64,000 nt of DNA from NCBI GenBank assembly GCA_022041995.1, contig CP074390.1, positions 496,001-560,000 on the forward strand. The letters are read 5' to 3'. Of the stretch, positions 1 to 64,000 are shown piece by piece (the first letter of the stretch is position 1; each line of letters opens with the position of its first letter). Origin of the DNA: Cupriavidus necator (GTDB lineage Bacteria; Pseudomonadota; Gammaproteobacteria; Burkholderiales; Burkholderiaceae). The notes under the pieces were generated by a model, which was given only the letters and a program-made list of their open reading frames with translations, did no database searches and had not been told where the DNA came from. The position numbers were made by a program, and so were the translations under genes.

Positions 1-637
1 GCAAGCGGCTGACCAGCAGGTCGATCGAGCGTTCGAACATTTCCGCTTCGCGGCCCTGCGTGAGGCTGAGCAGCTGGTCGCGGTTAAGCACGCGCTGCGG
101 ATGGTCGACAAAGACGCGCAGCAGGCGGTATTCCGCGCCGCTCAGCGCGACGATGACGCCATCCTGGTCAATCAGGTGGCGGGCGGTGGTGTCCAGCTGC
201 CAGTCGCCAAAAGCAAGCAGCTGCCCGGCCTCGGTGATCTGCAGGTTGGGCGGAAGCATCCGGGTCCGCCGCAGCACCGCCTTGATGCGGGCCAGCAGCT
301 CGCGTGCGGCGAAAGGCTTGGCAAGATAGTCGTCGGCGCCCATTTCCAGGCCGACGATGCGGTCGGTCTCGTCGCTGCGCGCGGTCAGCATCAGCACCGG
401 GGTGGCCTTGTGCTTGCCCGCCCGCAGTTCACGGCACAGCACCAGGCCATCGTCGCCCGGCATCATCACATCCAGCACGATCAGGTCGACGTTGTTGACG
501 TCCAGGAACGAGCGCATGTGCCGCCCGTCCGGCGCCACGGTAACGCGCAAGCCGTTCTTGGTGAGATAGGTGGAGACCAGTTCACGGATTTCGCGGTCGT
601 CATCCACGATCAGGATGTGGTCGGTGTGTGCGTCCAT
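1..637 (-). CDS. OmpR/PhoB-family response regulator (C-terminal end outside window)
   Basis: Two-component response regulator that would bind DNA after phosphorylation by a partner histidine kinase. About 212 residues are visible. The receiver domain occupies roughly residues 8-120, with the acidic pair D12/D13, the phosphoacceptor D56 in VLDVMMPG, the switch Thr in MLTARS and the conserved Lys in YLAKPF. A winged-helix effector domain follows from about residue 140 (LSGAEYRLLRVF, then RVLNRDQL) and runs off the window edge. The start at 637 is preceded by a weak GGTGA-type ribosome site. The partner kinase would be expected downstream, outside the window, so neither signal nor targets can be named. 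Confidence 0.9.
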   Translation of the reverse strand, partial: MDAHTDHILIVDDDREIRELVSTYLTKNGLRVTVAPDGRHMRSFLDVNNVDLIVLDVMMPGDDGLVLCRELRAGKHKATPVLMLTARSDETDRIVGLEMGADDYLAKPFAARELLARIKAVLRRTRMLPPNLQITEAGQLLAFGDWQLDTTARHLIDQDGVIVALSGAEYRLLRVFVDHPQRVLNRDQLLSLTQGREAEMFERSIDLLVSRL

Positions 638-750
638 CGGTGTCACCTTGGCATATTGATTGAAAACCGCCAGGCGCGGCGCCGGGCACCGAAAGATTAA
701 CGCAATACGGCGCGACGGGTATTCCCCCATCGCGCCGCGGGTGCGTCCGC

Positions 751-1461
751 TCAATGCCCTGCGCTCTGGCCGCCGTCTACATGCAGGATCTCGCCGGTGA
801 CAAACGGTGCGCTGTCGAGATACAGGACAGCATCGACGATATCGCGCATCTCGCCCATATGACCCACGGGGTGCAGCGCGCTCAGCCCCGCATGGGTTTC
901 GGGCGGATGCATCGGCGACTTGATGATGCCGGGCGAGACAGCATTCGCGCGGATGCCGGTCTTGGCGTACTCGATGGCCAGCGACTTGGTCGCGGCGTTC
1001 AGCCCCCCCTTGGTCAGCGAGGCCAGCACCGACGGCACCCCGCTGATCGCATGGTCGACCAGGCTGGTCGTGATGCTGACCACGTGGCCGCTGCGGTGCT
1101 TCTCCATTTCGGCGATGGCCAGCTGCGTGATATGGAAGAAGCCCGTCAGGTTAATGCCGGTGGCGGCCGCGTAGTCCTCGTCGGTATAGCTGGTGAACGG
1201 CTTGGCGATGAAGATGCCGGCGTTGTTGACCAGGGTGTCGATGCGCCCGAACCTTGCCACGGCCTCGGCGATGACGCGGCGCGCCGTGGACGGATCGGCA
1301 ATATCGCCGGCGACTGCCAGGATGTCCTGGTCGTCCGACGGCTTGATGGTGCGCGCGGTGGCGACAACGCGATGGCCACGTTCCCGGAACGCCTTGACCA
1401 GTTCAGCGCCAATGCCTTGCGATGCGCCCGTGATGACAACGACTTTCTGTGCTGCGCTCAT
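751..1461 (-). CDS. SDR-family oxidoreductase lacking the usual catalytic tyrosine
   Basis: Classical-length short-chain dehydrogenase/reductase, 236 residues. It has the NAD(P)-binding motif TGASQGIG at 11-18, the D53 acidic turn, NNAG at 79-82 and N104. The active-site Lys is K151, but the residue four before it, normally Tyr in YxxxK, is Ala (context VLASLTKGG), so normal SDR catalysis is doubtful. The C-terminal FVTGEILHVDGG motif is intact. The start at 1461 was chosen because GAGG lies nine bases upstream and the Rossmann fold begins at once; a longer in-frame extension would run through the divergent LysR gene. The LysR gene at 1699 is divergently transcribed and is its likely regulator. 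Substrate unknown. Confidence 0.88.
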   Translation of the reverse strand: MSAAQKVVVITGASQGIGAELVKAFRERGHRVVATARTIKPSDDQDILAVAGDIADPSTARRVIAEAVARFGRIDTLVNNAGIFIAKPFTSYTDEDYAAATGINLTGFFHITQLAIAEMEKHRSGHVVSITTSLVDHAISGVPSVLASLTKGGLNAATKSLAIEYAKTGIRANAVSPGIIKSPMHPPETHAGLSALHPVGHMGEMRDIVDAVLYLDSAPFVTGEILHVDGGQSAGH

Positions 1462-1698
1462 TTTCTTGAACCTCGATGTAGATGGAATCGGCTTGCTTGC
1501 CGGTCGGGCCGGCGGCTCCGATGGGTTCCAATCTAGGCAATTCCCTTTCGCATTCGAAGACCTCGGCGGCACAAACAGTCTTGCGCCACAAGCACAAATA
1601 GAGGGGACGAATCCTCCGGCGCCCATGGCACACGCCGCCTTGCGGTCACTTCGGCGCCGCCCACGGCCCGGACATCGACATCTGCCAGTGGCGCACAT

Positions 1699-2661
1699 AT
1701 GATGGATACATCGCTTGACCCGGTGCGGCCTGCAGTCGCAAGCAAAGAAATGAAACGGCAATTCGATGACCTTCAGCTTGGCAGCATCGAGCTGTTCTGC
1801 CTGGCCGCCGAGCTGGGTAGCTTCACCGCGGCGGCAGTGGCCGCGGGCGTGACACCGCCCGCAGTCAGCCGCACTGTGCAAAGGCTGGAAGAGCGCCTGG
1901 GGGTGCGGCTCTTCGTGCGGACCACGCGGCAGATCCGCCTGACCGACGAAGGACGGGTGTATTTCGAGCAGAGCCGCGGCGCACTGGCGCAGCTGGTGGA
2001 CGCGGAGCGCCAGATCAGCGGCCAGCAGGCTGCCCCTGCGGGGCGCCTGCGGATCAGCCTGCCGACCCCCTACGCGCACTATCGCGTGCTGCCAGTGCTG
2101 CCGGCATTCCGCGAGCGCTACCCCGAAGTCGAGATCGAAGTGCACATCAGCAACCGCAATGTGGACTTCGCCGATGACACCTATGACCTGTCGGTGCGCG
2201 GGCGTGCGCCGGATGATTCGAACCTGATCGCGCGCAAGCTGGAAGACGCTGAGCTGGTGGTGGTGGCAACGCCTGGCTATCTGCGGCGTGCCGGCACGCC
2301 GCAGTCATTGGAAGACCTGCTCAGGCATGAGTGCATCCAGTTCGAGCGCCCTAGCAGCGGCCGGCGGATCCCATGGACGTTCCAGGTCAACGGCGAGGAC
2401 ACGGATATCGTGACCGCCGGCGCGTATGCGGCGTCAGAAGACATCCTGGGCGGGGCCACGCTGGTGCGCGCCGGCGCGGGCCTGTTCCAGACCTACCGCT
2501 TCGTCGTGGAACAGGACCTGCGCGACGGCACGCTGGTGGAGGTGCTGAAGGACTACGGCGGCAGTACGCGCCCCTTTGTGCTGCTATACCCGTCCGCGCG
2601 CCACGTCTCGCGCCGGGTACGGGCGTTCGTCGACTTCCTGGTCGAGAAATTCTCAGCGTAA
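1699..2661 (+). CDS. LysR-family transcriptional regulator
   Basis: LysR-type regulator of 320 residues. The N-terminal winged helix-turn-helix covers about residues 27-85 (FCLAAELGSFTAAA, then PPAVSRTVQRLEERLGVRLF), followed by the periplasmic-binding-protein-like effector domain from about residue 110 (GRLRISLPTPYAHYRVLP). The last residues VDFLVEKFSA are typical of the subgroup close to DmlR/PA0477. It is divergent from the SDR gene ending its promoter region at 1461, the usual LysR arrangement, so control of that gene is inferred. The start is uncertain: an ATG at 1750 would remove 17 residues of unconserved leader. Effector unknown. Confidence 0.92.
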   Translation: MMDTSLDPVRPAVASKEMKRQFDDLQLGSIELFCLAAELGSFTAAAVAAGVTPPAVSRTVQRLEERLGVRLFVRTTRQIRLTDEGRVYFEQSRGALAQLVDAERQISGQQAAPAGRLRISLPTPYAHYRVLPVLPAFRERYPEVEIEVHISNRNVDFADDTYDLSVRGRAPDDSNLIARKLEDAELVVVATPGYLRRAGTPQSLEDLLRHECIQFERPSSGRRIPWTFQVNGEDTDIVTAGAYAASEDILGGATLVRAGAGLFQTYRFVVEQDLRDGTLVEVLKDYGGSTRPFVLLYPSARHVSRRVRAFVDFLVEKFSA

Positions 2662-2679
2662 CGGCACACGCCGCGCTGC

Positions 2680-3144
2680 TTATGCAGGCCGGATCTGGGC
2701 AATGACCACGAGGATCACGGCCGCATTCGCCGGCTGCTGGAAGTGCGAGGAAATGGTTCGCGCGTGGCCGGCCTTCTCTGCCAGCACCTCGCCAAACAGG
2801 TCCGAGGCACCGTCGAGCACCGCGGGCTGCCCGAACCAGCCGGGCGCGCTGGCGATGTGCCCGTCGACGCGGACGATGTGGTCCAGGCGCTCGAAGCCAC
2901 CCAGATAGGCATGGATCTGCGCCAGCACGTTGAGCGCCGCCAGCTCGGCGGCACGCTTGCCCTGCCCGACATCCAGGTCCTTGCCGACCTGGCCTTGCCA
3001 GACCACCTTGCCATCCTGCAAGGGCAACTGCCCGGAGATGAACAGCAGATCGCCGGCCTGGCTGACCGCGGTATAGCTGCCGAGGGGCTGCGGGGGCTGC
3101 GGCAGCACCAGGCCGCGCGCTGCGAGTCGTTCTTGCACAGACAT
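2680..3144 (-). CDS. RidA-family (YjgF/UK114) protein
   Basis: 154-residue member of the RidA/YjgF family of trimeric proteins, several of which hydrolyse reactive enamine/imine intermediates. Visible family features are the N-terminal YTAVSQAGDLLFISGQLP strand-loop region (residues about 26-43), the AALNVLAQIHAYLGG helix and the terminal strand. The Arg in HARTISSHF lies near, but not in the same context as, the catalytic Arg of RidA sensu stricto, so it may belong to an uncharacterised subfamily (the longer ~150-residue type often seen beside catabolic genes). GGAGCCAGT precedes the ATG. It converges on the LysR gene with 18 bases between stops. Confidence 0.85.
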   Translation of the reverse strand: MSVQERLAARGLVLPQPPQPLGSYTAVSQAGDLLFISGQLPLQDGKVVWQGQVGKDLDVGQGKRAAELAALNVLAQIHAYLGGFERLDHIVRVDGHIASAPGWFGQPAVLDGASDLFGEVLAEKAGHARTISSHFQQPANAAVILVVIAQIRPA

Positions 3145-3294
3145 ACTGGCTCCAGTCAGGTGGGGGTCACGCGACCAACTCTATGTGCTCGCCGGCCTGG
3201 GAGAAAGGCATGGCGCGGAACAGGAATTGGTACCTGGAGTAACAAGTCGCATGCCCGGCATGGCTTGCATGCGTCTGTATCAGCTCGGCCGCCC

Positions 3295-4245
3295 CTACGC
3301 AGTCTGCAATTCGTCGCCGCGCGCCATGCGCCGGATCGCCTGCGGCGGTTGGCCGAACGCCCGCAGGAACGCACGCCGCATGCGCTCGCGGTCACCGAAG
3401 CCGGTATCCCGCGCGACCACATCGATGGCATGGCGCCCGCTTTCCATCATCAGCCTGGCCGCCTCCACGCGCAGGTGCTCCACGGCCTTGGCGGGGGTCT
3501 GCCCGGTCTCGTCACGAAATGCGCGCGCGAACTGCCGCGGGCTCAGGTGCGCCGCATCCGCCAGTTGTTCCACCGAAAGCTCCTGTTGCAGGTTCTGCCG
3601 CGCGAAATCCAGCGCGGCACGAATGCGGTCCGAGCGGGGCTCCAGGTCCAGCAATGCCGAGAATTGCGACTGCCCGCCGGCGCGCCGGTGATACACGACC
3701 AGTGACTTCGCCACATCGCGCGCAACCGCCCCACCGGCGTCTTTCTCCACCAGCGCCAGCGCCAGGTCGATGCAGGCCGACATCCCGGCCGAGGTCCAGA
3801 CCGGGCCATCGATGATGAAGATGCGGTCCTCTTCCACGCCGACGTTCGGAAAGCGCCGCCGCAACTGCTCGGCGTAGTACCAGTGCGTGGTGGCGCGGCG
3901 GCCATCCAGTACCCCGGCCTCCGCCAGGTTGAAGGCGCCGGTGCAGGTGGCGCCGATGCGCCGCGAAGTCCGCGCCGCACGTTGCAGGAACTTCACCAGC
4001 GCGGGCGCCGTGGGCAGCACGTCGTTGTCTCCCACCACCAGCACGGTATCGAAGCGGCGCCTGCCGAACGGCTCCGTGCTGACGAAAAAGCCACCGGAAC
4101 TCAACACGGGTCCGCCATGCTCGGACAGCAGGTGGACCTGGTACAGCGGCTCTCCAAGTGAGCGATTGGCGAACTCCAGCACCGTCGAGACCGCTAGGTT
4201 CAGCACCTGGAATCCGGGATACAGGGCAAGGGCCACGTGATGCAT
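3295..4245 (-). CDS. GlxA-type transcriptional regulator (DJ-1/PfpI + AraC domains)
   Basis: 316-residue regulator built from an N-terminal DJ-1/PfpI-like amidotransferase-fold domain (residues about 1-170) and a C-terminal AraC/XylS DNA-binding domain (about 215-310). The nucleophile-elbow Cys is present in GATCTGAFNLAEAG near residue 100. The two AraC helix-turn-helix motifs are LSVEQLADAAHLSPRQFARAF and IDVVARDTGFGDRERMRRAF. AGGAGACC precedes the ATG. It is divergent from the SDR gene at 4416, and a 16-bp palindrome lies in the space between them, so regulation of that gene and of itself is likely. The ligand is unknown. Confidence 0.93.
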   Translation of the reverse strand: MHHVALALYPGFQVLNLAVSTVLEFANRSLGEPLYQVHLLSEHGGPVLSSGGFFVSTEPFGRRRFDTVLVVGDNDVLPTAPALVKFLQRAARTSRRIGATCTGAFNLAEAGVLDGRRATTHWYYAEQLRRRFPNVGVEEDRIFIIDGPVWTSAGMSACIDLALALVEKDAGGAVARDVAKSLVVYHRRAGGQSQFSALLDLEPRSDRIRAALDFARQNLQQELSVEQLADAAHLSPRQFARAFRDETGQTPAKAVEHLRVEAARLMMESGRHAIDVVARDTGFGDRERMRRAFLRAFGQPPQAIRRMARGDELQTA

Positions 4246-4305
4246 GTCGGTCTCCTGAGGGCAGCAATAAAAATCTTGCCTTCGATGGCAGAAAAGGTGG
4301 CATCT

Positions 4306-4321
4306 ATGACATTGGTGTCAT
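4306..4321. promoter_or_regulatory. Palindromic operator between GlxA-type regulator and SDR
   Basis: ATGACA-TTGG-TGTCAT, perfect six-base arms around a four-base centre, midway in the 170-bp divergent intergenic region. The position suits a binding site for the AraC-type regulator encoded at 3295-4245, acting on the SDR gene at 4416. The palindrome is seen directly; the protein that binds it is inferred. Confidence 0.55.
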
Positions 4322-4415
4322 CGCCATTGTGCTCCTAATCTTGGTTTCACGCAGCCGGCCGATCCGGGCCGACCGCCACGAATACTCTCTCCCTCACTGA
4401 ATCCGGAGCTTTGAC

Positions 4416-5219
4416 ATGACCATGCACAACCATCCCGGCACCGCCCTCATCACCGGTGCTTCTTCCGGCATTGGCGCCATCTATGCGGAGCGCCTGGCGC
4501 GCAGGGGCCACGACCTGATCCTGGTGGCGCGCAACCGCACGCGGCTGGAAGCACTGGCCCGCCGCATTACCGACGATACCGGCCGCTCGGTCGAGATCGT
4601 GACCGCGGACCTTGGCCAGGCCGCCGAGGTACGACGCATCGAAGAGATCCTGCGCACGGATGCAAGCATCACCACACTGGTCAACAACGCCGGCTTCGGC
4701 GGCGCTGCACCGCTGCTGGAATCGGATGTCGACACCATGCAGGCAATGATCGAGCTCAACGTCACGGCCCTGACACGGCTCACCTACGCCGCCGCCCCGG
4801 CCTTCGTCGCGCGCGGCGAGGGCACGATCATCAATATCGCCTCGGTCGTGGCGGTCGCGCCCGAGGTCCTGAACGGTGTCTACGGCGGCTCCAAGGCGTT
4901 TGTGCTGGCCTTTACCCAGTCACTGCAGCATGAGCTTGCCGGCAAGGGCGTGCGCATCCAGGCAGTCCTGCCGGGGGCCACCCGCACCGAGTTCTGGGAC
5001 ACCGCCGGCCAGCCGGTCGAGAACCTGCCGCAATCGATGGTCATGGGCGGCGACGACCTGGTCGACGCGGCCCTGGCAGGGCTGGACCAGGGCGAGGTGA
5101 TGACCGTGCCGTCGTTGCCCGACGTGGCCGACTGGAACGCGTTCGAGGCAGCACGCGCCGCGCTCGGCCCCAATCTTTCGCGTGACCAGCCCGCTGCCCG
5201 GTACGGCGTTGCCCGGTAA
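4416..5219 (+). CDS. SDR-family NAD(P)-dependent oxidoreductase (DltE/YdfG-like)
   Basis: 267-residue short-chain dehydrogenase. Motifs: GASSGIG cofactor site (about residues 14-20), D-turn TADLGQ, NNAGFGG (about 90-96), catalytic Ser in NIASV and intact Tyr/Lys pair in YGGSKAF. The profile is that of the 'classical' DltE-like group acting on small carbonyls and alcohols. The start at 4416 carries GGAG upstream; an ATG two codons later is also possible. It stands alone downstream of the palindrome at 4306 and divergent from the GlxA-type regulator. Roughly 190 bases after the stop carry no recognisable gene. Confidence 0.92.
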   Translation: MTMHNHPGTALITGASSGIGAIYAERLARRGHDLILVARNRTRLEALARRITDDTGRSVEIVTADLGQAAEVRRIEEILRTDASITTLVNNAGFGGAAPLLESDVDTMQAMIELNVTALTRLTYAAAPAFVARGEGTIINIASVVAVAPEVLNGVYGGSKAFVLAFTQSLQHELAGKGVRIQAVLPGATRTEFWDTAGQPVENLPQSMVMGGDDLVDAALAGLDQGEVMTVPSLPDVADWNAFEAARAALGPNLSRDQPAARYGVAR

Positions 5220-5411
5220 CTGACGGCTCGCGGACGCGCGCGGCCTCAGCACCACCTTCCCCCGGCGCGCGGTATCCGGAAATCGCTCCGGCCGCCGCGC
5301 GCCTCCTCCTTGCCACCTGCGCCAGCAGCCGCCTCCGCTGATCCGGCCCGGCGCGCGCAGCCGATCCCTACCCGGACGGCGCCCATGCCTGACAGCCGGC
5401 ATGGGCCTCGG

Positions 5412-6494
5412 CTATTGCGCTGCGCGCGGCGCAGCCGTGGAACCCCGCACGATCAGTTGCGGCGTCAGTTGCACGGTGACGGCATCGGAGGCTGGCTTGT
5501 CGATCTTCCTGAGCAGGAGCCGGGCGGCCTCCTCGCCCATTTCGTGGACGGCAATGCGCACGGTGGTCAGCGGCGGCGTCAGGGCGTCGGCAAACGGCAT
5601 GTCGTTGTGGCCCACGACCGAGACGTCCTCGGGACAACGCATGCCGCGCTCGCGCAGGAAGTCGTAGCAGCCCATCGCCACCAGGTCATTGCCGGCGGCG
5701 ATGGCGGTCATCTGCGGGAATGCCGCGAAGAGCTGCTCGCAAGCGAGCCGGCCGGCTTCACGCGAATAGCTGGCGGCTTCCATGACTTGCCATTCGCCGC
5801 GGCGCAGGCGGTGGCGCTTTACCGCCTGAAGGAAGCCCTCGCGACGCAGGAAGCCGGTCGACAGCGTGGCTGGCCCGGCAATATGCCCGATGCGGCGATG
5901 GCCCAGGCCGACCAGGTGGTCAACCGTCTGCCGCATGGCCAGCAGGTTGTCGCTCACCACGCAGGACACCCGGCCCGTGTCTTCGCCTCGGTTGACCGTG
6001 ACCACGGGGATATGCTGCTTGAGGCAGTAGGCGAGTATCGGATCGTCCCGTTCCGCGGTGGCGAGCACCAGTCCTTCGACTTGCCGGCCGATCATCTGGT
6101 CGATGACAAAACGCTGCCGGCTTTTGTCGGTACCGGCATTGACCACGATCGGCACGTAGCCTTGCTGCGCCAGCACGGATTCAATCCCGGCCAGGATGGG
6201 CGGAAACACCGGGTTGGAGATATCGGGCAGCACCACGCCCACCAGTCCCGAACGCTGGGTGCGCAACCCCGCCGCGATGCGGTTGGGGCGGAAGCCGCGG
6301 GCCTCGGCAAGCTCCAGGATGCGGGCCGCCACGTCCTCAGCCACCAGGTGCCGCGTGGCCGGGTTCATCACTCGCGAGACGGTCGAGTAATGCACGTCGA
6401 TCTCGGCAGCCAGGTCTTTCAGGGTGAGGCGCTTGCGCTCGGGCATGACGGCAGTTGGCGGGGCGGCAGCCCGGGGAGAGTCGGAATACGCCAT
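5412..6494 (-). CDS. LacI-family transcriptional regulator (local repressor of the 5.4-12.8 kb cluster)
   Basis: 360-residue LacI/GalR-type repressor. The helix-turn-helix is LKDLAAEIDVHYSTVSRVM at about residues 23-42 (a 16-residue leader precedes it, and M17 is an alternative start), followed by the hinge RPNRIAAGLRTQRS and a type I periplasmic-binding-protein effector domain (GVVLPDISNPVFPPILAGIE; later NDLVAMGCYDFLRERG and DVSVVGHNDMPFADALTPPLTTV). It is the last gene of a minus-strand run with a Bug receptor, porin and catabolic enzymes. Two LacI-type palindromes of the same sequence class lie upstream of the porin and of the dioxygenase, so it is inferred to repress both units. The inducer is unknown, presumably the substrate or a pathway intermediate. 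Confidence 0.92.
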   Translation of the reverse strand: MAYSDSPRAAAPPTAVMPERKRLTLKDLAAEIDVHYSTVSRVMNPATRHLVAEDVAARILELAEARGFRPNRIAAGLRTQRSGLVGVVLPDISNPVFPPILAGIESVLAQQGYVPIVVNAGTDKSRQRFVIDQMIGRQVEGLVLATAERDDPILAYCLKQHIPVVTVNRGEDTGRVSCVVSDNLLAMRQTVDHLVGLGHRRIGHIAGPATLSTGFLRREGFLQAVKRHRLRRGEWQVMEAASYSREAGRLACEQLFAAFPQMTAIAAGNDLVAMGCYDFLRERGMRCPEDVSVVGHNDMPFADALTPPLTTVRIAVHEMGEEAARLLLRKIDKPASDAVTVQLTPQLIVRGSTAAPRAAQ

Positions 6495-6538
6495 TCTAAG
6501 CCAGCCCCACGCCGTCGCCGCACGCCTGCGGACTACCG

Positions 6539-7522
6539 CTACTGCCCCGCTTTCACGCCGGATTGCCTGACCACCGGCGCCAGCTTGCCGATCTCCGCCT
6601 GGATATAGGCAGCAAACTCCTGCGGCGACGAGCGCTTTGACTCCGCGCCCTGGGCGGCCAGGCGCTCGCGCACATCCGGCGCGGCCAATGCCTTGCCGAT
6701 CTCGGCATTGAGCGCATCGACGATTTCCTTCGGGGTGCCGGCGGGCGCCAGCACGCCGAACCAGGAGTCGAACGCGTAGCCGGGGAAGCCGGACTCCGCC
6801 ACCGTGGGAATCTCCGGCAGCGCACTGGCGCGTCTGGCCGTGGTGACCGCCAGCGCCCGCAGCTTGCCCTGCCTGACGAACGGCATGGCCGATACGCTGG
6901 GCGCAAACATCATGTCGCCCCGGCCAGCCATGACGTCGGTCAGCGCTTCGCCCGTGCCCTTGTACGGGATATGGACGATGTCGATGCCGGCCTGCATCTT
7001 GAACATCTCACCGCTCAGGTGGGTGGAGCTGCCGGAACCTGCCGAGTCGAAATTCAGCTCACCCGGCGTCGCCCTGGCGGCGTTGACGACGTCCCGCACC
7101 GACTTGTACTTGCTGGCGGCATTGACCACCAGCACGTTGGGGACCGTGGCCACCAGCGAGACCGGTGCGAAGTCCTTCACCGTGTCATACGAGAGCCTGG
7201 GATACAGCGTGGCGTTGATGGCATGCCCGACCGACACCAGGATCAGCGTGTAGCCGTCCGGCGCCGCCTTGGCCACGCCGGTGGCGCCCAGGGTGCCGCC
7301 GGCGCCGGGGCGGTTGTCGACGATCACCTGGTAGGTGCCGCCCTCGCCCATCTTGCTGCCGATGATGCGCGCCAGGATATCGGTGGCGCTGCCCGCCGAG
7401 AACGGCACCACCAGCCGGATCGGCTTGCTGGGATATTGCGGTTGCGCGTGGGCGGCGGGTGCTGCCGCCAGCATGAGCGATGACGCCAGCGCCAGCACGG
7501 TGCCTTGGATGGATCGAATCAT
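6539..7522 (-). CDS. Bug (TctC)-family tripartite tricarboxylate transporter substrate-binding protein
   Basis: 327-residue periplasmic receptor of the Bug family that is expanded in Burkholderiales. A Sec signal peptide (MIRSIQGTVLALASSLMLAA, cleavage near AHA-Q) is followed by the family hallmarks YPSKPIRLVVPFSAGSATDILAR and VDNRPGAGGTLG. The start at 7522 is preferred over an upstream GTG because GAGGA lies eight bases ahead. No TctA/TctB membrane partner is nearby, which is common for Bug 'orphans'. It sits 89 bp from the porin and 44 bp before the LacI gene and probably shares their transcript. The ligand is likely a carboxylate. Confidence 0.93.
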   Translation of the reverse strand: MIRSIQGTVLALASSLMLAAAPAAHAQPQYPSKPIRLVVPFSAGSATDILARIIGSKMGEGGTYQVIVDNRPGAGGTLGATGVAKAAPDGYTLILVSVGHAINATLYPRLSYDTVKDFAPVSLVATVPNVLVVNAASKYKSVRDVVNAARATPGELNFDSAGSGSSTHLSGEMFKMQAGIDIVHIPYKGTGEALTDVMAGRGDMMFAPSVSAMPFVRQGKLRALAVTTARRASALPEIPTVAESGFPGYAFDSWFGVLAPAGTPKEIVDALNAEIGKALAAPDVRERLAAQGAESKRSSPQEFAAYIQAEIGKLAPVVRQSGVKAGQ

Positions 7523-7610
7523 TCTGTGTCTCCTCACTTCAGAAGCGAGCGCGGGCCACCGCGCATCACCGTTGAATGCGGCGCGCCCATGCCGGGCGTG
7601 CCGCCCTGCC

Positions 7611-8714
7611 TCAGAAGAAGTGCCGCATGCCGAGCGCGACCGTCTGCGGGTCTGAACCCGCGCTCACGCCCAGTTCATTGATGGCAAAGTCGTAGATCGC
7701 ATTGCGCTTGTTGTTGATGCGGCTGTAGTACGCATACAGCGCGGTGCGCTTGGACAGCGGATAGTCGTAGCCGACCGTGACCTGCGTGGCACCCGTTTCC
7801 GCGCCGCTGCGGAAGAAGCCCACCGTCTCGGTCGCATTGCCCGCGCCATTGCTGGCAAGGCCAAAGCCGACGCGCACGCTGCCCGGCCCGAGCTTCTGCA
7901 CCAGCGAGGCGTAGTACCCGTTGCGGGTCAGGTCGCCGGTCGCGGTGCGGTAGTGGAGCCGTTCATAGAGCAGCGCCACGGTGGTGGTCGGGAACTTGTA
8001 CGAGACCCCCGCCTTCATCGCGTCATCGTTGCGGCCGGCGGTCTGGTAGTGCTGGTGGACTTCATAGGCCAGCGCCACGTTGAGCGGGCCGTTGTCGTAG
8101 GCCGCCGAGAACGAATACAAGCCGGGATTGCGCGGTACGGTGGTCTTCTCCTCGTTCACGCCCCACGCCGCGGCGCCGCTGAAGCCGGCGAACGACGGCG
8201 TCTTGTAGACGATGATGTTCTTCTGCCGGCGGTCGAACGAGCTGGTGTCCTGGACGTTGTCGGAACTGGACGTGGAGCCGTTGCCGATCAGCGCCATATA
8301 GCCGGCAGTGGTCGGATAGTATGGGTCGTAGGCCAGCGTCGATTCGGTGTATGGGGTCTGCCAGTGCCCCAGGAACAGCGTGCCGGCATCTCCCTGCAGC
8401 CCCACCCGCGTATTGCGCCCGGCCACCTGGCCCTGGCCGGTATCGAGCGAGAAATTGCTTTCGATCTGCCAGATGGCTTTCAGGCTGCCGCCCAGGCCTT
8501 CTTCGCCGCGCATGCCGAAGACCGAGCGGTTGTTGGTCAGGCGCCCCACGCCGCCAAGGCGGGTGCCGTCGGTGGCTGTGTTGGCATAGGAATACTCCAG
8601 TGCCGTATTGATGCGCCCGTACAGGGTCACGGCTGACTGCGCGCAGGCCTCGCCGCCACAGGCTGCGGCCATGGCCAGCATGAGCAGATGGCTACGCCTT
8701 CTGATGGATTTCAT
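7611..8714 (-). CDS. Gram-negative porin (Burkholderiales OmpC/Bcp-like)
   Basis: 367-residue outer-membrane trimeric porin. It has a signal peptide (cleavage near ACAQ-S), then SAVTLYGRINTALEYS, the characteristic first strand of beta-proteobacterial porins, the RSVFGMRGEEGLGGSLKAIWQIE segment and a C-terminal strand ending in Phe (VALGMRHFF), the BAM recognition signal. Length is normal for the family. It sits between the Bug receptor gene and the cupin gene; a LacI-type operator lies about 60 bp upstream of its start. The association with a Bug receptor and catabolic enzymes implies a role in outer-membrane entry of the pathway substrate. Confidence 0.94.
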   Translation of the reverse strand: MKSIRRRSHLLMLAMAAACGGEACAQSAVTLYGRINTALEYSYANTATDGTRLGGVGRLTNNRSVFGMRGEEGLGGSLKAIWQIESNFSLDTGQGQVAGRNTRVGLQGDAGTLFLGHWQTPYTESTLAYDPYYPTTAGYMALIGNGSTSSSDNVQDTSSFDRRQKNIIVYKTPSFAGFSGAAAWGVNEEKTTVPRNPGLYSFSAAYDNGPLNVALAYEVHQHYQTAGRNDDAMKAGVSYKFPTTTVALLYERLHYRTATGDLTRNGYYASLVQKLGPGSVRVGFGLASNGAGNATETVGFFRSGAETGATQVTVGYDYPLSKRTALYAYYSRINNKRNAIYDFAINELGVSAGSDPQTVALGMRHFF

Positions 8715-8774
8715 TTGCTTTGTCTCCCCTGGTTTGTCGTGGTTGTTGTGGGCGGGCCGTCTGCTCCGCTGCCA

Positions 8775-8788
8775 TGCAATCGTTTGCA
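8775..8788. promoter_or_regulatory. LacI-type operator upstream of porin gene
   Basis: TGCAATCGTTTGCA, a 14-bp near-palindrome (one mismatched pair) about 60 bp upstream of the porin start. It differs by one base from the perfect palindrome upstream of the dioxygenase gene at 12839-12852. The central CG and TGCAA arms are typical LacI/GalR operators. It is inferred to be a site for the repressor encoded at 5412-6494, dividing the cluster into two co-regulated units. Confidence 0.7.
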
Positions 8789-8804
8789 GTTCGCCCCGAA
8801 AATA

Positions 8805-9146
8805 TCAGTCCTTCGGATACGGCATCGCCAGCAGCAGCAGCGCCGGCCGATTGCCCGGGTTCGACACCTGCCGCGCCTCACCCGGCGCCAGGCGCACGGA
8901 ATCGAACTGGCCCAGCGTCACGCGCTCGTCGGGCGTGGCGATGCAGACTTCACCTTCCAGCACCACGTAGTGCTTTTCCACCGGCGCGGCATCCATCGAC
9001 GTATGGCCGCCCGGCAGCAGCACCGAGACCGCCATCCACAAGGCTTCGGACGGCCCCGCTTCATGTCCTTGCAGCCGCAGGCAATGCATGCCTTCGTGGT
9101 TGGCCGGGAAGTAGGCCGGCGCCTGTGCGAACCGGGTCGTGTTCAT
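8805..9146 (-). CDS. Small single-domain cupin protein
   Basis: 113-residue cupin. The beta-barrel core shows a reduced metal motif: PGGHTSMDAAPVEKHYVVLEGEV carries His residues and a Glu of cupin motif 1, and motif 2 is the weakly conserved LAPGEARQVSNPG, with no clear second His. It may be a non-enzymatic or isomerase-like cupin as found beside catabolic dehydrogenases. Its ATG overlaps the stop of the upstream MDR gene as ATGA, so the two are probably translated together. Function not known. Confidence 0.8.
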   Translation of the reverse strand: MNTTRFAQAPAYFPANHEGMHCLRLQGHEAGPSEALWMAVSVLLPGGHTSMDAAPVEKHYVVLEGEVCIATPDERVTLGQFDSVRLAPGEARQVSNPGNRPALLLLAMPYPKD

Positions 9147-10120
9147 GGCTTGAGCACCACGCGTTCGGTTGCGCCCTGCAGGACTGCCCGGTAGGCCTCC
9201 TTGGCGTTGGAAAGCGAATAGGTGTAGTCGGAGAGCACCGGAAACGGCCGCAGCGCACCCGAGGCAAACATCGGTGCGAGCTGGTCAAGGATGCCCGCGC
9301 AGGCGTTGCTGTCCAGCGCAAGGGTGTCGACGCCCACATAGGTGTGCTGGCCACGATAGAAAGCGAAGATGTCGAACGGCACCGGCTTCTCGATGGTCGA
9401 GATGAAGATCTGCGCCGCGCCGATCGCCATGGCCTGGTTGGCCTGTTCGAAGTAGGGGCTCCCCACCGTGTTGTAGACGATGTCCGCACCGTGCCCGTCG
9501 GTCTCTTCGCGCACCACCGCGGCGATGGATTCCCCGCTGGCATCGATCATGCGCACGTCGCCGCTGGCATGGCCGCGATAGGCTTGCGCAGTGCGCTCCA
9601 CGGCAAAAACGCGCGCGCCGAGCGCAGTGGCAATCTGGATCGTTGCCTGTCCCACCTTGCCGTTGCCGCCACACACCAGCACGGTGCTGCCAGCCTGCGG
9701 CATGCCCGCGCGGCGCAGCCCTTCATAGGCGGTGATGAACGGCACCCCCACGGCGCCGGCTTCCAGCAGCGACACCGACGCCGGCTTGGCGCGCACGGCG
9801 CTGGCCTGGATGCGCAGATACTTGCCATGCGTGCCATCGCGGCGGATGCCGAGCTCGCCGCCGCTGCCCCAGACCTGCTGGCCCAGCAGTTCGGAGGGAC
9901 CATCGACCACCAGGCCTGCATAGTCGCGGCCTGGCGTGCGCGGCCAGACCGCATGCGGCATCAGGCCAAGCGTTGCCTTCACGTCGCTCGGGTTCACGCC
10001 GGCGCTGGCCACTTCGATGATGACCTGCCCCTGCGCCGCTTGCGGGCGCGGCACGCCGAGCAGCTCCAGTTGCAGGACATCGATATTGGCGGCTTTCTCG
10101 CTGACTCGAATGGTGTTCAT
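9143..10120 (-). CDS. MDR-family NADPH:quinone-type oxidoreductase
   Basis: 325-residue medium-chain reductase of the zinc-free quinone oxidoreductase group. The GroES-like N-terminal domain (about 25-120, ASAGVNPSDVKATLG, PGRDYAGLVV) lacks structural-zinc cysteines; the Rossmann domain begins at VCGGNGKVGQATIQIATALGA. Such enzymes reduce quinones or conjugated enones with NADPH. In this cluster it could reduce an unsaturated ring-cleavage product such as maleylacetate, but that role is inference. It overlaps the cupin gene by four bases and starts 41 bp after the BKACE gene. Confidence 0.88.
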   Translation of the reverse strand: MNTIRVSEKAANIDVLQLELLGVPRPQAAQGQVIIEVASAGVNPSDVKATLGLMPHAVWPRTPGRDYAGLVVDGPSELLGQQVWGSGGELGIRRDGTHGKYLRIQASAVRAKPASVSLLEAGAVGVPFITAYEGLRRAGMPQAGSTVLVCGGNGKVGQATIQIATALGARVFAVERTAQAYRGHASGDVRMIDASGESIAAVVREETDGHGADIVYNTVGSPYFEQANQAMAIGAAQIFISTIEKPVPFDIFAFYRGQHTYVGVDTLALDSNACAGILDQLAPMFASGALRPFPVLSDYTYSLSNAKEAYRAVLQGATERVVLKP

Positions 10121-10161
10121 GGTAATTCCTTCCTGAAATGTTTAGTTCTGTATGGCCGGGA

Positions 10162-11046
10162 TCAGGCCTCGCGCAGGCCAAGCGTGCGCCGGGCCTCGGC
10201 GGACGAGGCAATCTCGCCGCCGAGCGACCTGACGATGTCGCGCGCCTTGGCGACCAGCGCCGCGTTGCCTGGCGCCAGCACGCCCTTCTCCAGATAGATG
10301 TTGTCTTCCATGCCGACGCGCACGTGTCCGCCTGCGAGCCATGCCTGGGCCACGATCGGGAACTCCGCGCGGCCGATGCCGAATGCCGACCAGTGGGCGC
10401 CGGCGGGCAGCATGTTGCGCGCGTAGAAGATGGTTTCCGGCGTGGGCGCAAAGCCGTACTTCACGCCCAGCACGAAGGTCCACAGGCCGGGGCCGTCCAG
10501 CACGCCTTCACGGATGAAGTCGAGCGCCATGTTGAGGTCGCCGGAATCGAAGATCTCCAGCTCGGGCATGACGCCGGCCGCGCGGATCACGCCGGCCATC
10601 TTGCGCACGTTGGCGGGCGTGTTGATGACCACGTCGCCGCCGGAGTTCATGGTGTTCAGGTCGAGCGAGCAGACGTCCGGGCGCAGCGCCGCGATGTGTT
10701 CGACGCGCTTGGCGGGATGCAGCAGCGTGGTGCCCGGCGCGGCCACCCGCGGCTCATCCTCGCTCGGCACGAAGCGGCCACCGGGTCCGGTGGTGAGGTT
10801 GATGATCAGCGAGCGGTTGCGTTTGCGGATGCGGTCGATGACATCGGCGTAGTAGTCGAGCGACATCGACGGCCGCCCCGTTTCAGGGTCGCGCACGTGG
10901 ATGTGGGCGGCGGCTGCGCCGGCCTCGGCGGCTTCCAGCGCGGCGTCGGCAATCTGGGCCGGCGTGACCGGCAAGCCGGGGTGCTGCTCCGGGGTGACGA
11001 TATTGCCGGTCACCGCGCAGGTGATGATGGTCTTACGTGCGTGCAT
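10162..11046 (-). CDS. Beta-keto acid cleavage enzyme (BKACE, formerly DUF849)
   Basis: 294-residue TIM-barrel Zn enzyme. BKACE proteins condense a beta-keto acid with acetyl-CoA and split it to acetoacetate plus a new acyl-CoA. Zn ligands H48 and H50 are in AAHIHVRDPETG, with the third in GMEDNIYLEKG near residue 239; the ITCAVTGN start and MPELEIFDSGD strand are family signatures. The subfamily, which sets the side-chain specificity, cannot be decided by eye. Neighbours are an SDR, an MDR reductase and an intradiol dioxygenase, which makes a keto acid derived from ring cleavage (for example 3-oxoadipate) a reasonable candidate substrate. Confidence 0.92.
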   Translation of the reverse strand: MHARKTIITCAVTGNIVTPEQHPGLPVTPAQIADAALEAAEAGAAAAHIHVRDPETGRPSMSLDYYADVIDRIRKRNRSLIINLTTGPGGRFVPSEDEPRVAAPGTTLLHPAKRVEHIAALRPDVCSLDLNTMNSGGDVVINTPANVRKMAGVIRAAGVMPELEIFDSGDLNMALDFIREGVLDGPGLWTFVLGVKYGFAPTPETIFYARNMLPAGAHWSAFGIGRAEFPIVAQAWLAGGHVRVGMEDNIYLEKGVLAPGNAALVAKARDIVRSLGGEIASSAEARRTLGLREA

Positions 11047-11097
11047 GAGCGAAGGTCAGTGATGGAAATGCGATTGGGCAGACATGGAGGGCCTGGC

Positions 11098-11847
11098 CTA
11101 TCCAAGCTGGCGGCCGCCGTCCACGACGATGGTGGTGCCAGTGGCAAAGCGCAGTGAGGTCGCGCAGGCCGCGATCGCATCGGCCACGTCCTGTGCCTGG
11201 CCGACGCGCTTGAGCGGCGTCGCCTTGGCGGCGCGCTCGTTGAAACCGCTGTCGCGTCCCGGCACGAAGGCGGTATCAACCACGCCCGGTGAAACGTTCA
11301 GCACGCGGATATGCGGCGCCAGCGCACGCCCGAGCGACATCGCCATGATATCGAGCCCGGCCTTGGCAGCGCAGTACGCAACGTTGCTGCCCTGCCCCGT
11401 ACGGCCGGCGATGGACCCGACATTGACCACCAGCCCGTCGCCATTGGCGCGCAGGTGCGGCGCGAACGCACGGATCGCAGCAAACTGCCCGCGCCAGTTG
11501 ACGGCAAACAGTTCATCGATCAGCGCATCGTCCAGGGCGTCGAGGTCGGCGTGCGGAATCGCCCGCGTAAAGCCTGCGGTGTTCACCAGGATATCGACGC
11601 GGCCGTAGTGGTGGCTGACCTCGTCGGCCAGCGCGCGCAGCGAGGCGCTGTCGGCAATCTCGGCCACGGCGGCAAGATGGTTGCCGGCCGGCAAGGCCGC
11701 CGCGGCACTGGCCGCCTTGTCGGCGTCGCGCCCGGTCAGCACGACGCTTGCGCCAAGGCGCGCCAGCGTTTCACCGGCGGCAAAGCCGATCGCGCCGGTG
11801 CCGCCAAGGATCACGGCGACCTTGCCGGAAAGAGAAGTAGCACTCAT
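11098..11847 (-). CDS. SDR-family oxidoreductase
   Basis: 249-residue short-chain dehydrogenase with all active-site residues: GGTGAIGF cofactor loop (about 15-22), D-turn region, NTAGFT in place of NNAG, Ser in VGSIAG and Tyr/Lys in YCAAKAG. The C-terminal TGTTIVVDGG is normal. It sits 42 bp after the dioxygenase gene and 51 bp before the BKACE gene on the same strand. It may oxidise or reduce a hydroxyl/keto pathway intermediate; it is also a candidate for maleylacetate reduction, although the known maleylacetate reductases belong to another family. Confidence 0.9.
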   Translation of the reverse strand: MSATSLSGKVAVILGGTGAIGFAAGETLARLGASVVLTGRDADKAASAAAALPAGNHLAAVAEIADSASLRALADEVSHHYGRVDILVNTAGFTRAIPHADLDALDDALIDELFAVNWRGQFAAIRAFAPHLRANGDGLVVNVGSIAGRTGQGSNVAYCAAKAGLDIMAMSLGRALAPHIRVLNVSPGVVDTAFVPGRDSGFNERAAKATPLKRVGQAQDVADAIAACATSLRFATGTTIVVDGGRQLG

Positions 11848-11889
11848 GGTTTCAGTGTGGGAATGGGTCAGGGGAAGTCGATCCGGCCG

Positions 11890-12825
11890 TCAGTCGATCG
11901 GCGGCTTCGGGAAGGTCTGCTCGCCAGGCTCCAGCGTGAAATCGAACGCCAGCGTGTAGAACGGCGCCGGCACATCGCCCCACGGGCTGGGGCCTTGGTG
12001 ATGCAGCCGGAGATCGCCAACCAGTTGCCGATGCACGCCGAACGTGACATCGGATTCCAGCTTGTCCGGCGTGTCGGCAAACACCTGGGTGACGAGCGTC
12101 CGGTAGCCCGGCGCCGCGACGATGAAATGGATATGCGCCGGCCGGTACGGATGGCGCTGCTGCGCGGCCAGTAATGTGCCTACCGGGCCGTGGGTCGGCA
12201 CCGGATAGCCGGCAGGCCGCACCGTGCGAAAGTGATAGCCACCGCTTTCATCGGTATGGAAGCAGCCGCGCAGGTTGCGGTCGGGCTGCGTCGGATCCTG
12301 GTTGTCATACAGCCCCACCGGCGACGCCTGCCAGATCTCGACCAGCGCGCCAGGCAGCGGCGTGCCATCGGTCGCGCGCACGGTGCCGCTGACCAGCAAC
12401 GGCAAGCCCGGCGCGTCGTCCTGCACGACGCAGTCACCGCAGTCATAACGCGGCGCGTTGGCGCGATAGAACGGGCCGAGCAGGGCGCCGGGCGTGCGCC
12501 CGTCCCTGGTGCTGTTGTTCATGGCGGTCACCAGCGTCGACAGCCCCAGCACGTCGGCAGCCAGGACAACCTCGTTGTGTTTGGCATTGGTCGCATGGCC
12601 GAGACTGGCGATATACCCCAGGGCCAGCTCGAATTCCTCGTCGGACAGCCGCACCTCGGACAGGAACCCGTGGAGGTGCCGCACCAGCGAATCCATGACG
12701 AAACGCAGGCGGGGATTGGTGGTATTGGCCATGGCCGCCTGGACCACGCCTGTCACCGAGTGTTCGTCCTCGATCAGCGCCAGACGCTCGCCTTGTGGCG
12801 CCTGCCGCTCGCTGGAAGTTTCCAT
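11890..12825 (-). CDS. Intradiol ring-cleavage dioxygenase (hydroxyquinol/catechol 1,2-dioxygenase type)
   Basis: 311-residue Fe(III) dioxygenase with the N-terminal dimerisation domain (about 25-100) found in catechol and hydroxyquinol 1,2-dioxygenases. The four iron ligands are all visible: Tyr in GLYDNQDP, Tyr in RPAGYPVPTHGPVG, and two His in RPAHIHFIV. Cleavage of a catechol or hydroxyquinol between the hydroxyls gives a muconate or maleylacetate. Absence of muconate cycloisomerase genes and the overall length favour a hydroxyquinol-type substrate, as an inference. It is the first gene of the minus-strand cluster and has AAGGAG ahead of its ATG with a LacI operator immediately upstream. 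Confidence 0.93.
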   Translation of the reverse strand: METSSERQAPQGERLALIEDEHSVTGVVQAAMANTTNPRLRFVMDSLVRHLHGFLSEVRLSDEEFELALGYIASLGHATNAKHNEVVLAADVLGLSTLVTAMNNSTRDGRTPGALLGPFYRANAPRYDCGDCVVQDDAPGLPLLVSGTVRATDGTPLPGALVEIWQASPVGLYDNQDPTQPDRNLRGCFHTDESGGYHFRTVRPAGYPVPTHGPVGTLLAAQQRHPYRPAHIHFIVAAPGYRTLVTQVFADTPDKLESDVTFGVHRQLVGDLRLHHQGPSPWGDVPAPFYTLAFDFTLEPGEQTFPKPPID

Positions 12826-12832
12826 GTTTTAT

Positions 12833-12857
12833 CTCCTTTGCAAACGTTTGCATTATC
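12833..12857 (-). promoter_or_regulatory. Promoter, LacI-type operator and ribosome site of the dioxygenase operon
   Basis: Read on the minus strand: GATAAT (a -10-like box, 12857-12852), directly followed by the perfect 14-bp palindrome TGCAAACGTTTGCA (12852-12839), then AAGGAG (12838-12833) eight bases before the dioxygenase start. A repressor on this palindrome would cover the transcription start. The same motif occurs at 8775. The -10 assignment is by sequence only. Confidence 0.75.
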
Positions 12858-13236
12858 GGCGGTTCCGACGGATGGTCAAGGTCGAAGTTGGTCACCGCCA
12901 CGACTTGCAACGGCTTCCGTTCAACCAGAATCACAATCAAAACAAGGGGTACGGAGGAATTTCAGGAGAAACCCTAGGTGCATGCAGAGGCGCAGAATGT
13001 GGCGCATAGGCCTGTCCGAGTCCCTGCCGATGCGGCTCCCCATCCTTTCGCGCATGAGTTTGTACCCGTCTGTATCACGCAGCCGCAACGATACGTGTTC
13101 CGACAGAGACACCCCTCACGCGCTACGGGCCAGATACATCGATCGCCTTAAATGCATTCCGTGGCCCGGCGGCGAACCTCAACGAAGCCAGTCCCTGCCG
13201 CGCAATACCGAACCCAGACCTTTAAGGAAGACGATC
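12858..13236. other. Intergenic region, no gene recognised
   Basis: About 380 bp separating the divergent dioxygenase operon and the small repeat-protein gene. Base composition is less GC-rich than the coding flanks, notably an A-rich stretch around 12930-12960. Short reading frames here lack ribosome sites and conserved features. A promoter for the gene at 13237 is expected but no convincing -35/-10 pair was identified. Confidence 0.5.
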
Positions 13237-13548
13237 ATGACTACCCACAACATCGCCAAGCGTTTTGTCTTCGCCATCGCCCTGGTTGCCGCCGCTGCCG
13301 GTGCGCAGGCCGCCGCACTGTCCCAGGCGGGCGCGCGAGACCCGTTCACCGACGGTGCCCGCTCCGTGCAAGAGGCACGCAGCCCATACAGCGACGGCGC
13401 GCGTGCCATCGACCCGTTCACGGACGGTGCGCGCAACGTGGATCCGTACTACGACGGCGCGCGCACCCTGTCCGGCCTGGACCGCACCGGCGTTTCGGCG
13501 GACCCGGCGCGCAGTGTCGACCCCTATCTTGACGGCGCCTACGCCTGA
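13237..13548 (+). CDS. Small exported protein with DPFxDGAR repeats
   Basis: 103 residues. A signal peptide (residues 1 to about 25, AAAAGAQA) is followed by five copies of a short motif, [D/S]-P-[F/Y]-x-D-G-A, at residues 35-41, 49-55, 59-65, 69-75 and 95-101, mostly extended by Arg. The mature protein would be periplasmic or secreted, largely unstructured and rich in Asp and Arg. AAGGAAG precedes the ATG at 13237. Upstream in-frame sequence is unconserved and not used. The ohr gene starts 33 bp downstream on the same strand, so a shared oxidative-stress transcript is possible. No function is known to me. Confidence 0.85.
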   Translation: MTTHNIAKRFVFAIALVAAAAGAQAAALSQAGARDPFTDGARSVQEARSPYSDGARAIDPFTDGARNVDPYYDGARTLSGLDRTGVSADPARSVDPYLDGAYA

Positions 13549-13581
13549 ACCCCAACTCTCTGAATGACCAAGGAACGCATC

Positions 13582-14001
13582 ATGACCCGTATCGAAAAAG
13601 TGCTGTACACCGGCAAAGTCCACATCACCTCAGGCGGACGCGACGGCCAAGCCCATAGCGATGACGGCCGGCTGAACCTTCAACTGTCCTCGCCGGGCAC
13701 CAAAGGCCCGGGCACGAACCCGGAGCAATTGCTCGCAGCGGGATGGTCGGCGTGCTTTATTGGCGCGATCGGGCTGGCCGCCGGCAAGATGAAAGTGAAG
13801 CTGCCGGCCGAGCTTTCGGTCGACGCCGAAGTTGATCTGGGCAGCGCTGGCGAGGCCTATTTGCTGCAGGCCCGGCTCAATGTCCACATCCCCGGCATCG
13901 AACCTGAAGTGGCCCAGGCACTGGTGGATACCGCGCACCGGACCTGCCCGTACTCGAAGGCCCTGCACGGCAGCATCCACGTCGAAACCAAGCTGGTCTG
14001 A
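13582..14001 (+). CDS. ohr: Organic hydroperoxide resistance protein (Ohr/OsmC family)
   Basis: 139-residue thiol peroxidase that reduces organic hydroperoxides in the cytoplasm. It has the Ohr pattern: peroxidatic Cys C58 in GWSACFIGAIG, resolving Cys C122 in RTCPYSKA, and Arg R20 in the N-terminal loop. Length matches Ohr rather than OsmC. The start at 13582 is chosen because AAGGAA lies just ahead; an earlier ATG at 13564 would include that ribosome site in the coding region. A hairpin terminator follows at 14011-14040. No OhrR (MarR) gene is adjacent. Confidence 0.93.
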   Translation: MTRIEKVLYTGKVHITSGGRDGQAHSDDGRLNLQLSSPGTKGPGTNPEQLLAAGWSACFIGAIGLAAGKMKVKLPAELSVDAEVDLGSAGEAYLLQARLNVHIPGIEPEVAQALVDTAHRTCPYSKALHGSIHVETKLV

Positions 14002-14010
14002 CGCACGCTG

Positions 14011-14040
14011 TGACCTGCCCTGATGCAACTGGGCAGGTCA
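14011..14040 (+). terminator. Hairpin terminator after ohr
   Basis: Perfect ten-base arms TGACCTGCCC / GGGCAGGTCA separated by a ten-base loop, ten bases after the ohr stop. The following T run is weak, so it may be a partial intrinsic terminator. Confidence 0.65.
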
Positions 14041-14159
14041 TCTTCCGGAACCAAAACGCACCATCTGTCCGGCGCAGTCGCGTCCCATGCGACGTTCTAA
14101 CGTTTGCGCGCATAGAGACTCGGAAGCTGGCAAATCCCGACATGCCCGAGGCATAATCG

Positions 14160-14173
14160 TGAAACTGGTTTCA
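14160..14173. promoter_or_regulatory. PtxS-type operator upstream of ptxS
   Basis: TGAAACTGGTTTCA, one mismatched pair from the palindrome TGAAACCGGTTTCA known as the PtxS operator in Pseudomonas. It lies 16 bp before the ptxS start and just after a CATAAT -10-like box (14152-14157), as expected for autorepression. Confidence 0.8.
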
Positions 14174-14189
14174 TCAAGACCCGAACGCT

Positions 14190-15245
14190 ATGCCGCGCCC
14201 TGTTACCCGACCTGTGTCCGACCTGAAACCCGCAGAGAAACTCACCATCCAGGACGTTGCCGACTATGCGGGCGTCTCCAAGGCAACCGTGTCGCGCTAC
14301 CTGAACCGCGGCGGCGAGCAGTTGTCCGCGGACGTAGAGGCGCGCGTGGCCGCGGCCATCCGCGCGCTCGGCTATAGCCCCAGCCCGATGGCGCAGGGGC
14401 TCAAGCGCGGCAAGTCGCGCCTGATCGGGCTGGTGGTCGCGGATGTCTCTAATTCGTTCTCGGTGGCCGTGCTGCGCGGCGTTGAGAAGGCCTGTCGCGA
14501 CGCCGGCTATATGGTGATGCTGTTCAACCTCGGCAATGACGAGCAGCTTGAGCGCGAGGCCATTCGCTCGCTGTCGGCCTACCGGGTCGAGGGCTTTATC
14601 CTGCACACGCTGGGCCACGATGCCGGCGCCCTGGCCGATGCGGCGCAGTTGGGCAAGCCCGTGGTACTGGTCGACCGCAAAGTCGGCGATGCCGAAGTCG
14701 ACCTGGTGGCCCTGGACAACCTGACAGCCGTGCAGGAAGCCGCCGGCCACCTGGTCGAAGCCGGCTATCGGCACCTGCTGTTCATCAGCGAGCCGATCAA
14801 GGCTATCAGCTCGCGCAACGAGCGGGCGCGCGCGTTCCAGGCCTTTGTCGCCGAACACGCGGACACGGTTGACGGGACCGTTTTTGAAGCCCAGAGGGGT
14901 GATGACGATGCCCTGGATGAAGCGCTCCGCGCCCTGCGCCGTGGCGCCGGACAGGCACCCGTTGCCGTGCTGGCGGCCAACGCCGTGATCTCGCTGCGCG
15001 TGGCCGCGTCAGCCGCCAGACTGGGGTGGCAACTTGGCGCCGACCTGGGCCTGATCGGTTTCGATGATCCGGAATGGGCTGCATTGGTTGGTCCTGGCCT
15101 CAGCGCCATTTCCCAGCCCACCGACGATATCGGGCGCGTCGCCACCAACTGCCTGATCGAGCGCCTGCAAGGCACGCAACTGCCGCCGCGCCGGGTGCTG
15201 TTGCCCGGCACCCTGGTCACGCGCGGATCCACCCGCCGAGCCTGA
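14190..15245 (+). CDS. ptxS: LacI-family repressor PtxS (2-ketogluconate-responsive)
   Basis: 351-residue LacI/GalR regulator. The helix-turn-helix TIQDVADYAGVSKATVSRYL lies at about residues 19-38, the hinge at PSPMAQGLKRGKS, and the effector domain follows (GLVVADVSNSFSVAVLRGVEKA; later GLIGFDDPEWAALVGPGLSAISQP). PtxS of Pseudomonas represses the kgu genes and itself and is released by 2-ketogluconate. The assignment rests on the fold, the location just ahead of kguE/kguK/kguD homologues, and three copies of the PtxS operator sequence (14160, 15395, 15416) flanking this gene. The effector is inferred from the family. Confidence 0.88.
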   Translation: MPRPVTRPVSDLKPAEKLTIQDVADYAGVSKATVSRYLNRGGEQLSADVEARVAAAIRALGYSPSPMAQGLKRGKSRLIGLVVADVSNSFSVAVLRGVEKACRDAGYMVMLFNLGNDEQLEREAIRSLSAYRVEGFILHTLGHDAGALADAAQLGKPVVLVDRKVGDAEVDLVALDNLTAVQEAAGHLVEAGYRHLLFISEPIKAISSRNERARAFQAFVAEHADTVDGTVFEAQRGDDDALDEALRALRRGAGQAPVAVLAANAVISLRVAASAARLGWQLGADLGLIGFDDPEWAALVGPGLSAISQPTDDIGRVATNCLIERLQGTQLPPRRVLLPGTLVTRGSTRRA

Positions 15246-15394
15246 CTGCCGAGCCCTTCCCCACCGGCGTCCGCCGTGCCCGCCTGATCCACGGCTGCAC
15301 CCGCTTCGCACGGCCAGCGGGTGCATGACGTTCCGGCTTCCGCATCCGCCCAAACTCGCTTCTTGCCCGTAAGGGTTTCCACTGCTGGATCTCT

Positions 15395-15429
15395 GAAACC
15401 GGTTTCCTATAATCCTGAAACCGGTTTCA
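15395..15429 (+). promoter_or_regulatory. kgu operon promoter bracketed by two PtxS operators
   Basis: GAAACCGGTTTC at 15395-15406 and the perfect TGAAACCGGTTTCA at 15416-15429, with centres about 22 bp apart (two helical turns, same DNA face). Between them is a consensus TATAAT (15408-15413), so bound repressor would cover both sides of the -10 box. No strong -35 is seen (CTGGAT at 15385-15390 has 17-bp spacing). The operon start codon follows at 15492. Confidence 0.85.
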
Positions 15430-15491
15430 AGACGGTGCTTGCCGAACGCTGCGACGCCAGCGACACACCCATATACGTGCAGGAGACATTG

Positions 15492-16295
15492 ATGAACGTC
15501 CAACCCTTGTTGCGCCGCGTAGCCGCGCCCGTGCTGACTCTGCTGGTCCTGGCCAGCGCCGCTTTCACCGCCCAGGCGCAGACCGTCGCCGAGATCGTCA
15601 AGAAGGGCAAGGTCACCATTGGCGTGGTGACCGGTGCCCCGCCCTTCGGCACCACCGACGCCACCGGCAAACCCGCCGGCTATGACGTCGACGTGGCCAA
15701 CCTGCTGGGCAAGTACCTGGGCCTGCCGGTCGATATCGTTCCGCTCACCTCGCCCAGCCGGATTCCGGCGCTGGAGGCCGGCAAGGTCGATTTCCTGGTC
15801 GCGACGCTGGCGCCGACGCCAGAGCGGGCGCGGGCCATCATGTTCAGCGCGCCATATAGCGCGTTCGAGCTGACCATCTTTGCGCCCACCGCTGCCAGGT
15901 ACGCCAGGCTGACGGAACTCGGCAAGAAGAAGGTGGGCGTGACGCGCGGCACCACGCAGGACTCCGCGCTGACCCGGCTCGCCGTGCCCGGCATGAATAT
16001 CGTCCGCTTCGAGGACGATGCCACCTGCGCGCAGGCGCTGATCAGCAATCAGGTCGAGGCCATTGCCCTGCCCAACACCACCGGCAACGAGATCATGAAG
16101 GCACGCGGCGCCGGCAAGTTCGACGCCAAGTTCGCGTTCTCGGTGCAGCCGAATTCGATGGCCGTGCGCCGCGACGCCTTCGAACTGCGCCAGTGGCTCA
16201 ACACCACCATCGCCTACGTCAAGCTCAATGGCGAACTCGACGCCATAGCGCAGAAGTGGACCGGCAAGGCGCTGCCCGCGCTGCAAGCGTTCTGA
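15492..16295 (+). CDS. ABC transporter substrate-binding protein, family 3 (kgu locus)
   Basis: 267-residue periplasmic binding protein of the polar amino acid/opine family. Signal peptide MNVQPLLRRVAAPVLTLLVL with cleavage near AQA-Q, then GKVTIGVVTGAPPFGTTDATGKPAGYDVDVAN, the family-3 start, and the usual ALEAGKVDFLVATLAPTPER region. AGGAGA lies upstream of the chosen ATG; an extension further upstream would cover the PtxS operators. It is the first gene of the PtxS-controlled operon. Family precedent suggests amino acids, but the context points to 2-ketogluconate or a related sugar acid as ligand; this is inference. Confidence 0.9.
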   Translation: MNVQPLLRRVAAPVLTLLVLASAAFTAQAQTVAEIVKKGKVTIGVVTGAPPFGTTDATGKPAGYDVDVANLLGKYLGLPVDIVPLTSPSRIPALEAGKVDFLVATLAPTPERARAIMFSAPYSAFELTIFAPTAARYARLTELGKKKVGVTRGTTQDSALTRLAVPGMNIVRFEDDATCAQALISNQVEAIALPNTTGNEIMKARGAGKFDAKFAFSVQPNSMAVRRDAFELRQWLNTTIAYVKLNGELDAIAQKWTGKALPALQAF

Positions 16296-16349
16296 ACCAG
16301 GCCGACTGAGGTTGCGCGCCGGCGCCAGCCGGCGTGCCAGGAGACCCGC

Positions 16350-17108
16350 ATGCACTACCAATTCGAATGGACGCCGGTGCTGTCGCAGCTGGACCGCTTC
16401 GCGGAAGGCGCGGCGATGACGCTGGCGCTCAGCTTCGGCTCGATCCTGCTTGGCACCGTGGTCGGCACCGCCGGCGCGATTGCCGCCGCTTTTGGCGGGC
16501 CCTGGCTACAGCGCGCCACCAGGGCATACGTCGAAGCCATCCGCAACACGCCCTTCCTGATCCAGCTCTTCATCATCTTCTTCGGCTTGCCGACCGTGGG
16601 CCTGCAGATCGATGCCGTCACCGCCGCTGTGATTGCGATGACCGTCAATCTCGGCGCCTACTCGACGGAAATCATCCGGGCGGGCCTGCAGGCGGTGCAC
16701 CGTTCGCAGCTTGAAGCCGCCGCCGCGCTGGGCATGACACGCTGGCAACTGATCCGCCACGTCGCGCTGGTGCCGGCCTTCGAGAAGGTCTATCCGGCCC
16801 TGACCAGCCAGTTCACGCTGATGATGCTGACCTCGAGCGTGGTGTCGACGATCTCGGTGGAAGAGCTGACGGCGGTCGCCAGCCAGGTCGATTCGCAGAC
16901 CTTCCGCACCTTCGAGAGCTACATCCTCGTCATGTTCATCTATATCGGCCTGGCACTGCTGCTGCGCGCCATGTTCGCCCTGATCGGCAATCTGGTATTC
17001 AAGCGGCGCCGCGTGGTGGCGCGCGCTCGAAAGCTGGCCCGCACGGCCCGGCTCGTGCCGCCGGCGCAAACGGAACTCACGGCCGCGGTTGCAGGGAGCG
17101 CGAAATGA
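16350..17108 (+). CDS. Amino-acid-type ABC transporter permease (HisM/GlnP family)
   Basis: 252-residue inner-membrane permease of the PAAT type with about five membrane segments and the HisM-type signature YVEAIRNTPFLIQLFIIFFG. The cytoplasmic coupling (EAA) loop is EAAAALGMTRWQLIRHVALVPAF. The basic C-terminal tail of about 45 residues (RRRVVARARKLAR) is longer than usual. Its stop overlaps the next permease start as ATGA. Heterodimer with the product of 17105 is inferred. Confidence 0.92.
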   Translation: MHYQFEWTPVLSQLDRFAEGAAMTLALSFGSILLGTVVGTAGAIAAAFGGPWLQRATRAYVEAIRNTPFLIQLFIIFFGLPTVGLQIDAVTAAVIAMTVNLGAYSTEIIRAGLQAVHRSQLEAAAALGMTRWQLIRHVALVPAFEKVYPALTSQFTLMMLTSSVVSTISVEELTAVASQVDSQTFRTFESYILVMFIYIGLALLLRAMFALIGNLVFKRRRVVARARKLARTARLVPPAQTELTAAVAGSAK

Positions 17109-17741
17109 TCACCGAGTTCTCCTGGAATCATCTTGAAATCCTGCTGCTGGCGGCACGCTGGACACTGTGGGTAACCTTGCTCGCCTTCGTCGGCGGCACG
17201 TTCGCCGGTTTCCTGGTGGCGCTGGCGCGTACCTCCAGAAGCCCGCTGCTGCGCCTTGCCAGCACGCTCTATATCCAGGTCGTGCAAGGGACACCGGTGC
17301 TGATCGTGCTGTTCCTGAGCTACTACGGACTCTCCGTGCTCGGGCTCAAGCTGTCGCCGATGGTCGCCGCCATGCTGGCGATGTCGATCTACGCCAGTGC
17401 CTATCTTGGCGAGATCTGGCGCGGCTGCATCGAGGCCGTGCCCCAGGGGCAGTGGGAAGCCAGCGAAGCGCTCGCCCTCACCCGCTGGCAGCAACTGCGC
17501 TTTGTGGTGCTGCCGCAGGCCGTCAGGCTGGCCTTGCCGCCCACGGTGGGGTTCTCGGTCCAGCTGGTCAAGAATACCTCGATCACTTCCATCATCGGCG
17601 TCATCGAACTGACCCGCGCCGGCCAACTGATCAACAACGCGACCTTCCAGCCCTTCGCGGTCTTCGTCGTCGTCGCGCTTATCTACTTCGCGCTCTGCTT
17701 CCCGCTGTCGGCGGCGGCCCGGCGCATGGAAAGGAGGCTCC

Positions 17742-17755
<14 letters not shown>
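17105..17755 (+). CDS. Amino-acid-type ABC transporter permease (HisQ/GlnP family)
   Basis: 216-residue permease, the second membrane subunit. It has the family motif TLYIQVVQGTPVLIVLFLSYYG and the coupling loop EASEALALTRWQQLRFVVLPQAV. It is translationally coupled to both neighbours: a 4-base overlap upstream and a 14-base overlap with the ATPase gene, whose ribosome site AGGAGG lies inside this gene's end. Confidence 0.92.
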
Positions 17756-18472
<717 letters not shown>

Positions 18473-18476
<4 letters not shown>

Positions 18477-19261
18477 GCCAGTGGCAAGCAGATGGTTCTT
18501 TGCGCCCGCCGGTGCTGATCTCGCTGACGGCCTATGGCGCCGACCTCGCCCTGCGCGACGGACAGGCTGCGCTGGCACGGATTGCCGCGGCCGCAGGCGC
18601 GGACGGCGTCGAGTTCCGCGGCGAACTCCAGCGCGGGCACAAGGATGAAGTCATTGAACAGCGCGAGGCCGCCGGGCAGCATGGACTGAGCGTGATCTGG
18701 TCCAGCCCGGAAGGCCTGTGGAATGATGCCGGCACCCTCGACGCCGCCGCGCTCGACCGTGCCTTCACGACCGCGCTGGCGCTCAATGCGACCCGGGTCA
18801 AGATGTCGCTTGGCGGCTATCGGGAAGGCACGGCGCTGGAAGCACTGCTCCCGTGGCTGCGGCACGACGGCATCGAACTCGTCGTGGAAAACGACCAGAC
18901 TCCCCAAGCCGGCACCGTGCCGCCGCTGCGCGATTTCTTCGCGCGTACCAGGGCGCTCGGCAAGACCGTGCCGATGACCTTCGACATGGGCAACTGGCAC
19001 TGGACCGGCGAAGACCCGCTCGACGCCGCGCAGATCCTCGGCGCCAACGTCGGCTACGTGCACTGCAAAGGCGTGCAGCGCACGCCCGCCAAATGGATCG
19101 CGGTGCCGCTTGACCAGTCGGCGGCGCCATGGCGCAGCATCTTGCGCCGCCTGCCCACGCAGGTTGCGCGTGCGATCGAATTTCCGCTGCAAGGCGACGA
19201 CCTGGTGCAGGTCACGCGCCGGCATGTCGAACTGCTGCGTTCGGTGGAGGTCCCCGCATGA
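18473..19261 (+). CDS. kguE: KguE-like sugar phosphate isomerase/epimerase
   Basis: 262-residue TIM-barrel protein of the AP-endonuclease-2/xylose-isomerase fold. The start SLTAYGADLALRDGQ and GADGVEFRGEL match the KguE pattern I know from Pseudomonas kgu operons. Putative metal/active-site residues are Glu in VVENDQTP, Asp in MTFDMGNWHW, His in GYVHCKGVQ and Glu in AIEFPLQG. The enzyme step of KguE is not well established; it is needed for 2-ketogluconate use in pseudomonads. It overlaps both neighbours by four bases. Confidence 0.85.
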
Positions 19262-20202
19262 GCACCGATCTTGACGTGGTCACCCTGGGCGAGGCGATGC
19301 TGATGCTGGTCGCCGGCGAAGCCGGGCCGCTCGAAGGCGCGCAGACCTTCCACAAGCGCACCGCCGGTGCCGAGACCAACGTGGCCATCGGCCTGTCGCG
19401 CCTGGGCCTGAAGGTCGGATGGGCCAGCCGGCTGGGCGACGACTCGATGGCGCGCTACCTGCTCGGTGAAATGCAGCGCGAAGGCGTGGATTGCAGCCAG
19501 GTGGTGTGCGAGCCCGGCGAGCGCACCGGTTTCCAGTTCAAGGGCCGGGTCGATGACGGCAGCGATCCGCCCGTCGAATACCACCGCCGCGGCTCGGCGG
19601 CGAGCCGCATGCACCCGGAACACCTGGACGACCAGTGGCTGCGGCGCTCGCGGCACCTGCACGTCACCGGCGTGTTCCCCGCGCTGGCCGCAGGCACCCA
19701 GGCCGCCACGCGCCAGGCCATCGCCACCATGCGCACTGCCGGCCGCACGATCTCGTTCGATCCCAACCTGCGGCCCACGCTGTGGGCCACGCCCGAGTTG
19801 ATGCGGGAGACGCTGAACGACCTCGCGCGGCAGTGCGACTGGGTGCTGCCCGGCATCGAAGAGGGCCGCTTCCTCACCGGCCATGCCGAGCCGGAACGCA
19901 TTGCCGCCTTCTACCGAGCCCGCGGCGCCAGGCTGGTGGTGGTGAAGCTTGGTGCCGACGGCGCCTATTTCGATGGCGAAAGCGGCACCGGCCATGTCGA
20001 GGCATTCAGCGTCGAGCGTGTCGTCGACACCGTTGGCGCCGGCGATGGCTTTGCCGTGGGCGTGATCAGCGCGCTGCTGGAGGGCCGGCCGGTGAGCGAC
20101 GCCGTCCGCCGCGGCGCATGGATCGGCGCGCGGGCGGTGCAGGTGCGGGGCGATACTGAAGGCCTGCCGACCCATGCCCAGCTGGCGGCCGCCAGTTTGT
20201 GA
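19258..20202 (+). CDS. kguK: PfkB-family 2-ketogluconate kinase
   Basis: 314-residue ribokinase-fold sugar kinase, likely phosphorylating 2-ketogluconate to 2-keto-6-phosphogluconate. It begins VVTLGEAMLMLVAGEAGPLE, has FHKRTAGAETNVAIGLSRLG (PfkB signature 1), the substrate region RRGSAASRMHPEHL, RTISFDPNLRPTLW, and the catalytic Asp in DTVGAGDGFAVG (signature 2). KDG kinases are close relatives, so the ring position is decided here by the kgu context. The ATG overlaps the kguE stop. Confidence 0.87.
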   Translation: MSTDLDVVTLGEAMLMLVAGEAGPLEGAQTFHKRTAGAETNVAIGLSRLGLKVGWASRLGDDSMARYLLGEMQREGVDCSQVVCEPGERTGFQFKGRVDDGSDPPVEYHRRGSAASRMHPEHLDDQWLRRSRHLHVTGVFPALAAGTQAATRQAIATMRTAGRTISFDPNLRPTLWATPELMRETLNDLARQCDWVLPGIEEGRFLTGHAEPERIAAFYRARGARLVVVKLGADGAYFDGESGTGHVEAFSVERVVDTVGAGDGFAVGVISALLEGRPVSDAVRRGAWIGARAVQVRGDTEGLPTHAQLAAASL

Positions 20203-20222
20203 AGCCACAGCAAGGATTTGCC

Positions 20223-21212
20223 ATGCGCAAGAATGTACTGGTGTTCCGCCCGATTCCTGAGGACCTGCTCGCCAGGATCGCGTCGGAACATGACGTGATC
20301 GTGGCCGACCCGCGCCAGCCGGCACAACGGCCTGCCTTCCGCGCCGCACTGTCGAAAGCCCACGGCCTGATCGGCTCCAGCGTGAAGCTGGGCGCGGCGG
20401 AACTGGCCGAAGCGGGCCAGTTGGAGGTGATCTCGAGTATTTCGGTGGGCGTCGACAACTACGACCTCCCCTGCCTGCACCGGCGTGGCATCACCCTGTG
20501 CCACACGCCCGGCGTACTCACCGAGACCACCGCCGACACCATCTTCGCGCTCATCATGGCCACCAGCCGCCGCCTGGTCGAGCTGGCGGCCCATGTGCGC
20601 GAAGGCCGCTGGACCGCCAACATCGGAGAGGGCCTGTTCGGCTGGGACGTGCACGGCAAGACCCTGGCGATCCTGGGCTTCGGGCGCATCGGCCAGGCCG
20701 TGGCGCGACGCGCCGCGCTCGGCTTCGGCATGGAGGTGCTCTACGTCAACGAGACCGCAGCGGCACCGCCCGACCTGGCGGGACGCACCACCCGCACGGA
20801 TCTCGACGATGCCTTGCTGCGCGCCGATATCGTCGCCGTGACGCTGCCCCTGACCGACAGCACGCGCGGCCTGATGGGCCTGCGCGAGTTCGCGCTGATG
20901 AAGCCGGGCGCCATCTTTGTCAATGGCGCGCGCGGCCAGATCGTGCAGGAAGACGCGCTGCTCGCGGCGCTCGAGAGCGGACACCTGCGCGCCGCCGGGC
21001 TGGACGTCTTCGCCACCGAGCCCCTGCCTCAGGATTCGCCGCTGCGCAGCCATCCCAAGGTGACAGCCCTGCCCCATATCGGCTCGGCCACGCATGAGAC
21101 CCGGCGTGCCATGGCCGAACTCGCCACGCGCAACCTGCTGGACGCGCTCGCCGGGCGGCAGCCGGCTGCGCGCTTCGACCTGGCGGCCTTTGCCGCCCAG
21201 GCAGCCGCCTGA
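20223..21212 (+). CDS. kguD: D-isomer 2-hydroxyacid dehydrogenase, KguD-like (2-ketogluconate-6-P reductase)
   Basis: 329-residue NAD(P)H-dependent dehydrogenase. ISSISVGVDNYDL and NTPG-equivalent HTPGVLTETTADT are the GhrB/KguD pattern; the cofactor loop is GFGRIGQAVARRAALGFGMEV; the catalytic triad is Arg in NGARGQIV, Glu in FATEPLPQ and His in LPHIGSATHE. In kgu metabolism it reduces 2-keto-6-phosphogluconate to 6-phosphogluconate, feeding the Entner-Doudoroff route. AAGGA sits ahead of the ATG at 20223; a GTG at 20199 overlapping the kguK stop is an alternative start. Confidence 0.86.
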   Translation: MRKNVLVFRPIPEDLLARIASEHDVIVADPRQPAQRPAFRAALSKAHGLIGSSVKLGAAELAEAGQLEVISSISVGVDNYDLPCLHRRGITLCHTPGVLTETTADTIFALIMATSRRLVELAAHVREGRWTANIGEGLFGWDVHGKTLAILGFGRIGQAVARRAALGFGMEVLYVNETAAAPPDLAGRTTRTDLDDALLRADIVAVTLPLTDSTRGLMGLREFALMKPGAIFVNGARGQIVQEDALLAALESGHLRAAGLDVFATEPLPQDSPLRSHPKVTALPHIGSATHETRRAMAELATRNLLDALAGRQPAARFDLAAFAAQAAA

Positions 21213-21235
21213 CTCCCCCGCAAGGACAACCCGCA

Positions 21236-22051
21236 ATGCCCGGTTCCATTCCCACGCTGTGCGGCTCGATCATGGGCGAGCCCATCACCTTCAATGTGCG
21301 CATCCACAATGCCGCCTATCGGGCGCTCGGGATCGACTACACCTTTGTGTGCTTCGGGGTGCAGGACGTGCCCGGCGCCGTGCAATCGATCCGCGCGCTC
21401 GGCGTGCGTGGCATGAATGTCTCGATGCCGCACAAGCAGGCGGTGATCCCGCATCTCGACCATCTCGACAGGACCGCCCGCGCCATCGGCGCGGTCAACA
21501 CCATCAACAATATCGATGGCGTGCTGACCGGCTACAACACCGATTGCATCGGCGCCGTGCGGGCGTTCGGGGAGGTGACGGAAGTGGCCGGCAAGCGCAT
21601 TGCGCTGCTGGGCGCGGGCGGCGCGGCGCGGGCGATGGCCTATGGCCTGCGCGAGGCCGGCGCCAGCGTGACCGTGTTCAACCGCACCGCGGCGCGTGGC
21701 GAAGAACTGGCCGGCTCGCTTGGCCTGCGCTTTGGCGGCGGGCTGACGGACTTCCGCGCGGCGGACTTCGACATGCTCGCCAACGCGACCGCCGCCGGCT
21801 TTCGCGCTCCCGATGTCAACCCGGTCCCCGGACAGCTCGCCGCACACCTGATCGTCATGGACGCTGCCTTCATCCCGGTCAGGAGCAAGCTGATCCGGGA
21901 TGCCGCCGCGCTGGGCTGCCGTACCATCGACGGCACGCGCATGATGCTGCACCAGGCCTGCGCCCAGGTCGAGTTCTACACCGGCTGCGCACGCGCGCCG
22001 ATCGAGGCAATGGAAGCGGCGCTGCTTGAGGAGATCGCTCGCCTGTCTTGA
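21236..22051 (+). CDS. Shikimate dehydrogenase family protein (AroE-like) in kgu operon
   Basis: 271-residue AroE-superfamily protein. It has the substrate-domain start GSIMGEPITFNVRIHNAAY, the catalytic Lys in MNVSMPHKQAV (about residue 65), the Asp in GYNTDCIGAV (about 103), the Rossmann loop GAGGAARAMAYGL and the NRTAARG NADP-preferring motif. The first motif departs from the SxxPxxHN of biosynthetic AroE (GEPITFNVRIHN), so a shikimate/quinate-like or other hydroxyacid substrate is more likely. It is the last gene of the PtxS-controlled operon, 23 bp after kguD. Its role there is unknown. Confidence 0.85.
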   Translation: MPGSIPTLCGSIMGEPITFNVRIHNAAYRALGIDYTFVCFGVQDVPGAVQSIRALGVRGMNVSMPHKQAVIPHLDHLDRTARAIGAVNTINNIDGVLTGYNTDCIGAVRAFGEVTEVAGKRIALLGAGGAARAMAYGLREAGASVTVFNRTAARGEELAGSLGLRFGGGLTDFRAADFDMLANATAAGFRAPDVNPVPGQLAAHLIVMDAAFIPVRSKLIRDAAALGCRTIDGTRMMLHQACAQVEFYTGCARAPIEAMEAALLEEIARLS

Positions 22052-22240
22052 GCCCCCCTGCCGCCCTTGGCTCCGGATCGATGCGGACGCGCTGCCTCAC
22101 TTCCGGAGGTCGGTCTTGGCCACCAGTGCCTTCATCACCGCATTGTCCGCCGCGATCATCGCCAAGCTTCCTGCCGGACTGTTCCTGCCCCTGGCGCCGG
22201 TCACACCGGTGACCAGCTGCGGCGCCGTGCAACGCCCGCT

Positions 22241-22870
22241 TCAGGTCAGGCGGTCCGATGTCACGACGTGGATGCCGAGCGCCGCGCCCTTCGCACACGC
22301 CACCATGGCCCTGGCAATCTGCTGCGCCGGATTAAGGCGCCAGCGACGAGGCAATACCGGCCCGAGCACTGTCAGCGCGGTCACCATGGCGCGTTCCCCG
22401 AAGCGGAACTCAGCGCGCTGCCCGCCGATCAATCCCGGGCGGACGCAGGTCAGCGATGGAAAGCCAAGCCCCGCCAGGTCGCGCTCCAGTTCGCCCTTCA
22501 CCCGGTTGTAGAAAAAGCGTGAGGCCGCGTCCGCGCCGATCGCGGAATTCAGCACGTAGGCTGGCGTGCCATGTTGCCTGGCCAGGCGCGCAACGGCGAG
22601 TGGATAGTCATGGTCCACGCGCCGGAATGTCTGCTCGGAGCCGGCAGCCCGCATCGTGGTGCCGAGCGCGCAGATGACGGCATCCGCCTGCCACCATGGC
22701 GCATCTTCCGCCAGCCGGTCGAAGTCCACCACCGGCGCCAGCAGCTTCGGGTGCGCGGGCAGCGCGCGCCGGCCCGGCGCCACTACGCTATGTACGTCCG
22801 GGTCGGCAAGCGCCTGTTCCAGGACATGGCCTCCGACCAGTCCGGTCGCTCCCACCAGCAGCAGCTTCAT
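22241..22870 (-). CDS. TIP30/HTATIP2-like NAD(P)-binding protein (atypical SDR)
   Basis: 209-residue Rossmann-fold protein starting MKLLLVGATGLVGGHVLEQAL, with ICALGTTMRAAGS and YNRVKGELE, a YxxxK pair in the place expected for atypical SDRs, then VRPGLIGG. Similar small proteins are annotated as oxidoreductases or nucleoside-sugar epimerases without a known substrate. The start at 22870 follows from the conserved Rossmann start; a longer in-frame extension would run into the divergent Bug gene. It converges on the AroE-like gene. Confidence 0.88.
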   Translation of the reverse strand: MKLLLVGATGLVGGHVLEQALADPDVHSVVAPGRRALPAHPKLLAPVVDFDRLAEDAPWWQADAVICALGTTMRAAGSEQTFRRVDHDYPLAVARLARQHGTPAYVLNSAIGADAASRFFYNRVKGELERDLAGLGFPSLTCVRPGLIGGQRAEFRFGERAMVTALTVLGPVLPRRWRLNPAQQIARAMVACAKGAALGIHVVTSDRLT

Positions 22871-23059
22871 GCTCAGCCTCTCCCTATCCACGCGCCCCAC
22901 GACACTGGTCCGCTTGAAATTGCCTGAAATTTTCACCCAATGAAAATATACGGCATTCGTTTGACGCTGTTTCCCTCCGCTCCCTAAGATCTCCCACACA
23001 GAGTTTCCCTCAACGAAACCAGATGCGCGCGCACCGCCTCGCGCCCAGGAGACAACCCG

Positions 23060-24055
23060 ATGCAGCGTCATTCCCGCCCGCGGCGTGCCATAGTCGCGGC
23101 GCTCGCCACCCTGCCCGCCTTGTGCGCCTGGACCGCACCGGCCTGCGCGGCAGAGGTATTTCCTTCGCGTCCGATCCGGCTGGTGGTGCCCTTCACGCCC
23201 GGCGGCACCACTGACATCCTGGCGCGCCTGGTTGCGCAGAAGGCTGGCGAGGCGCTGGGCCAGCAGATCGTGGTCGACAACCGTCCGGGCGCGGGCGGCA
23301 ACATCGGCGCGGAGGTGGTGGCGCGCAGTGCGGCTGACGGCTATACGCTGCTGATGGGCACGCTGGGCACGCAGGTGACCAACCAGTTCATTTATCCGCG
23401 CATGCCGTACGACAGCACCCGGGACTTCGTGCCCGTGACGCTGGTCGCCAATTCCCCCAACGTGCTGCTTGTCAACAGCACGCTGAACGCCAGGTCGGTG
23501 GGCGAACTGGTGACGCTGGCCAGGCGCGAGCCGGGCAAGATCAACTACGCCTCCACCAGCACCGGCGGGTCGCCCCACCTGTCAGGCGAGTTGCTGAACA
23601 TGATGGCGGGCGTCAGCATGCAGCACGTGCCGTACAAAGGGGCCGCCCCCGCCATGACGGACCTGCTCGCGGGCCAGGTCAACCTGATGTTCGACAACCT
23701 GCCGTCCGCGCTCGCACAGATCCAGGCTGGCAAAGTGACGGCGCTGGCGGTCACCAGTGCCAGGCGGGCCTCGGTGCTGCCCTCCGTGCCGACCGTGCGC
23801 GAGTCGGGGCTGCCGGGCTATGAAGTGAATTCCTGGTTCGGGCTGCTCGCGCCGGCCGGCACGCCGCCAGAGCGTGTGCGCCAGCTCCAGCAGGCGGTGG
23901 ACAAGGTGCTGGCCACGCCGGACGTGCGCAAGCGCATCGAACAGCTTGGCGCCGAGCCGGGCGGCGAAGGCTCCGCAGCATTCGCGGCGCAGATCAGGAG
24001 CGATACGGAAAAATGGTCGCGCGTGATCCAGACCGCCGGCATCAAGGCGCAATGA
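23060..24055 (+). CDS. Bug (TctC)-family substrate-binding protein
   Basis: 331-residue periplasmic receptor with an Arg-rich Sec signal peptide (cleavage near CAA-E), then FPSRPIRLVVPFTPGGTTDILARLV, VDNRPGAGGNIGAEVV and HVPYKGAAPAMTDLLAGQV, all Bug hallmarks. AGGAGA lies upstream of the ATG. It precedes the AtuA-like pair by 38 bp on the same strand, suggesting it feeds their substrate. Ligand unknown. Confidence 0.93.
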   Translation: MQRHSRPRRAIVAALATLPALCAWTAPACAAEVFPSRPIRLVVPFTPGGTTDILARLVAQKAGEALGQQIVVDNRPGAGGNIGAEVVARSAADGYTLLMGTLGTQVTNQFIYPRMPYDSTRDFVPVTLVANSPNVLLVNSTLNARSVGELVTLARREPGKINYASTSTGGSPHLSGELLNMMAGVSMQHVPYKGAAPAMTDLLAGQVNLMFDNLPSALAQIQAGKVTALAVTSARRASVLPSVPTVRESGLPGYEVNSWFGLLAPAGTPPERVRQLQQAVDKVLATPDVRKRIEQLGAEPGGEGSAAFAAQIRSDTEKWSRVIQTAGIKAQ

Positions 24056-24093
24056 CACGGCTGGGCAGCGCCAACCCCTGACACAAGACAACC

Positions 24094-25449
24094 ATGACCA
24101 AGACCAACACCCTTCGTATCGGCTCGGGATCGGGCTGGTGGGGCGACCGCGTGGAGCCCGCAGAGCGTTCGGCGCGCCTGGGCAAGCTCGACTACCTGTG
24201 CTTCGAGACCATGGCCGAGGCCACGGTATCGGCCGCGCAGGTGCGCAAGCGGCGCGATGCCGGCTTCGCCGGCTACGACACCTATCTCGACGAGCGCATG
24301 CGCGCAGTGCTGCCCCCCTGCATCGCCAACGGCACGCGCATCATCAGCAACCAGGGCTGGATTCATCCGCTGGGCGCGGCCAGGCGCGTGGCCGAACTCT
24401 GCGAGGAACTGGGCCTGCCCGGCGTCAGGATCGCCGCGGTCACCACCACGGACCTGACCGGGAGCATCTGCGAGCTGGATCTCACCCTGCTGGAAAGCGG
24501 CGCACCGGTTTGCTCGCTGCGTGAAACGCTGATCAGCGCCGAGCCGTACGAAGGCGCCGAGCCGATCGTCGCCGCATTGCGTGCCGGCGCGCAGATCGTG
24601 ATCACCGGGCGCGTGGCCGACCCGTCGCTGTTCCTCGCGCCCATGATCCATCATTTCGGCTGGTCTCCGGACGACGTGACGCGGCTTGCGCGCGGCAGCG
24701 CCATCGGCCATTTGCTCGAGTGCGGCGCGCAGGTGACAGGGGGATATTTCGGCGACCCCGGCTACAAGGATGTGCCGGAACCATGGAACCTGGCCTTCCC
24801 GATCGCCGAGGTGGAGGCCGACGGCAGCGCCGTGATCGGCAAGGTGGATGGCAGCGGCGGGCGCATCGACCTGCAGACGGTCAAGGAGCAGATGTTCTAT
24901 GAAGTCCACGACCCGCGCCGCTACATCACGCCGGACGTGGTGGTCGACTTCTCCACTGCGATGCTCGAACAGGTGGGGCCGGACCGCGTGCGCATCAGCG
25001 GCGTGAGCGGGCAGCCGCGCACCGACACGCTCAAGGTGTCGCTGGGCTGCACCGAAGGGCATATCGGAGAAGACATGTTCTTCTACGCGGGGCCGGGTTG
25101 CCTGGAAAAGGCCAGGCTGGCCAAACGCATCCTCGAAGCGCGCTTTGCCATGGCAAGGTTGCAGGCGGATGAGGTGCGCATCGACTTCCTGGGTGTCAAC
25201 GCCGTGCACGGCGCGGCCTCGCCCGAACCTGCGTGCGAGCCCAACGAGATCGCGGTCCGCGTCGCCGCGCGCACCCGCACGCGCGAGGAAGCCGCCAAGG
25301 TCGGCCGCGAGATCGACAGCATGGCGGTCTGCGGCCTGGCTTCCACCGGCAAGCGCGTGCCGCACCAGGACCGCACGCGCGAGATCATCGGCGTCTGGTC
25401 GGCGCTGGTGCCGCGCGCATTGATCACCTCCCAGGTCCACTATCTCTGA
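24094..25449 (+). CDS. AtuA-family protein (DUF1446, acyclic terpene utilisation-like)
   Basis: 451-residue protein of the AtuA/DUF1446 family, beginning LRIGSGSGWWGDRVEPAERS and containing SNQGWIHPLGAARRV and GRVADPSLFLAPMIHHFGW. The founding member is linked to citronellol/geraniol use in Pseudomonas, but most members sit in unrelated carboxylate clusters and the reaction is unknown. In many relatives a C-terminal domain is fused; here it is encoded separately by the next gene, nine bases downstream. Acyl-CoA dehydrogenase and IclR genes lie just beyond on the other strand. Confidence 0.88.
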   Translation: MTKTNTLRIGSGSGWWGDRVEPAERSARLGKLDYLCFETMAEATVSAAQVRKRRDAGFAGYDTYLDERMRAVLPPCIANGTRIISNQGWIHPLGAARRVAELCEELGLPGVRIAAVTTTDLTGSICELDLTLLESGAPVCSLRETLISAEPYEGAEPIVAALRAGAQIVITGRVADPSLFLAPMIHHFGWSPDDVTRLARGSAIGHLLECGAQVTGGYFGDPGYKDVPEPWNLAFPIAEVEADGSAVIGKVDGSGGRIDLQTVKEQMFYEVHDPRRYITPDVVVDFSTAMLEQVGPDRVRISGVSGQPRTDTLKVSLGCTEGHIGEDMFFYAGPGCLEKARLAKRILEARFAMARLQADEVRIDFLGVNAVHGAASPEPACEPNEIAVRVAARTRTREEAAKVGREIDSMAVCGLASTGKRVPHQDRTREIIGVWSALVPRALITSQVHYL

Positions 25450-25458
25450 GGATTCGCC

Positions 25459-25809
25459 ATGCGTGTACCACTGCGACGTCTCGCACACAGCCGCTCCGGC
25501 GACAAGGGCAATACTTCGAACACGGCGGTCATCGCCTACGCGCCGGAGTTCTACCCGCATATCAAGGCACAGCTGACCGCACCCGCGTTCAAGGCGCTGT
25601 ACGGCACGCTGATCACGGGCGCGGTCACGCGCCATGAAGTGGATGGGCTGCAGGTGCTCAATTTCGTCGCGGAGGGCGCGCTTGGCGGCGGTGTGTCGCG
25701 CAGCCTCGCGATCGACAACTACGGCAAGGCGCTGGCCAGTGCCGTGCTGCGTTTCGAAGTGGAGATACCTGACGCGTTGGCAGGCCTGCTGCGCGGGCCG
25801 GCGGCATAG
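25459..25809 (+). CDS. AtuA-associated ferredoxin-fold-like small protein
   Basis: 116 residues. The segment LRRLAHSRSGDKGNTSNTAVIAY is the conserved start of the C-terminal domain that follows AtuA in fused proteins; it continues to NFVAEGALGGGVSRSLAIDNYGK. It is therefore the detached second domain of the AtuA pair and likely forms a complex with the product of 24094. GAGGA precedes the ATG. Biochemical function is unknown. Confidence 0.88.
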   Translation: MRVPLRRLAHSRSGDKGNTSNTAVIAYAPEFYPHIKAQLTAPAFKALYGTLITGAVTRHEVDGLQVLNFVAEGALGGGVSRSLAIDNYGKALASAVLRFEVEIPDALAGLLRGPAA

Positions 25810-25826
25810 GCTCGCCGGGATGCGCG

Positions 25827-26744
25827 TCAGCTGCCGCCGGGCTGGCGCCCCCTGGCACGCCGGCCGTCCGTAGACGCGTCGGCCCGCGGCGGTATCACGG
25901 TGCGCGTCCAGGCGCTGGTGATCCGCCGCGCCTCTTCCTTGAGCTTGCGCGACAGCGCGGCCTCGCGCGAGCGGATGCGCGCACTCATCGCCGCCACGCT
26001 CAAGGCACCGATCGGCCTGCCCTCATAGTCGAGAATCGGCACAGCGATGCCGCCCATGCCATCGACCACCCAATCGAGAAACAGCACATGCCCGCGCTCG
26101 CGGGCTGCCTCGATTTCCGCGGCAATGCATGCGGCATCGAGCCGCGGGTGCTTGCCAAGCTTGCGCGTGGTCTGCTGCAGCCGGCGCGCGCGCTCGGGCG
26201 CGGGCAGCCATGCCAGCACCGCCAGGCTGCCGGCGCCCACGCCGAGCGGCCGACGCGTGCCGACCGTCACGTAGTTCGCCCGTATCGCATACGTACCGGG
26301 TTCCAGGTCGGTGCACACCGCCTCGCCACGGCTGGCCTCGGTCAGCACGGCGGTATCCTCGAACGCCTCCACCAGCCGTTCCAGCGCCGGACGCGCCAGC
26401 TTGCGCAAGTCCACGCGCCGCTGCGCCACGTCTGCCAGCTGGAAGATCTCGGGCCCGATGCCGTAGCGGCGCGCCTGGTCGCGCGTGGCGAAGCCCTCCT
26501 GCACCAGCAGCCCGAGCATGCGCGAGGCCGTGGCCGGATCAAGCCCGGTGGCGCGCGCCACGTCGCTCATGCGGCGCACTTCCGGATCGGACAGCGCGCG
26601 CAGCACGGCCAGTGCGCGCTGGATCGGGGATGGGCGCGATGGCAACTGGCGGGCCCGCTCAGGCAAGCCCCGCGCCAGGGCGGCGCTCAGCCATGATGCG
26701 ATGCTTCCAGGGTATCGCGCTTGATCTTCTTTGCCAGCGACCAC
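25827..26744 (-). CDS. IclR-family transcriptional regulator
   Basis: IclR regulator of up to 305 residues. The winged helix-turn-helix is MSDVARATGLDPATASRMLGLLVQEGF; the effector domain runs from LADVAQRRVDLRKLARPALERL to the GGIAVPILDYEGRPIGALSVAAM segment. The start is doubtful: the first available start (26744) overlaps the upstream acyl-CoA dehydrogenase gene by 58 bp, and a TTG just before LPERARQLPSRPSPIQRAL would remove the overlap. It is probably co-transcribed with that dehydrogenase and likely regulates it or the facing AtuA genes. Confidence 0.88.
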   Translation of the reverse strand: MVAGKEDQARYPGSIASWLSAALARGLPERARQLPSRPSPIQRALAVLRALSDPEVRRMSDVARATGLDPATASRMLGLLVQEGFATRDQARRYGIGPEIFQLADVAQRRVDLRKLARPALERLVEAFEDTAVLTEASRGEAVCTDLEPGTYAIRANYVTVGTRRPLGVGAGSLAVLAWLPAPERARRLQQTTRKLGKHPRLDAACIAAEIEAARERGHVLFLDWVVDGMGGIAVPILDYEGRPIGALSVAAMSARIRSREAALSRKLKEEARRITSAWTRTVIPPRADASTDGRRARGRQPGGS

Positions 26745-27880
26745 TTGTGGACTTCGGTCGGGCCATCGTAGATGCGAAACGCACGCACTTCACGGAAGAC
26801 CTGTTCGACGATGGTGTCGCGCGACACGCCCATGCCGCCGAGAATCTGCACGCAGCGGTCAGCCACGCGGAACAATGCATCGGACACGGCCACCTTGGCC
26901 ATCGAACTCTCCGCCGTGCCCAGGGAGCCGCCGTCGAGCACCCCGGCGCACCAGTCGATCATCAGTGCGGCCTGTTGCAGGTCGATCAGGTTCTCGGCCA
27001 GCATGAAACCCACGCCCTCGTGGTCGATCAGCAGCTTGCCGAAAGCCTTGCGCGTGGTGGCGTAGGCGCGCGCGATCTCATCGGCACGTGCCACACCCCC
27101 GAACCAGCGCATGCAATGCGACAACCGCGCCGGCGACAAGCGAACCTGCGCATAACGAAAGCCCTCGTCCACCTCGCCCAGCACCTGGTCCTGCGGCACG
27201 CGCAGGCCGTCGATCAGGACCTGTGCATGGCCGCCCGGCATGGAACTGTCGATGGTATCGAGCAGGCGCTCGATGCGGATCGCCGGATGCGGCAGGTCGA
27301 CCAGGAACATGGTGGCCTGCGCGCGCTCACCGTCGCCGGTACGCGCCATCAGGATGCCGACCCGGGCACCTTCCGCTCCGGTGATGAACTTCTTGCGCCC
27401 GCGGATCACCCAATCGCCGCCGTCCCTGACCGCTGTGGTCTGGAGCATCGCCGGATCGGAACCGGCCCCGCCCTCTTCCGCTGGCTCGGTCATGAAGAAC
27501 GCGGAGCGGGCCTCGCCGCTGACCAGCGGCGCAAGGAAGCGTTGCTGCTGTGCGTCCGTGGCGACCTTGCCCAGCAGGAACATATTCCCCTCGTCCGGGG
27601 CCATGGTGTTGACCGCGACCGGCCCGAGGGGCGACAAGCCCGAGCGCTTGAGCACGGCCGCAGTTTCGAGCTGGGTCAGGTGAGACCCGTCGGCCAGGAT
27701 ATGTGGCGTCATGACGCCGGCCGCGCGCGCCTTGTCGCGAAGCTCAGCGACCAGCCCTGCCGTCGGGCCATGGGCTTCGCAGCGCACATCGCGCTCATAG
27801 GGCACCACCACGTCGCGGACAAAACGCTCGACGCGATCGGCAATGACACGGCTTCTTTCTGTGGGACAGGCAGTGAACAT
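26687..27880 (-). CDS. Acyl-CoA dehydrogenase family protein
   Basis: 397-residue flavoprotein. It shows MTEPAEEGGAGSDPAMLQTTAV and RGRKKFITGAEGARVGILMA (FAD/substrate loop signatures), and the C-terminal RIYDGPTEVHKWSLAKKI where the catalytic Glu of many ACADs occurs. It would oxidise an acyl-CoA to the 2-enoyl-CoA with electrons to ETF. The start at 27880 has GAGG eight bases ahead; earlier in-frame starts lack this. It is divergent from the FAD-oxidase gene at 28108. Substrate is unknown. Confidence 0.9.
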   Translation of the reverse strand: MFTACPTERSRVIADRVERFVRDVVVPYERDVRCEAHGPTAGLVAELRDKARAAGVMTPHILADGSHLTQLETAAVLKRSGLSPLGPVAVNTMAPDEGNMFLLGKVATDAQQQRFLAPLVSGEARSAFFMTEPAEEGGAGSDPAMLQTTAVRDGGDWVIRGRKKFITGAEGARVGILMARTGDGERAQATMFLVDLPHPAIRIERLLDTIDSSMPGGHAQVLIDGLRVPQDQVLGEVDEGFRYAQVRLSPARLSHCMRWFGGVARADEIARAYATTRKAFGKLLIDHEGVGFMLAENLIDLQQAALMIDWCAGVLDGGSLGTAESSMAKVAVSDALFRVADRCVQILGGMGVSRDTIVEQVFREVRAFRIYDGPTEVHKWSLAKKIKRDTLEASHHG

Positions 27881-28107
27881 GGTGATCCTCATTGTCAGGA
27901 CAGGATCAGATTGTAGGACGGCACACCGCGGGGGCGCTGTCACGGAAGGCCTCCGCGCAAGGAAATTCCTGGTATCAGGCCAGCAGTGTGCTGGCTCTCG
28001 CCTGACTAATTAATTGAATTGCGATTACTAGTATGTGGATTTCACCTATATCTATGCTTATGACAATCGAATAGTATGGCTTCAGTCGAGCACGAGGGCA
28101 CAACGCG

Positions 28108-29541
28108 ATGTCACTTGTATTGAAGCTGAAAGACTTGTTGGGACACGATGCGGTTCTCACCGAAGCCGCGGACGTTGCCGCCTACATCGAGGACTGGCGC
28201 GGCCGCTACACGGGTCCGGCGCTGTGCGTGGTGCTGCCGGCCTCCACCGCGCAAGTCGCCGCGGTGGTGCGGGCCGCGGCCCAGGCCAACGTGCCCGTGC
28301 TGCCCCAAGGCGGCAATACCAGCTTGTGCGGCGGCGCCGTACCGGCCCCGGACGGCACGCCGCCCATCGTCATCAGCCTGGCACGCATGCGGCGCATCCG
28401 CGCGATCGATGCGGCCAACAACTCGATGGAAGCCGAGGCAGGCTGCGTGCTGGCCGCCATCCAGCAGGCGGCGGCGGAACAGGGACGTCTCTACCCGGTG
28501 AGCCTGGGCGCCGAGGGCTCCTGCCAGATCGGCGGCAACATCGCCACCAATGCGGGCGGCACCGGCGTGCTGCGCTACGGCAACACCCGCGACAACGTGC
28601 TCGGCCTTGAAGTGGTCCTCCCTGACGGCCAGGTCTGGAACGGCCTGTACCGCTTGCGCAAGAACAACACCGGCCTCGATCTCAAGCACCTGTTCATCGG
28701 CTCCGAAGGCACGCTGGGCGTGATTACCGCCGCCACGCTCAAGCTGCACCCGCTGCCCACCGCGCACGCCATGGCGTGGCTGGCGGTGCGCACGCCGCAG
28801 GCGGCGCTGGAGATGCTGGGACGCTTTCAGCAGCGCTGCGGCGCCACCCTGTCCGCGTTTGAAATGCTCAACGACGTGCAATTGCGGATCGTGCTCGATC
28901 ACGTGCCCGGCCGCCGTGCGCCCTTGCCTGCCAGCCATCCCTGGCACGTGCTGGTGGAACTTGCCGACACCGGCCGGCGCGAGCTGCTCGATGAGGTGCT
29001 GCAGGAAGTGCTGGAGCAAGGCGTGGCCGAAGGCCTGCTCGACGATGCCGTAGTGGCCGCCAGCGGCGCGCAGCGCGAGGCCATGTGGCAGGTGCGGCAT
29101 AGCGTCTCCGAGGGCAACAAGAAGGCGGGCCTGGGCCTGAACACCGATTGCGCCGTGCCGGTCTCGGCGGTGCCGCAATTCATTGAGCGCGCCACCGCGG
29201 CAGCGCATGCGGTCCTGCCGGATTTGCCGATCATCGTCGTGGCCCACCTGGGCGATGGCAATGTCCATTTCATCCCGCTGGTGCCTTTCCCGCAGTGGGA
29301 AGCACTGCCAGGGCGCGATGCCGTGGCCGCCCGCATCAAGCACGCCATCGACCAGGTGGCTTATGAGCTGGGCGGCACCTTCAGCGCGGAACATGGCATT
29401 GGCCAGGTCCTGACCGAGGAAATGGCGCAGTTCAAGCCGGCGGTCGAGATCGCCATGATGCACGGCATCAAGCGCATGCTCGACCCTCGCGACCTGTTCA
29501 ACCCCGGCCGGCTGCTGCCGTCCCCACCTTCCCAGCAATAA
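28108..29541 (+). CDS. FAD-linked oxidase, D-2-hydroxyacid dehydrogenase type
   Basis: 477-residue VAO/PCMH-fold flavoprotein similar to GlcD, D-lactate and D-2-hydroxyglutarate dehydrogenases. The FAD domain has PQGGNTSLCGGAVP and GAEGSCQIGGNIATNAGGTGVLRYGNTRDNVLG; the C-terminal domain has VVAHLGDGNVHF and FSAEHGIGQVL, the His/Glu metal and substrate site. It would oxidise a D-2-hydroxyacid to the 2-oxoacid. First gene of a plus-strand run ending with an IclR regulator at 36509; the importer and an L-type hydroxyacid dehydrogenase follow. Confidence 0.92.
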   Translation: MSLVLKLKDLLGHDAVLTEAADVAAYIEDWRGRYTGPALCVVLPASTAQVAAVVRAAAQANVPVLPQGGNTSLCGGAVPAPDGTPPIVISLARMRRIRAIDAANNSMEAEAGCVLAAIQQAAAEQGRLYPVSLGAEGSCQIGGNIATNAGGTGVLRYGNTRDNVLGLEVVLPDGQVWNGLYRLRKNNTGLDLKHLFIGSEGTLGVITAATLKLHPLPTAHAMAWLAVRTPQAALEMLGRFQQRCGATLSAFEMLNDVQLRIVLDHVPGRRAPLPASHPWHVLVELADTGRRELLDEVLQEVLEQGVAEGLLDDAVVAASGAQREAMWQVRHSVSEGNKKAGLGLNTDCAVPVSAVPQFIERATAAAHAVLPDLPIIVVAHLGDGNVHFIPLVPFPQWEALPGRDAVAARIKHAIDQVAYELGGTFSAEHGIGQVLTEEMAQFKPAVEIAMMHGIKRMLDPRDLFNPGRLLPSPPSQQ

Positions 29542-29560
29542 CGGCAATCAAGGAGCTCGC

Positions 29561-30646
29561 ATGAACGACCACAGCCCCATCAACTCTTCTCGCCGGCGTG
29601 CCCTCAAGGTCGCCGCTGCCGGCCTTGGGACCCTGGCCGCGCCCGCCGTGCTGCAATATGCGCGCGCGCAGTCCAAGCGCATCGTGGTGCGCGACGACGG
29701 CGGCATCTACACCAAGGCCTACAGCGCGGTGTACTACAAGCCGTTCACCGAGAAGACCGGCATCGAGGTCGTGGGCGTGCAGGCCAACGCCGAACCGGTG
29801 GCGCAGATCCGCAGCATGGTCGAGACCAGGAACTACACCTGGGACATGGCCAAGATCAGCCAGCCGGCCATCCTGCTGCTGACGCAGGGCGGCAAGGTCT
29901 ACCTGGAGCAGCACGGCCTGGAGGGCGACGCCACCGTCAAGACCATTCCGGCGCATTTCATGTCGCCCTACGGCGTTGGCACCAACGTCTACACCACGGT
30001 CCTGGCCTATCGCACCGACGCCTTCAAGGGCCGCAAGGCGCCGTCCTCGTGGGCCGACTTCTGGAACGTCAAGGACTTCCCCGGCCGCCGCGCCCTGCGC
30101 AAGCACCCGTTCGACACGCTGGAAGAGTCGCTGATGGCCGCCGGCACGCAGACCTCGTCGCTGTATCCGCTCAATGTCGACCGGGCCATCGCGAACCTGG
30201 AGAAGATCAAGGCGAACGTGGACGTGTGGTGGAACTCCGGCGCCCAGGTGGAGCAGATGCTCAAGTCCGGCGAGGTCGACATGGTGGCCACCTGGGTGTC
30301 GCGCGCGCAGAGCGCGGCCGCCGCCGGTGCCCAGGTCGGCATCGTCTGGAACCAGAACCTGTGGGGCGTGGACAACTGGTCCATCCTGGCCGGCACGCCG
30401 AATGCGCAAGCCTGCCGCGAATTCATCAGGTTTGCGTCCGACCCCAAGCGCATGGCCTCGCTGGTGGAGTACTTCCCGGCGGGCGTGACCCAGCCGGATG
30501 CCTTCAAGTACATCAAGCCCGACGTCGCGAAGAACTGCCCGACCCACCCCGACAACATCAAGTCGGGCGTGCAGATCAACGCCAGGTACTGGCTCGACAA
30601 CCAGGCCGCGGTGATGGAGAAGTTCAACGGCTGGATCCTCAAGTGA
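29561..30646 (+). CDS. Extracellular solute-binding protein, PotD/spermidine-putrescine type
   Basis: 361-residue periplasmic binding protein of the polyamine/iron (family 1, PotD-like) group. It has a twin-arginine-like leader (SSRRRALKVAAAGLG) followed by an A-rich stretch and AQS cleavage region. Core segments are GGIYTKAYSAVYYKPFTEKTGIEV and YGVGTNVYTTVLAYRTDAF. It starts 19 bp after the FAD oxidase stop and feeds the ABC importer encoded next. The PotD-type family also covers carboxylate and phosphonate ligands, so given the neighbours the ligand could be a hydroxy- or keto-acid. Confidence 0.92.
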   Translation: MNDHSPINSSRRRALKVAAAGLGTLAAPAVLQYARAQSKRIVVRDDGGIYTKAYSAVYYKPFTEKTGIEVVGVQANAEPVAQIRSMVETRNYTWDMAKISQPAILLLTQGGKVYLEQHGLEGDATVKTIPAHFMSPYGVGTNVYTTVLAYRTDAFKGRKAPSSWADFWNVKDFPGRRALRKHPFDTLEESLMAAGTQTSSLYPLNVDRAIANLEKIKANVDVWWNSGAQVEQMLKSGEVDMVATWVSRAQSAAAAGAQVGIVWNQNLWGVDNWSILAGTPNAQACREFIRFASDPKRMASLVEYFPAGVTQPDAFKYIKPDVAKNCPTHPDNIKSGVQINARYWLDNQAAVMEKFNGWILK

Positions 30647-30684
30647 TCTGAACCGCTTCACCAGACACGACAAGCAACGACACG

Positions 30685-31775
30685 ATGCCGAATTTCAAAC
30701 TCAAGATTTCCGGGCTGACCAAGCGTTATGGCGACTTCGTCGCGCTGGCACCGACCGACCTTGAAGTGGCCGAGGGGGAATTCCTTACCCTCCTGGGCCC
30801 TTCGGGCTCGGGCAAGACCACGCTGCTCAGCCTGATCGCCGGCCTGGCCGTGCCGGACGGCGGCCAGCTGCTGATCAACGGCAAGGACGTGACCTATGGC
30901 GCCCCCTACGAGCGCGATATCGGCATGGTGTTCCAGAACTACGCGCTGTTCCCGCACATGACGATTGCGGAGAACATCGCCTTCCCGCTGAAGATGCGCC
31001 GGGTCGACGCGGCCACGGCCAGGCGCCAGGCACTGGAAGCACTGGAAATGGTCCGCCTGCCCCACGTCGCGGCGCGCTTCCCGAAGGAACTCTCCGGCGG
31101 CCAGCAGCAGCGCATCGCGCTGGCCCGTTGCCTGGTCTACAAGCCGTCGATCATCCTGATGGATGAACCGCTGGGTGCCCTGGACAAGAAGCTGCGCGAC
31201 CACATGCAGCTGGAAATCAAGCGCATCCACCGCGAGCTGGGCACGACCATCGTCTACGTCACGCACGATCAGGAAGAGGCGATGACGATGTCCGACCGCA
31301 TCTGCCTGATGAACGGCGGCAAGATCGAGCAGCTGGGCACGCCGTCGGACCTGTACTTCCGCCCGCGCACGCTGTTCGTGGCCGACTTCCTGGGCGAATC
31401 GAACCTGTTCGAGGGCACGGTCACGCAAGTGCGCGGCGACCACGTGGAGGTGGCCCTGGCACAGGGCGGCGCCGTCGCCCATGCGGTCACGAATGCGCCG
31501 GTGGCTGCCGGGGCAAGGTGCGGGTCATGGTGCGGCCGCAGAACATCGCCATGGCCAACGGCGTCACCGCTGCCAATGCGGTCAGCGGCAAAGTGCTGGA
31601 CAGCATGATCACCGGCAGCCTGACCAAGCTGTACGTGGAATCCGACGCCGCCGGCCAGGCCCCGGTGGTGCTGTCTTACCCCACCTCGATGGGCGCTTCC
31701 CGGCATGCGGTCGGGCAGCAAGTCACGCTCACCTGGCAGCGCAGCGACGCTGTCGCCGTCCCGGATTCCCTATGA
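30685..31775 (+). pseudogene. PotA-type ABC transporter ATPase, frameshifted near its C-terminus
   Basis: ATPase of the spermidine/putrescine type. Intact N-terminal part: Walker A GPSGSGKTT, VFQNYALFPH, LSGGQQQR, ILMDEPLGALDKK, VTHD. The frame ends prematurely at 31608 with nonsense sequence, while the expected TOBE continuation (VRVMVRPQNIAMANG through to SDAVAVPDSL) is found in the next frame from about 31515. Restoring one G in the G run 31510-31513 joins both into a 363-residue protein whose stop overlaps the permease start as ATGA. The gene is either mis-sequenced or truncated; the nucleotide-binding domain is complete either way. Confidence 0.85.
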
Positions 31776-33550
31776 CCGCCGCCGCCCTGCAACGCCGACC
31801 CCGGCCCTGGCTGCGGCCCGCCTTGCTGGCCGCGCCGCTGGTGCTCCTGTTCGTGGTGCTGCTGGCCTACCCGGTCGGCCAGCTCCTGCTGCTGAGCGTC
31901 TACAGCGACGGTGCCTTCACGCTGGCCAAGTACCGCCAGCTGTTTGCGTCGTCGGTCTACGTCGACGTGATGCTGATCACGCTGAAGATCTCGCTCTGGA
32001 CCACGCTGCTTTCCGTGGTTGCCGGGTATCCGGTGGCCTACCTGATTTCGTCGCTGTCGAAGGACAAAAAGGCAAAGTGGCTGTTCTGGGTGCTGCTGTC
32101 GTTCTGGACCAGCTTCCTGGTGCGTGCCTTTGCCTGGATCGTGATGCTGGGCCGCAACGGCGTGGTCAACCAGCTGCTGACCGCCGCGGGCATCCAGGAT
32201 GCGCCGTCCAATCTGCTGTACAGCCTCGGGGCGGTGCTGGTGGCGATGGTGCACGCGCTGATGCCGCTGGCGGTGCTGACCATGCTGTCGGTGATGGAGA
32301 ATATCGACCGCAACCTGCCGCGCGCGGCACTGACGCTTGGGGCACGGCCTGGCACGGCGTTCTGGCGCGTCTACTTCCCGCTCTCGATGCCGGGCGTGGC
32401 GGCCGGCGCCATCATGGTGTTCGTCACCGCCGTCGGCTTCTTTATCGTGCCCGCGCTGCTGGGCGGACGCAAAGAGATCATGGTGGCCCAGCTGATCATC
32501 GACCAGGTGCAGCAGACCATGAACTGGGGCTTCGCCGGCTCGATCTCGGTGTTGCTGCTGCTGGTCGTGCTGGCGGTGTTCGCCCTGTATGACAAGGTGC
32601 TCGGCCTCTCGTCGATGGCTGGCGCAGCGGAGCAACGCACCCGCTCCGCGGCCGCGCACGATGGCGTGCTGCATCGGCTCGGCGACAGCGTGCTTGGCGC
32701 ACTGGGAACGATCAGCGACAAGCTGCTGGCACTGGTGCCGCGCGGCCGGCGCGAACGGGGCGAATGGCAGCCGGGCGACTCGCTGCCGCTGCGCACGATC
32801 GTGCTGCTGGTGCTGCTGTTCCTGAGCGTACCGGCGCTGCTGATGATCCCGCTGTCGTTCGCCGACAAGTCGGGCCTGAACTGGCCGCCGCGCGGCTTCA
32901 CGCTGCAGCACTACCAGGACATGCTGGCGTCGCCGCTGTGGATGCAGGCCGGGCTGCGCTCGCTGCTGGTAGGCCTTGGCGCCGCGGTGCTGGCGCTGCT
33001 GGTCGGCACGCCGGTGGCCTTCCTGCTGGCGCGCACGCAGATGCGGGGCAAGTCGCTGCTGCTGGCGTTCGTGCTGTCGCCGATCATCATCCCGCGCATG
33101 ATCATCGCGGTGGGGATGTTCTACTTCTTCGCCAGGGTCGGGCTGGTCGGCACCTCGCTGGGCCTGATGATCGGCCACACAGTGGTTGCCGTGCCCTACG
33201 TCGTCATGACGATGATGGCGGTGCTGCGCAACTACGACACGCGGCTCGACCTGGCGGCGCAAAGCCTGGGCGCCAGGCCCTGGCAGACGCTGCGCTACGT
33301 GACGCTGCCGATCCTCGCCGCCGGGCTGTTCTCTTCCTTCCTGTTCGCCTTCGCCACCTCGTTCGATGAGCTGACGATCGCCCTGTTTGCCTCTGGCGGA
33401 CTGAGCGCTACGCTGCCCAAACAGTTCTGGGACGAGGTGACGCTGCAGCTTTCACCGGTGATTGCCGCGGTGTCTACCTGCCTGTTCGTCTTCGTTACCA
33501 TCCTGATCACCTGCGCGGAGCGCTTGCGCCGCAAGAGCGCCGGGCGCTGA
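31772..33550 (+). CDS. Fused two-domain ABC transporter permease (PotB-PotC fusion)
   Basis: 592-residue inner-membrane protein. It contains two complete permease domains in tandem. The first (about 20-270) has PRAALTLGARPGTAFWRVYFPLSMPG as its coupling loop; the second (about 350-585) has LAAQSLGARPWQTLRYVTLPILAAG. A polar linker of about 70 residues (AEQRTRSAAAHD..RGRRERGEWQPGD) joins them. In most polyamine-type systems these are two proteins. The start at 31772 overlaps the ATPase stop, and an in-frame upstream extension is the shadow of the frameshifted ATPase. Confidence 0.92.
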   Translation: MTAAALQRRPRPWLRPALLAAPLVLLFVVLLAYPVGQLLLLSVYSDGAFTLAKYRQLFASSVYVDVMLITLKISLWTTLLSVVAGYPVAYLISSLSKDKKAKWLFWVLLSFWTSFLVRAFAWIVMLGRNGVVNQLLTAAGIQDAPSNLLYSLGAVLVAMVHALMPLAVLTMLSVMENIDRNLPRAALTLGARPGTAFWRVYFPLSMPGVAAGAIMVFVTAVGFFIVPALLGGRKEIMVAQLIIDQVQQTMNWGFAGSISVLLLLVVLAVFALYDKVLGLSSMAGAAEQRTRSAAAHDGVLHRLGDSVLGALGTISDKLLALVPRGRRERGEWQPGDSLPLRTIVLLVLLFLSVPALLMIPLSFADKSGLNWPPRGFTLQHYQDMLASPLWMQAGLRSLLVGLGAAVLALLVGTPVAFLLARTQMRGKSLLLAFVLSPIIIPRMIIAVGMFYFFARVGLVGTSLGLMIGHTVVAVPYVVMTMMAVLRNYDTRLDLAAQSLGARPWQTLRYVTLPILAAGLFSSFLFAFATSFDELTIALFASGGLSATLPKQFWDEVTLQLSPVIAAVSTCLFVFVTILITCAERLRRKSAGR

Positions 33551-33561
33551 GACCCATATCC

Positions 33562-34476
33562 ATGAACAACAAGCTTACCGCCGCCGACCTGCGCGGCATC
33601 TTCCCCGCCATCCCGACCCCCGTGACGGCCGACGACCGGATCGACCAGGACGCCACGCGCAAGCTGATGGCCTACCTGCTGGGCCATGGCGTTGCCGGCG
33701 TGGTGCCGCTGGGCGGCACCGGCGAATACGGTGCCCTGGCGCGCGAAGAGCGGGTCCGCATGGCGGCCCTTTGCGTCGAAGCAGCGGCTGGCCAGGTTCC
33801 GGTCATTCCCGGCGTGCTCGACCCGGGCTTCCACGATGCGCTGGATGCAGGCAAGGCCTTTGCCGGCGTTGGCGCCTCTGCCTTGATGGTGCTGACGCCC
33901 TATTACACCTCGCCGACCCAGCAAGGCATCCGCGACTATTTCCTGCGCTATGCCGACGCCTCGCCGGTGCCGGTCATGATCTACGAGATCCCCTACCGCA
34001 CGCGGATCGCGATCGCGCCCGAGGTGCTGCACGAGTTGTCGCGTCACGAAAACATCATCGGCATGAAAGCCTGCAACACCGACATGTACCACTTCCTCAA
34101 GGTGGTGGCGGGTGCCGACGACAGCTTCAGCGTGTTCAGCGGCGAGGACAGCCTGTTCCCGCTGCACATGGCGGCGGGTGCCAGGGGTGGCGTGGTCGTG
34201 ACCGCCTCCGTGCTGCCGCGCACCTGGCGTGCCATCTATGAACTCGGCGTGGCCGGCAAGACCGCGCAAGCGGTACGCCTGCACCGCGAGCTGATTCCGT
34301 TGCTGGACCTGGCCTTCTCCGAAACCAATCCGGGGCCGCTGAAAGCCGTGCTCGACCTGGTGGGCGTGACCGCGCCAAAGGTGCTGGCACCGCTGGTAGC
34401 GCCGGCGCCCGGGCTGCAGGCACAGTTGCGTGCCGAACTGACGCAGCGGCTGCAAGCCGAGGCCGCCCTCGCCTGA
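33562..34476 (+). CDS. Dihydrodipicolinate synthase (DapA)-family lyase/aldolase
   Basis: 304-residue class I aldolase-fold enzyme. Visible are the carboxylate-binding GGTGEYGAL (about residues 51-59), the catalytic Tyr in IYEIPYRTRI and the Schiff-base Lys in IIGMKACNTD (about 168). The family includes DapA, N-acetylneuraminate lyase, KDG aldolase and hydroxy-oxoacid aldolases; biosynthetic DapA is unlikely in this catabolic setting. It probably splits or dehydrates a 2-oxoacid formed by the dehydrogenases at 28108 and 34490. Confidence 0.9.
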   Translation: MNNKLTAADLRGIFPAIPTPVTADDRIDQDATRKLMAYLLGHGVAGVVPLGGTGEYGALAREERVRMAALCVEAAAGQVPVIPGVLDPGFHDALDAGKAFAGVGASALMVLTPYYTSPTQQGIRDYFLRYADASPVPVMIYEIPYRTRIAIAPEVLHELSRHENIIGMKACNTDMYHFLKVVAGADDSFSVFSGEDSLFPLHMAAGARGGVVVTASVLPRTWRAIYELGVAGKTAQAVRLHRELIPLLDLAFSETNPGPLKAVLDLVGVTAPKVLAPLVAPAPGLQAQLRAELTQRLQAEAALA

Positions 34477-34489
34477 GGCGCCGACGATC

Positions 34490-35647
34490 ATGCTGCCGGC
34501 CATCAAGGACTATCGGGAACTGGCGCGGCGCCGGCTGTCGCGCTTCGCCTTCGACTACCTCGAGGGCGGCGCGGAGGACGGGCGCACGCTGGCACGCAAC
34601 CTGGCCGCATACCAGGCACTGCTGTTCCGGCCGCGCGTGCTGCGCGATGTCACGGAGATCGATCCCGGCATGGAGATCTTCGGCCGCAAGTACAGCCTGC
34701 CGTTGCTGGTAGGCCCCACGGGGCTGAACGGACTGTACTGGCCGAAGGCCGAAGAGGCGCTGGCACGGGCCGCCCACGCAGAGGGCCTGCCCTTCGTGAT
34801 GTCGACCGCATCGACCTCGCTGATCGAGGACGTGCGCGCCGCCACCGACGGCGACTTGTGGCTGCAGCTCTACGTGCAGCGCGACCGCTCCATCGCCGAG
34901 AACATGATGGCGCGCGCACGCGCCGGCGGCTTCAGCACCCTGATGCTGACCGTCGACACCATGGTGCACGGCAAGCGCGACCATGACATCCGCAATGGCT
35001 TTCGCATGCCGGTGCCGTGGACGCTGCGGCTGCTGGCCGACCTGGCGGCGCATCCGCGCTGGTGCCTGCGCATGCTGCGCCAGGGCGGCTCGCCGCAGCT
35101 GGTCAACCTGGCCCGCAGCAGCGGGCTGGCCAACGACCTGAAGACGCAGGCGGCAGGGTTGAGCCGGCAGATGGACATGTCGCTGTGCTGGGACGACATC
35201 GCCTGGCTGCGCCAGCACTGGCACGGGCCCGTCATCATCAAGGGTATCCTTACGCCGGCCGACGCGGAAATCGCCGCCCGCCAGGGCCTGGATGGCATCG
35301 TGGTCAGCAACCACGGCGGCCGCCAGCTGGAAGGCGCGCCCAGCGCGCTCGAGATGCTGCCCGCCATCGTCGCGGCGGCGGGCAAGATGCATGTATTCGT
35401 CGATGGCGGCGTGCGGCGTGGCGCCGACATCGCCAAGGCGCTGGCAATGGGCGCCCGCGGCGTGCTGGCGGGGCGCGCACCGCTGTACGGACTGGCGGCG
35501 CGCGGTCCCCGCGGCGTGGCGGAAGTCCTGGCCATCTTGCGTGGAGAATTCGAGACCACGCTGCGGCTGCTCGGCATTCCGGAGGCAGCGAAGCTGGACA
35601 CCGCCGCGCTCTCGGACGGCCATGCCGCGCGGCTGGCCGCACTGTAA
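34490..35647 (+). CDS. FMN-dependent alpha-hydroxyacid dehydrogenase (LldD/mandelate dehydrogenase type)
   Basis: 385-residue TIM-barrel flavoprotein oxidising an L-2-hydroxyacid. It starts DYRELARRRLSRFAFDYLEGGAED and has LVGPTGLNGLYWPKAE, the Lys in VIIKGILTPADA, the catalytic His and Arg in SNHGGRQLEG and the phosphate-binding DGGVRRGADIAKALAMGA. Family members include LldD, glycolate oxidase and MdlB. It lies 13 bp after the DapA-family gene; together with the D-specific FAD enzyme at 28108, both stereoisomers of a hydroxyacid could be handled. Confidence 0.92.
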   Translation: MLPAIKDYRELARRRLSRFAFDYLEGGAEDGRTLARNLAAYQALLFRPRVLRDVTEIDPGMEIFGRKYSLPLLVGPTGLNGLYWPKAEEALARAAHAEGLPFVMSTASTSLIEDVRAATDGDLWLQLYVQRDRSIAENMMARARAGGFSTLMLTVDTMVHGKRDHDIRNGFRMPVPWTLRLLADLAAHPRWCLRMLRQGGSPQLVNLARSSGLANDLKTQAAGLSRQMDMSLCWDDIAWLRQHWHGPVIIKGILTPADAEIAARQGLDGIVVSNHGGRQLEGAPSALEMLPAIVAAAGKMHVFVDGGVRRGADIAKALAMGARGVLAGRAPLYGLAARGPRGVAEVLAILRGEFETTLRLLGIPEAAKLDTAALSDGHAARLAAL

Positions 35648-35684
35648 ATCGTGAAGACAATGGCAAGGACGAGCAGGAGGTTGT

Positions 35685-36509
35685 GTGGATTCAGGTAATG
35701 AAGGCAACGGGCTGCGCACAAGGCGCGAGCGTTCGTCCCTGTTCGTCGGTTCGGTGGAAAAGGCCTTCCAGGTGCTGGAAGCCTTCCACGGCCCGGACCG
35801 CCGCCTGATGTCGATGGCGGAGATCGCGCGGGCGGCCGATCTCGACCGCAGCGCAACGCAGCGGCTGGTGCACACCCTGGAACAGCTGGGCTACATCCGG
35901 CGCCTGCCCGATTCGGCGATGTACGGGCTTGCGTCCAAGGCACTGGGCCTGTCGTACAACTACCTGCGCTCCAACGACCTGGTCGAGCGCGCATCGCCCT
36001 ACCTGCTCGATATCAGCCGCACGCTGGGAGAAACCGCCAACCTGCAGGAACTCGACGGGCACGAGATCGTGTTCCTGGCCCGCTTCCCCGGGCAGCACCT
36101 GATCAACGTCGATTTCGGGGTCGGATACCGGCTCCCGGCCGTGTACACCGCGTCCGGGATTGCGATCCTGTCGAAGCTGCCCGAAGCGCAGCGCCTGGAG
36201 GTGGTGCGGGCGACCGCACTGAACCCCATCACGCCGTTCACCGAAACCGACCCCGACAAGCTGATGACGGCGATCCGCGAGGCCGGTGAACGCGGCTATG
36301 CCGTGGCTATCAACCAGACCGTGGTCGGCGACATCTCCGTCGCAGCCGCAATCACCGACCACCGCGGCCTGCCGGTCGGGGCCATCAACATCTCCGTCCC
36401 TTCCACGCGCTGGACGCTGGAAACCGCGCAGGCCAAGCTGGCCCCGCATGTGCAGGTGGCGGCCATGTCGATCTCGCAGGCGAAGCGGATGAGTTTTCAG
36501 ACGGCATGA
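35685..36509 (+). CDS. IclR-family transcriptional regulator
   Basis: 274-residue IclR regulator. The helix-turn-helix region is SMAEIARAADLDRSATQRLVHTLEQLGYI; the effector domain includes LQELDGHEIVFLARFPGQH and TASGIAILSKLPEAQR. It begins with GTG at 35685, preceded by AGGAGG. It closes the 28.1-36.5 kb gene run and is the probable regulator of that cluster. Confidence 0.92.
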   Translation: MDSGNEGNGLRTRRERSSLFVGSVEKAFQVLEAFHGPDRRLMSMAEIARAADLDRSATQRLVHTLEQLGYIRRLPDSAMYGLASKALGLSYNYLRSNDLVERASPYLLDISRTLGETANLQELDGHEIVFLARFPGQHLINVDFGVGYRLPAVYTASGIAILSKLPEAQRLEVVRATALNPITPFTETDPDKLMTAIREAGERGYAVAINQTVVGDISVAAAITDHRGLPVGAINISVPSTRWTLETAQAKLAPHVQVAAMSISQAKRMSFQTA

Positions 36510-36527
36510 GCGATGCCAAGGACAGGG

Positions 36528-37133
36528 ATGACCAAGCCAGTTCCCGCCCAGCGTTCTTCCCTCCAGGCACTCCTGACTGAAGTGCGCGCCTGCCGCGCCT
36601 GTGCGCCCCACCTGCCGCTCGGCCCGCGCCCGGTCGTGCGCGCCGGGGCCGATGCACGCATCCTGATCGTCGGACAAGCCCCGGGGATACGCGTGCACGA
36701 AACCGGCATTCCCTGGAACGACGCAAGCGGCGACCGCCTGCGGCAGTGGCTTGGGGTCGATGCCGCCACCTTCCTCGACGAATCGCAGTTCGCGATCATC
36801 CCGATGGGGTTCTGCTATCCCGGACGCGGCAAGAGCGGCGACAACCCGCCGCGCCGCGAATGCGCGCCACTGTGGCTCGACCGGCTGCTGGCGGAACTGC
36901 CATCGCTCGAGCTGACCTTGCTGGTCGGCCAGTACGCGCAGCGCCATTTCCTCGGGGCGCGCCGCAAGCCGACGCTGACCGAGACCGTCAGGGCATGGAA
37001 GGACTACGCGCCCGACTTCGTGCCGTTGCCGCATCCGTCACCGCGCAACCAGCCGTGGTTCAAGCTGCATCCCTGGTTTGATGGCGAGGTGCTGCCGATG
37101 TTGCGCGAGCGGGTTGGCCGGCTTTTGCGGTAG
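36528..37133 (+). CDS. Uracil-DNA glycosylase family protein
   Basis: 201-residue glycosylase-fold protein. LLTEVRACRACAPHLPLGPRPVV contains two Cys of the family 4/5-type start but the other iron-sulfur ligands are not evident. Motif A is ILIVGQAPG (about 49-57), followed by PWNDASGDRLRQWLG, and the C-terminal HPSPRNQPWFKLHPWF matches motif B (HPSP-N). Together these fit single-domain UDG-like proteins removing uracil from DNA. ATG at 36513 is an alternative; AGGACAGGG just before 36528 favours the later one. It follows IclR closely but is functionally unrelated. Confidence 0.85.
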   Translation: MTKPVPAQRSSLQALLTEVRACRACAPHLPLGPRPVVRAGADARILIVGQAPGIRVHETGIPWNDASGDRLRQWLGVDAATFLDESQFAIIPMGFCYPGRGKSGDNPPRRECAPLWLDRLLAELPSLELTLLVGQYAQRHFLGARRKPTLTETVRAWKDYAPDFVPLPHPSPRNQPWFKLHPWFDGEVLPMLRERVGRLLR

Positions 37134-37160
37134 GTAGCAAGCGATACTCGCCCTCCCGCT

Positions 37161-37191
37161 GGCCGTAAAGCCCGAGGCCCGCCTTACGGCC
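37161..37191. terminator. Bidirectional hairpin between convergent genes
   Basis: GGCCGTAA (37161-37168) and TTACGGCC (37184-37191), perfect eight-base arms with a 15-base loop, in the 63 bp between the convergent UDG and IclR genes. No T run on either side, so termination strength is uncertain. Confidence 0.5.
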
Positions 37192-37196
37192 CCGGC

Positions 37197-38021
37197 TCAG
37201 TGCCCGCACAGCACCGCCGCCATCTCCCTTGCCGCCCCCTGCAGCGTCGGCACCGCCTGCAGCAGCGCCTCCAGCGATGCCCGCGCCGTCGGCGCATGAC
37301 AGGCAATCGCAGCCACCACCCGGCCTGAACCCTCCCCCTCCGGCTCGCGCACCGGCACTGCCACCGCGCACATGCCGCGCACGAATTCCTCATGGTCCAC
37401 GCCGATGCCGCGCGCGCCCAGCCGGTCCAGCTCGGTATTGAGTCCCGGCACATCGGACAGCGTGCGCGGCGTGTGTGGGGCCAGGTCCAGGCGCCTGAGC
37501 ATCTGCTGGCGTTCCAGCCGGTTCATCGCTGACAGGAACAGCTTGCCGCTGGCGGTGCAGTGCAGCGGCACGTGGATGCCGGGCGACAGCTGCAGGCGCA
37601 GTGGCTCGTGTGTCTCGACGCGCTCCACATAGAGGACCCGGTCGCCGTCGAGCGCGGTGAGGTTGCAGGTCTCGCCCAGGCTCGCCACCAGCCTGGCCAG
37701 GATGGCGCGGCACTCGCGCAGCATCGGCGGGCTCCTGAGGGTCTGCAGTGACAAGGCCGCGGCGCCCGGGCCGGGCACGTAGCCGCGCTCGGCGGGCATG
37801 CGGACCACGAAGCCGGTGCGCTCCAGGGCGGCCAGCAGGCGCATCAGCGTCGCCTTGGGCACATGCAGCCGCTGCGAAAGCTGGGAAAGCGTCTGCGGGT
37901 GCTGCGCCCTGGCCAGGCTGGACAGCACCATCAGCACGCGCAGGCTGCGCGCATCGTCCTCCACCGCCCCGTCTTCTGCTGCAGTGCGATTCTGAAACGG
38001 GAATTGCACGTTCTGTTTCAC
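37197..38021 (-). CDS. IclR-family transcriptional regulator
   Basis: 274-residue IclR regulator with helix-turn-helix TLSQLSQRLHVPKATLMRLLAALERTGFV and effector domain segments LGETCNLTALDGDRVLYVERV and LHCTASGKLFLSAMNRLER. The GTG start at 38021 is supported by GAGGAGA eight bases upstream; a longer version would include the palindromic intergenic DNA. It is divergent from the GMC oxidoreductase gene at 38152, its likely target. Confidence 0.9.
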   Translation of the reverse strand: MKQNVQFPFQNRTAAEDGAVEDDARSLRVLMVLSSLARAQHPQTLSQLSQRLHVPKATLMRLLAALERTGFVVRMPAERGYVPGPGAAALSLQTLRSPPMLRECRAILARLVASLGETCNLTALDGDRVLYVERVETHEPLRLQLSPGIHVPLHCTASGKLFLSAMNRLERQQMLRRLDLAPHTPRTLSDVPGLNTELDRLGARGIGVDHEEFVRGMCAVAVPVREPEGEGSGRVVAAIACHAPTARASLEALLQAVPTLQGAAREMAAVLCGH

Positions 38022-38091
38022 AACCGGCGTCTCCTCGCGATTGAGCTTTCCATTCCGGCCCGGAAAAATAAAATCCGGAACAGAACGTTTC
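38009..38091. promoter_or_regulatory. Inverted repeat in the IclR/GMC divergent region
   Basis: ACGTTCTGTTTC at 38009-38020 is repeated in inverted form as GGAACAGAACGT at 38077-38088, with an extra TTTC extending the second copy. The first copy overlaps the IclR start codon region and the second lies 60 bp before the GMC gene. Candidate binding sites for the IclR protein; binding is inferred from position only. Confidence 0.5.
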
Positions 38092-38151
38092 AAATTATAG
38101 GCCCAAGCCGGGTGGTTACGCGCCTGCCGGCCAGAAAAGGAGACAGCGACG

Positions 38152-39807
38152 ATGTCGCAAACCGTTGACTACATCGTGGTAGGCGCCGGCTCGGCCGGTT
38201 GCGTGCTGGCCAACCGGCTCAGCGAAGACGGCCGGTATTCGGTCTGCCTGCTGGAGGCCGGCCCGCCCGACCGCTACCCGTGGATCCATATCCCGATCGG
38301 CTATGGCAAGACCATGTTCCACAAGGAAGTGAACTGGGGCTTCTATACAGATCCCGATCCCAACATGCTCAATCGCCGCATCTACTGGCCGCGCGGCCGC
38401 ACGCTGGGCGGCAGCAGCGCCATCAACGGCCTGATCTACGTACGCGGCCAGCGCGAGGACTATGACCACTGGGAAACGCTGGGCAATCCGGGCTGGGGCT
38501 GGGACAACTGCCTGCCCTACTTCCGCAAGCTCGAGAACAACGACCTTGGCGCCGGCCCCACGCGCGGCACCGACGGCCCGCTGAACGCGACCTCGATCGA
38601 CCGGCAGCATCCGCTGGTCGATGCCTTCATCGGCGCCGGCCAGGCCCTGGGCCTGCCGCGCAAGACCGACTTCAATGGTGGCGACCAGGAGGGCGTGGGC
38701 TACTACCAGCTCACCACCCGCAACGGCTGGCGCTGCTCCACCGCGGTGGCCTACCTGCGTCCGGCGCGCGGGCGCGCGAACCTGCGCGTCGAGACCGATG
38801 CCCACACCACCGGGATCCTGTTCGAAGGCAAGCGTGCCGTGGGCGTGCGCTACACCCGGCATGGCCAGCCCTATATCCTGCGCGCGCGGCGCGAGGTGAT
38901 CCTGTGCGCCGGCGCGCTGCAGTCGCCGCAGTTGCTGCAGCTGTCGGGCATCGGCCCGGCGCCGTTGCTGCAGGACCTGGGCGTACCGGTGGTGCGTGCC
39001 CTGCCGGGCGTGGGCGAGAACCTGCAGGACCATCTGCAGGTGCGGCTGATCTACGAGGTGGCAAAGCCGATCACCACCAACGACCAGCTGCGCTCGCTGA
39101 CGGGCAAGGCGCGCATGGGCCTGGAATGGCTGCTGATGCGCAAGGGGCCGCTGGCGATCGGCATCAACCAGGGCGCGATGTTCTGCCGCGCCCTGCCGCA
39201 GGAAAACGCCACGCCGGACACGCAGTTCCATTTCTCGACCCTGTCCGCCGACATGGCGGGCGGCATGGTGCATCCCTTCTCCGGCTGCACCTATTCGGTA
39301 TGCCAGCTGCGGCCCGAGTCGCGCGGCACGGTGCGGATCCGCTCGACCGACCCATATGAGCCGCCGTCGATGCAGCCCAACTACCTGTCGGCCGAGCTGG
39401 ACCGGCGCTGCACCGTGGCAGCGGTGCGCTACGCCCGGCGCGTGGCGCAGACCGAACCGATGCGCGGCCTGATGAAACGCGAGTTCCGGCCGGGCGACGA
39501 GGTGCGCAGCGACGACGAGATCCTGCACTTCTGCCGCGAGTACGGCGCCACCATCTTCCATCCGTCGGGCACCGCGAAAATGGGTCCCGCCGCTGATCCG
39601 CTGGCAGTGGTCGATGCGCGCCTGCGCGTGCATGGCGTGGGCGGGCTGCGCGTGGTGGACTGCTCGGTGATGCCCACGCTGGTCTCGGGCAACACCAACG
39701 TGCCGGTGGTGATGATGGCCGAACGCGCGGCCGACTTCATCCGCGAAGACGCACGGCGGGAAATGCATCCCGTCGATGCAGCGTGCCCGATGGCAGCAGC
39801 CGCCTGA
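38152..39807 (+). CDS. GMC-family FAD oxidoreductase (choline/alcohol dehydrogenase-like)
   Basis: 551-residue GMC flavoprotein oxidising an alcohol to an aldehyde. FAD site DYIVVGAGSAGCVLANRLSED (residues about 5-25); GMC signature 1 RTLGGSSAINGLIYVRG; signature 2 GALQSPQLLQLSGIGP; active-site His in IFHPSGTAKMG and His/Asn pair position in VSGNTNVPV. GGAGACAGC precedes the ATG. Next gene is an MHS-family transporter, 129 bp on, with IclR divergent and GntR downstream. The substrate is unknown. Confidence 0.92.
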   Translation: MSQTVDYIVVGAGSAGCVLANRLSEDGRYSVCLLEAGPPDRYPWIHIPIGYGKTMFHKEVNWGFYTDPDPNMLNRRIYWPRGRTLGGSSAINGLIYVRGQREDYDHWETLGNPGWGWDNCLPYFRKLENNDLGAGPTRGTDGPLNATSIDRQHPLVDAFIGAGQALGLPRKTDFNGGDQEGVGYYQLTTRNGWRCSTAVAYLRPARGRANLRVETDAHTTGILFEGKRAVGVRYTRHGQPYILRARREVILCAGALQSPQLLQLSGIGPAPLLQDLGVPVVRALPGVGENLQDHLQVRLIYEVAKPITTNDQLRSLTGKARMGLEWLLMRKGPLAIGINQGAMFCRALPQENATPDTQFHFSTLSADMAGGMVHPFSGCTYSVCQLRPESRGTVRIRSTDPYEPPSMQPNYLSAELDRRCTVAAVRYARRVAQTEPMRGLMKREFRPGDEVRSDDEILHFCREYGATIFHPSGTAKMGPAADPLAVVDARLRVHGVGGLRVVDCSVMPTLVSGNTNVPVVMMAERAADFIREDARREMHPVDAACPMAAAA

Positions 39808-39936
39808 GCGGCTCGCGCCAAGCCTCGTTGCGAACAAGCAAGGCCAGGCATCCATAACAAGGCCAAACCCCGCAGTGCATCCGGCGTCCATAACCATCCT
39901 TCCAGAGGACGCCGACCAACACCAGAGGAGACAAGC

Positions 39937-41265
39937 ATGACAAGCCCCAACGAACAGGCGATCCGCAAGGTCGCGCTGGCGTCCGTGATCGGCGCCACCA
40001 TCGAGTGGTATGACTTCTTCCTGTACGGCGTGGTCGCCGGCCTGGTCTTCAACAAGCTGTACTTCCCCGGCAATGACCCGCTGGTAGCCACCATGCTGGC
40101 CTACACCACCTTTGCGGTGGGCTTTGTCACGCGGCCGCTGGGCGGCGTGATCTTCGGGCACTTTGGCGACAAGGTCGGCCGCAAGAGCATGCTGGTGATC
40201 ACACTGATGATCATGGGCGTGTCCACCTTCCTGATCGGGCTGGTGCCAACCTACGACAGCATCGGCATCCTGGCGCCGATCCTGTTGCTGCTGTTGCGCG
40301 TGCTGCAGGGCATCGGCCTGGGCGGCGAATGGGGCGGTGCGGTGCTGATGGCCTATGAGTACGCACCGCCGGGCAAAAGGGGCTTCTATGCGTCGCTGCC
40401 GCAGATCGGGCTGGCGATCGGACTGTGCCTGGCGTCCGGCGTGGTGGCGCTGCTGTCGCTGACCCTGACCGACGCGCAGTTCCTGGCCTGGGGCTGGCGC
40501 GTGGCCTTCCTGATCTCAGCGGGGATGGTGTTCGTGGGCATGTATATCCGCCTCAACGTCAAGGAGACGCCTGAATTCGCCGTGATCAAGCAGCGCAATG
40601 CCGAGACGCAGATCCCCTTTGTCGACATGATGCGGCGCTACCCGGGCAATATCCTCAAGGGCATGGGCGCGCGCTATATCGACGGGGTCTTCTTCAACAT
40701 CTTCGGCGTGTTCTCGATCACCTACCTGACCCAGACCATCCATATCAGCCGGACTGAAGCGCTGGTCGGCGTGATGGCGGCGGCGATTGCGATGTGCTTC
40801 TTCATTCCGTTCTTCGGCCACCTGTCCGACCGCATCGGCCGCACCCGCGTGTATTTCTGGGGCTCGCTGATCACGGCCCTGTCCGCCTTCCCGGCGTTCT
40901 GGCTGATGCTGAACAGCGGCGGCAACACCATGCTGCTGTGGCTGTCCATCGTGGTGCCGTTCGGCATCCTCTACGCCGCGGTCTACGGCCCGGAAGCGGC
41001 GCTGTTCTGCGAGCTGTTCGATGCCAGGGTGCGATACACCGGGATCTCGTTCGTCTACCAGTTCTCGGGGATCTTCGCGTCCGGCATCACGCCCATCATC
41101 GCCACGGCACTGCTCAGGTCGGGCGGCGGCAAGCCCTGGCAGATCTGCGCCTACGTGGCCTTTGCGGGGCTTGTGTCGGCGTTGTCGGTGGCGCTGATCG
41201 GGCGGGGCGAAGGCTCCCAGGCGCGGCGCGAAAACGGCATGCCGCTGCGCGGTCCGGCGCGCTAG
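39937..41265 (+). CDS. MFS transporter of the metabolite:H+ symporter (MHS) family
   Basis: 442-residue, 12-helix major facilitator. The start IRKVALASVIGATIEWYDFFLYG and GVIFGHFGDKVGRKSMLVITL are MHS signatures (ShiA, ProP, KgtP, citrate transporters). GLGGEWGGAVLMAYEYAP is the helix 4-5 motif and GHLSDRIGRTRVYFWG the second-half loop. AGAGGAGAC precedes the ATG. It is presumably the uptake system for the substrate of the GMC oxidoreductase upstream. Confidence 0.92.
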   Translation: MTSPNEQAIRKVALASVIGATIEWYDFFLYGVVAGLVFNKLYFPGNDPLVATMLAYTTFAVGFVTRPLGGVIFGHFGDKVGRKSMLVITLMIMGVSTFLIGLVPTYDSIGILAPILLLLLRVLQGIGLGGEWGGAVLMAYEYAPPGKRGFYASLPQIGLAIGLCLASGVVALLSLTLTDAQFLAWGWRVAFLISAGMVFVGMYIRLNVKETPEFAVIKQRNAETQIPFVDMMRRYPGNILKGMGARYIDGVFFNIFGVFSITYLTQTIHISRTEALVGVMAAAIAMCFFIPFFGHLSDRIGRTRVYFWGSLITALSAFPAFWLMLNSGGNTMLLWLSIVVPFGILYAAVYGPEAALFCELFDARVRYTGISFVYQFSGIFASGITPIIATALLRSGGGKPWQICAYVAFAGLVSALSVALIGRGEGSQARRENGMPLRGPAR

Positions 41266-41316
41266 GCCGGTCGGCAATGTCTTAGAATGGCGCAACGCCA
41301 ATGACAGGGACATTGC

Positions 41317-42041
41317 ATGCAAACTCCGGACGGCACCGGTGCGGCCGCCGCCCCGCTCCTGCCCAGGGTCGTGCGCCAGCGGCTGCACGACACCGTGGTC
41401 GACCACCTGCGCAACTTTATCGTCGAGGGGTGCTGCCGCCGGGCATGAAGCTCAATGAGCGCGAGCTGTGTGAAACGCTGGGCATCTCGCGCACGCCGCT
41501 GCGCGAGGCGCTGAAGGTGCTGGCCGCCGAGGGGCTGATCGAGATCTCGCCCAACCGCGGCGCGAGCGTGTCACGGATGAGCGAGGCCGAGGCCTGGGAA
41601 GCCTTCGAGCTGATGAGCGGCCTGGAGGCCTTTGCCGGGGAGCTGGCGTGCGAGCGCATCACGCCGCCGGAGCTGGCGCAGATCAAGGCGCTGCACTACG
41701 CCATGCTGGCCTGCCGCGCGCAGAACGACCTGCCCGGCTACTACGCCCGCAACCAGGAGATCCACGACCGCATTGCCGAGGCCGCGCGCAACCAGACGCT
41801 GCAGCAGACCTACCTGACGCTCAACCGGCGGCTCAAGGCAATGCGTTTCCGCTCCAACCACCAGACCGCCAAATGGGACCGCGCCGTGCACGATCACGAG
41901 GAGATGATCCGCGCGCTGGAAGCCCGCGACGGCAAGCGGCTGGCGGCCATCCTGCGCCAGCACTTGCTGGACAAGCGCGCCGCGCTGATGCAGATCCATC
42001 CCGACCCGATCGCTGGCGTGCCGGCGGTGCCGAATGCCTGA
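41317..42041 (+). pseudogene. GntR-family (FadR/FCD subfamily) regulator, frameshifted in the HTH region
   Basis: GntR regulator with a C-terminal FCD domain (FELMSGLEAFAGELACERI, then YARNQEIHDRIAEAARN and VHDHEEMIRALEARDG). The true N-terminus MQTPDGTGAAAAPLLPRVV through HLRNFIVEG starts at 41317, with AGGGA upstream, but the frame runs to a stop at 41448. The helix-turn-helix and rest (VLPPGMKLNERELCETLGI) continue in the next frame. Adding one G to the run 41427-41430 gives a normal 241-residue protein. It is either a sequencing error or an inactivated regulator of the GMC/MHS pair. Confidence 0.85.
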
Positions 42042-42059
42042 GGCCTGGGCCCTAAGCCG

Positions 42060-42728
42060 TCAGGCGGCCGCCCCGGCATCGGGACGATCCAGGTACCCGC
42101 CGACGATACGGACCAGCAGCGGCAGCTTGCCGGTAAAGAAGTGGTCCGCCCCCGGCACCACCACTACGGGCAGCCCCTGCGGGCGCGCCCAGTCGAACAG
42201 CGCGCCGAGTTCCGCGCGCTCGTCACGCTCACCGTGGACCACCAGGCAATCGGCGGGCACGGCCGGCGTGTCGTAGCTGCGATGCGCCTTGACGGTGCCG
42301 TAAGGCGTGCCGGCAAGCACCAGGTGACGGATCGGCACGGACTGCGCCGCCAGCGTGGCGGCGACATGGGCCATGACGAACGCACCAAAGGAAAAGCCGG
42401 CCAGTGCCAGCGGCAAGCCGGGATGGGCCCCGCGCAGATGGGCGACGACGGCGAGCATGTCCTGCGCCTCGCCGCTGCCCTGGTCATGCTTGCCCGCGGA
42501 CCCCTCGACCCCGCGGAAATTCGGCCGCACAGTCAGGAAGCCGCGTGCCACCAGCGCCTTGGCCAGCTGGTGCGGCACCTTGTGCGTGGCCGAGCCGCCC
42601 AGCAGCGGATGCGGATGCGCGACCACGGCGATGCCGCGCGGCGCGCCGGCAGGACGGTCGACCAACATTTCAATCTGCCCGGCCTCGCCGCCGAGCTGCG
42701 CCTTTTCCGTGCCTGACGGAACAGCCAT
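42060..42728 (-). CDS. Alpha/beta-hydrolase (dienelactone hydrolase-like)
   Basis: 222-residue hydrolase of the small bacterial group with VVAHPHPLLGGSATHKVPHQLAKAL and LALAGFSFGAFVMAHVAA, where Ser in GFSFG is the nucleophile. The acid is probably Asp in VVHGERDE and the base His in VPGADHFF. Cytoplasmic, no signal peptide. AGGAGAAGG precedes the ATG. It converges on the GntR gene with an 18-bp gap. Substrate unknown. Confidence 0.9.
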   Translation of the reverse strand: MAVPSGTEKAQLGGEAGQIEMLVDRPAGAPRGIAVVAHPHPLLGGSATHKVPHQLAKALVARGFLTVRPNFRGVEGSAGKHDQGSGEAQDMLAVVAHLRGAHPGLPLALAGFSFGAFVMAHVAATLAAQSVPIRHLVLAGTPYGTVKAHRSYDTPAVPADCLVVHGERDERAELGALFDWARPQGLPVVVVPGADHFFTGKLPLLVRIVGGYLDRPDAGAAA

Positions 42729-43208
42729 GCCTTCTCCTGGTGATGACGATAGGCCGCCCGCGGCCTGAAAACCGTGATGGTAATGCGATTCCGGCAGGCC
42801 GCGCCGGCTGGCGCCCGGCCCTGCACCGCGCGCCCGCGCGCGCGTATCCGTATCAAAATGTCAGCCAGTGCATTATCCGACGCACCACGGCGTCGGGTGG
42901 CGCATTCGCTTTCGTATAATCCTGCGAACCGCGGCAAGGCCGTTTTTCGTTTTCCCCTTGGTCCCGCCGCCATCGGTCAGCACGTCCCGTGTCACGCACA
43001 CCGGCCTGCCAGGCAGCCCGCCGCGCTTCGTGCCCTGACCAGACTTCGCCGAAGGGAGCGCCAGCGAGCGGTCATCCCTTCCCGTGTTCATTGCCGGTGT
43101 CCCGGCCGTTCCCGCATCCCGTCGCCGCCGCATCCGACGCGTGCCAGCGCGATGCCCCTGCCGATGCCGGAGCCGCCGCAAGCCGTCACCATCCGACGAG
43201 ATTGCGCC
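42729..43208. other. Divergent intergenic region with a TATAAT box
   Basis: 480 bp between the hydrolase and MscS genes. A consensus TATAAT occurs at 42915-42920 on the plus strand; no good -35 is seen 17 bp upstream. If used, it would give a leader of about 280 nucleotides ahead of the MscS start. An in-frame extension of the channel gene covers this stretch but has no conserved features and is not taken as coding. Confidence 0.45.
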
Positions 43209-45674
43209 ATGAGCAAAGTTTCACGGCTCGCACTGGGCCTTGCGCTCGCTGCGCTATGCCACCTGATGCCGGCCACGCTGCCCGCCGCACTAGCCGCCCC
43301 AGCCTCCGAAGCGGCATCCGAGGCCGGCGCCCAGCAGGCGCCCGCCATCACCCACGGCGAGGCCGCCGCCGAACTCAAGCGCCTGCAGACCGAGCAGGAC
43401 CGCATCAAGCAGCAGGCCTCCGATCCGGATGGCAACACCAGGCTGCATGAACTCGAAGAAACGCTGCAGAAGCTCGATGCCGACGTCGGCAAGCTGTCTT
43501 CGGCGCTGACGCCGCAGCGTGCGCAGCTGCAGGCGCAGCTGGACGTGCTGGGGCCGCCGCCGGCGGACGGCACCACCAAGGAAGCGCCGGCGGTGGTCAG
43601 GCAGCGCGCCGAACTGAATGCGCGCCGTGCCCAGCTTGATGCACAGCTCAAGCAGGCGGGCGAGAGCAAGGCGAACATCGCCAACCTGAGCGGCCAGCTG
43701 GCGCGGCTGCAGCGCAGCCAGATCAAGGACCAGCTCGCGCTGCGCTCCGAGAGCATACTGAATCCGCAGTTCTGGAAGCCGCTGGCCAGCCCGACGCAGG
43801 AAGACCAGGCGCGCCTGGCCACCTTTACCGACCAGGTGGTGCCGATGGCGCAACTGGCCTGGCAGCCGTCACAGCGCACCGCCACCATCGCCTTGCTGCT
43901 GCTGGCCCTGGCCGTATGGACCATGGGCCGGCGCCTGGCCGAACGGGCACTGGCGTGGTTCTGCCTGAACCAGCTGCCGGCGACGCGCCTGCGCCGCAGC
44001 GCCCTGGCGCTGGCCACCACGCTGGCCACCGTGTGCACCACCGGGCTGGCGGTACAGCTCGTCTACAACGCCTTTACGCGCAGCTATGAACTTCCGCCGG
44101 ACCTGATCGAGCTGTACGGCCAGCTGCTCAAGCTGACGCTGACCAGCGCGCTGATCGCGGGCCTGGGGCGCGCGCTGCTGTGCACGCGCCATCCCTCCTG
44201 GCGCCTGCCGGCGCTGGCCGATCCGGTCGCGCTGGCGATGAAGCCGTTCCCCGCCGTGCTGGCCGGCCTGTTGCTGCTGGCCGGCACCCTTGAGCAACTG
44301 AACCGCATTGCCGATACCAGCGTGCAGGTCACGCTGCTGGGCCGCGGGCTGGTCTCGCTGGTGGTGGTGCTGACCATCGGCGCTGCGCTGCTGCGCGCCA
44401 ACCGCGTGCGCAACGTGCTGGCCGCGGCGGGCGAGCGCCCGGAGGCGCGCGCGACCCTGGCGGGCATGATCCACGCCGGCGTGACCCTGATCGTGATCGT
44501 GTCGATGGTGGCGCTGCTGGCCGGCTATATCAGCTTTGCGCGCTTCCTGACCTATGAACTGGTCTGGTTCGACATCGTGCTGTGCAGCCTGTACCTGCTG
44601 ACCCAGGTCACGCGCGACCTGTGCGAAAGCGTGTTCTCGACCCACTACGCCAGCGGCCGCGTGATCAAGCAGCTGTTCGGCATCGAAGACGCTCGCCTGG
44701 AGCAGACTTCCACCATCCTGTCCGGCATCGGCGCCAGCCTGCTGTTGCTGCTGGCGGTGCTTGCCCTGCTGACGGGTGGCTTCGGCACCACGCCCGCGGA
44801 CCTGCTCAACAGCCTGCTGACCGTGCTCGGCGGCGAAAAGCTGCGCAGCCTGAACATCATGCCGGAGCGCATCCTGAACGCGCTGGTCGCGCTCGGCGTG
44901 GGCATCTGGCTGCTGCGCTCGGTGCGGCGCTGGCTCGATGCAGAGCTGCTGCCCAAGCTGTGCGTGGAGCCGGGGCTGCGCGCCTCGCTGGTCACGCTGT
45001 TCAGCAATGTCGGCTACGTGCTGCTGGTATTGCTGACGCTGTCGCTGCTGGGCGTGCGCTGGGACAACCTGGCGTGGATCGTCAGCGCGCTGTCGGTGGG
45101 CATCGGCTTCGGCCTGCAGGAGATCGTGAAGAACTTCGTCTCGGGCCTGATCCTGCTGACCGAGCGGCCGGTCAAGGTGGGCGACATGGTCAGCATTGCC
45201 GGCGTTGAGGGCGACATCCGCCGCATCAACGTGCGCGCCACCGAGATCCAGCTGGGCGACCGCTCCACCGTGATCGTGCCCAACTCGCAGCTGATCTCGC
45301 AGAACCTGCGCAACGTGACGATGAGCAACAGCACCCAGGGGGTGGCGTCGCTGCAGCTCACCTTCCCCCTGAATACCGACCCCGAACAGCTGCGCGACCT
45401 GCTGCTGGACGTCTACCGCGAGAACGAGACCATCCTCGACGTGCCGGCCCCCTCAGTCATGTTCAGCCAGCTGGCGCCCAACGGCATCACGCTGTCGGTG
45501 ACGGGCTATGTCGGCAGCCCGCGCATCGCCGCCACCACGCGCAGCGACCTGTTGTTCGAGATCCTCAAGCGCCTGCGCGCCGCGGACATCTCGCTGTCGG
45601 TGCCGCAATCGCTGCGGCTGGAAAACATGCCGCCATTCGGGCAGGAGCCAGAGCGCGCGCTGGCCACCGGCTGA
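43209..45674 (+). CDS. Large MscS-family mechanosensitive channel (DUF3772/MscK-like)
   Basis: 821-residue inner-membrane channel. A signal peptide (ending near LAAPA) leads to a periplasmic domain of about 180 residues with coiled-coil character (ELKRLQTEQDRIKQQ, LHELEETLQKLDADVGKL), then about ten membrane helices. The MscS pore and beta domain lie near the C-terminus: VSALSVGIGFGLQEIVKNFVSG, then ERPVKVGDMVSIAG and VIVPNSQLISQNLRN. It would release solutes on osmotic downshock. The start at 43209 is chosen for the signal peptide that follows. Standalone gene. Confidence 0.92.
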   Translation: MSKVSRLALGLALAALCHLMPATLPAALAAPASEAASEAGAQQAPAITHGEAAAELKRLQTEQDRIKQQASDPDGNTRLHELEETLQKLDADVGKLSSALTPQRAQLQAQLDVLGPPPADGTTKEAPAVVRQRAELNARRAQLDAQLKQAGESKANIANLSGQLARLQRSQIKDQLALRSESILNPQFWKPLASPTQEDQARLATFTDQVVPMAQLAWQPSQRTATIALLLLALAVWTMGRRLAERALAWFCLNQLPATRLRRSALALATTLATVCTTGLAVQLVYNAFTRSYELPPDLIELYGQLLKLTLTSALIAGLGRALLCTRHPSWRLPALADPVALAMKPFPAVLAGLLLLAGTLEQLNRIADTSVQVTLLGRGLVSLVVVLTIGAALLRANRVRNVLAAAGERPEARATLAGMIHAGVTLIVIVSMVALLAGYISFARFLTYELVWFDIVLCSLYLLTQVTRDLCESVFSTHYASGRVIKQLFGIEDARLEQTSTILSGIGASLLLLLAVLALLTGGFGTTPADLLNSLLTVLGGEKLRSLNIMPERILNALVALGVGIWLLRSVRRWLDAELLPKLCVEPGLRASLVTLFSNVGYVLLVLLTLSLLGVRWDNLAWIVSALSVGIGFGLQEIVKNFVSGLILLTERPVKVGDMVSIAGVEGDIRRINVRATEIQLGDRSTVIVPNSQLISQNLRNVTMSNSTQGVASLQLTFPLNTDPEQLRDLLLDVYRENETILDVPAPSVMFSQLAPNGITLSVTGYVGSPRIAATTRSDLLFEILKRLRAADISLSVPQSLRLENMPPFGQEPERALATG

Positions 45675-45796
45675 CGGGGCACCGGCATTAAAGCAGCCGT
45701 TACAACCCTAACAAGTCGCCGGCCGCGCCGAAACACCTTGAGGGGCGCTTTGCGTGCATCATGAATGCACACAGGCTGCATCAGAAGGAGTCCGAT

Positions 45797-46162
45797 ATGC
45801 GCCCCTCCACCCGAATCGTTTCAGCGGTTGCCCTGAGCGTGGCGCTGGTGGCAGCCGGCCCGGCGTCGGCGCGCGGCCGCCACTACCACGGCGGCGGCTC
45901 GAATGCCGGAGCCGTGCTGGCGGTCGGCGCGCTGGTTGGCCTGGCCTTTGGCGCGGCCCTGGCCTCGGCGCCGGTCATGGCGGCACCGCCCCCTGTCACC
46001 TACGCCCCGGCTCCGGTGACATACGCGCCGGCTCCGGTCTCATACGCACCGCCGGCAGCGCCGCCAGGCTATTGCTACCGCGACTACGACCGTGCCTACG
46101 TGCCTTGCGGTCCGCAGCCGTCGGGGTATTACGAACAGCAGCAGCCGTATTACGGTTATTGA
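45797..46162 (+). CDS. Small exported Pro/Tyr-rich protein
   Basis: 121 residues. Signal peptide to about residue 26 (VALVAAGPASA), a His/Gly patch RGRHYHGGGS, a hydrophobic Ala/Gly segment of about 24 residues (AVLAVGALVGLAFGAALA), three copies of a TYAPAPV-like repeat, and a Tyr/Gln-rich tail ending YYGY. AAGGAG precedes the ATG. The hydrophobic segment suggests a membrane-anchored surface or periplasmic protein. Similar low-complexity proteins are common in Burkholderiales; function unknown. Confidence 0.8.
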   Translation: MRPSTRIVSAVALSVALVAAGPASARGRHYHGGGSNAGAVLAVGALVGLAFGAALASAPVMAAPPPVTYAPAPVTYAPAPVSYAPPAAPPGYCYRDYDRAYVPCGPQPSGYYEQQQPYYGY

Positions 46163-46185
46163 ACCAGGCGCCTGCTCACATGAAA

Positions 46186-46264
46186 AAACGCCCCATGCTT
46201 GAACTGACCCCAAGAAGTTGGACATCAACTTTTGGGGTGCAGTTCATGCTTTGATGGGGCGTTT
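46186..46264 (+). terminator. Terminator hairpin split by a 47-bp inserted element
   Basis: Arms AAACGCCCCAT (46186-46196) and ATGGGGCGTTT (46254-46264) are perfect 11-base complements. In place of a short loop they enclose 57 bp, which consist of an inverted-repeat element (46200-46246) and its flanking repeats. Removing the element and one TGCT copy leaves a six-base loop, GCTTTG, and an ordinary intrinsic terminator after the gene ending at 46162. Confidence 0.75.
46200..46246. mobile_element. 47-bp miniature inverted-repeat element resembling abutted IS ends
   Basis: The left 21 bases begin TGAACTGACCCC and the right 21, read in reverse complement, begin TGAACTGCACCCC; the two match except for one inserted C and one substitution, and both end AAGTTG at the centre with a five-base spacer. 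The TG...CA ends resemble terminal repeats of IS3-family elements. A 4-bp direct repeat TGCT flanks it (46196-46199 and 46247-46250). No transposase is present. Identification with a named IS is not possible by eye. Confidence 0.6.
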
Positions 46265-46318
46265 GTCTTTGGTGAAGCGGCTGGCAAGCGCGCAGGCTTC
46301 TGACTGACCGCTTGCGTG

Positions 46319-46347
46319 CTCCCTCTCCCGCAAGCGGGAGAGGGGAG
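46319..46347. repeat. REP-like palindromic repeat, intergenic copy
   Basis: CTCCCTCTCCCGC, AA, GCGGGAGAGGGGAG: 13- and 14-base arms with one unpaired base and a two-base turn, 32 bp beyond the end of the RND efflux gene. A nearly identical palindrome occurs inside the ssuB-like gene at 60787-60816, so this is a dispersed repeat that may also act as a terminator for the efflux operon. Confidence 0.7.
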
Positions 46348-46379
46348 CAAACCAGCAGGATACGAAGGTAGCCGCTGCC

Positions 46380-49300
46380 TTACACCGGCACGTCCCTGGT
46401 CGGATCCGGCTTGCGATCATCGAACCAGCGATACAGCGTAGGCACCATCACCAGCGTCAGCAGCGTCGACGTAATCAGCCCGCCGATCACCACCACCGCC
46501 AGCGGACGCTGCACCTCCGAACCCGGCCCCGTCGAGAACAGGAACGGCACCAGGCCCAGCATCGCAATGGTCGCGGTCATCATCACCGGGCGGAAACGCT
46601 GGGTCGCGCCCTGCACCACCGCTTCATCGAGCGACAAACCCGAGTCGCGCAGCGTGCGGATATATGACACCAGCACCACCCCGTTCAGCACCGCCATGCC
46701 CCACAGCGCGATAAAGCCCACCGAGGCCGGCACCGACAGGTATTCGCCAGTGACGAACAGCCCGATGATGCCGCCGATGGAGGCAAACGGCAGCACGGTG
46801 ATGATCAGCGTGGCAAAGCGCAGCGAGTTGAACAGCAGGAACAGCAGGAAGAAGATCGCGGCGATGGTCACCGGCACGATGATCTTCAGGTGGCCCATGG
46901 CGCGTTCCATGTTCTGGAACTGGCCACCCCACTCCAGGTAGTAGCCTTCAGGCAGCTTCACCTTGGCGCCGGTGGCCTGCTGCAGCTCGGCCACGAAGCC
47001 GCCGAGGTCGCGGTCCTTCACGTTGATCATCACCACCACGCGGCGCTTGGCCATTTCGCGGCTGATCTGGGCCGGGCCGTCGTTGACCTCGATCTTTGCC
47101 ACGCTCTGCAGCGGCACCTGGGTGCCGTTGGGCGTGGACACCAGCAGCTGGCGGATGGCCTGCTCGTTGTTGCGGAACTCCTCCGGCAGGCGCACCGCCG
47201 CGGCAAAGCGGCGCTCGCCTTCGAAGATGTCCGTGGCACGCTTGCCGCCGATGGCAATCTCGATCACGTCATGGATGTCGGACACGTTCAGCCCGTAGCG
47301 CGCAATCGCCTGGCGGTCGATCTCGATCGACAGGTACTGCTGCCCTGACACGCGCTCGATGCGGATGTCCTGCGAGCCCTGGATGCCGCCGGCCACGCGG
47401 GCGATCTCGCCCGCCAGTTCGCGCAGCTTGTCCAGGTCATCGCCGAACACCTTCACCGCCACGTCCGAACGCACGCCGCTGACCATTTCGTCGACGCGGT
47501 CCGAGATCGGCTGTGCCATCACGATCTGCACGCCGGGAATGGCCTTGAGCTTGTCGCGGATGGCGTTGGCGATATCGTCCTGGGTCCAGCCGTCGGGCCA
47601 CTCGCCGCGGTCCTTCAGGCTGGCGATCGGGGTAGATTCGTTCTGGCCCTGCGGGTCGGCCGGGCTTTCGCCGCGGCCCACGCCGGACACCACCGACTTC
47701 ACGCCCGGCACGCTCAGCACCAGCTTGTTGGCTTCCTTCTCCAGCTTGATCGACTCTTCCAGCGAGATGTTGGGCACGCGGTCGATCGCGGGCACGATCG
47801 AGCCTTCCTTCATCTCCGGAATGAACGAGGTGCCCAGCAGCGGCACAATCGCCAGCGTGGCGACGAAAGCCGCCACCGCGCAGATCACCGTCTTGCGGCT
47901 GTTGCCCAGCGCCCAGTGCAGCAGGCGCAGGTAGTGGCGCTTCATGAAAGCGATCACATGCGTGTCGTGCTCGGCGCCGCCCTTGAGCAGGTACGACGAC
48001 AGCACCGGCGACAGCGTCAGCGACAGGAACAGCGAGATCGCCAGCGCGATCGAGATGGTGAACGCCAGCGGCGCGAACATCTTGCCTTCCATGCCCGACA
48101 GCGTCATCAGCGGCAGGAACACCAGGATGATGATGCCCACGCCCACGATCACCGGCGTGGCCACTTCCTGCACGGCCTTGACCAGGATCTCGGTCTTGGT
48201 GAGGCCCGGCTCCTTGTGGCCGAGCCGCTCGAACGCGTTCTCGACCACCACCACCGAGCCGTCGACCATCAGGCCGATGGCAATGGCCAGCCCCCCCAGC
48301 GACATCAGGTTGGCCGACAGGCCCACCTCGTTCATCACCATGAAGGTCAGCAAGGGCGTCAATACCAGCGTGGCCAGCACGATCACCGACGAGCGCACGT
48401 CGCCCAGGAACAGGAACAGCACGATCACCACCAGCACCACGCCTTCCAGCAGCACCTTGGTCACGGTCCACAGTGCGGAGTCGACCAGTTCGCTGCGATC
48501 GTAGTAGGGCACGATCTGCAGCTTGCCCGGCAGCATGCCGCGCTCGTTGATTTCGGCCACGCGTGCCTTCACGCGGCTGACCACCTCCTTGGCATTGCCG
48601 CCGCGCATCATCATGACGATGCCGCCGACCGCCTCGGTCTGGCCGTTCTTGACCAGCGCCCCCTGCCGCACCTCATGCCCGATGGTGACGTTGGCCACGT
48701 CGCGCAGGTACACCGGCGTGCCGTTGATCTCCTTGAGCACGATGCTGCCCAGGTCATCCACGCCGCGGGCCAGGCCCACGCCGCGGATCAGGTACTGCTC
48801 GGCATAGTGCGGCAGCACGCCGCCGCCTGAGTTGGCGTTGTTGCGCGCCAGGGCCTCATAGACCTGCTGGGTCGAGATCTGGTAGTGGCGCATGCGTTCC
48901 GGGTTGACCAGCGCCTGGTATTGCCGCACGTAGCCGCCCTGCGAGTTGATCTCGGCCACGCCCGGGATCGAACGCAGCAGCGGGCGCACCACCCAGTCCT
49001 GGGCGATGCGCCGCTCGGCCAGCTCTTCCTGCGTCAGTTCGCGGTTGCCGTCGTCGGCACGGTCCAGCGTGTACTGGTAGACCTCGCCCAGGCCGGTGGA
49101 AACCGGGCCCAGCACCGGCGACACGCCTTCCGGCATGCGCCCGCCCACTTCGATCAGGCGCTCCATCACCAGCTGGCGCGCAAAGTACACGTCAGTGGCG
49201 TCGGTAAACACCAGCGTGATCAGCGACAGGCCCGCCTTGTTCAGCGAGCGCATCTCTTCCAGGCCGGGCAGGCCGGTCATGGCCATTTCCACCGGCACGG

Positions 49301-49496
49301 TGACAAAACGCTCGACTTCCTCGGGCGAGCGGCCCGCGGCTTCGGTGGCGATCTGCACCTGCACGTTGGTCACATCGGGGAAAGCATCCACCGACAGCCT
49401 GGTGGCAGCGCGCAAGCCGAAGAAGAACAGCACCACGGCAATCACGCACACCACCAGCCGCTGCTTGATGGCGGCTTCGACTAGGGATTTCATCAT
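46380..49496 (-). CDS. Heavy-metal efflux RND transporter, CzcA/CusA family
   Basis: 1038-residue inner-membrane proton/cation antiporter of the HME-RND family, with 12 expected helices and two large periplasmic loops. It starts SLVEAAIKQRLVVCVIAVVLFFFG and has RLSVDAFPDVTNVQVQIATEAAGRSPEEVERFVT. Helix 4 reads GGLAIAIGLMVDGSVVVVENAFERLG, so the Asp and Glu of the proton relay are present but the DFG of classical CzcA zinc/cobalt pumps is not. It forms a tripartite pump with the products at 49503 and 50666. The metal is undetermined. Confidence 0.93.
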   Translation of the reverse strand: MMKSLVEAAIKQRLVVCVIAVVLFFFGLRAATRLSVDAFPDVTNVQVQIATEAAGRSPEEVERFVTVPVEMAMTGLPGLEEMRSLNKAGLSLITLVFTDATDVYFARQLVMERLIEVGGRMPEGVSPVLGPVSTGLGEVYQYTLDRADDGNRELTQEELAERRIAQDWVVRPLLRSIPGVAEINSQGGYVRQYQALVNPERMRHYQISTQQVYEALARNNANSGGGVLPHYAEQYLIRGVGLARGVDDLGSIVLKEINGTPVYLRDVANVTIGHEVRQGALVKNGQTEAVGGIVMMMRGGNAKEVVSRVKARVAEINERGMLPGKLQIVPYYDRSELVDSALWTVTKVLLEGVVLVVIVLFLFLGDVRSSVIVLATLVLTPLLTFMVMNEVGLSANLMSLGGLAIAIGLMVDGSVVVVENAFERLGHKEPGLTKTEILVKAVQEVATPVIVGVGIIILVFLPLMTLSGMEGKMFAPLAFTISIALAISLFLSLTLSPVLSSYLLKGGAEHDTHVIAFMKRHYLRLLHWALGNSRKTVICAVAAFVATLAIVPLLGTSFIPEMKEGSIVPAIDRVPNISLEESIKLEKEANKLVLSVPGVKSVVSGVGRGESPADPQGQNESTPIASLKDRGEWPDGWTQDDIANAIRDKLKAIPGVQIVMAQPISDRVDEMVSGVRSDVAVKVFGDDLDKLRELAGEIARVAGGIQGSQDIRIERVSGQQYLSIEIDRQAIARYGLNVSDIHDVIEIAIGGKRATDIFEGERRFAAAVRLPEEFRNNEQAIRQLLVSTPNGTQVPLQSVAKIEVNDGPAQISREMAKRRVVVMINVKDRDLGGFVAELQQATGAKVKLPEGYYLEWGGQFQNMERAMGHLKIIVPVTIAAIFFLLFLLFNSLRFATLIITVLPFASIGGIIGLFVTGEYLSVPASVGFIALWGMAVLNGVVLVSYIRTLRDSGLSLDEAVVQGATQRFRPVMMTATIAMLGLVPFLFSTGPGSEVQRPLAVVVIGGLITSTLLTLVMVPTLYRWFDDRKPDPTRDVPV

Positions 49497-49502
49497 GGCC
49501 GG

Positions 49503-50663
49503 TTACCCTTGCTCGAGGCGCTTGCGCTCGTTGTCGAGATGGAAGGCGCCATCGACCACGATGCGGTCGCCGGCCTTCACACCGTTCTGCACCACGCGCA
49601 TGCCGTCGCTCTCGGCGCCCAGCCTGACCTTGGTGAGGCGGTACTTGTTGCCCGGCATCTCGACGTAGACCAGCTCGTCATTACCGTCGCGCACCACCGA
49701 AGCCGCCGGGATCACCAGCTGGTCGACCGGCTTGCCGGCGATCAGCATGCTGGCCAGCATGGCAGGCTTCAGGCGGCCTTCGCGGTTCTCCAGCTCGGTA
49801 CGGACCAGCACCGTGCGCGACTGCGGGTTGACCGTGCGGCCGACGTAGATCAGCTTGCCGGTAATGCTCTTGCTGCCCGCACCGTTGCCAAGCGAAGGCA
49901 CCTCGATGTCAACGCTTTGCCCTTCGGCCACCTGGGCGGCCTGCTGCTCCGGCACTTCGGCCACCACCCATACGCGCGACAGGTCTGCCACCGTATAGAG
50001 CGCATCGGCCGGCTGCACCACCTGTCCTTGCGCCACGTTGCGCTCGACCACGGTACCGCTGATGCTGGAAAACACCGGCGAATGCGAGTTGATGCTGCCG
50101 CTCCTGGCCAGCTCGGAAATGGAACCCTGCGACATGCCCAGCACGCGCAGCTGGTCGCGGTAGGCGCGCATCTCGGCCGAGGCAATCGCCAGTTCGCTCT
50201 CGCGGCGCTGCAGCTCGCCGCGGCCGATCACGTCGGCGGCAAACAGCTGGCGCGCACGCTCGGCGTTGCGGCCCTGCAGCTCGGTCTGGGCCTCGCTCTT
50301 CAGGAAGGCCATCTGCGCCGCGCCCAGCTCGCTGCTGTGCAGGCGCGCCAGCACCTGGCCAGCCTTCACTTCCTGGCCCAGGGTGGCATAAAGGTCGGTC
50401 ACGCGGCCGGTCACGCTGGCGCCGATGCGCGCCACGCGTTGCTCGTCGAAGTCGACGCGGCCGGCCACGCGCAGCATCTCGCTGAACGGGGAGGTGGCCA
50501 CCGGCGCCACCTTCAGCCCCTTCTGCAGGTTGCCCTCTGGCTGGATCACGCCCGGCGGCAGCTTGGGCGCCTCGGCAACGGGTTGAGGTTTGTCGGAGCA
50601 GGCCGCCAGGCTGAACGTCAGGACGGCAGCGGCCGTCAGCGAAAGCAGGAATTTGGGACGCAT
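49503..50663 (-). CDS. RND efflux periplasmic adaptor (CzcB/CusB-type)
   Basis: 386-residue membrane-fusion protein. Signal peptide with lipobox-like LAACSDKP, so probably a lipoprotein anchored in the inner membrane. The barrel-sandwich halves are ARIGASVTGRVTDLYATLGQEVKAGQVLARL and SPVFSSISGTVVERNVAQGQVVQPA, with an alpha-hairpin between. The region lacks the His-rich N-terminal metal site of CzcB. It starts two bases after the outer-membrane gene stop and ends six bases before the RND gene. Confidence 0.93.
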   Translation of the reverse strand: MRPKFLLSLTAAAVLTFSLAACSDKPQPVAEAPKLPPGVIQPEGNLQKGLKVAPVATSPFSEMLRVAGRVDFDEQRVARIGASVTGRVTDLYATLGQEVKAGQVLARLHSSELGAAQMAFLKSEAQTELQGRNAERARQLFAADVIGRGELQRRESELAIASAEMRAYRDQLRVLGMSQGSISELARSGSINSHSPVFSSISGTVVERNVAQGQVVQPADALYTVADLSRVWVVAEVPEQQAAQVAEGQSVDIEVPSLGNGAGSKSITGKLIYVGRTVNPQSRTVLVRTELENREGRLKPAMLASMLIAGKPVDQLVIPAASVVRDGNDELVYVEMPGNKYRLTKVRLGAESDGMRVVQNGVKAGDRIVVDGAFHLDNERKRLEQG

Positions 50664-50665
50664 GA

Positions 50666-52120
50666 TTATTTCTGTTCGATGGTGGAAGTCGGCTGCAGGC
50701 CCGGCGCCGCGGTAGCGCCCGGGGCGGTCGACATAAGCTTTTCGATCTGGATGGCGGCCACCTGCAGGTCGTACTGGGCGGCAATCAGCTCATTGCGCGC
50801 GCCGCGCAGCACGCGCTGGGCATCGAGGTAGTCCAGGATGCCGCGCTCGCCGAAGCGGTAGGCGGACTCGGCCACGCCCAGCGCCGACTCGGCCTCGCGC
50901 ACGATGCCAGACTCAAGCGCCGTCACCTGCGCCTGGTTGATCTCGTACTGGCGGTAGGCGGCTTCCAGCTCCTGCATCAGCTCGAACTCACGCGCTTCCA
51001 GGGCGCTGCGCGCCTGCGTGGCATGCGCCGTGGCCTCGCCCACCGGGCCGCTGCGGCGGTCCCACAGCGGGATGGTCAGGACCAGGCCGATCTGCGAGAC
51101 GTTGTTGTCAGGCTGGCGGTCGGTGCTGGCGCGCACCGCCACCTCGGGCCAGCGCAGCGACTTCTGATAGTTCACGCCCAGCTGTGCGCGCTCCAGCTCC
51201 ATGCGGCGCTGGACCAGCTCGGCATTGCCGGCGGTCATGGTGTCGCGCAGCACCGGCAGCGGCGGCACGTCGGGCGACTGGCCCAGGGCGCCGGCCAGCG
51301 CATACTGGCCCGGCATGGCACCGCCCACCTGCTGGCGCAGCGCGGCCTTGGCCTGGTTGACGCGCAGCCCGGCGGTCTGCTGGCTCTTCTGCGAGGCCAG
51401 CAGTTCGGTCTCGGCCTTGATCAGTTCATAGCGCGGCGCCTCGCCCACCTCCACGCGCAGCCGCGCCCGCGAATGGATCTGGCGCATCATCGCCAGATCT
51501 TCCTCGGCGGCATGCAGCTCGCTCTCACGGCGCAGCACCTCGTAGTAGGCGGTCTTCACGCGGGCGGCCAGGTCGGCCCGGAAGCCTTGCCGCATGGCCT
51601 GCGACGACTCCAGCCCGCGGGTCGCCATGGCCTCGCGCAAGCTGCGCTGGTGCGGGTAGTCCAGCTTCTGCACCACGGCGTAGCTGGGCGCATTGCCGCT
51701 GGTCACGCCCGGCTGCTTGCCGGACAAGCGGCCGTACATCACCTCCACCTGCGGGTTGGGATAGGCACGTGCGCTGCTGATGGCCGCGCTGGCGGCATCG
51801 ACACCGGCCTCGGCGGCGGCCACGCCCTTGTTGGTGGACTGGGCCAGGTCGAGCAGTTGGGGCAGCGAGTAGGCGGGTCCCGCCTGGGCGCCAGCCGATG
51901 CGGCGGATGCGGGCTTCGCAACCGCCGCGGCCGCCAGGATGGCAGAGCCCGGCATGGGTGCGGCAGCAGGTTTGGTCAGGGGCGCGGGGGCGGCTGGCGC
52001 GGCACCGGCCGCGTCCGTTGGCGTCGGGGACACCCCGCCTCGCAGATCGGCATGGGCCGGGGCGGCGGCGAGCGCGATCAGCGAAAGCGACGCGATCAGG
52101 GTCAGCTTGGTTGTTGTCAT
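50666..52120 (-). CDS. TolC-family outer-membrane efflux protein (CzcC-type)
   Basis: 484-residue outer-membrane factor. The signal peptide MTTTKLTLIASLSLIALAAAPAHA is followed by a Pro/Ala-rich linker of about 60 residues, then the paired coiled-coil/beta domains of the family (LPQLLDLAQSTNKGVAAAEAGVDAASAAISSARAY is the first; a duplicate follows with AYRFGERGILDYLDAQRVLRGARNELI). A TTG start 15 bases upstream is possible. First intact gene of the efflux operon. Confidence 0.92.
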   Translation of the reverse strand: MTTTKLTLIASLSLIALAAAPAHADLRGGVSPTPTDAAGAAPAAPAPLTKPAAAPMPGSAILAAAAVAKPASAASAGAQAGPAYSLPQLLDLAQSTNKGVAAAEAGVDAASAAISSARAYPNPQVEVMYGRLSGKQPGVTSGNAPSYAVVQKLDYPHQRSLREAMATRGLESSQAMRQGFRADLAARVKTAYYEVLRRESELHAAEEDLAMMRQIHSRARLRVEVGEAPRYELIKAETELLASQKSQQTAGLRVNQAKAALRQQVGGAMPGQYALAGALGQSPDVPPLPVLRDTMTAGNAELVQRRMELERAQLGVNYQKSLRWPEVAVRASTDRQPDNNVSQIGLVLTIPLWDRRSGPVGEATAHATQARSALEAREFELMQELEAAYRQYEINQAQVTALESGIVREAESALGVAESAYRFGERGILDYLDAQRVLRGARNELIAAQYDLQVAAIQIEKLMSTAPGATAAPGLQPTSTIEQK

Positions 52121-52336
52121 GAGTCGGGAAAGCAAGCAATACGGCTGCCTGTCGCCATGCTGTCGCTCGCCCCGGGGCGAGCGGTCACTTGGACGCGATC
52201 ACGGCAGGACGCACAACGGCAGCGGCTTGCCCGCGCGGTCAGGCAGCAGGCAGGCTGGCGAAATCAGGCAAGAAGGCGCGGCCCGCGGCACGGCGGCGGC
52301 ATGCGGCAGCGCGTGCGGTGCGGGCGCAGGAAAAGC

Positions 52337-52739
52337 TCAGGCGCGGGAAATGGGGGGCCGGAAGAAGCCCGAAGGCGGCGGCTCGGCGCGGCCAGGCGGA
52401 TGCTGGGCGACGTCGCCGGAGGGCAGCAGCAGCTTCACTGGTGGCAAGGCAATCAGAGCGCTGGATTCCTCGATCTCGTCGAGCAGGTCGAGGGGATCGA
52501 GCAGATCCGCCGACCAGATATTGCAATACCCGGGGGGCGGGTCGTCGCAGATATCGTCGTCATGCAGGCCGTCGTCGCCGGGCACGATGATCCGGCCCAG
52601 ATCGTCAACAGGCTGCCCCGCCGCCAGGTCTACCAGGTCAACGCTGGCCTGCGCCTGCAACGCCGCGCGCGTCCGCCACTGCTCCGAAGGAGAGCAGCGA
52701 CAGGCACATGGCAGTCAGCAGCAGGAACAACAGTCGCAT
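52337..52739 (-). pseudogene. Small exported Asp/Pro-rich protein ahead of efflux operon, frame apparently broken
   Basis: From the ATG at 52739 a clear signal peptide, MRLLFLLLTAMCLSLLSFG then AVADAR, runs into a stop after 33 residues. The next frame is open from about 52670 to 52337 and encodes an acidic, Pro-rich tail (DDDICDDPPPGYCNIWSADLLDPLDLLDEIEE and LPPVKLLLPSGD). The frames join if one GC unit is added in the GCGCGCG tract near 52663, giving about 132 residues. The position matches that of CzcI-like small proteins upstream of czcC, though the sequence is not recognisably CzcI. Error or real break cannot be told apart. Confidence 0.5.
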
Positions 52740-53020
52740 TGGATCGGGGGCATTGGCGGCATTGCCGGCCAGCCCGCTGTCGGGGTTGGCCGGTGGAATG
52801 CTGCAGGACAGCATTGTAACTGAACGATTACGATTGACAGGGAATCGTTACGTTCGTTCCCTTGCTGTAGAGAGATCGGGCGCCTGCAAGGGCTTTCAGA
52901 CTTATCCAATTTCAGCCAATCCGCTCCCCAGTCTAGGCTCAGTCCCTGTTCCCAAAACCCCTGTGAGCCAGTCTGTGCGTCCATCCGTTGGCGGTTTTGT
53001 AATACAAAAATGAGGTACAA
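52740..53020 (-). promoter_or_regulatory. Promoter region of the metal efflux operon
   Basis: The minus strand carries TACAAT (52818-52813), a good -10 box, with CTGTCA about 17 bp further upstream as a weak -35. Around it is an interrupted inverted repeat, ACGATT / AATCGT (52829-52834 and 52842-52847), with a second AACGATT repeat beside it. This is a plausible site for a metal-responsive two-component regulator, none of which is encoded nearby. The rest of the span shows no gene. Confidence 0.5.
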
Positions 53021-53055
53021 ATGAGCGCTATACTTCCGTATTACGCAAGTACGGA
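52995..53055 (+). promoter_or_regulatory. Toxin-antitoxin promoter with two palindromes
   Basis: TTTTGT-AAT-ACAAAA (52995-53009) is a perfect 15-bp palindrome. Then a -10-like TATACT (53029-53034), overlapped by the inverted repeat TCCGTA (53035-53040) / TACGGA (53050-53055), the second arm of which includes the GGAG ribosome site of the antitoxin. Such arrangements are usual for autoregulation by an RHH antitoxin or antitoxin-toxin complex. Confidence 0.6.
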
Positions 53056-53062
53056 GCCATTC

Positions 53063-53293
53063 ATGCAAGGAACGACCTTGTCCTTCCGCGCCGGCGAAGA
53101 ACTGGCCGATCAGACTCGCGCGCTGGCAAAGGCATCGGGACAAAAAACTTCCGACTACATCCGCGATGCCGTGCGCGAGAAGAACGAACGGGAAATGGCC
53201 TCCCGTATCGCCATGCTTTCCCGGAAGCTTTCGGCAAAGCACCTGGCCGCCAGTGAAGACATGGACGCATCGGCCGGAGACGGGCTTGACTGA
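53063..53293 (+). CDS. RHH-type antitoxin (partner of MazF-like toxin)
   Basis: 76-residue protein with a ribbon-helix-helix start, TTLSFRAGEELADQTRALAKASGQKTSDYIRDAVREK, the DNA-binding and dimerisation unit, and an acidic C-terminal tail (ASEDMDASAGDGLD) of the kind that neutralises the toxin. The start at 53063 follows GGAG; an earlier ATG at 53021 would include the operator. It overlaps the toxin start by eight bases and is expected to repress its own promoter. Confidence 0.87.
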   Translation: MQGTTLSFRAGEELADQTRALAKASGQKTSDYIRDAVREKNEREMASRIAMLSRKLSAKHLAASEDMDASAGDGLD

Positions 53294-53645
53294 ACTGAAG
53301 CGCGGGCAGATCTGGGAGGTCGACCTCAATCCCCAGACGCATCGGAAAGAGCCGGCCAAGCGCAACCGGCCGGCGCTGGTCATCCAGACGGATTTGCTCA
53401 ATGACGCCGGCCATCCGACCACGATCATTGTGCCCGGAACATCACAGATCGAGCGCGAGGATTGTTTTCCGTTGCGGGTCGCGCTGGGAAAGCTGCCTGG
53501 CCTGGCCTATGAGACGGACCTGCTCATCGACCAGGTCCGTGCGGTGTCCAATCGCCGGTTCATGGGCGGCCGGCCGGTGGCCACGTTGGCGGCCAATCAC
53601 CTTCGCAAGGTGGAAGAGGCCATGCGTCTGCTGCTCCGCCTCTAG
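53286..53645 (+). CDS. MazF/PemK-family toxin (mRNA interferase-like)
   Basis: 119-residue toxin starting with TTG at 53286. It has KRGQIWEVDLNPQTHRKEPAKRNRPALVIQ, the MazF core with Arg/Pro loop, then IIVPGTSQIE, a VDQVRAVS-like segment DLLIDQVRAVSNRRF, and a terminal helix VEEAMRLLLRL. MazF-type enzymes cut mRNA at short sequences; cleavage specificity cannot be read. Forms a two-gene module with the RHH antitoxin. Confidence 0.9.
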   Translation: MTELKRGQIWEVDLNPQTHRKEPAKRNRPALVIQTDLLNDAGHPTTIIVPGTSQIEREDCFPLRVALGKLPGLAYETDLLIDQVRAVSNRRFMGGRPVATLAANHLRKVEEAMRLLLRL

Positions 53646-53722
53646 GCCTTCCGGTCTTGCCCCTGCCTGTCGCCCGGCCTCGCTGCATGATAAGCAGCGT
53701 CAGTGCATATCATGCAGCGGCC

Positions 53723-55345
53723 CTACACCACCCTGAACCCATGCGTCCCGTCGCGTTCCAGTTGCGCGATCAGGCCGAACTCCCAGTCCAGGTAGCCCTG
53801 CATCGCCTCGCGCGGGTTGTCGGTGCCCTCATACGGCCGGCGGTAGCGGTCAGTGCGTTCCGAGGCCAGGTGCGTCTCCCCGCTTTCCAGCGGCAGTCCC
53901 GCGGCAATCCACGCCTGGGTGCCGCCTTCCAGCACCAACACTTGCGCATCGGTCAGGCGCCGCAGGTCGGCGGCGGCAAAGCGCGCCAGCAGGCTTGAAC
54001 CGCAGGTGAGCACGTAACGCCTGGGCTGCGCGATGCGTGCCAGCGCGTCGGCCAGCTGGGCGCGAATGACGAAGCAAGCGCCGGGAATATGGCGCTTGAC
54101 GTAGTTGGCGCTGGTGGTGAAGTCGAGGACGGCGGTGCTGCCATCGCCTGCGTCAAGCCACGTGGCCAGTTCGGCTGCAGAGATGGTCGGTACCGGCGCT
54201 GACGCCGGCACCGGTGCGCTGACCGCGCCGGTTTCACTGCGCTCCGCCGCGGCCACCGGTTCCACCACCCAGATATCCCAACCCATCTGCGCCAGCCATG
54301 AGCCGGTCATGCTGGCGCGCACGTCGTCATCATCCGCCAGCACGATGCGCGCACCGCGCACCGGAGCGCAATGGTCGGTCTCCTGCACCAGCTGGCCGCC
54401 TGGCGCGTTGACAAAGCCCGGCAGGTGGCCGTCGGCGAATTCCTCGGGCGTGCGGACATCGAAGCGGTACACGGTGCGGCCGGGCTGCTGCAGCGTTTCG
54501 ATCTGGGCCAGGGCAATGCGGCGCACGCCGGCCCGGTCGGCGATCGCGCGCGCGCCATGGCGGGCACTATCGCGGTTGGCGTCGCTGACCGCGGTGGGGG
54601 CGCGGCGGCTGGCACCGTGGTCCAGCTGCTGGCCGGCCAGGGTCCAGCCGATGGTGCCGTTGCGCAGCGCCGCCACCGGGTTGGGAATGCCCGCGTTGAC
54701 CAGCGACTGCGTGCCGATGATGCTGCGCGTGCGCCCGGCGCAGTTGACGATCACACGCGTGCGCGGATCAGGCGCCAGCTCGCGCACGCGCAGCACCAGT
54801 TCTGCGCCTGGCACGCTGGTGGCGGTGGGAATGCTCATGGTCTGGTATTCATCGAAGCGGCGCGCATCGACGATCACCACATCGGCCTTGGTGTCGATCA
54901 ATGCCTGCACTTCCTCGGCCGCCAGCGACGGCGTGTGGCGCCTGGCTTCCACGACCTCGCCGAACGACTTGCTCGGCACGTTGACGTCGCGGAACACCTC
55001 GCCGCCGCCGTCGGTCCAGGCGCGCAGTCCGCCTTCCAGCAGATGCACGCGCGTATAGCCCAGCTCGCGCAGTACGGCCGCGGCGCGCGGCGCCAGGTCA
55101 GTGCCGGCGTATTCGCCGTAGACGACGATCAGGGTGTCGCGGCGCGGGATGCGCGCCCACGCGTCGATCTCAAGCCTGGACAGCGGGAAATTGGCGGCCC
55201 ACAGCGGGTGTTCCTGCGCGAAGGGATCTTCCTCGCGCACATCGATCAAAGCGATCTCGTCGCGGTTGAGCAGCGCCTCGCGCACCGCGTCGCGCGAATA
55301 CGTTGGAAAGGCCGGTGCGGCCTGGGTAGCAGTAATCGTGGTCAT
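53723..55345 (-). CDS. Four-domain rhodanese-like sulfurtransferase
   Basis: 540-residue protein made of four tandem rhodanese domains (about 10-120, 135-260, 285-385 and 405-510). Domains 2 and 4 carry a catalytic Cys in the active loop (VNCAGRTRSI and LTCGSSLLARF); domains 1 and 3 have no Cys there (YGEYAGTDL and LADDDDVRA) and are likely structural or regulatory. It would transfer sulfane sulfur between thiosulfate, persulfides and acceptors. The ATG at 55345 overlaps the stop of the thiol dioxygenase as ATGA, so the two are co-translated. Confidence 0.92.
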   Translation of the reverse strand: MTTITATQAAPAFPTYSRDAVREALLNRDEIALIDVREEDPFAQEHPLWAANFPLSRLEIDAWARIPRRDTLIVVYGEYAGTDLAPRAAAVLRELGYTRVHLLEGGLRAWTDGGGEVFRDVNVPSKSFGEVVEARRHTPSLAAEEVQALIDTKADVVIVDARRFDEYQTMSIPTATSVPGAELVLRVRELAPDPRTRVIVNCAGRTRSIIGTQSLVNAGIPNPVAALRNGTIGWTLAGQQLDHGASRRAPTAVSDANRDSARHGARAIADRAGVRRIALAQIETLQQPGRTVYRFDVRTPEEFADGHLPGFVNAPGGQLVQETDHCAPVRGARIVLADDDDVRASMTGSWLAQMGWDIWVVEPVAAAERSETGAVSAPVPASAPVPTISAAELATWLDAGDGSTAVLDFTTSANYVKRHIPGACFVIRAQLADALARIAQPRRYVLTCGSSLLARFAAADLRRLTDAQVLVLEGGTQAWIAAGLPLESGETHLASERTDRYRRPYEGTDNPREAMQGYLDWEFGLIAQLERDGTHGFRVV

Positions 55346-55959
55346 GACTGGGCAACTTCGCGGGAACGGTCCCACAGGTTGGGCAGGGTCTGGTTGGAAT
55401 AGCCGGAGACAAAGGGCTTGCGCGTGCCGTCTCCGGCATAGACCGAACGGCGCACCGCGCCGATATTGGCGCCATACACATGGATGCTGACCGAGACGCG
55501 GTCGTCATGCACGTTGTTGACAAGGTGGATATCGCCGACCGTGGGCGATACGGCCTCGACCTGACCGGGCAGCAAGCGCACGGCGTCGCCATGCGGCACA
55601 GGCCGCCCGCCTGCGTCGAGCGCGAACGGCTGCGAGTCTTCCGCGCCGCGCAGCATGCCGATCAGGCCCCATACGGTGTGGTCGTGGATCGGCGTGCGCT
55701 GGCCCGGCCCCCAGACAAAGCTGACGACCGAGAAGCGTTCGGCGGAATCGCAATGCAGCAGGTGCTGCTGGTAGTACTCGGGATGCGGCTGGGCCCAGGC
55801 ATCGGGCAGCCAGTCGTCGCGCGCGACCAGCTTTGCCAGCAGCGCCCCGCCTTCGCGCAGGATGCACGGCTCGTCCGGGTGCTGGTCCAGCAACGCGGCC
55901 AGGCCGGTAATGAAGTCGCGCAGCGGCGCGAGCATGTTGGGGGTGGGGGTGCTGCCCAT
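55342..55959 (-). CDS. Thiol dioxygenase, cysteine dioxygenase family (Gln-type, 3-mercaptopropionate-like)
   Basis: 205-residue cupin-fold Fe(II) dioxygenase that adds two oxygens to a thiol to form a sulfinate. The 3-His iron site is formed by two His in PIHDHTVWGL and one in GDIHLVNNV. The residue six before the HDH pair is Gln (GPGQRTP), as in bacterial 3-mercaptopropionate dioxygenases, rather than the Arg context of true cysteine dioxygenases, so the substrate may be 3-mercaptopropionate. Start at 55959, the first Met of the conserved region. Four-base overlap with the rhodanese gene. Confidence 0.9.
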   Translation of the reverse strand: MGSTPTPNMLAPLRDFITGLAALLDQHPDEPCILREGGALLAKLVARDDWLPDAWAQPHPEYYQQHLLHCDSAERFSVVSFVWGPGQRTPIHDHTVWGLIGMLRGAEDSQPFALDAGGRPVPHGDAVRLLPGQVEAVSPTVGDIHLVNNVHDDRVSVSIHVYGANIGAVRRSVYAGDGTRKPFVSGYSNQTLPNLWDRSREVAQS

Positions 55960-56072
55960 GGGACTGACTCCGGAGTGTCTCGTTCTGGTTTGCCGGCGCG
56001 CCGGGCGCCTGCGCTGCGGCCCTCTGCGGGGCGGTGCTGCCGCAAACATAGCACGGCCAGGCGGGCCCGCGC

Positions 56073-57284
56073 TTACAGGCCAAGCTGCGCACGCCCGGCG
56101 GCGACCAGGATGGAATCGTTCTGCGGGGTATGGATGCGGCTGCACAGCACGTCGCGGTAGTGGCGCTCGAGCGGGTTGTTGCGGCTCAACCCGTGGTTGC
56201 CTGACAGCTGCAGCGCCAGCTCCACCGCACGGATGGCATTGCTGGTCACGGTGTACTTGAGCAGTCCGCTGTCGGCCGGCGCGGGTGGCTCGCCCGCGCC
56301 AGTGCGCGCGGCGGCATCATCGAGCAGCACCTGGTTGGTCCGCAGCAGCGCCGCGATTTCGCCGATGGCTTCCTGCACGCGCGGCAGCGTGGCCAGCGGC
56401 GCGCCCAGGCTGGCGGGGGCGCGCTCGCGAACGAAATCGCCGATCCATGCGGCGGCAGCGCGTGCCACCGCGTCATAGAGGCTGCCCAGCAGCACGATCA
56501 TCCAGGCCTGCTGGTCTGCATTGGCGTCGATGTCGGCCTGGCTGGCACCGGCCGGCGCCCATGCTGACGGCGGGCGGATATCGACTGCGTGGTCAGGCGG
56601 GATCCAGACGTTGTCGAGCACGGTCTCATGGCTGCCTGAAGCGCGCAGGCCAAGGTGGTTCCAGTTTTCGACGATGCGCACGCCCGCGATGCCGGCCGCC
56701 GGTCCGGGCACCAGGAACACGCCCACGCGCGGCTGAGGCTCATCGGTGCGCGCCCATACGGCCAGCCAGCGCAGCGCCGGAATGCCGGTGCTGTACAGCT
56801 TGCGGCCGCTGATGCGCCAGCCGTCGGCCACGCGCGCGGCCACCGTGGCCGGCAGGCCGCCGCGTGCCGGCGATCCCAGTTCCGGTTCCACCCGCAGCGC
56901 ATTGATCAGCGCACCGTCCTGCACCGCACTGGCAAAGACCTGGTCGCGCACGGTCTGCGGCCAGCGCGAATCGGCGCGGGCGATCGCGCGGTGCTGCAGG
57001 TAGGTCATGGTCAGCACCAGCGCGGTCGCGGCGTCGCCGCCCGCCACCGCGGCCACGATGCGGCGCGCCTGCGCCAGGCCAGCTCCGCCGCCGCCCTGCG
57101 CGCGCGGCACCACCTGCGCAATCAGGCCATTGGCATGCAGCTGCGCCAAGTTGTCGTGCGCAAAGCTGGCAGCGGCATCGTGCGCGCCGGCACTGGAGGC
57201 AAAGCGCGCGGACAGCCCGGCCAGCACCTCGCCAAGGCGCGCTTCGCTGCTGGGCAGCCGGCGCAGGGTAGACGTCAAAGACAT
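56073..57284 (-). CDS. DszC/SfnB-like acyl-CoA dehydrogenase-fold flavoprotein
   Basis: 403-residue flavin enzyme of the ACAD superfamily. VVPRAQGGGGAGLAQARRIVAAVAGGD, ISGRKLYSTGIPALRWLAVWAR and NHLGLRASGSHETVLDNVWIP match the branch of flavin-dependent monooxygenases and sulfur-compound enzymes (DszC, SfnB), and the typical ACAD catalytic Glu is not evident. Its genomic setting between a thiol dioxygenase and a divergent sulfonate operon supports organosulfur metabolism. Start at 57284 has GGAG upstream. Confidence 0.87.
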   Translation of the reverse strand: MSLTSTLRRLPSSEARLGEVLAGLSARFASSAGAHDAAASFAHDNLAQLHANGLIAQVVPRAQGGGGAGLAQARRIVAAVAGGDAATALVLTMTYLQHRAIARADSRWPQTVRDQVFASAVQDGALINALRVEPELGSPARGGLPATVAARVADGWRISGRKLYSTGIPALRWLAVWARTDEPQPRVGVFLVPGPAAGIAGVRIVENWNHLGLRASGSHETVLDNVWIPPDHAVDIRPPSAWAPAGASQADIDANADQQAWMIVLLGSLYDAVARAAAAWIGDFVRERAPASLGAPLATLPRVQEAIGEIAALLRTNQVLLDDAAARTGAGEPPAPADSGLLKYTVTSNAIRAVELALQLSGNHGLSRNNPLERHYRDVLCSRIHTPQNDSILVAAGRAQLGL

Positions 57285-57376
57285 GGAAGAACACTCCGGG
57301 AAGGATGACGACGAGGCGCGCTGCCGGCACGCGGCTCGCACCGAATGCCGCAGAGTAGCGCCGACACCGCATTACG

Positions 57377-57410
57377 AAAACGACGCTTATTGAATATGGA
57401 CCGTCGTTTT
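57377..57410. promoter_or_regulatory. Inverted repeat in the divergent organosulfur promoter region
   Basis: AAAACGACG (57377-57385) and CGTCGTTTT (57402-57410), perfect nine-base arms with a 16-base AT-rich spacer, about 95 bp from each divergent start. Suitable for a dimeric regulator such as a CysB/Cbl-type LysR protein, though no regulator gene is adjacent. Confidence 0.55.
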
Positions 57411-57507
57411 TATTCGTTAGCGAGCGCGCGCGCCTGTCGTACTTTCTGCCTCAGCCCAACACCATCCGGGCGGCGCTGCCGCCCTCACCGAACCCAGGAG
57501 AACGCAC

Positions 57508-58605
57508 GTGAGCGTCAATTTCATCGGCATGATCCAGAGCCAGAAGCAGTCCGAGATCCATCCTCCGTCAGGCCCGGTGATTGATCGCGACTATGTGCGT
57601 GCCTTTGCCCAGGCCCATGAGCAGGCCGGCTTCGACCGCATCCTGGTGCCGCACCATTCCACCGGGCCGTCGGCCACGCTGACGATCGCCTACGCGGCCA
57701 GCGTGACCCGGCGCATCCACTTCATGCTGGCGCACCGCCCCGGCTTTACCGCGCCGACGCTGGCCGCGCGCCAGATCGCCACGCTCGACCAGTTCAGCGG
57801 CGGCCGCCTCGGGGTGCACTTCATCTCCGGCGGCTCGGACAGCGAGCAGCAGCGCGACGGCGATTTCCTCGGCCATGACCAGCGCTATGCGCGCACCGAC
57901 GAGTACCTGCACATCCTGCGCCGCATCTGGACCGAGCCCGCGCCGTTCGACCACGAAGGCCAGTTCTACCGCTTTACGCAGGGCTTCTCCGAGGTCAAGC
58001 CCGCGCAGCAGCCGCATGTGCCGATCTACTTCGGCGGCGCCTCGGAAGCCGCGCTGGCCGTGGCCGGCAAGCATGCCGACGTCTACGCGCTGTGGGGCGA
58101 GTCGCTCGATCAGGTGCGCGAGCTGACCGCCCGCGTGCGTGCCGAAGCCGCGCAGCACGGGCGCACGGTGCGTTTCTCGGTGTCGTTCCGCCCGGTGCTG
58201 GCCGAGACCGAAGAAAAAGCCTGGGCCCGCGCCGACAGCATCCTGGAGCGCACCCGCGCCCTGCGCGTGCAGGCCGGCTACAGCCGCGGTGGCCCGCAGC
58301 AGAGCGAAGGCGCTCGGCGCCTGCTCGCGGCGGCCGACAAGGGCGACCGGGTCGACCAGCGCCTGTGGACCGCGATCGCGCGCGAGACCGGCGGGCGCTC
58401 CAACTCCACCGGCCTGGTCGGCACGCCGGAGCAAGTGGCGCAGGCCCTGCTGGCGTACTACGAACTGGGCGTCACCACCTTCCTGATCCGCGGCTTCGAT
58501 CCGCTGGAAGACGCTATCGATTATGGCCGCGAGCTGATCCCGCGCGTGCGCGAGCTGGTGGCGCAGCACGACGCCGCGCAGCAGGCGCAGCGCAAGGCCG
58601 CCTGA
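57508..58605 (+). CDS. SsuD-like LLM-class FMNH2-dependent monooxygenase
   Basis: 365-residue luciferase-like monooxygenase. The family pattern of alkanesulfonate monooxygenases is visible: FDRILVPHHSTGPSATLTIAYAA, LDQFSGGRLGVHFISGG and YFGGASEAALAVAGKHADVYALWGE. SsuD-type enzymes use FMNH2 and O2 to release sulfite from a sulfonate. No flavin reductase gene (ssuE) is in the operon. A CACAC microsatellite separates it from the binding-protein gene. Divergent from the DszC-like gene. Confidence 0.88.
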   Translation: MSVNFIGMIQSQKQSEIHPPSGPVIDRDYVRAFAQAHEQAGFDRILVPHHSTGPSATLTIAYAASVTRRIHFMLAHRPGFTAPTLAARQIATLDQFSGGRLGVHFISGGSDSEQQRDGDFLGHDQRYARTDEYLHILRRIWTEPAPFDHEGQFYRFTQGFSEVKPAQQPHVPIYFGGASEAALAVAGKHADVYALWGESLDQVRELTARVRAEAAQHGRTVRFSVSFRPVLAETEEKAWARADSILERTRALRVQAGYSRGGPQQSEGARRLLAAADKGDRVDQRLWTAIARETGGRSNSTGLVGTPEQVAQALLAYYELGVTTFLIRGFDPLEDAIDYGRELIPRVRELVAQHDAAQQAQRKAA

Positions 58606-58611
58606 CGGCCT

Positions 58612-58635
58612 CACCACACCACACCACACCACACA
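58612..58635 (+). repeat. ACACC pentanucleotide microsatellite
   Basis: About 4.8 copies of a five-base unit (ACACC) in the 51-bp gap between the monooxygenase and binding-protein genes. It lies just upstream of the GGGGAG ribosome site and could shift its spacing if the copy number changes. Confidence 0.75.
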
Positions 58636-58656
58636 ACGAAGACGGGGAGTTTCACC

Positions 58657-59673
58657 ATGAGCCAGGACAACAACCATGATGCCGACCCGCGCCGACGCAG
58701 CGTGCTGCGGCTGGCCGGCGCCGCGGCCATCGCCGCGCCGTCGCTGATCCTGGGCCGCCAGGCCTGGTCGGCGCCGCGCAAGCTGACCTTCGCGTGGAAC
58801 CAGAACTCCTTCTGCCTGACGCCGATCGTGGTGGCGCAGGAGAAGGGCTTCTTCGAGAAGAACGGCTTGCAGGTCGACCTGATCAACTACAGCGGCTCGA
58901 CCGACCAGTTGCTGGAATCGATCGCCACCGGCAAGGCCGATGCGGCGGTCGGCATGATCCACCGTTGGCTCAAGCCGCTGGAAGCGGGCTTCGACGTCAA
59001 GATCATCGGCAGCTCGCACGGCGGCTGCGTGCGGCTGGTGGGATCGAAAGCGGCGGGAGTCACCAGCCTGCAGCAGCTGAAGGGAAAGACCGTAGGCGTC
59101 AGCGACCTGGCGGCGCCGGGCAAGCACTTCTTCACCATCCTGCTGGCCAAGAACGGCATCGACCCGGACCGGGACATCACCTGGCGCCAGTACCCGGCCG
59201 ACCTGCTGGGCGTGGCGGTGGACAAGGGCGAGATCCAGGCGATTGCCGACGGCGACCCCAACCTCTACCTGCTGGAAAAGCGCACCAACGGCGCCTACGT
59301 GGAACTGGCCACCAACCTCACCGGCGAGTACGCCCGCAAGGTCTGCTGCGTGGTCGGCGCCCGCGGCGAGCTGGTGCGCAACGACCGCCCCGCTGCCACG
59401 TCGCTGGCGCGCGCCATCGTGCAGGCCACCGGCTACGTCAATGAGAACCCCAACGAGGCCGCCAGGGTCTTTGCCAAGTATTCGCCCAAGATCAACCCGG
59501 AAGACCTGCGCAAGCTCTACGCCACGCTGACCTATACCCACCACCCGACCGGCGCCGACCTGCGCGACGAAATTGCCTTCTACGCCGATGATTTCCGCCG
59601 CATCGGCGTGCTGAAAAAGACCACCGATGCCAAACGCCTGGCGCAGCACGTCTACGCCAATGTGCTGGGGTGA
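58657..59673 (+). CDS. Aliphatic sulfonate ABC transporter substrate-binding protein (SsuA-like)
   Basis: 338-residue periplasmic binding protein of the nitrate/sulfonate/taurine family. Twin-arginine-like leader DPRRRSVLRLAGAAAIAAPS, then LTFAWNQNSFCLTPIVVAQEKGFFEKNGLQVDLI and ESIATGKADAAVGMI. Sulfonate specificity is inferred from the adjacent SsuD-like enzyme. Starts after GGGGAG. Confidence 0.88.
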   Translation: MSQDNNHDADPRRRSVLRLAGAAAIAAPSLILGRQAWSAPRKLTFAWNQNSFCLTPIVVAQEKGFFEKNGLQVDLINYSGSTDQLLESIATGKADAAVGMIHRWLKPLEAGFDVKIIGSSHGGCVRLVGSKAAGVTSLQQLKGKTVGVSDLAAPGKHFFTILLAKNGIDPDRDITWRQYPADLLGVAVDKGEIQAIADGDPNLYLLEKRTNGAYVELATNLTGEYARKVCCVVGARGELVRNDRPAATSLARAIVQATGYVNENPNEAARVFAKYSPKINPEDLRKLYATLTYTHHPTGADLRDEIAFYADDFRRIGVLKKTTDAKRLAQHVYANVLG

Positions 59674-59677
59674 TGCC

Positions 59678-60735
59678 ATGACGACAAGCCAACCTGCATT
59701 CGACGCCGGGCCAGCGCGCAAGCCAGCCGCCGCAACCGTGCCGCATGGCAGCGCGAGCGCGCGCGCGTCCGGCCCGGCCTGGGCCACCGGCATCCTCGCC
59801 GCGCTGGCGTGGGCCGCGTTCGGCGCGCTGACGTGGCTGTGGCCCAACCAGGCGGTGGGCTTCAGCGACTGGGCCTTTACGACGGAACTGGGCATTGCGG
59901 CGCTGGCCGGCGCCGCGTTGCTGGCACTGGTTGCGCTGGCCGGCCAGCGGGTCCGGGCGGCGCAACGCGCGCTGGCCGCGCTGCGCGCCGCCGGCCCGTG
60001 GCTGGTGGCGCTGCCCGTGGCCCTGGCCGCGTGGGAAATCCTGACCGCCAAGACCGCCATCCTGCCCACGCCCTTCTTCGCGCCGCCGCAGGCGCTGATC
60101 GAAGTCTATGCCGACGACTGGCGGCGCCTGGGCGACAGCGTGCTGAACACGATCAGGCTGCTCGGGCTGGGCGTGGCCTATGGCGGACTGGCCGGCTTCC
60201 TGGTGGGTGTGTCGATCGGCTGGTCGCGCCGCATCGGCTACTGGGTGCATCCGGTGCTGCGCGTGCTGGGCCGCTGCCGTCAACCGCGCTGCTGCCGCTG
60301 ACCTTCTACTTCTTCCCGTCGAGCTATTCCGCCGCGGTGTTCCTGATCGCGCTGGCCACTGCCTTCCCGGTCGCGGTGCTGACATGGTCAGGCGTGGCCG
60401 GCGTCAACAAGAGCTACTACGACGTCGCGCGCACCCTGGGCGCCTCGGGCTGGTTCCTGGTGCTGCGCGTGGCGATCCCGGCGGCGCTGCCGCAGGTATT
60501 CGTCGGCCTGTTCATGGGGCTGGGCGCTTCGTTCTCGGTGCTGGTGACGGCGGAGATGATGGGCGTGAAGTCGGGCCTGGGCTGGTACCTGACGTGGGCG
60601 CAGGGCTGGGCTTCGTACGTCAATATGTATGCGGCGCTGATCGTGATGGCGCTGCTGTTCTCGGGCGTGATCACGCTGTTGTTTGTTGCGCGCGATCGCG
60701 TGCTGTCGTGGCAAAAGGGGACGGTGAAATGGTGA
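59678..60735 (+). pseudogene. SsuC-like ABC transporter permease, frameshifted
   Basis: Sulfonate/nitrate-type permease with a long N-terminal extension (about 100 residues with two extra hydrophobic segments) before the transporter domain. The frame from 59678 breaks after VHPVLRVLG and stops at 60301; the rest (PLPSTALLPLTFYFFPSSYSA through ARTLGASGWFLVLRVAIPAALPQVF and the end) continues in the next frame to 60735. One G added to the run 60268-60270 restores a 352-residue protein. Its end overlaps the ATPase start by seven bases. Likely sequencing error or recent inactivation. Confidence 0.85.
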
Positions 60736-61607
60736 GTGTTGTTGAGCGGTTGAATGCCTGGCGATCCAGCGGCCGCCCGCGGAAGGCTCCCCTCTCCCGC
60801 GAGCGGGAGAGGGGAGTTAACGCGGCGGCAGGCGCTACGTCCGGAGTTCTGACGGGCGCACGTATCGACATCCGGAAAGTCAGCCACCGGTTCGGTTCCG
60901 CCGATGACCAACTGCAAGTCCTCGACGACGTCGACCTCAACGTCGCCCCCGGCGAATTCGTCGCCCTGCTCGGTCCCAGCGGCTGCGGCAAGTCCACGCT
61001 GCTGCGCCTGGTCGCCGGCCTCGACCAACCCTCCTCCGGCGACATCCTGCAGGACGGCACGCCCATCACCGAGCCCGACCCTTCACGCATCGTCGTGTTC
61101 CAGGATCCCACGCTGTATCCCTGGCGCCGCGTCTGGGACAACGTCGCACTCGGCCTGCAGGCACGCGGCATCCTGGCGCAGGAGCGCCACCGCGTGGATG
61201 AGGCGCTGCGCCGCGTCGGCCTGGAAACCTTCGCCCGCGCCTTCCCGCACCAGCTCTCCGGCGGCATGGCGCAGCGCGTGGCGCTGGCGCGCGCGCTGGT
61301 CAATGATCCGCGCCTGCTGGTGCTGGACGAGCCGCTGGGCAAGCTGGACTCATTGACGCGGCTGGCGATGCAGAGCGACCTGGTCGATCTGTGGCAACGT
61401 TCGCGCTTCTCCGCGCTGCTGGTCACGCACGACGTGGAAGAAGCGCTGTTCCTGGCGCAGCGCGTGATCATCTTCAGTCAGCGTCCGGCGCGCATCACGG
61501 CGCAGATCCGGGTCGACCTGCCCTACCCGCGCCATCGCGGCGATCCGCGGCTGACCGGGCTGCGGCACGAAGCGCTGCGCCACCTGGGGCTGGACGCGAG
61601 CTGGTAA
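60729..61607 (+). CDS. SsuB-like ABC transporter ATPase with a palindrome-encoded N-terminal insertion
   Basis: 292-residue ATPase of the nitrate/sulfonate/taurine family. Walker A GPSGCGKST (about 82-90), VFQDPTLYPWRRV, LSGGMAQRVALARAL, LLVLDEPLGKLD and VTHDVEEALFLAQRV are all present. The first 45 residues are unusual: residues 20-30 (APLSRERERG) are encoded by a REP-like palindrome (60787-60816). No convincing later start exists, so the palindrome appears to be read through. The start overlaps the permease stop. Confidence 0.9.
   Translation: MVSVVERLNAWRSSGRPRKAPLSRERERGVNAAAGATSGVLTGARIDIRKVSHRFGSADDQLQVLDDVDLNVAPGEFVALLGPSGCGKSTLLRLVAGLDQPSSGDILQDGTPITEPDPSRIVVFQDPTLYPWRRVWDNVALGLQARGILAQERHRVDEALRRVGLETFARAFPHQLSGGMAQRVALARALVNDPRLLVLDEPLGKLDSLTRLAMQSDLVDLWQRSRFSALLVTHDVEEALFLAQRVIIFSQRPARITAQIRVDLPYPRHRGDPRLTGLRHEALRHLGLDASW
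60787..60816. repeat. REP-like palindromic repeat inside ssuB-like coding sequence
   Basis: CTCCCCTCTCCCGC, GA, GCGGGAGAGGGGAG: perfect 14-base arms with a two-base turn. It matches the intergenic copy at 46319-46347 except for one base in the left arm and the turn. Its 30-bp length preserves the reading frame, and translation through it gives a basic RERERG peptide. Confidence 0.8.
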
Positions 61608-61638
61608 TGGCGTTGCGCTTCACCTCGCGGGCCGCCAG

Positions 61639-62814
61639 ATGAGCGGGCCGCCTCCGCAGGCATGGCTCAATGCACTGCTGGTCCTGATCGAGAAACTCCA
61701 GCTTGGCTTGCTGTCGCTATGGCATGCCCTTGGCCTGACCGGCGACAGCCACGGCCAGCCGGCGTGGCCGTGGGCATGGCGCGTGGCGGGCGAAACCCTG
61801 CTGATCGACCTGGGCCTCGCGCGCCAGGTCGGCCTGAGCCTGTGCGCCGTTGCCGTTGCCGTGGTGGCCGTCGCCGTCGCACTGGCATGGCGGCGCCATC
61901 GCGGCGTGCTGCTGGGCGCCGGTGCGCTGGCCCTGGCGGCGGCGCCGTGGCCCAGCGCATCGCTGCTGCTCGGGCCTGCGGTGCCGACCAGCTTCCACGC
62001 CAGCCCTACCCGCTTCTCCGTCGATGCCATCGCGCTCGGCGCCCGCGTCTATGCGCAACACTGCGCTGGCTGCCATGGTGTCGATGGCCGCGGAGAAGGT
62101 CCGTTGGCGGCAAGCCTGGCCAACTGGCCGCCAACGCTGGCCAGCCCGCTGCTGGCGCGCCGCGCCGATGGCGAGCTGTTCTGGCATGTGCTGGCCGGCA
62201 TGCGCGACCGTTACGGCCAGCCCACCATGCCGGCTTTCGGCGATGCGCTTAGCCACCGTGAGGCCTGGGCCGTGATCGACTACATGAAAGCGATGTCGGC
62301 CGGCGGCGGTGCCGAGGGCAACTGGCCGGTACCGTTGCGGCTGCCAGAGATGGCCATCCGCTGCGCCAATGCCGCGCCGCTGGCGCTGTCGCAATGGCGC
62401 GGCGACCAGCGCGTGCGGCTGGTCGCGGTGGACGGAACGGCATCGTTGCCGTTCGAGGATCCCCGCTTCCTGACCGTGCTGGTCACGCCCGACGGGCGCC
62501 CACCCGCGCGGGTGCCGCGCTTTCGCGCCGGCTGCACGGCTGCTTCGGCAAAAGCATGGCAGGCGGTGGCAGCGATTGCCGGCCTGCCGCCCGCAAAGCT
62601 GGCGGGCACGCAGCTGCTCTCGGACCGTGCGGGATGGCTGCGCGCGCGTGGCATGCCTGGCAGCCAATGGTCCGATGCCGACCTCGTGTGCGTGTCAGCG
62701 CCCGCTGCCGGCACGGCGCGTGCCATGCCGAAGGCAGGCGATGGCCTGACGGCGCTGCTGCTGCGCATGGATGCCGAGCCGGTGCGCTTCGTCAAGGGCG
62801 GCTTTATCCATTGA
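61639..62814 (+). CDS. Membrane-anchored c-type cytochrome
   Basis: 391 residues. Two hydrophobic stretches, about residues 68-82 (CAVAVAVVAVAVALA) and 90-112 (GVLLGAGALALAAAPWPSA), anchor the protein; a cytochrome c domain follows with heme motif CAGCHG (about residues 143-148) and the axial Met in GQPTMPAFGDAL, then a C-terminal domain of about 170 residues with Cys residues and no further heme motif. It likely accepts or passes electrons at the periplasmic face. It begins 31 bp after the ssuB-like gene on the same strand; whether it serves sulfite oxidation is unproved. Confidence 0.85.
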   Translation: MSGPPPQAWLNALLVLIEKLQLGLLSLWHALGLTGDSHGQPAWPWAWRVAGETLLIDLGLARQVGLSLCAVAVAVVAVAVALAWRRHRGVLLGAGALALAAAPWPSASLLLGPAVPTSFHASPTRFSVDAIALGARVYAQHCAGCHGVDGRGEGPLAASLANWPPTLASPLLARRADGELFWHVLAGMRDRYGQPTMPAFGDALSHREAWAVIDYMKAMSAGGGAEGNWPVPLRLPEMAIRCANAAPLALSQWRGDQRVRLVAVDGTASLPFEDPRFLTVLVTPDGRPPARVPRFRAGCTAASAKAWQAVAAIAGLPPAKLAGTQLLSDRAGWLRARGMPGSQWSDADLVCVSAPAAGTARAMPKAGDGLTALLLRMDAEPVRFVKGGFIH

Positions 62815-62978
62815 TGCCGCCGGCGACAGGACGGCACGCTGATCCGCCCCGATTATTCGCCGGCAGCGAATTCTGACTTTCCTGCCATCGCCGCTATCGC
62901 CCCCGCGCCTGAACTAACCTGCGCATCATGACGAAAACACTTCTGGAACCATGACATGGCGCGGATAAGGATGGCGGC

Positions 62979-63878
62979 GTGAGCGCCGTGGGAAGTGCGC
63001 GGCCCCTGCAGGGCATCACGCTGATGGTTGCCGCGGTGGCGTGCTTCGCCGCGCTCGACACGCAGACCAAGATCGCCGGACTGGCCGTGCCGATGGTGAT
63101 GGCGCTGTGGCTGCGCTACCTGGTGCAGGCGGCGCTGACCGGCGCCGTGCTGCTGCCGGCCCGCGGCCGCGCCCTGCTGCGTACGCGCCGGCCGCTGCTG
63201 CAGGGCGCGCGGGCGGTGTTGATGCTGATGTCCAGCGCGTGCGCGTTCTACAGCCTGCAGGTGCTGCCGGTAGGCGAATTCACCGCCGTCGTCAGCCTGA
63301 CCCCGCTGGCCATGGCGCTGGCCGCCGCCACCGTGCTCGGCGAACGCGTGTCGGCAGTGCGCTGGCTGTGCCTTCTCGCCGGTTTTGCCGGCGCGCTGGT
63401 AGTGATCCGCCCCGACGCCGGCCTGCAGCCCGCGCTGCTGCTGCCGCTGGCGACCGTGCTGTGCAATGCCGGCTACCAGTTGCTGACCAGCGTGCTGACG
63501 CGCGCCGACGGCGCCGGCACCACGCACTTCTATACCGGTTGCGTGGCCACGCTGCTGTTGTCGGCGGCGCTGCCGTTTGCCTGGACGTCGCGACTCACGC
63601 TGGGGCACTGGGGCCTGCTCGCGGGCATGGCACTGGCCGGCACCGCCGGCCACCTGTTCCTGGTGCTGGCGTACGCCCGCGCCCCGGTCAGCCTGCTGAC
63701 ACCCTACCTCTACCTGCAGATCGCCTTTGCCATGCTGGGCGGCTGGCTGGCGTTCGCCTACCTGCCCGACACATGGTCCGTGCTCGGCGTGGCGCTGATC
63801 GCGGCCAGCGGTTTGGCTGGCACCGTGGCGGCGGCGCGGGAACGACAGCTGCCAGGCCGCGCGGTCGGCGCGGCTTAG
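62979..63878 (+). CDS. EamA/DMT-family membrane transporter
   Basis: 299-residue, ten-helix drug/metabolite transporter with two EamA repeats. The first repeat shows PLQGITLMVAAVACFAALDTQTK and SACAFYSLQVLPVGEFTAVVSLTPLAMALAA, the second AYARAPVSLLTPYLYLQIAFAMLGGWLAFAYLPD. GTG start at 62979 with AAGGA ahead. It overlaps the stop of the convergent QuiC-like gene by three bases. Export of a small metabolite is likely, identity unknown. Confidence 0.92.
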   Translation: MSAVGSARPLQGITLMVAAVACFAALDTQTKIAGLAVPMVMALWLRYLVQAALTGAVLLPARGRALLRTRRPLLQGARAVLMLMSSACAFYSLQVLPVGEFTAVVSLTPLAMALAAATVLGERVSAVRWLCLLAGFAGALVVIRPDAGLQPALLLPLATVLCNAGYQLLTSVLTRADGAGTTHFYTGCVATLLLSAALPFAWTSRLTLGHWGLLAGMALAGTAGHLFLVLAYARAPVSLLTPYLYLQIAFAMLGGWLAFAYLPDTWSVLGVALIAASGLAGTVAAARERQLPGRAVGAA

Positions 63879-64000
63879 TAGTGCAACTGCGCCTGCGCCG
63901 CCATCCGCACCGCCGCGTTCGCCGCACCGTAGCCCAGATAGCCGGCGCGCTGCACCAGCTCGAAGAAGAAGCGGCCCTGGAACGGCGCGGTATACGCATG
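63875..64000 (-). CDS. C-terminal end of a QuiC-like protein (3-dehydroshikimate dehydratase/HPPD-fold)
   Basis: 41 codons of the C-terminus are in the window, ending at TAA (63877-63875). The residues HAYTAPFQGRFFFELVQRAG and GYGAANAAVRMAAQAQ match the end of 4-hydroxyphenylpyruvate dioxygenase-fold proteins (the G-RFFFE motif carries the Glu metal ligand) and in particular bifunctional 3-dehydroshikimate dehydratases of the QuiC type in Burkholderiales. The rest lies outside, so the TIM-barrel half cannot be checked. Confidence 0.7.
   Translation of the reverse strand, partial: HAYTAPFQGRFFFELVQRAGYLGYGAANAAVRMAAQAQLHY

What the first reader, a model, noticed from the sequence alone, without database searches (positions are those of the whole stretch)
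14160..22051. 2-ketogluconate (kgu) locus with an amino-acid-type ABC importer in place of KguT
PtxS, KguE, KguK and KguD homologues are present, and the operators TGAAACTGGTTTCA and TGAAACCGGTTTCA equal the PtxS site known from Pseudomonas. The expected MFS permease KguT is missing; four genes of a polar-amino-acid-type ABC importer are translationally linked to kguE instead. This implies that a family-3 binding protein, normally an amino acid receptor, recognises a sugar acid.
Basis: partly seen in the sequence, partly recalled or inferred. Interest (0 to 1): 0.75.

Follow-up and report, generated by a model that had tools for sequence, protein, structure and literature searches.

The report
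Ketogluconate operon with amino-acid-type importer
In some Cupriavidus soil bacteria and relatives, the genes for eating the sugar acid 2-ketogluconate carry an importer built from amino-acid-transporter parts in place of the usual sugar-acid carrier, and the evidence suggests that this importer has been rebuilt to take up the sugar acid.

Summary
Window 14160-22051 carries ptxS, a four-gene polar-amino-acid-type ABC importer, kguE, kguK, kguD and an aroE-like gene, with three PtxS-type operators, two of them flanking a TATAAT box. Published primers for the assayed 2-ketogluconate kinase of C. necator H16 match both ends of this kguK exactly. The genome holds no KguT orthologue: its best MFS hit is 38% identical, against 68-99% for kguT in other kgu loci.

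Of 56 kguE-containing loci examined, 35 carry kguT, 17 the ABC importer, 4 neither, none both. The ABC form has two gene orders, and trees of binding protein, permease and ATPase each reject one origin (AU p 0.007 to 1.6e-5), suggesting two captures.

By alignment the binding protein keeps the carboxylate-binding arginine of family-3 receptors but lacks both side chains that hold an alpha-amine (LAO Ser72 and Asp161; here Ala107 and Pro194). Relatives outside kgu loci lack them too. A 53%-identical Xanthobacter relative stands beside idonate/gluconate dehydrogenase-like genes.

Best reading: the ABC importer takes up 2-ketogluconate, replacing KguT. Ligand binding is not shown. A new variant of a known kind.

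The parts
14160..14173 (.). PtxS-type operator TGAAACTGGTTTCA, 16 bp before ptxS start
   Evidence: same site in 9 of the 11 loci L009-L019 (L009-L016, L018; L019 ends in C; none in L017)
14190..15245 (+). ptxS homologue, LacI-family repressor (351 aa)
   Evidence: PF00356 and PF13377; same order in 11 of 11 near loci
15394..15407 (.). PtxS-type operator TGAAACCGGTTTCC, upstream half of a twin site
15408..15413 (+). TATAAT, candidate -10 box between the twin operators (22 bp apart start to start)
   Evidence: TATAAT identical in L009-L016 (8 of 8), L137 and L138; TACACT in L018, TAGAAT in L019; the generic promoter scan did not report a promoter here
15416..15429 (.). PtxS-type operator TGAAACCGGTTTCA, perfect palindrome
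   Evidence: equals the published PtxS palindrome
15492..16295 (+). periplasmic binding protein, SBP_bac_3, 267 aa, signal-like N-terminus (by eye); candidate 2-ketogluconate receptor
   Evidence: PF00497 E 4e-32; pocket residues by alignment; AF2 model mean pLDDT 85
16350..17108 (+). ABC permease 1 (HEQRo 3TM type)
   Evidence: TIGR01726 105 bits, cut-off 42.2
17105..17755 (+). ABC permease 2 (HEQRo 3TM type)
   Evidence: TIGR01726 98.9 bits, cut-off 42.2
17742..18476 (+). ABC ATPase, GlnQ-like
   Evidence: PF00005; NF007027 E 2.1e-84, 282.7 bits, below its cut-off of 379
18473..19261 (+). kguE, xylose-isomerase-like TIM barrel
   Evidence: PF01261; no NCBIfam match; kguE of kguT-type loci found with it
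19258..20202 (+). kguK, PfkB kinase; counterpart of the assayed C. necator H16 2-ketogluconate kinase
   Evidence: PF00294; both H16 kguK primers of PMC6651773 match exactly at 19258 and 20185
20199..21212 (+). kguD, GhrB-type 2-ketoacid reductase (GTG 20199, or ATG 20223)
   Evidence: PF02826/PF00389; GhrB model 332.3 bits, below its cut-off of 492
21236..22051 (+). aroE-like dehydrogenase, last gene of the cluster, role unknown
   Evidence: 188 bits to TIGR00507, below the cut-off of 200.2; another gene of the genome passes it; present in 11 of 11 near loci

Best explanation
This is a PtxS-controlled 2-ketogluconate (2KG) operon in which the usual MFS carrier KguT is replaced by a four-part ABC importer of the polar-amino-acid type. 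Proposed working: external 2KG enters the periplasm; the family-3 binding protein closes on its carboxylate through Arg112 and hands it to the two permeases and the ATPase; KguK phosphorylates it, KguD reduces 2-keto-6-phosphogluconate to 6-phosphogluconate, and the Entner-Doudoroff pathway takes over. Without 2KG, PtxS sits on the twin operators that flank the TATAAT box and shuts the operon; 2KG releases it. Shown here: gene content, operators, absence of KguT orthologues, mutual exclusion in the loci examined, pocket substitutions by alignment, two lineages. Shown by others: the kinase activity of the C. necator H16 KguK, and PtxS/2KG regulation in Pseudomonas. Inferred: the ligand of the binding protein, transport, and repression at this promoter.
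For: The nine-gene order is kept in 11 of 11 loci with SBP identity of 79% or more. Exclusion: of 56 kguE-containing loci, 35 kguT, 17 ABC, 4 neither, 0 both within the stretches held. Eleven of the 17 ABC loci were found with the binding protein as query; the 45 found through kguE split 35, 6, 4, 0. All 23 other genomes of the phylum list are among them and split 19, 2, 2, 0. No KguT orthologue in the genome or, at E 1e-60 or better, in 60 genomes of the genus. A kguT knockout loses 2KG use in P. plecoglossicida (PMC11678583, passages), so an importer is needed. In the genus, binding protein and kguE go together: 8 of 8 genomes with kguE have the binding protein, and 20 of 20 listed without kguE lack it. 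The published H16 kguK primers match exactly. JMP134 lacks the kinase gene and cannot use 2KG, other Cupriavidus can (PMC2842291, passages). Pocket: the Arg77 counterpart is kept, the Ser72 and Asp161 counterparts are Ala107 and Pro194; Arg90 and Arg152 are present in all 25 kgu-linked and related receptors. Xanthobacter relative (53%) beside idnD-like, gluconate-5-dehydrogenase-like, GntR/IdnR-like and GhrB-like genes, none over its model's cut-off. No Gcd over the cut-off and no Gluconate_2-dh3, which fits a scavenger of 2KG made by others.
Against: No binding, uptake or mutant data. The loss of the amine-binding Asp is shared by all ten relatives examined outside kgu loci, two of which stand beside deacylase-like genes (by eye), so it is not a 2KG signature; and OccJ without that Asp still binds arginine at micromolar affinity (PMC5740067). 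The 50 listed closest solved folds are amino-acid receptors or their engineered or ancestral kin, one of them an ancestral cyclohexadienyl dehydratase: no support for a sugar acid. Some of the 33 MFS matches in the genome could carry 2KG without being KguT orthologues. The H16 kinase also accepts other 2-ketoaldonates (PMC6651773, abstract and passages), so the true ligand could be one of these. No TGAAAC-type site was found in ABC loci L017 and L064, and the second lineage has single sites, not twins.
Confidence: 0.85

Rival explanations
1. The importer serves a neighbouring sugar acid rather than 2KG itself (2-keto-gulonate, 2-keto-3-deoxygluconate, gluconate, idonate or 2,5-diketogluconate), which the same enzymes channel into central metabolism.
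For: [quoted passage not shown] The Xanthobacter relative stands beside idonate/gluconate dehydrogenase-like genes. The extra aroE-like gene could act on a further substrate.
Against: KguE, KguK, KguD and the PtxS operator are those of 2KG loci, and the importer takes the place of the 2KG carrier.
Confidence: 0.1
2. The importer is an ordinary amino-acid importer that merely sits in the operon, and 2KG enters by an unidentified MFS or other carrier.
For: Family and nearest solved structures are amino-acid receptors. 33 MFS matches exist in the genome.
Against: Both amine-holding side chains are lost by alignment. No kgu locus examined has both transporters, and the ABC form seems to have been captured twice. 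The best MFS hit (38%) is beside an amidohydrolase-like and a LysR-like gene by eye, and one search found no PtxS-type site on that contig outside the window's locus.
Confidence: 0.04
3. The importer takes up D-glucosaminate, an amino sugar acid for which amino-acid-type importers are known (recalled, from no call).
For: Glucosaminate is chemically between an amino acid and a sugar acid; JMP134 and other Cupriavidus/Ralstonia strains are said to carry a glucosaminate deaminase gene (PMC2842291, passages).
Against: No deaminase among the nine genes of the cluster; loss of the amine-binding pair.
Confidence: 0.01

Closest known systems
kgu operon of Pseudomonas (ptxS / kguE-kguK-kguT-kguD)
   Same: PtxS-type regulator, the same 14-bp palindrome, KguE, KguK, KguD homologues in one apparent operon
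   Different: KguT absent; four ABC importer genes before kguE; twin operators around a TATAAT box; an extra aroE-like gene
Polar amino acid uptake (PAAT-type) ABC importers, SBP_bac_3 receptors such as LAO, HisJ, GlnH
   Same: PF00497 receptor, two HEQRo-type permeases, GlnQ-like ATPase; carboxylate-binding Arg kept
   Different: Ser72 and Asp161 counterparts are Ala and Pro; the counterparts of LAO Tyr14 and Phe52 are Ala49 and Ser87 in the window protein (the second lineage has Phe at 49); operon context of a sugar acid
Opine receptors NocT and OccJ of Agrobacterium
   Same: Family-3 receptors without the Asp161-type amine lock that keep the Arg and bind a non-standard carboxylate ligand (PMC4192606, PMC5740067, passages)
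   Different: Opines are amino-acid derivatives; a sugar acid has no amino group or arginine moiety. OccJ still has the Ser72 counterpart. No close sequence relation was tested

Membership tests
PtxS-kgu 2-ketogluconate system | LacI-family regulator next to kgu genes with TGAAACCGGTTTCA operators | tested here: met
PtxS-kgu 2-ketogluconate system | KguE, KguK and KguD homologues in one apparent operon | tested here: met
   H16 kguK primers match exactly; co-transcription not tested
PtxS-kgu 2-ketogluconate system | MFS permease KguT | tested here: not met
   none in the locus; best in the genome 38%; hits at E 1e-60 or better in 60 genomes of the genus are 31-38%
PtxS-kgu 2-ketogluconate system | 2KG is the effector of the regulator and the imported substrate | not testable with these tools
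   needs binding and uptake assays
PAAT-type ABC importer | SBP_bac_3 receptor, two HEQRo permeases, GlnQ-type ATPase | tested here: met
   (ATPase best model GlnQ, below its equivalog cut-off)
PAAT-type ABC importer | Receptor residues that hold an alpha-amino acid (LAO Arg77 with Ser72 and Asp161) | tested here: not met
   Arg112 kept; Ala107 and Pro194 in place of Ser72 and Asp161 by alignment; residue roles from PMC4192606 and PMC5740067
PAAT-type ABC importer | Transports amino acids or derivatives | not testable with these tools
   no ligand data

The most novel reading that the evidence does not exclude
A branch of the amino-acid-type ABC importers has turned into sugar-acid importers, and at least two separate members of it were captured by kgu operons in place of KguT. 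The branch is marked by the missing alpha-amine lock and two added arginines (Arg90, Arg152) present in all 25 members examined. A third member serves an idonate/gluconate locus in Xanthobacter.
Probability: 0.55. Interest if true: 0.62.

Novelty: new variant of a known kind. Interest (0 to 1): 0.52.

Why it matters
It predicts the ligand of a receptor class that annotation names 'amino acid ABC transporter', names residues to test, and offers the missing 2KG importer of Cupriavidus. If right, sugar-acid users in which KguT cannot be found may have been overlooked, and amino-acid labels on this branch are wrong. The apparent double capture makes a natural experiment: two different receptors in one kguK lineage that would have converged on one ligand.

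Tried and rejected
Considered and rejected: (a) a kguT elsewhere in the genome (none at orthologue level; one search scored at most 29 candidates a genome; context of the best hit seen in L098); (b) further PtxS targets elsewhere in the genome (none above chance); (c) that the locus is peculiar to this genome (its binding protein is in 17 of 60 genomes of the genus, own included, and the cluster in other Burkholderiales); (d) a single origin of the ABC form (AU tests; the rows were grouped by gene neighbourhood, but the tests were run after the tree had been seen); (e) the aroE-like gene as the housekeeping aroE (another gene passes the cut-off; the Ser-x-Ser signature seen in that gene is missing here, while the Lys and Asp of the catalytic pair are present; motif roles recalled).

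Led nowhere: the generic promoter and terminator scan (promoters 1 found against 0.9 expected, terminators 4 against 4.5); plasmid records (200 records with a match, none covering 80% of the query; the ten listed are Rhizobium and Shinella, matched over permease and ATPase; of the two looked at, one has amino acid importer labels and no sugar-acid gene nearby, the other no annotation); literature (PMC9007349 passages: the word ketogluconate does not occur; PMC3003667 passages, unrelated mentions). Alignment A1 had row L063 out of frame and was not used. The VIA-align library was not available.

Rows dropped: the SBP and kguK trees used the window and 14 of 17 ABC loci (L011-L013 left out as near copies), and for kguK 16 of 35 kguT loci. 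The rows L004 and L006 are one and the same gene, so the own-genome amino-acid-type receptors number five, not six. The one search test left these out. The SBP test left out these and L020, L028, L029, L138; its ATPase test left out the ATPases beside them and L024, L025, L026, L029, L138. The permease test left out the permeases beside them, L028 and L138. The survey loci were picked by hand: 20 and G287 and G306 from the 139 other genomes of the family list, and 18 from the 23 other genomes of the phylum list; the remaining 5 of those 23 had been fetched.
Full report
What is there. The window lies in a 9.6-Mb genome whose nearest named relatives at this locus are Cupriavidus. From 14190 to 22051 nine genes run on the + strand: ptxS, family-3 binding protein, two permeases, ATPase, kguE, kguK, kguD, aroE-like. 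From the first permease to kguD, neighbouring genes overlap by 4, 14, 4, 4 and (if GTG 20199 is the start of kguD) 4 bases; the binding-protein gene is 54 bp before the first permease and the aroE-like gene 23 bp after kguD (coordinates).

Operators. TGAAACTGGTTTCA (14160) lies 16 bp before ptxS. TGAAACCGGTTTCC (15394) and TGAAACCGGTTTCA (15416) start 22 bp apart before the binding-protein gene and flank the sequence TATAAT. Six strand matches with up to two mismatches stand against 0.19 expected. In the whole genome the only other place is one 1-mismatch site, when the reversed control pattern finds four strand matches. The twin arrangement with TATAAT is unchanged in L009-L016, L137 and L138 and recognisable in L018 and L019; L017 and L064 gave no such site; L063, L110 and L119, of the second lineage, have no twin site. 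TGAAACCGGTTTCA is the palindrome bound by PtxS in Pseudomonas with 2KG as effector (PMC11678583, start of abstract and passages). A repressor there would cover the -10 box; this is inference, and a consensus scan did not report a promoter at the site.

Identity of the pathway. The two primers with which kguK of C. necator H16 was cloned (PMC6651773, passages) match the window exactly at the first and last bases of this kguK (19258 and 20185). That enzyme was purified and its 2-ketogluconate kinase activity confirmed. Strain JMP134 lacks the kinase gene and cannot use 2KG, in contrast to other Cupriavidus (PMC2842291, passages). In the genus the binding protein occurs in 17 of 60 genomes, own included (E 1e-60 or better). 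In the family sample, all 8 genomes of the genus with kguE have the binding protein, and the 20 listed genomes of the genus without kguE lack it (the list of genomes without a match was cut). The genome has no Gcd-type glucose dehydrogenase over the family cut-off (best 170.6 bits, cut-off 832.65) and no gluconate 2-dehydrogenase subunit 3 (that family rang in only 2 of 14 control genomes). The cell therefore probably uses 2KG made by neighbours; a binding-protein-dependent importer would suit that (inference). A KDPG-aldolase-like gene was seen by eye in L098; the Entner-Doudoroff enzymes were not tested.

KguT is replaced. The MFS permease inside the kgu locus of a family member (L066) finds kguT at 68-99% identity in 34 further kgu loci. 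In the own genome its best match is 38% identical, beside an amidohydrolase-like and a LysR-like gene by eye. Across 60 genomes of the genus, 43 have hits at E 1e-60 or better, all 31-38% identical (which scored at most 29 candidates a genome). I looked at 56 kguE-containing loci besides the window: 35 have kguT, 17 the ABC importer, 4 neither (L065, L078, L120, and L115 whose contig ends), none both within the stretches held. Eleven of the 17 were found with the binding protein as query. In the 45 found through kguE the numbers are 35, 6, 4 and 0; 40 of these were picked by hand, L137 and L138 because they belong to the genus. The least biased part is the phylum list: all 23 genomes with kguE other than the own one were looked at, and they split into 19 kguT, 2 ABC (L063, L119), 2 neither (L078, L120), 0 both.

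Two captures. The ABC form has two arrangements: ptxS, binding protein, permeases, ATPase, kguEKD (window, L009-L019, L137, L138, L064) and permease, permease, binding protein, ATPase, kguEKD (L063, L110, L119; in L119 ptxS stands at the end). The kguK tree puts 14 ABC rows, all except L064, in one starred clade (100/99), and all 15 lie on one weak side (67/33). The transporter parts do not: one origin is rejected for the binding protein (AU p 1.6e-5; 0.007 with L020, L028 and L029 left out), the ATPase (2.8e-4) and the second permease (1.8e-4). The first type groups with a Xanthobacter importer (99/99, 100/99), the second with a Bradyrhizobium one (97/90 and 92/88); a wider grouping of the second type with Methylobacterium and Roseomonas (89/91) did not come back. 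Long branches are in play and the tests followed a first look at the tree, so I read two captures as likely rather than certain.

The pocket. In LAO and HisJ, Arg77 binds the ligand carboxylate while Ser72 and Asp161 hold the alpha-amine; NocT, which lacks the last two, does not bind arginine, probably for that reason (PMC4192606, passages; PMC5740067, passages). Against too strong a reading, OccJ, with Asn for the Asp but with the Ser kept, still binds arginine at micromolar affinity. By alignment the window protein has Arg112, Ala107 and Pro194 at these places. All 15 kgu-linked receptors examined have Arg, Ala, and Pro or Ser. Of five amino-acid-type receptors of the same genome, four keep the Asp and one has Gly (where one gene appears twice, as L004 and L006; their ligands are untested). 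Arg90 and Arg152 are present in all 15 kgu-linked and all 10 related receptors; of the five, one has Arg at position 90 and none at 152. LAO itself was not aligned: its numbering was carried over through AncQR, the five-residue spacing of Ser72 and Arg77, and the Asp column of the own-genome receptors. Against a 2KG-specific reading: the ten relatives outside kgu loci also lack the Asp, and two of them (L021, L028) stand beside genes that look by eye like deacylases. So the substitutions say 'carboxylate without alpha-amine', not '2KG'. The AlphaFold model (mean pLDDT 85, pTM 0.75) matches amino-acid receptors and their engineered or ancestral kin in the 50 rows listed, one of them an ancestral cyclohexadienyl dehydratase. 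No docking was done.

The Xanthobacter relative. In L020 the binding protein (53%), permeases and ATPase (67%) stand beside genes whose best or near-best NCBIfam models are L-idonate 5-dehydrogenase (361 bits, cut-off 469), gluconate 5-dehydrogenase (319 bits, cut-off 408; a general SDR model scores higher, 412.4 against a cut-off of 413), GntR/IdnR-type regulator (278.5 bits, cut-off 400) and glyoxylate reductase or GhrB (212 and 161 bits, cut-offs 455 and 492). None passes its cut-off, so the names are leads, but together they point to a sugar acid. It is the only one of the ten relatives outside kgu loci where I recognised such a setting.

Novelty. Searches of the held open-access library for 2-ketogluconate with PtxS and ABC transporter, kguT/kguE, amino acid ABC transporter or Cupriavidus (20 of 32 papers listed), ABC transporter with binding protein, uptake and Cupriavidus necator and ketogluconate with amino acid ABC transporter (two papers, one read by passages, unrelated; the other, on Salmonella, seen only in the listing) showed no description of such an importer in titles, abstract starts or the passages that I read. 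Most listed papers were not opened. Subscription papers, RegPrecise and mutant-fitness databases were not searchable, so it may have been noted there.

Verdict.

Noticed in passing
window 21236-22051: AroE-like gene kept with the cluster in 11 of 11 near loci but not seen in L063, L064, L110 or L119. It lacks the Ser-x-Ser segment seen in the genome's cut-off-passing AroE but keeps the Lys and Asp pair, so it probably acts on something other than shikimate.
   Followed up: partly
L078 8961-10797, L120 7104-8882: kguE next to kguD without kguK and without either transporter in two genomes of one other family.
   Followed up: no
L137 (G306:C9:228342-229093): kguE reads in two frames in this one genome of the genus, a frameshift or sequencing error; described only.
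   Followed up: no
L021 9776-10786, L028 11873-12892: Two relatives of the importer stand beside similar deacylase-like genes (by eye), hinting at other carboxylate ligands in this branch.
   Followed up: no
window 13564-14001: OsmC-family gene (PF02566) directly upstream of ptxS; no match to it in the near loci L009-L019.
   Followed up: no
L063, L110, L119: Second type of kgu-linked ABC importer with the binding-protein gene after the permeases, in the same kguK clade as the window.
   Followed up: yes
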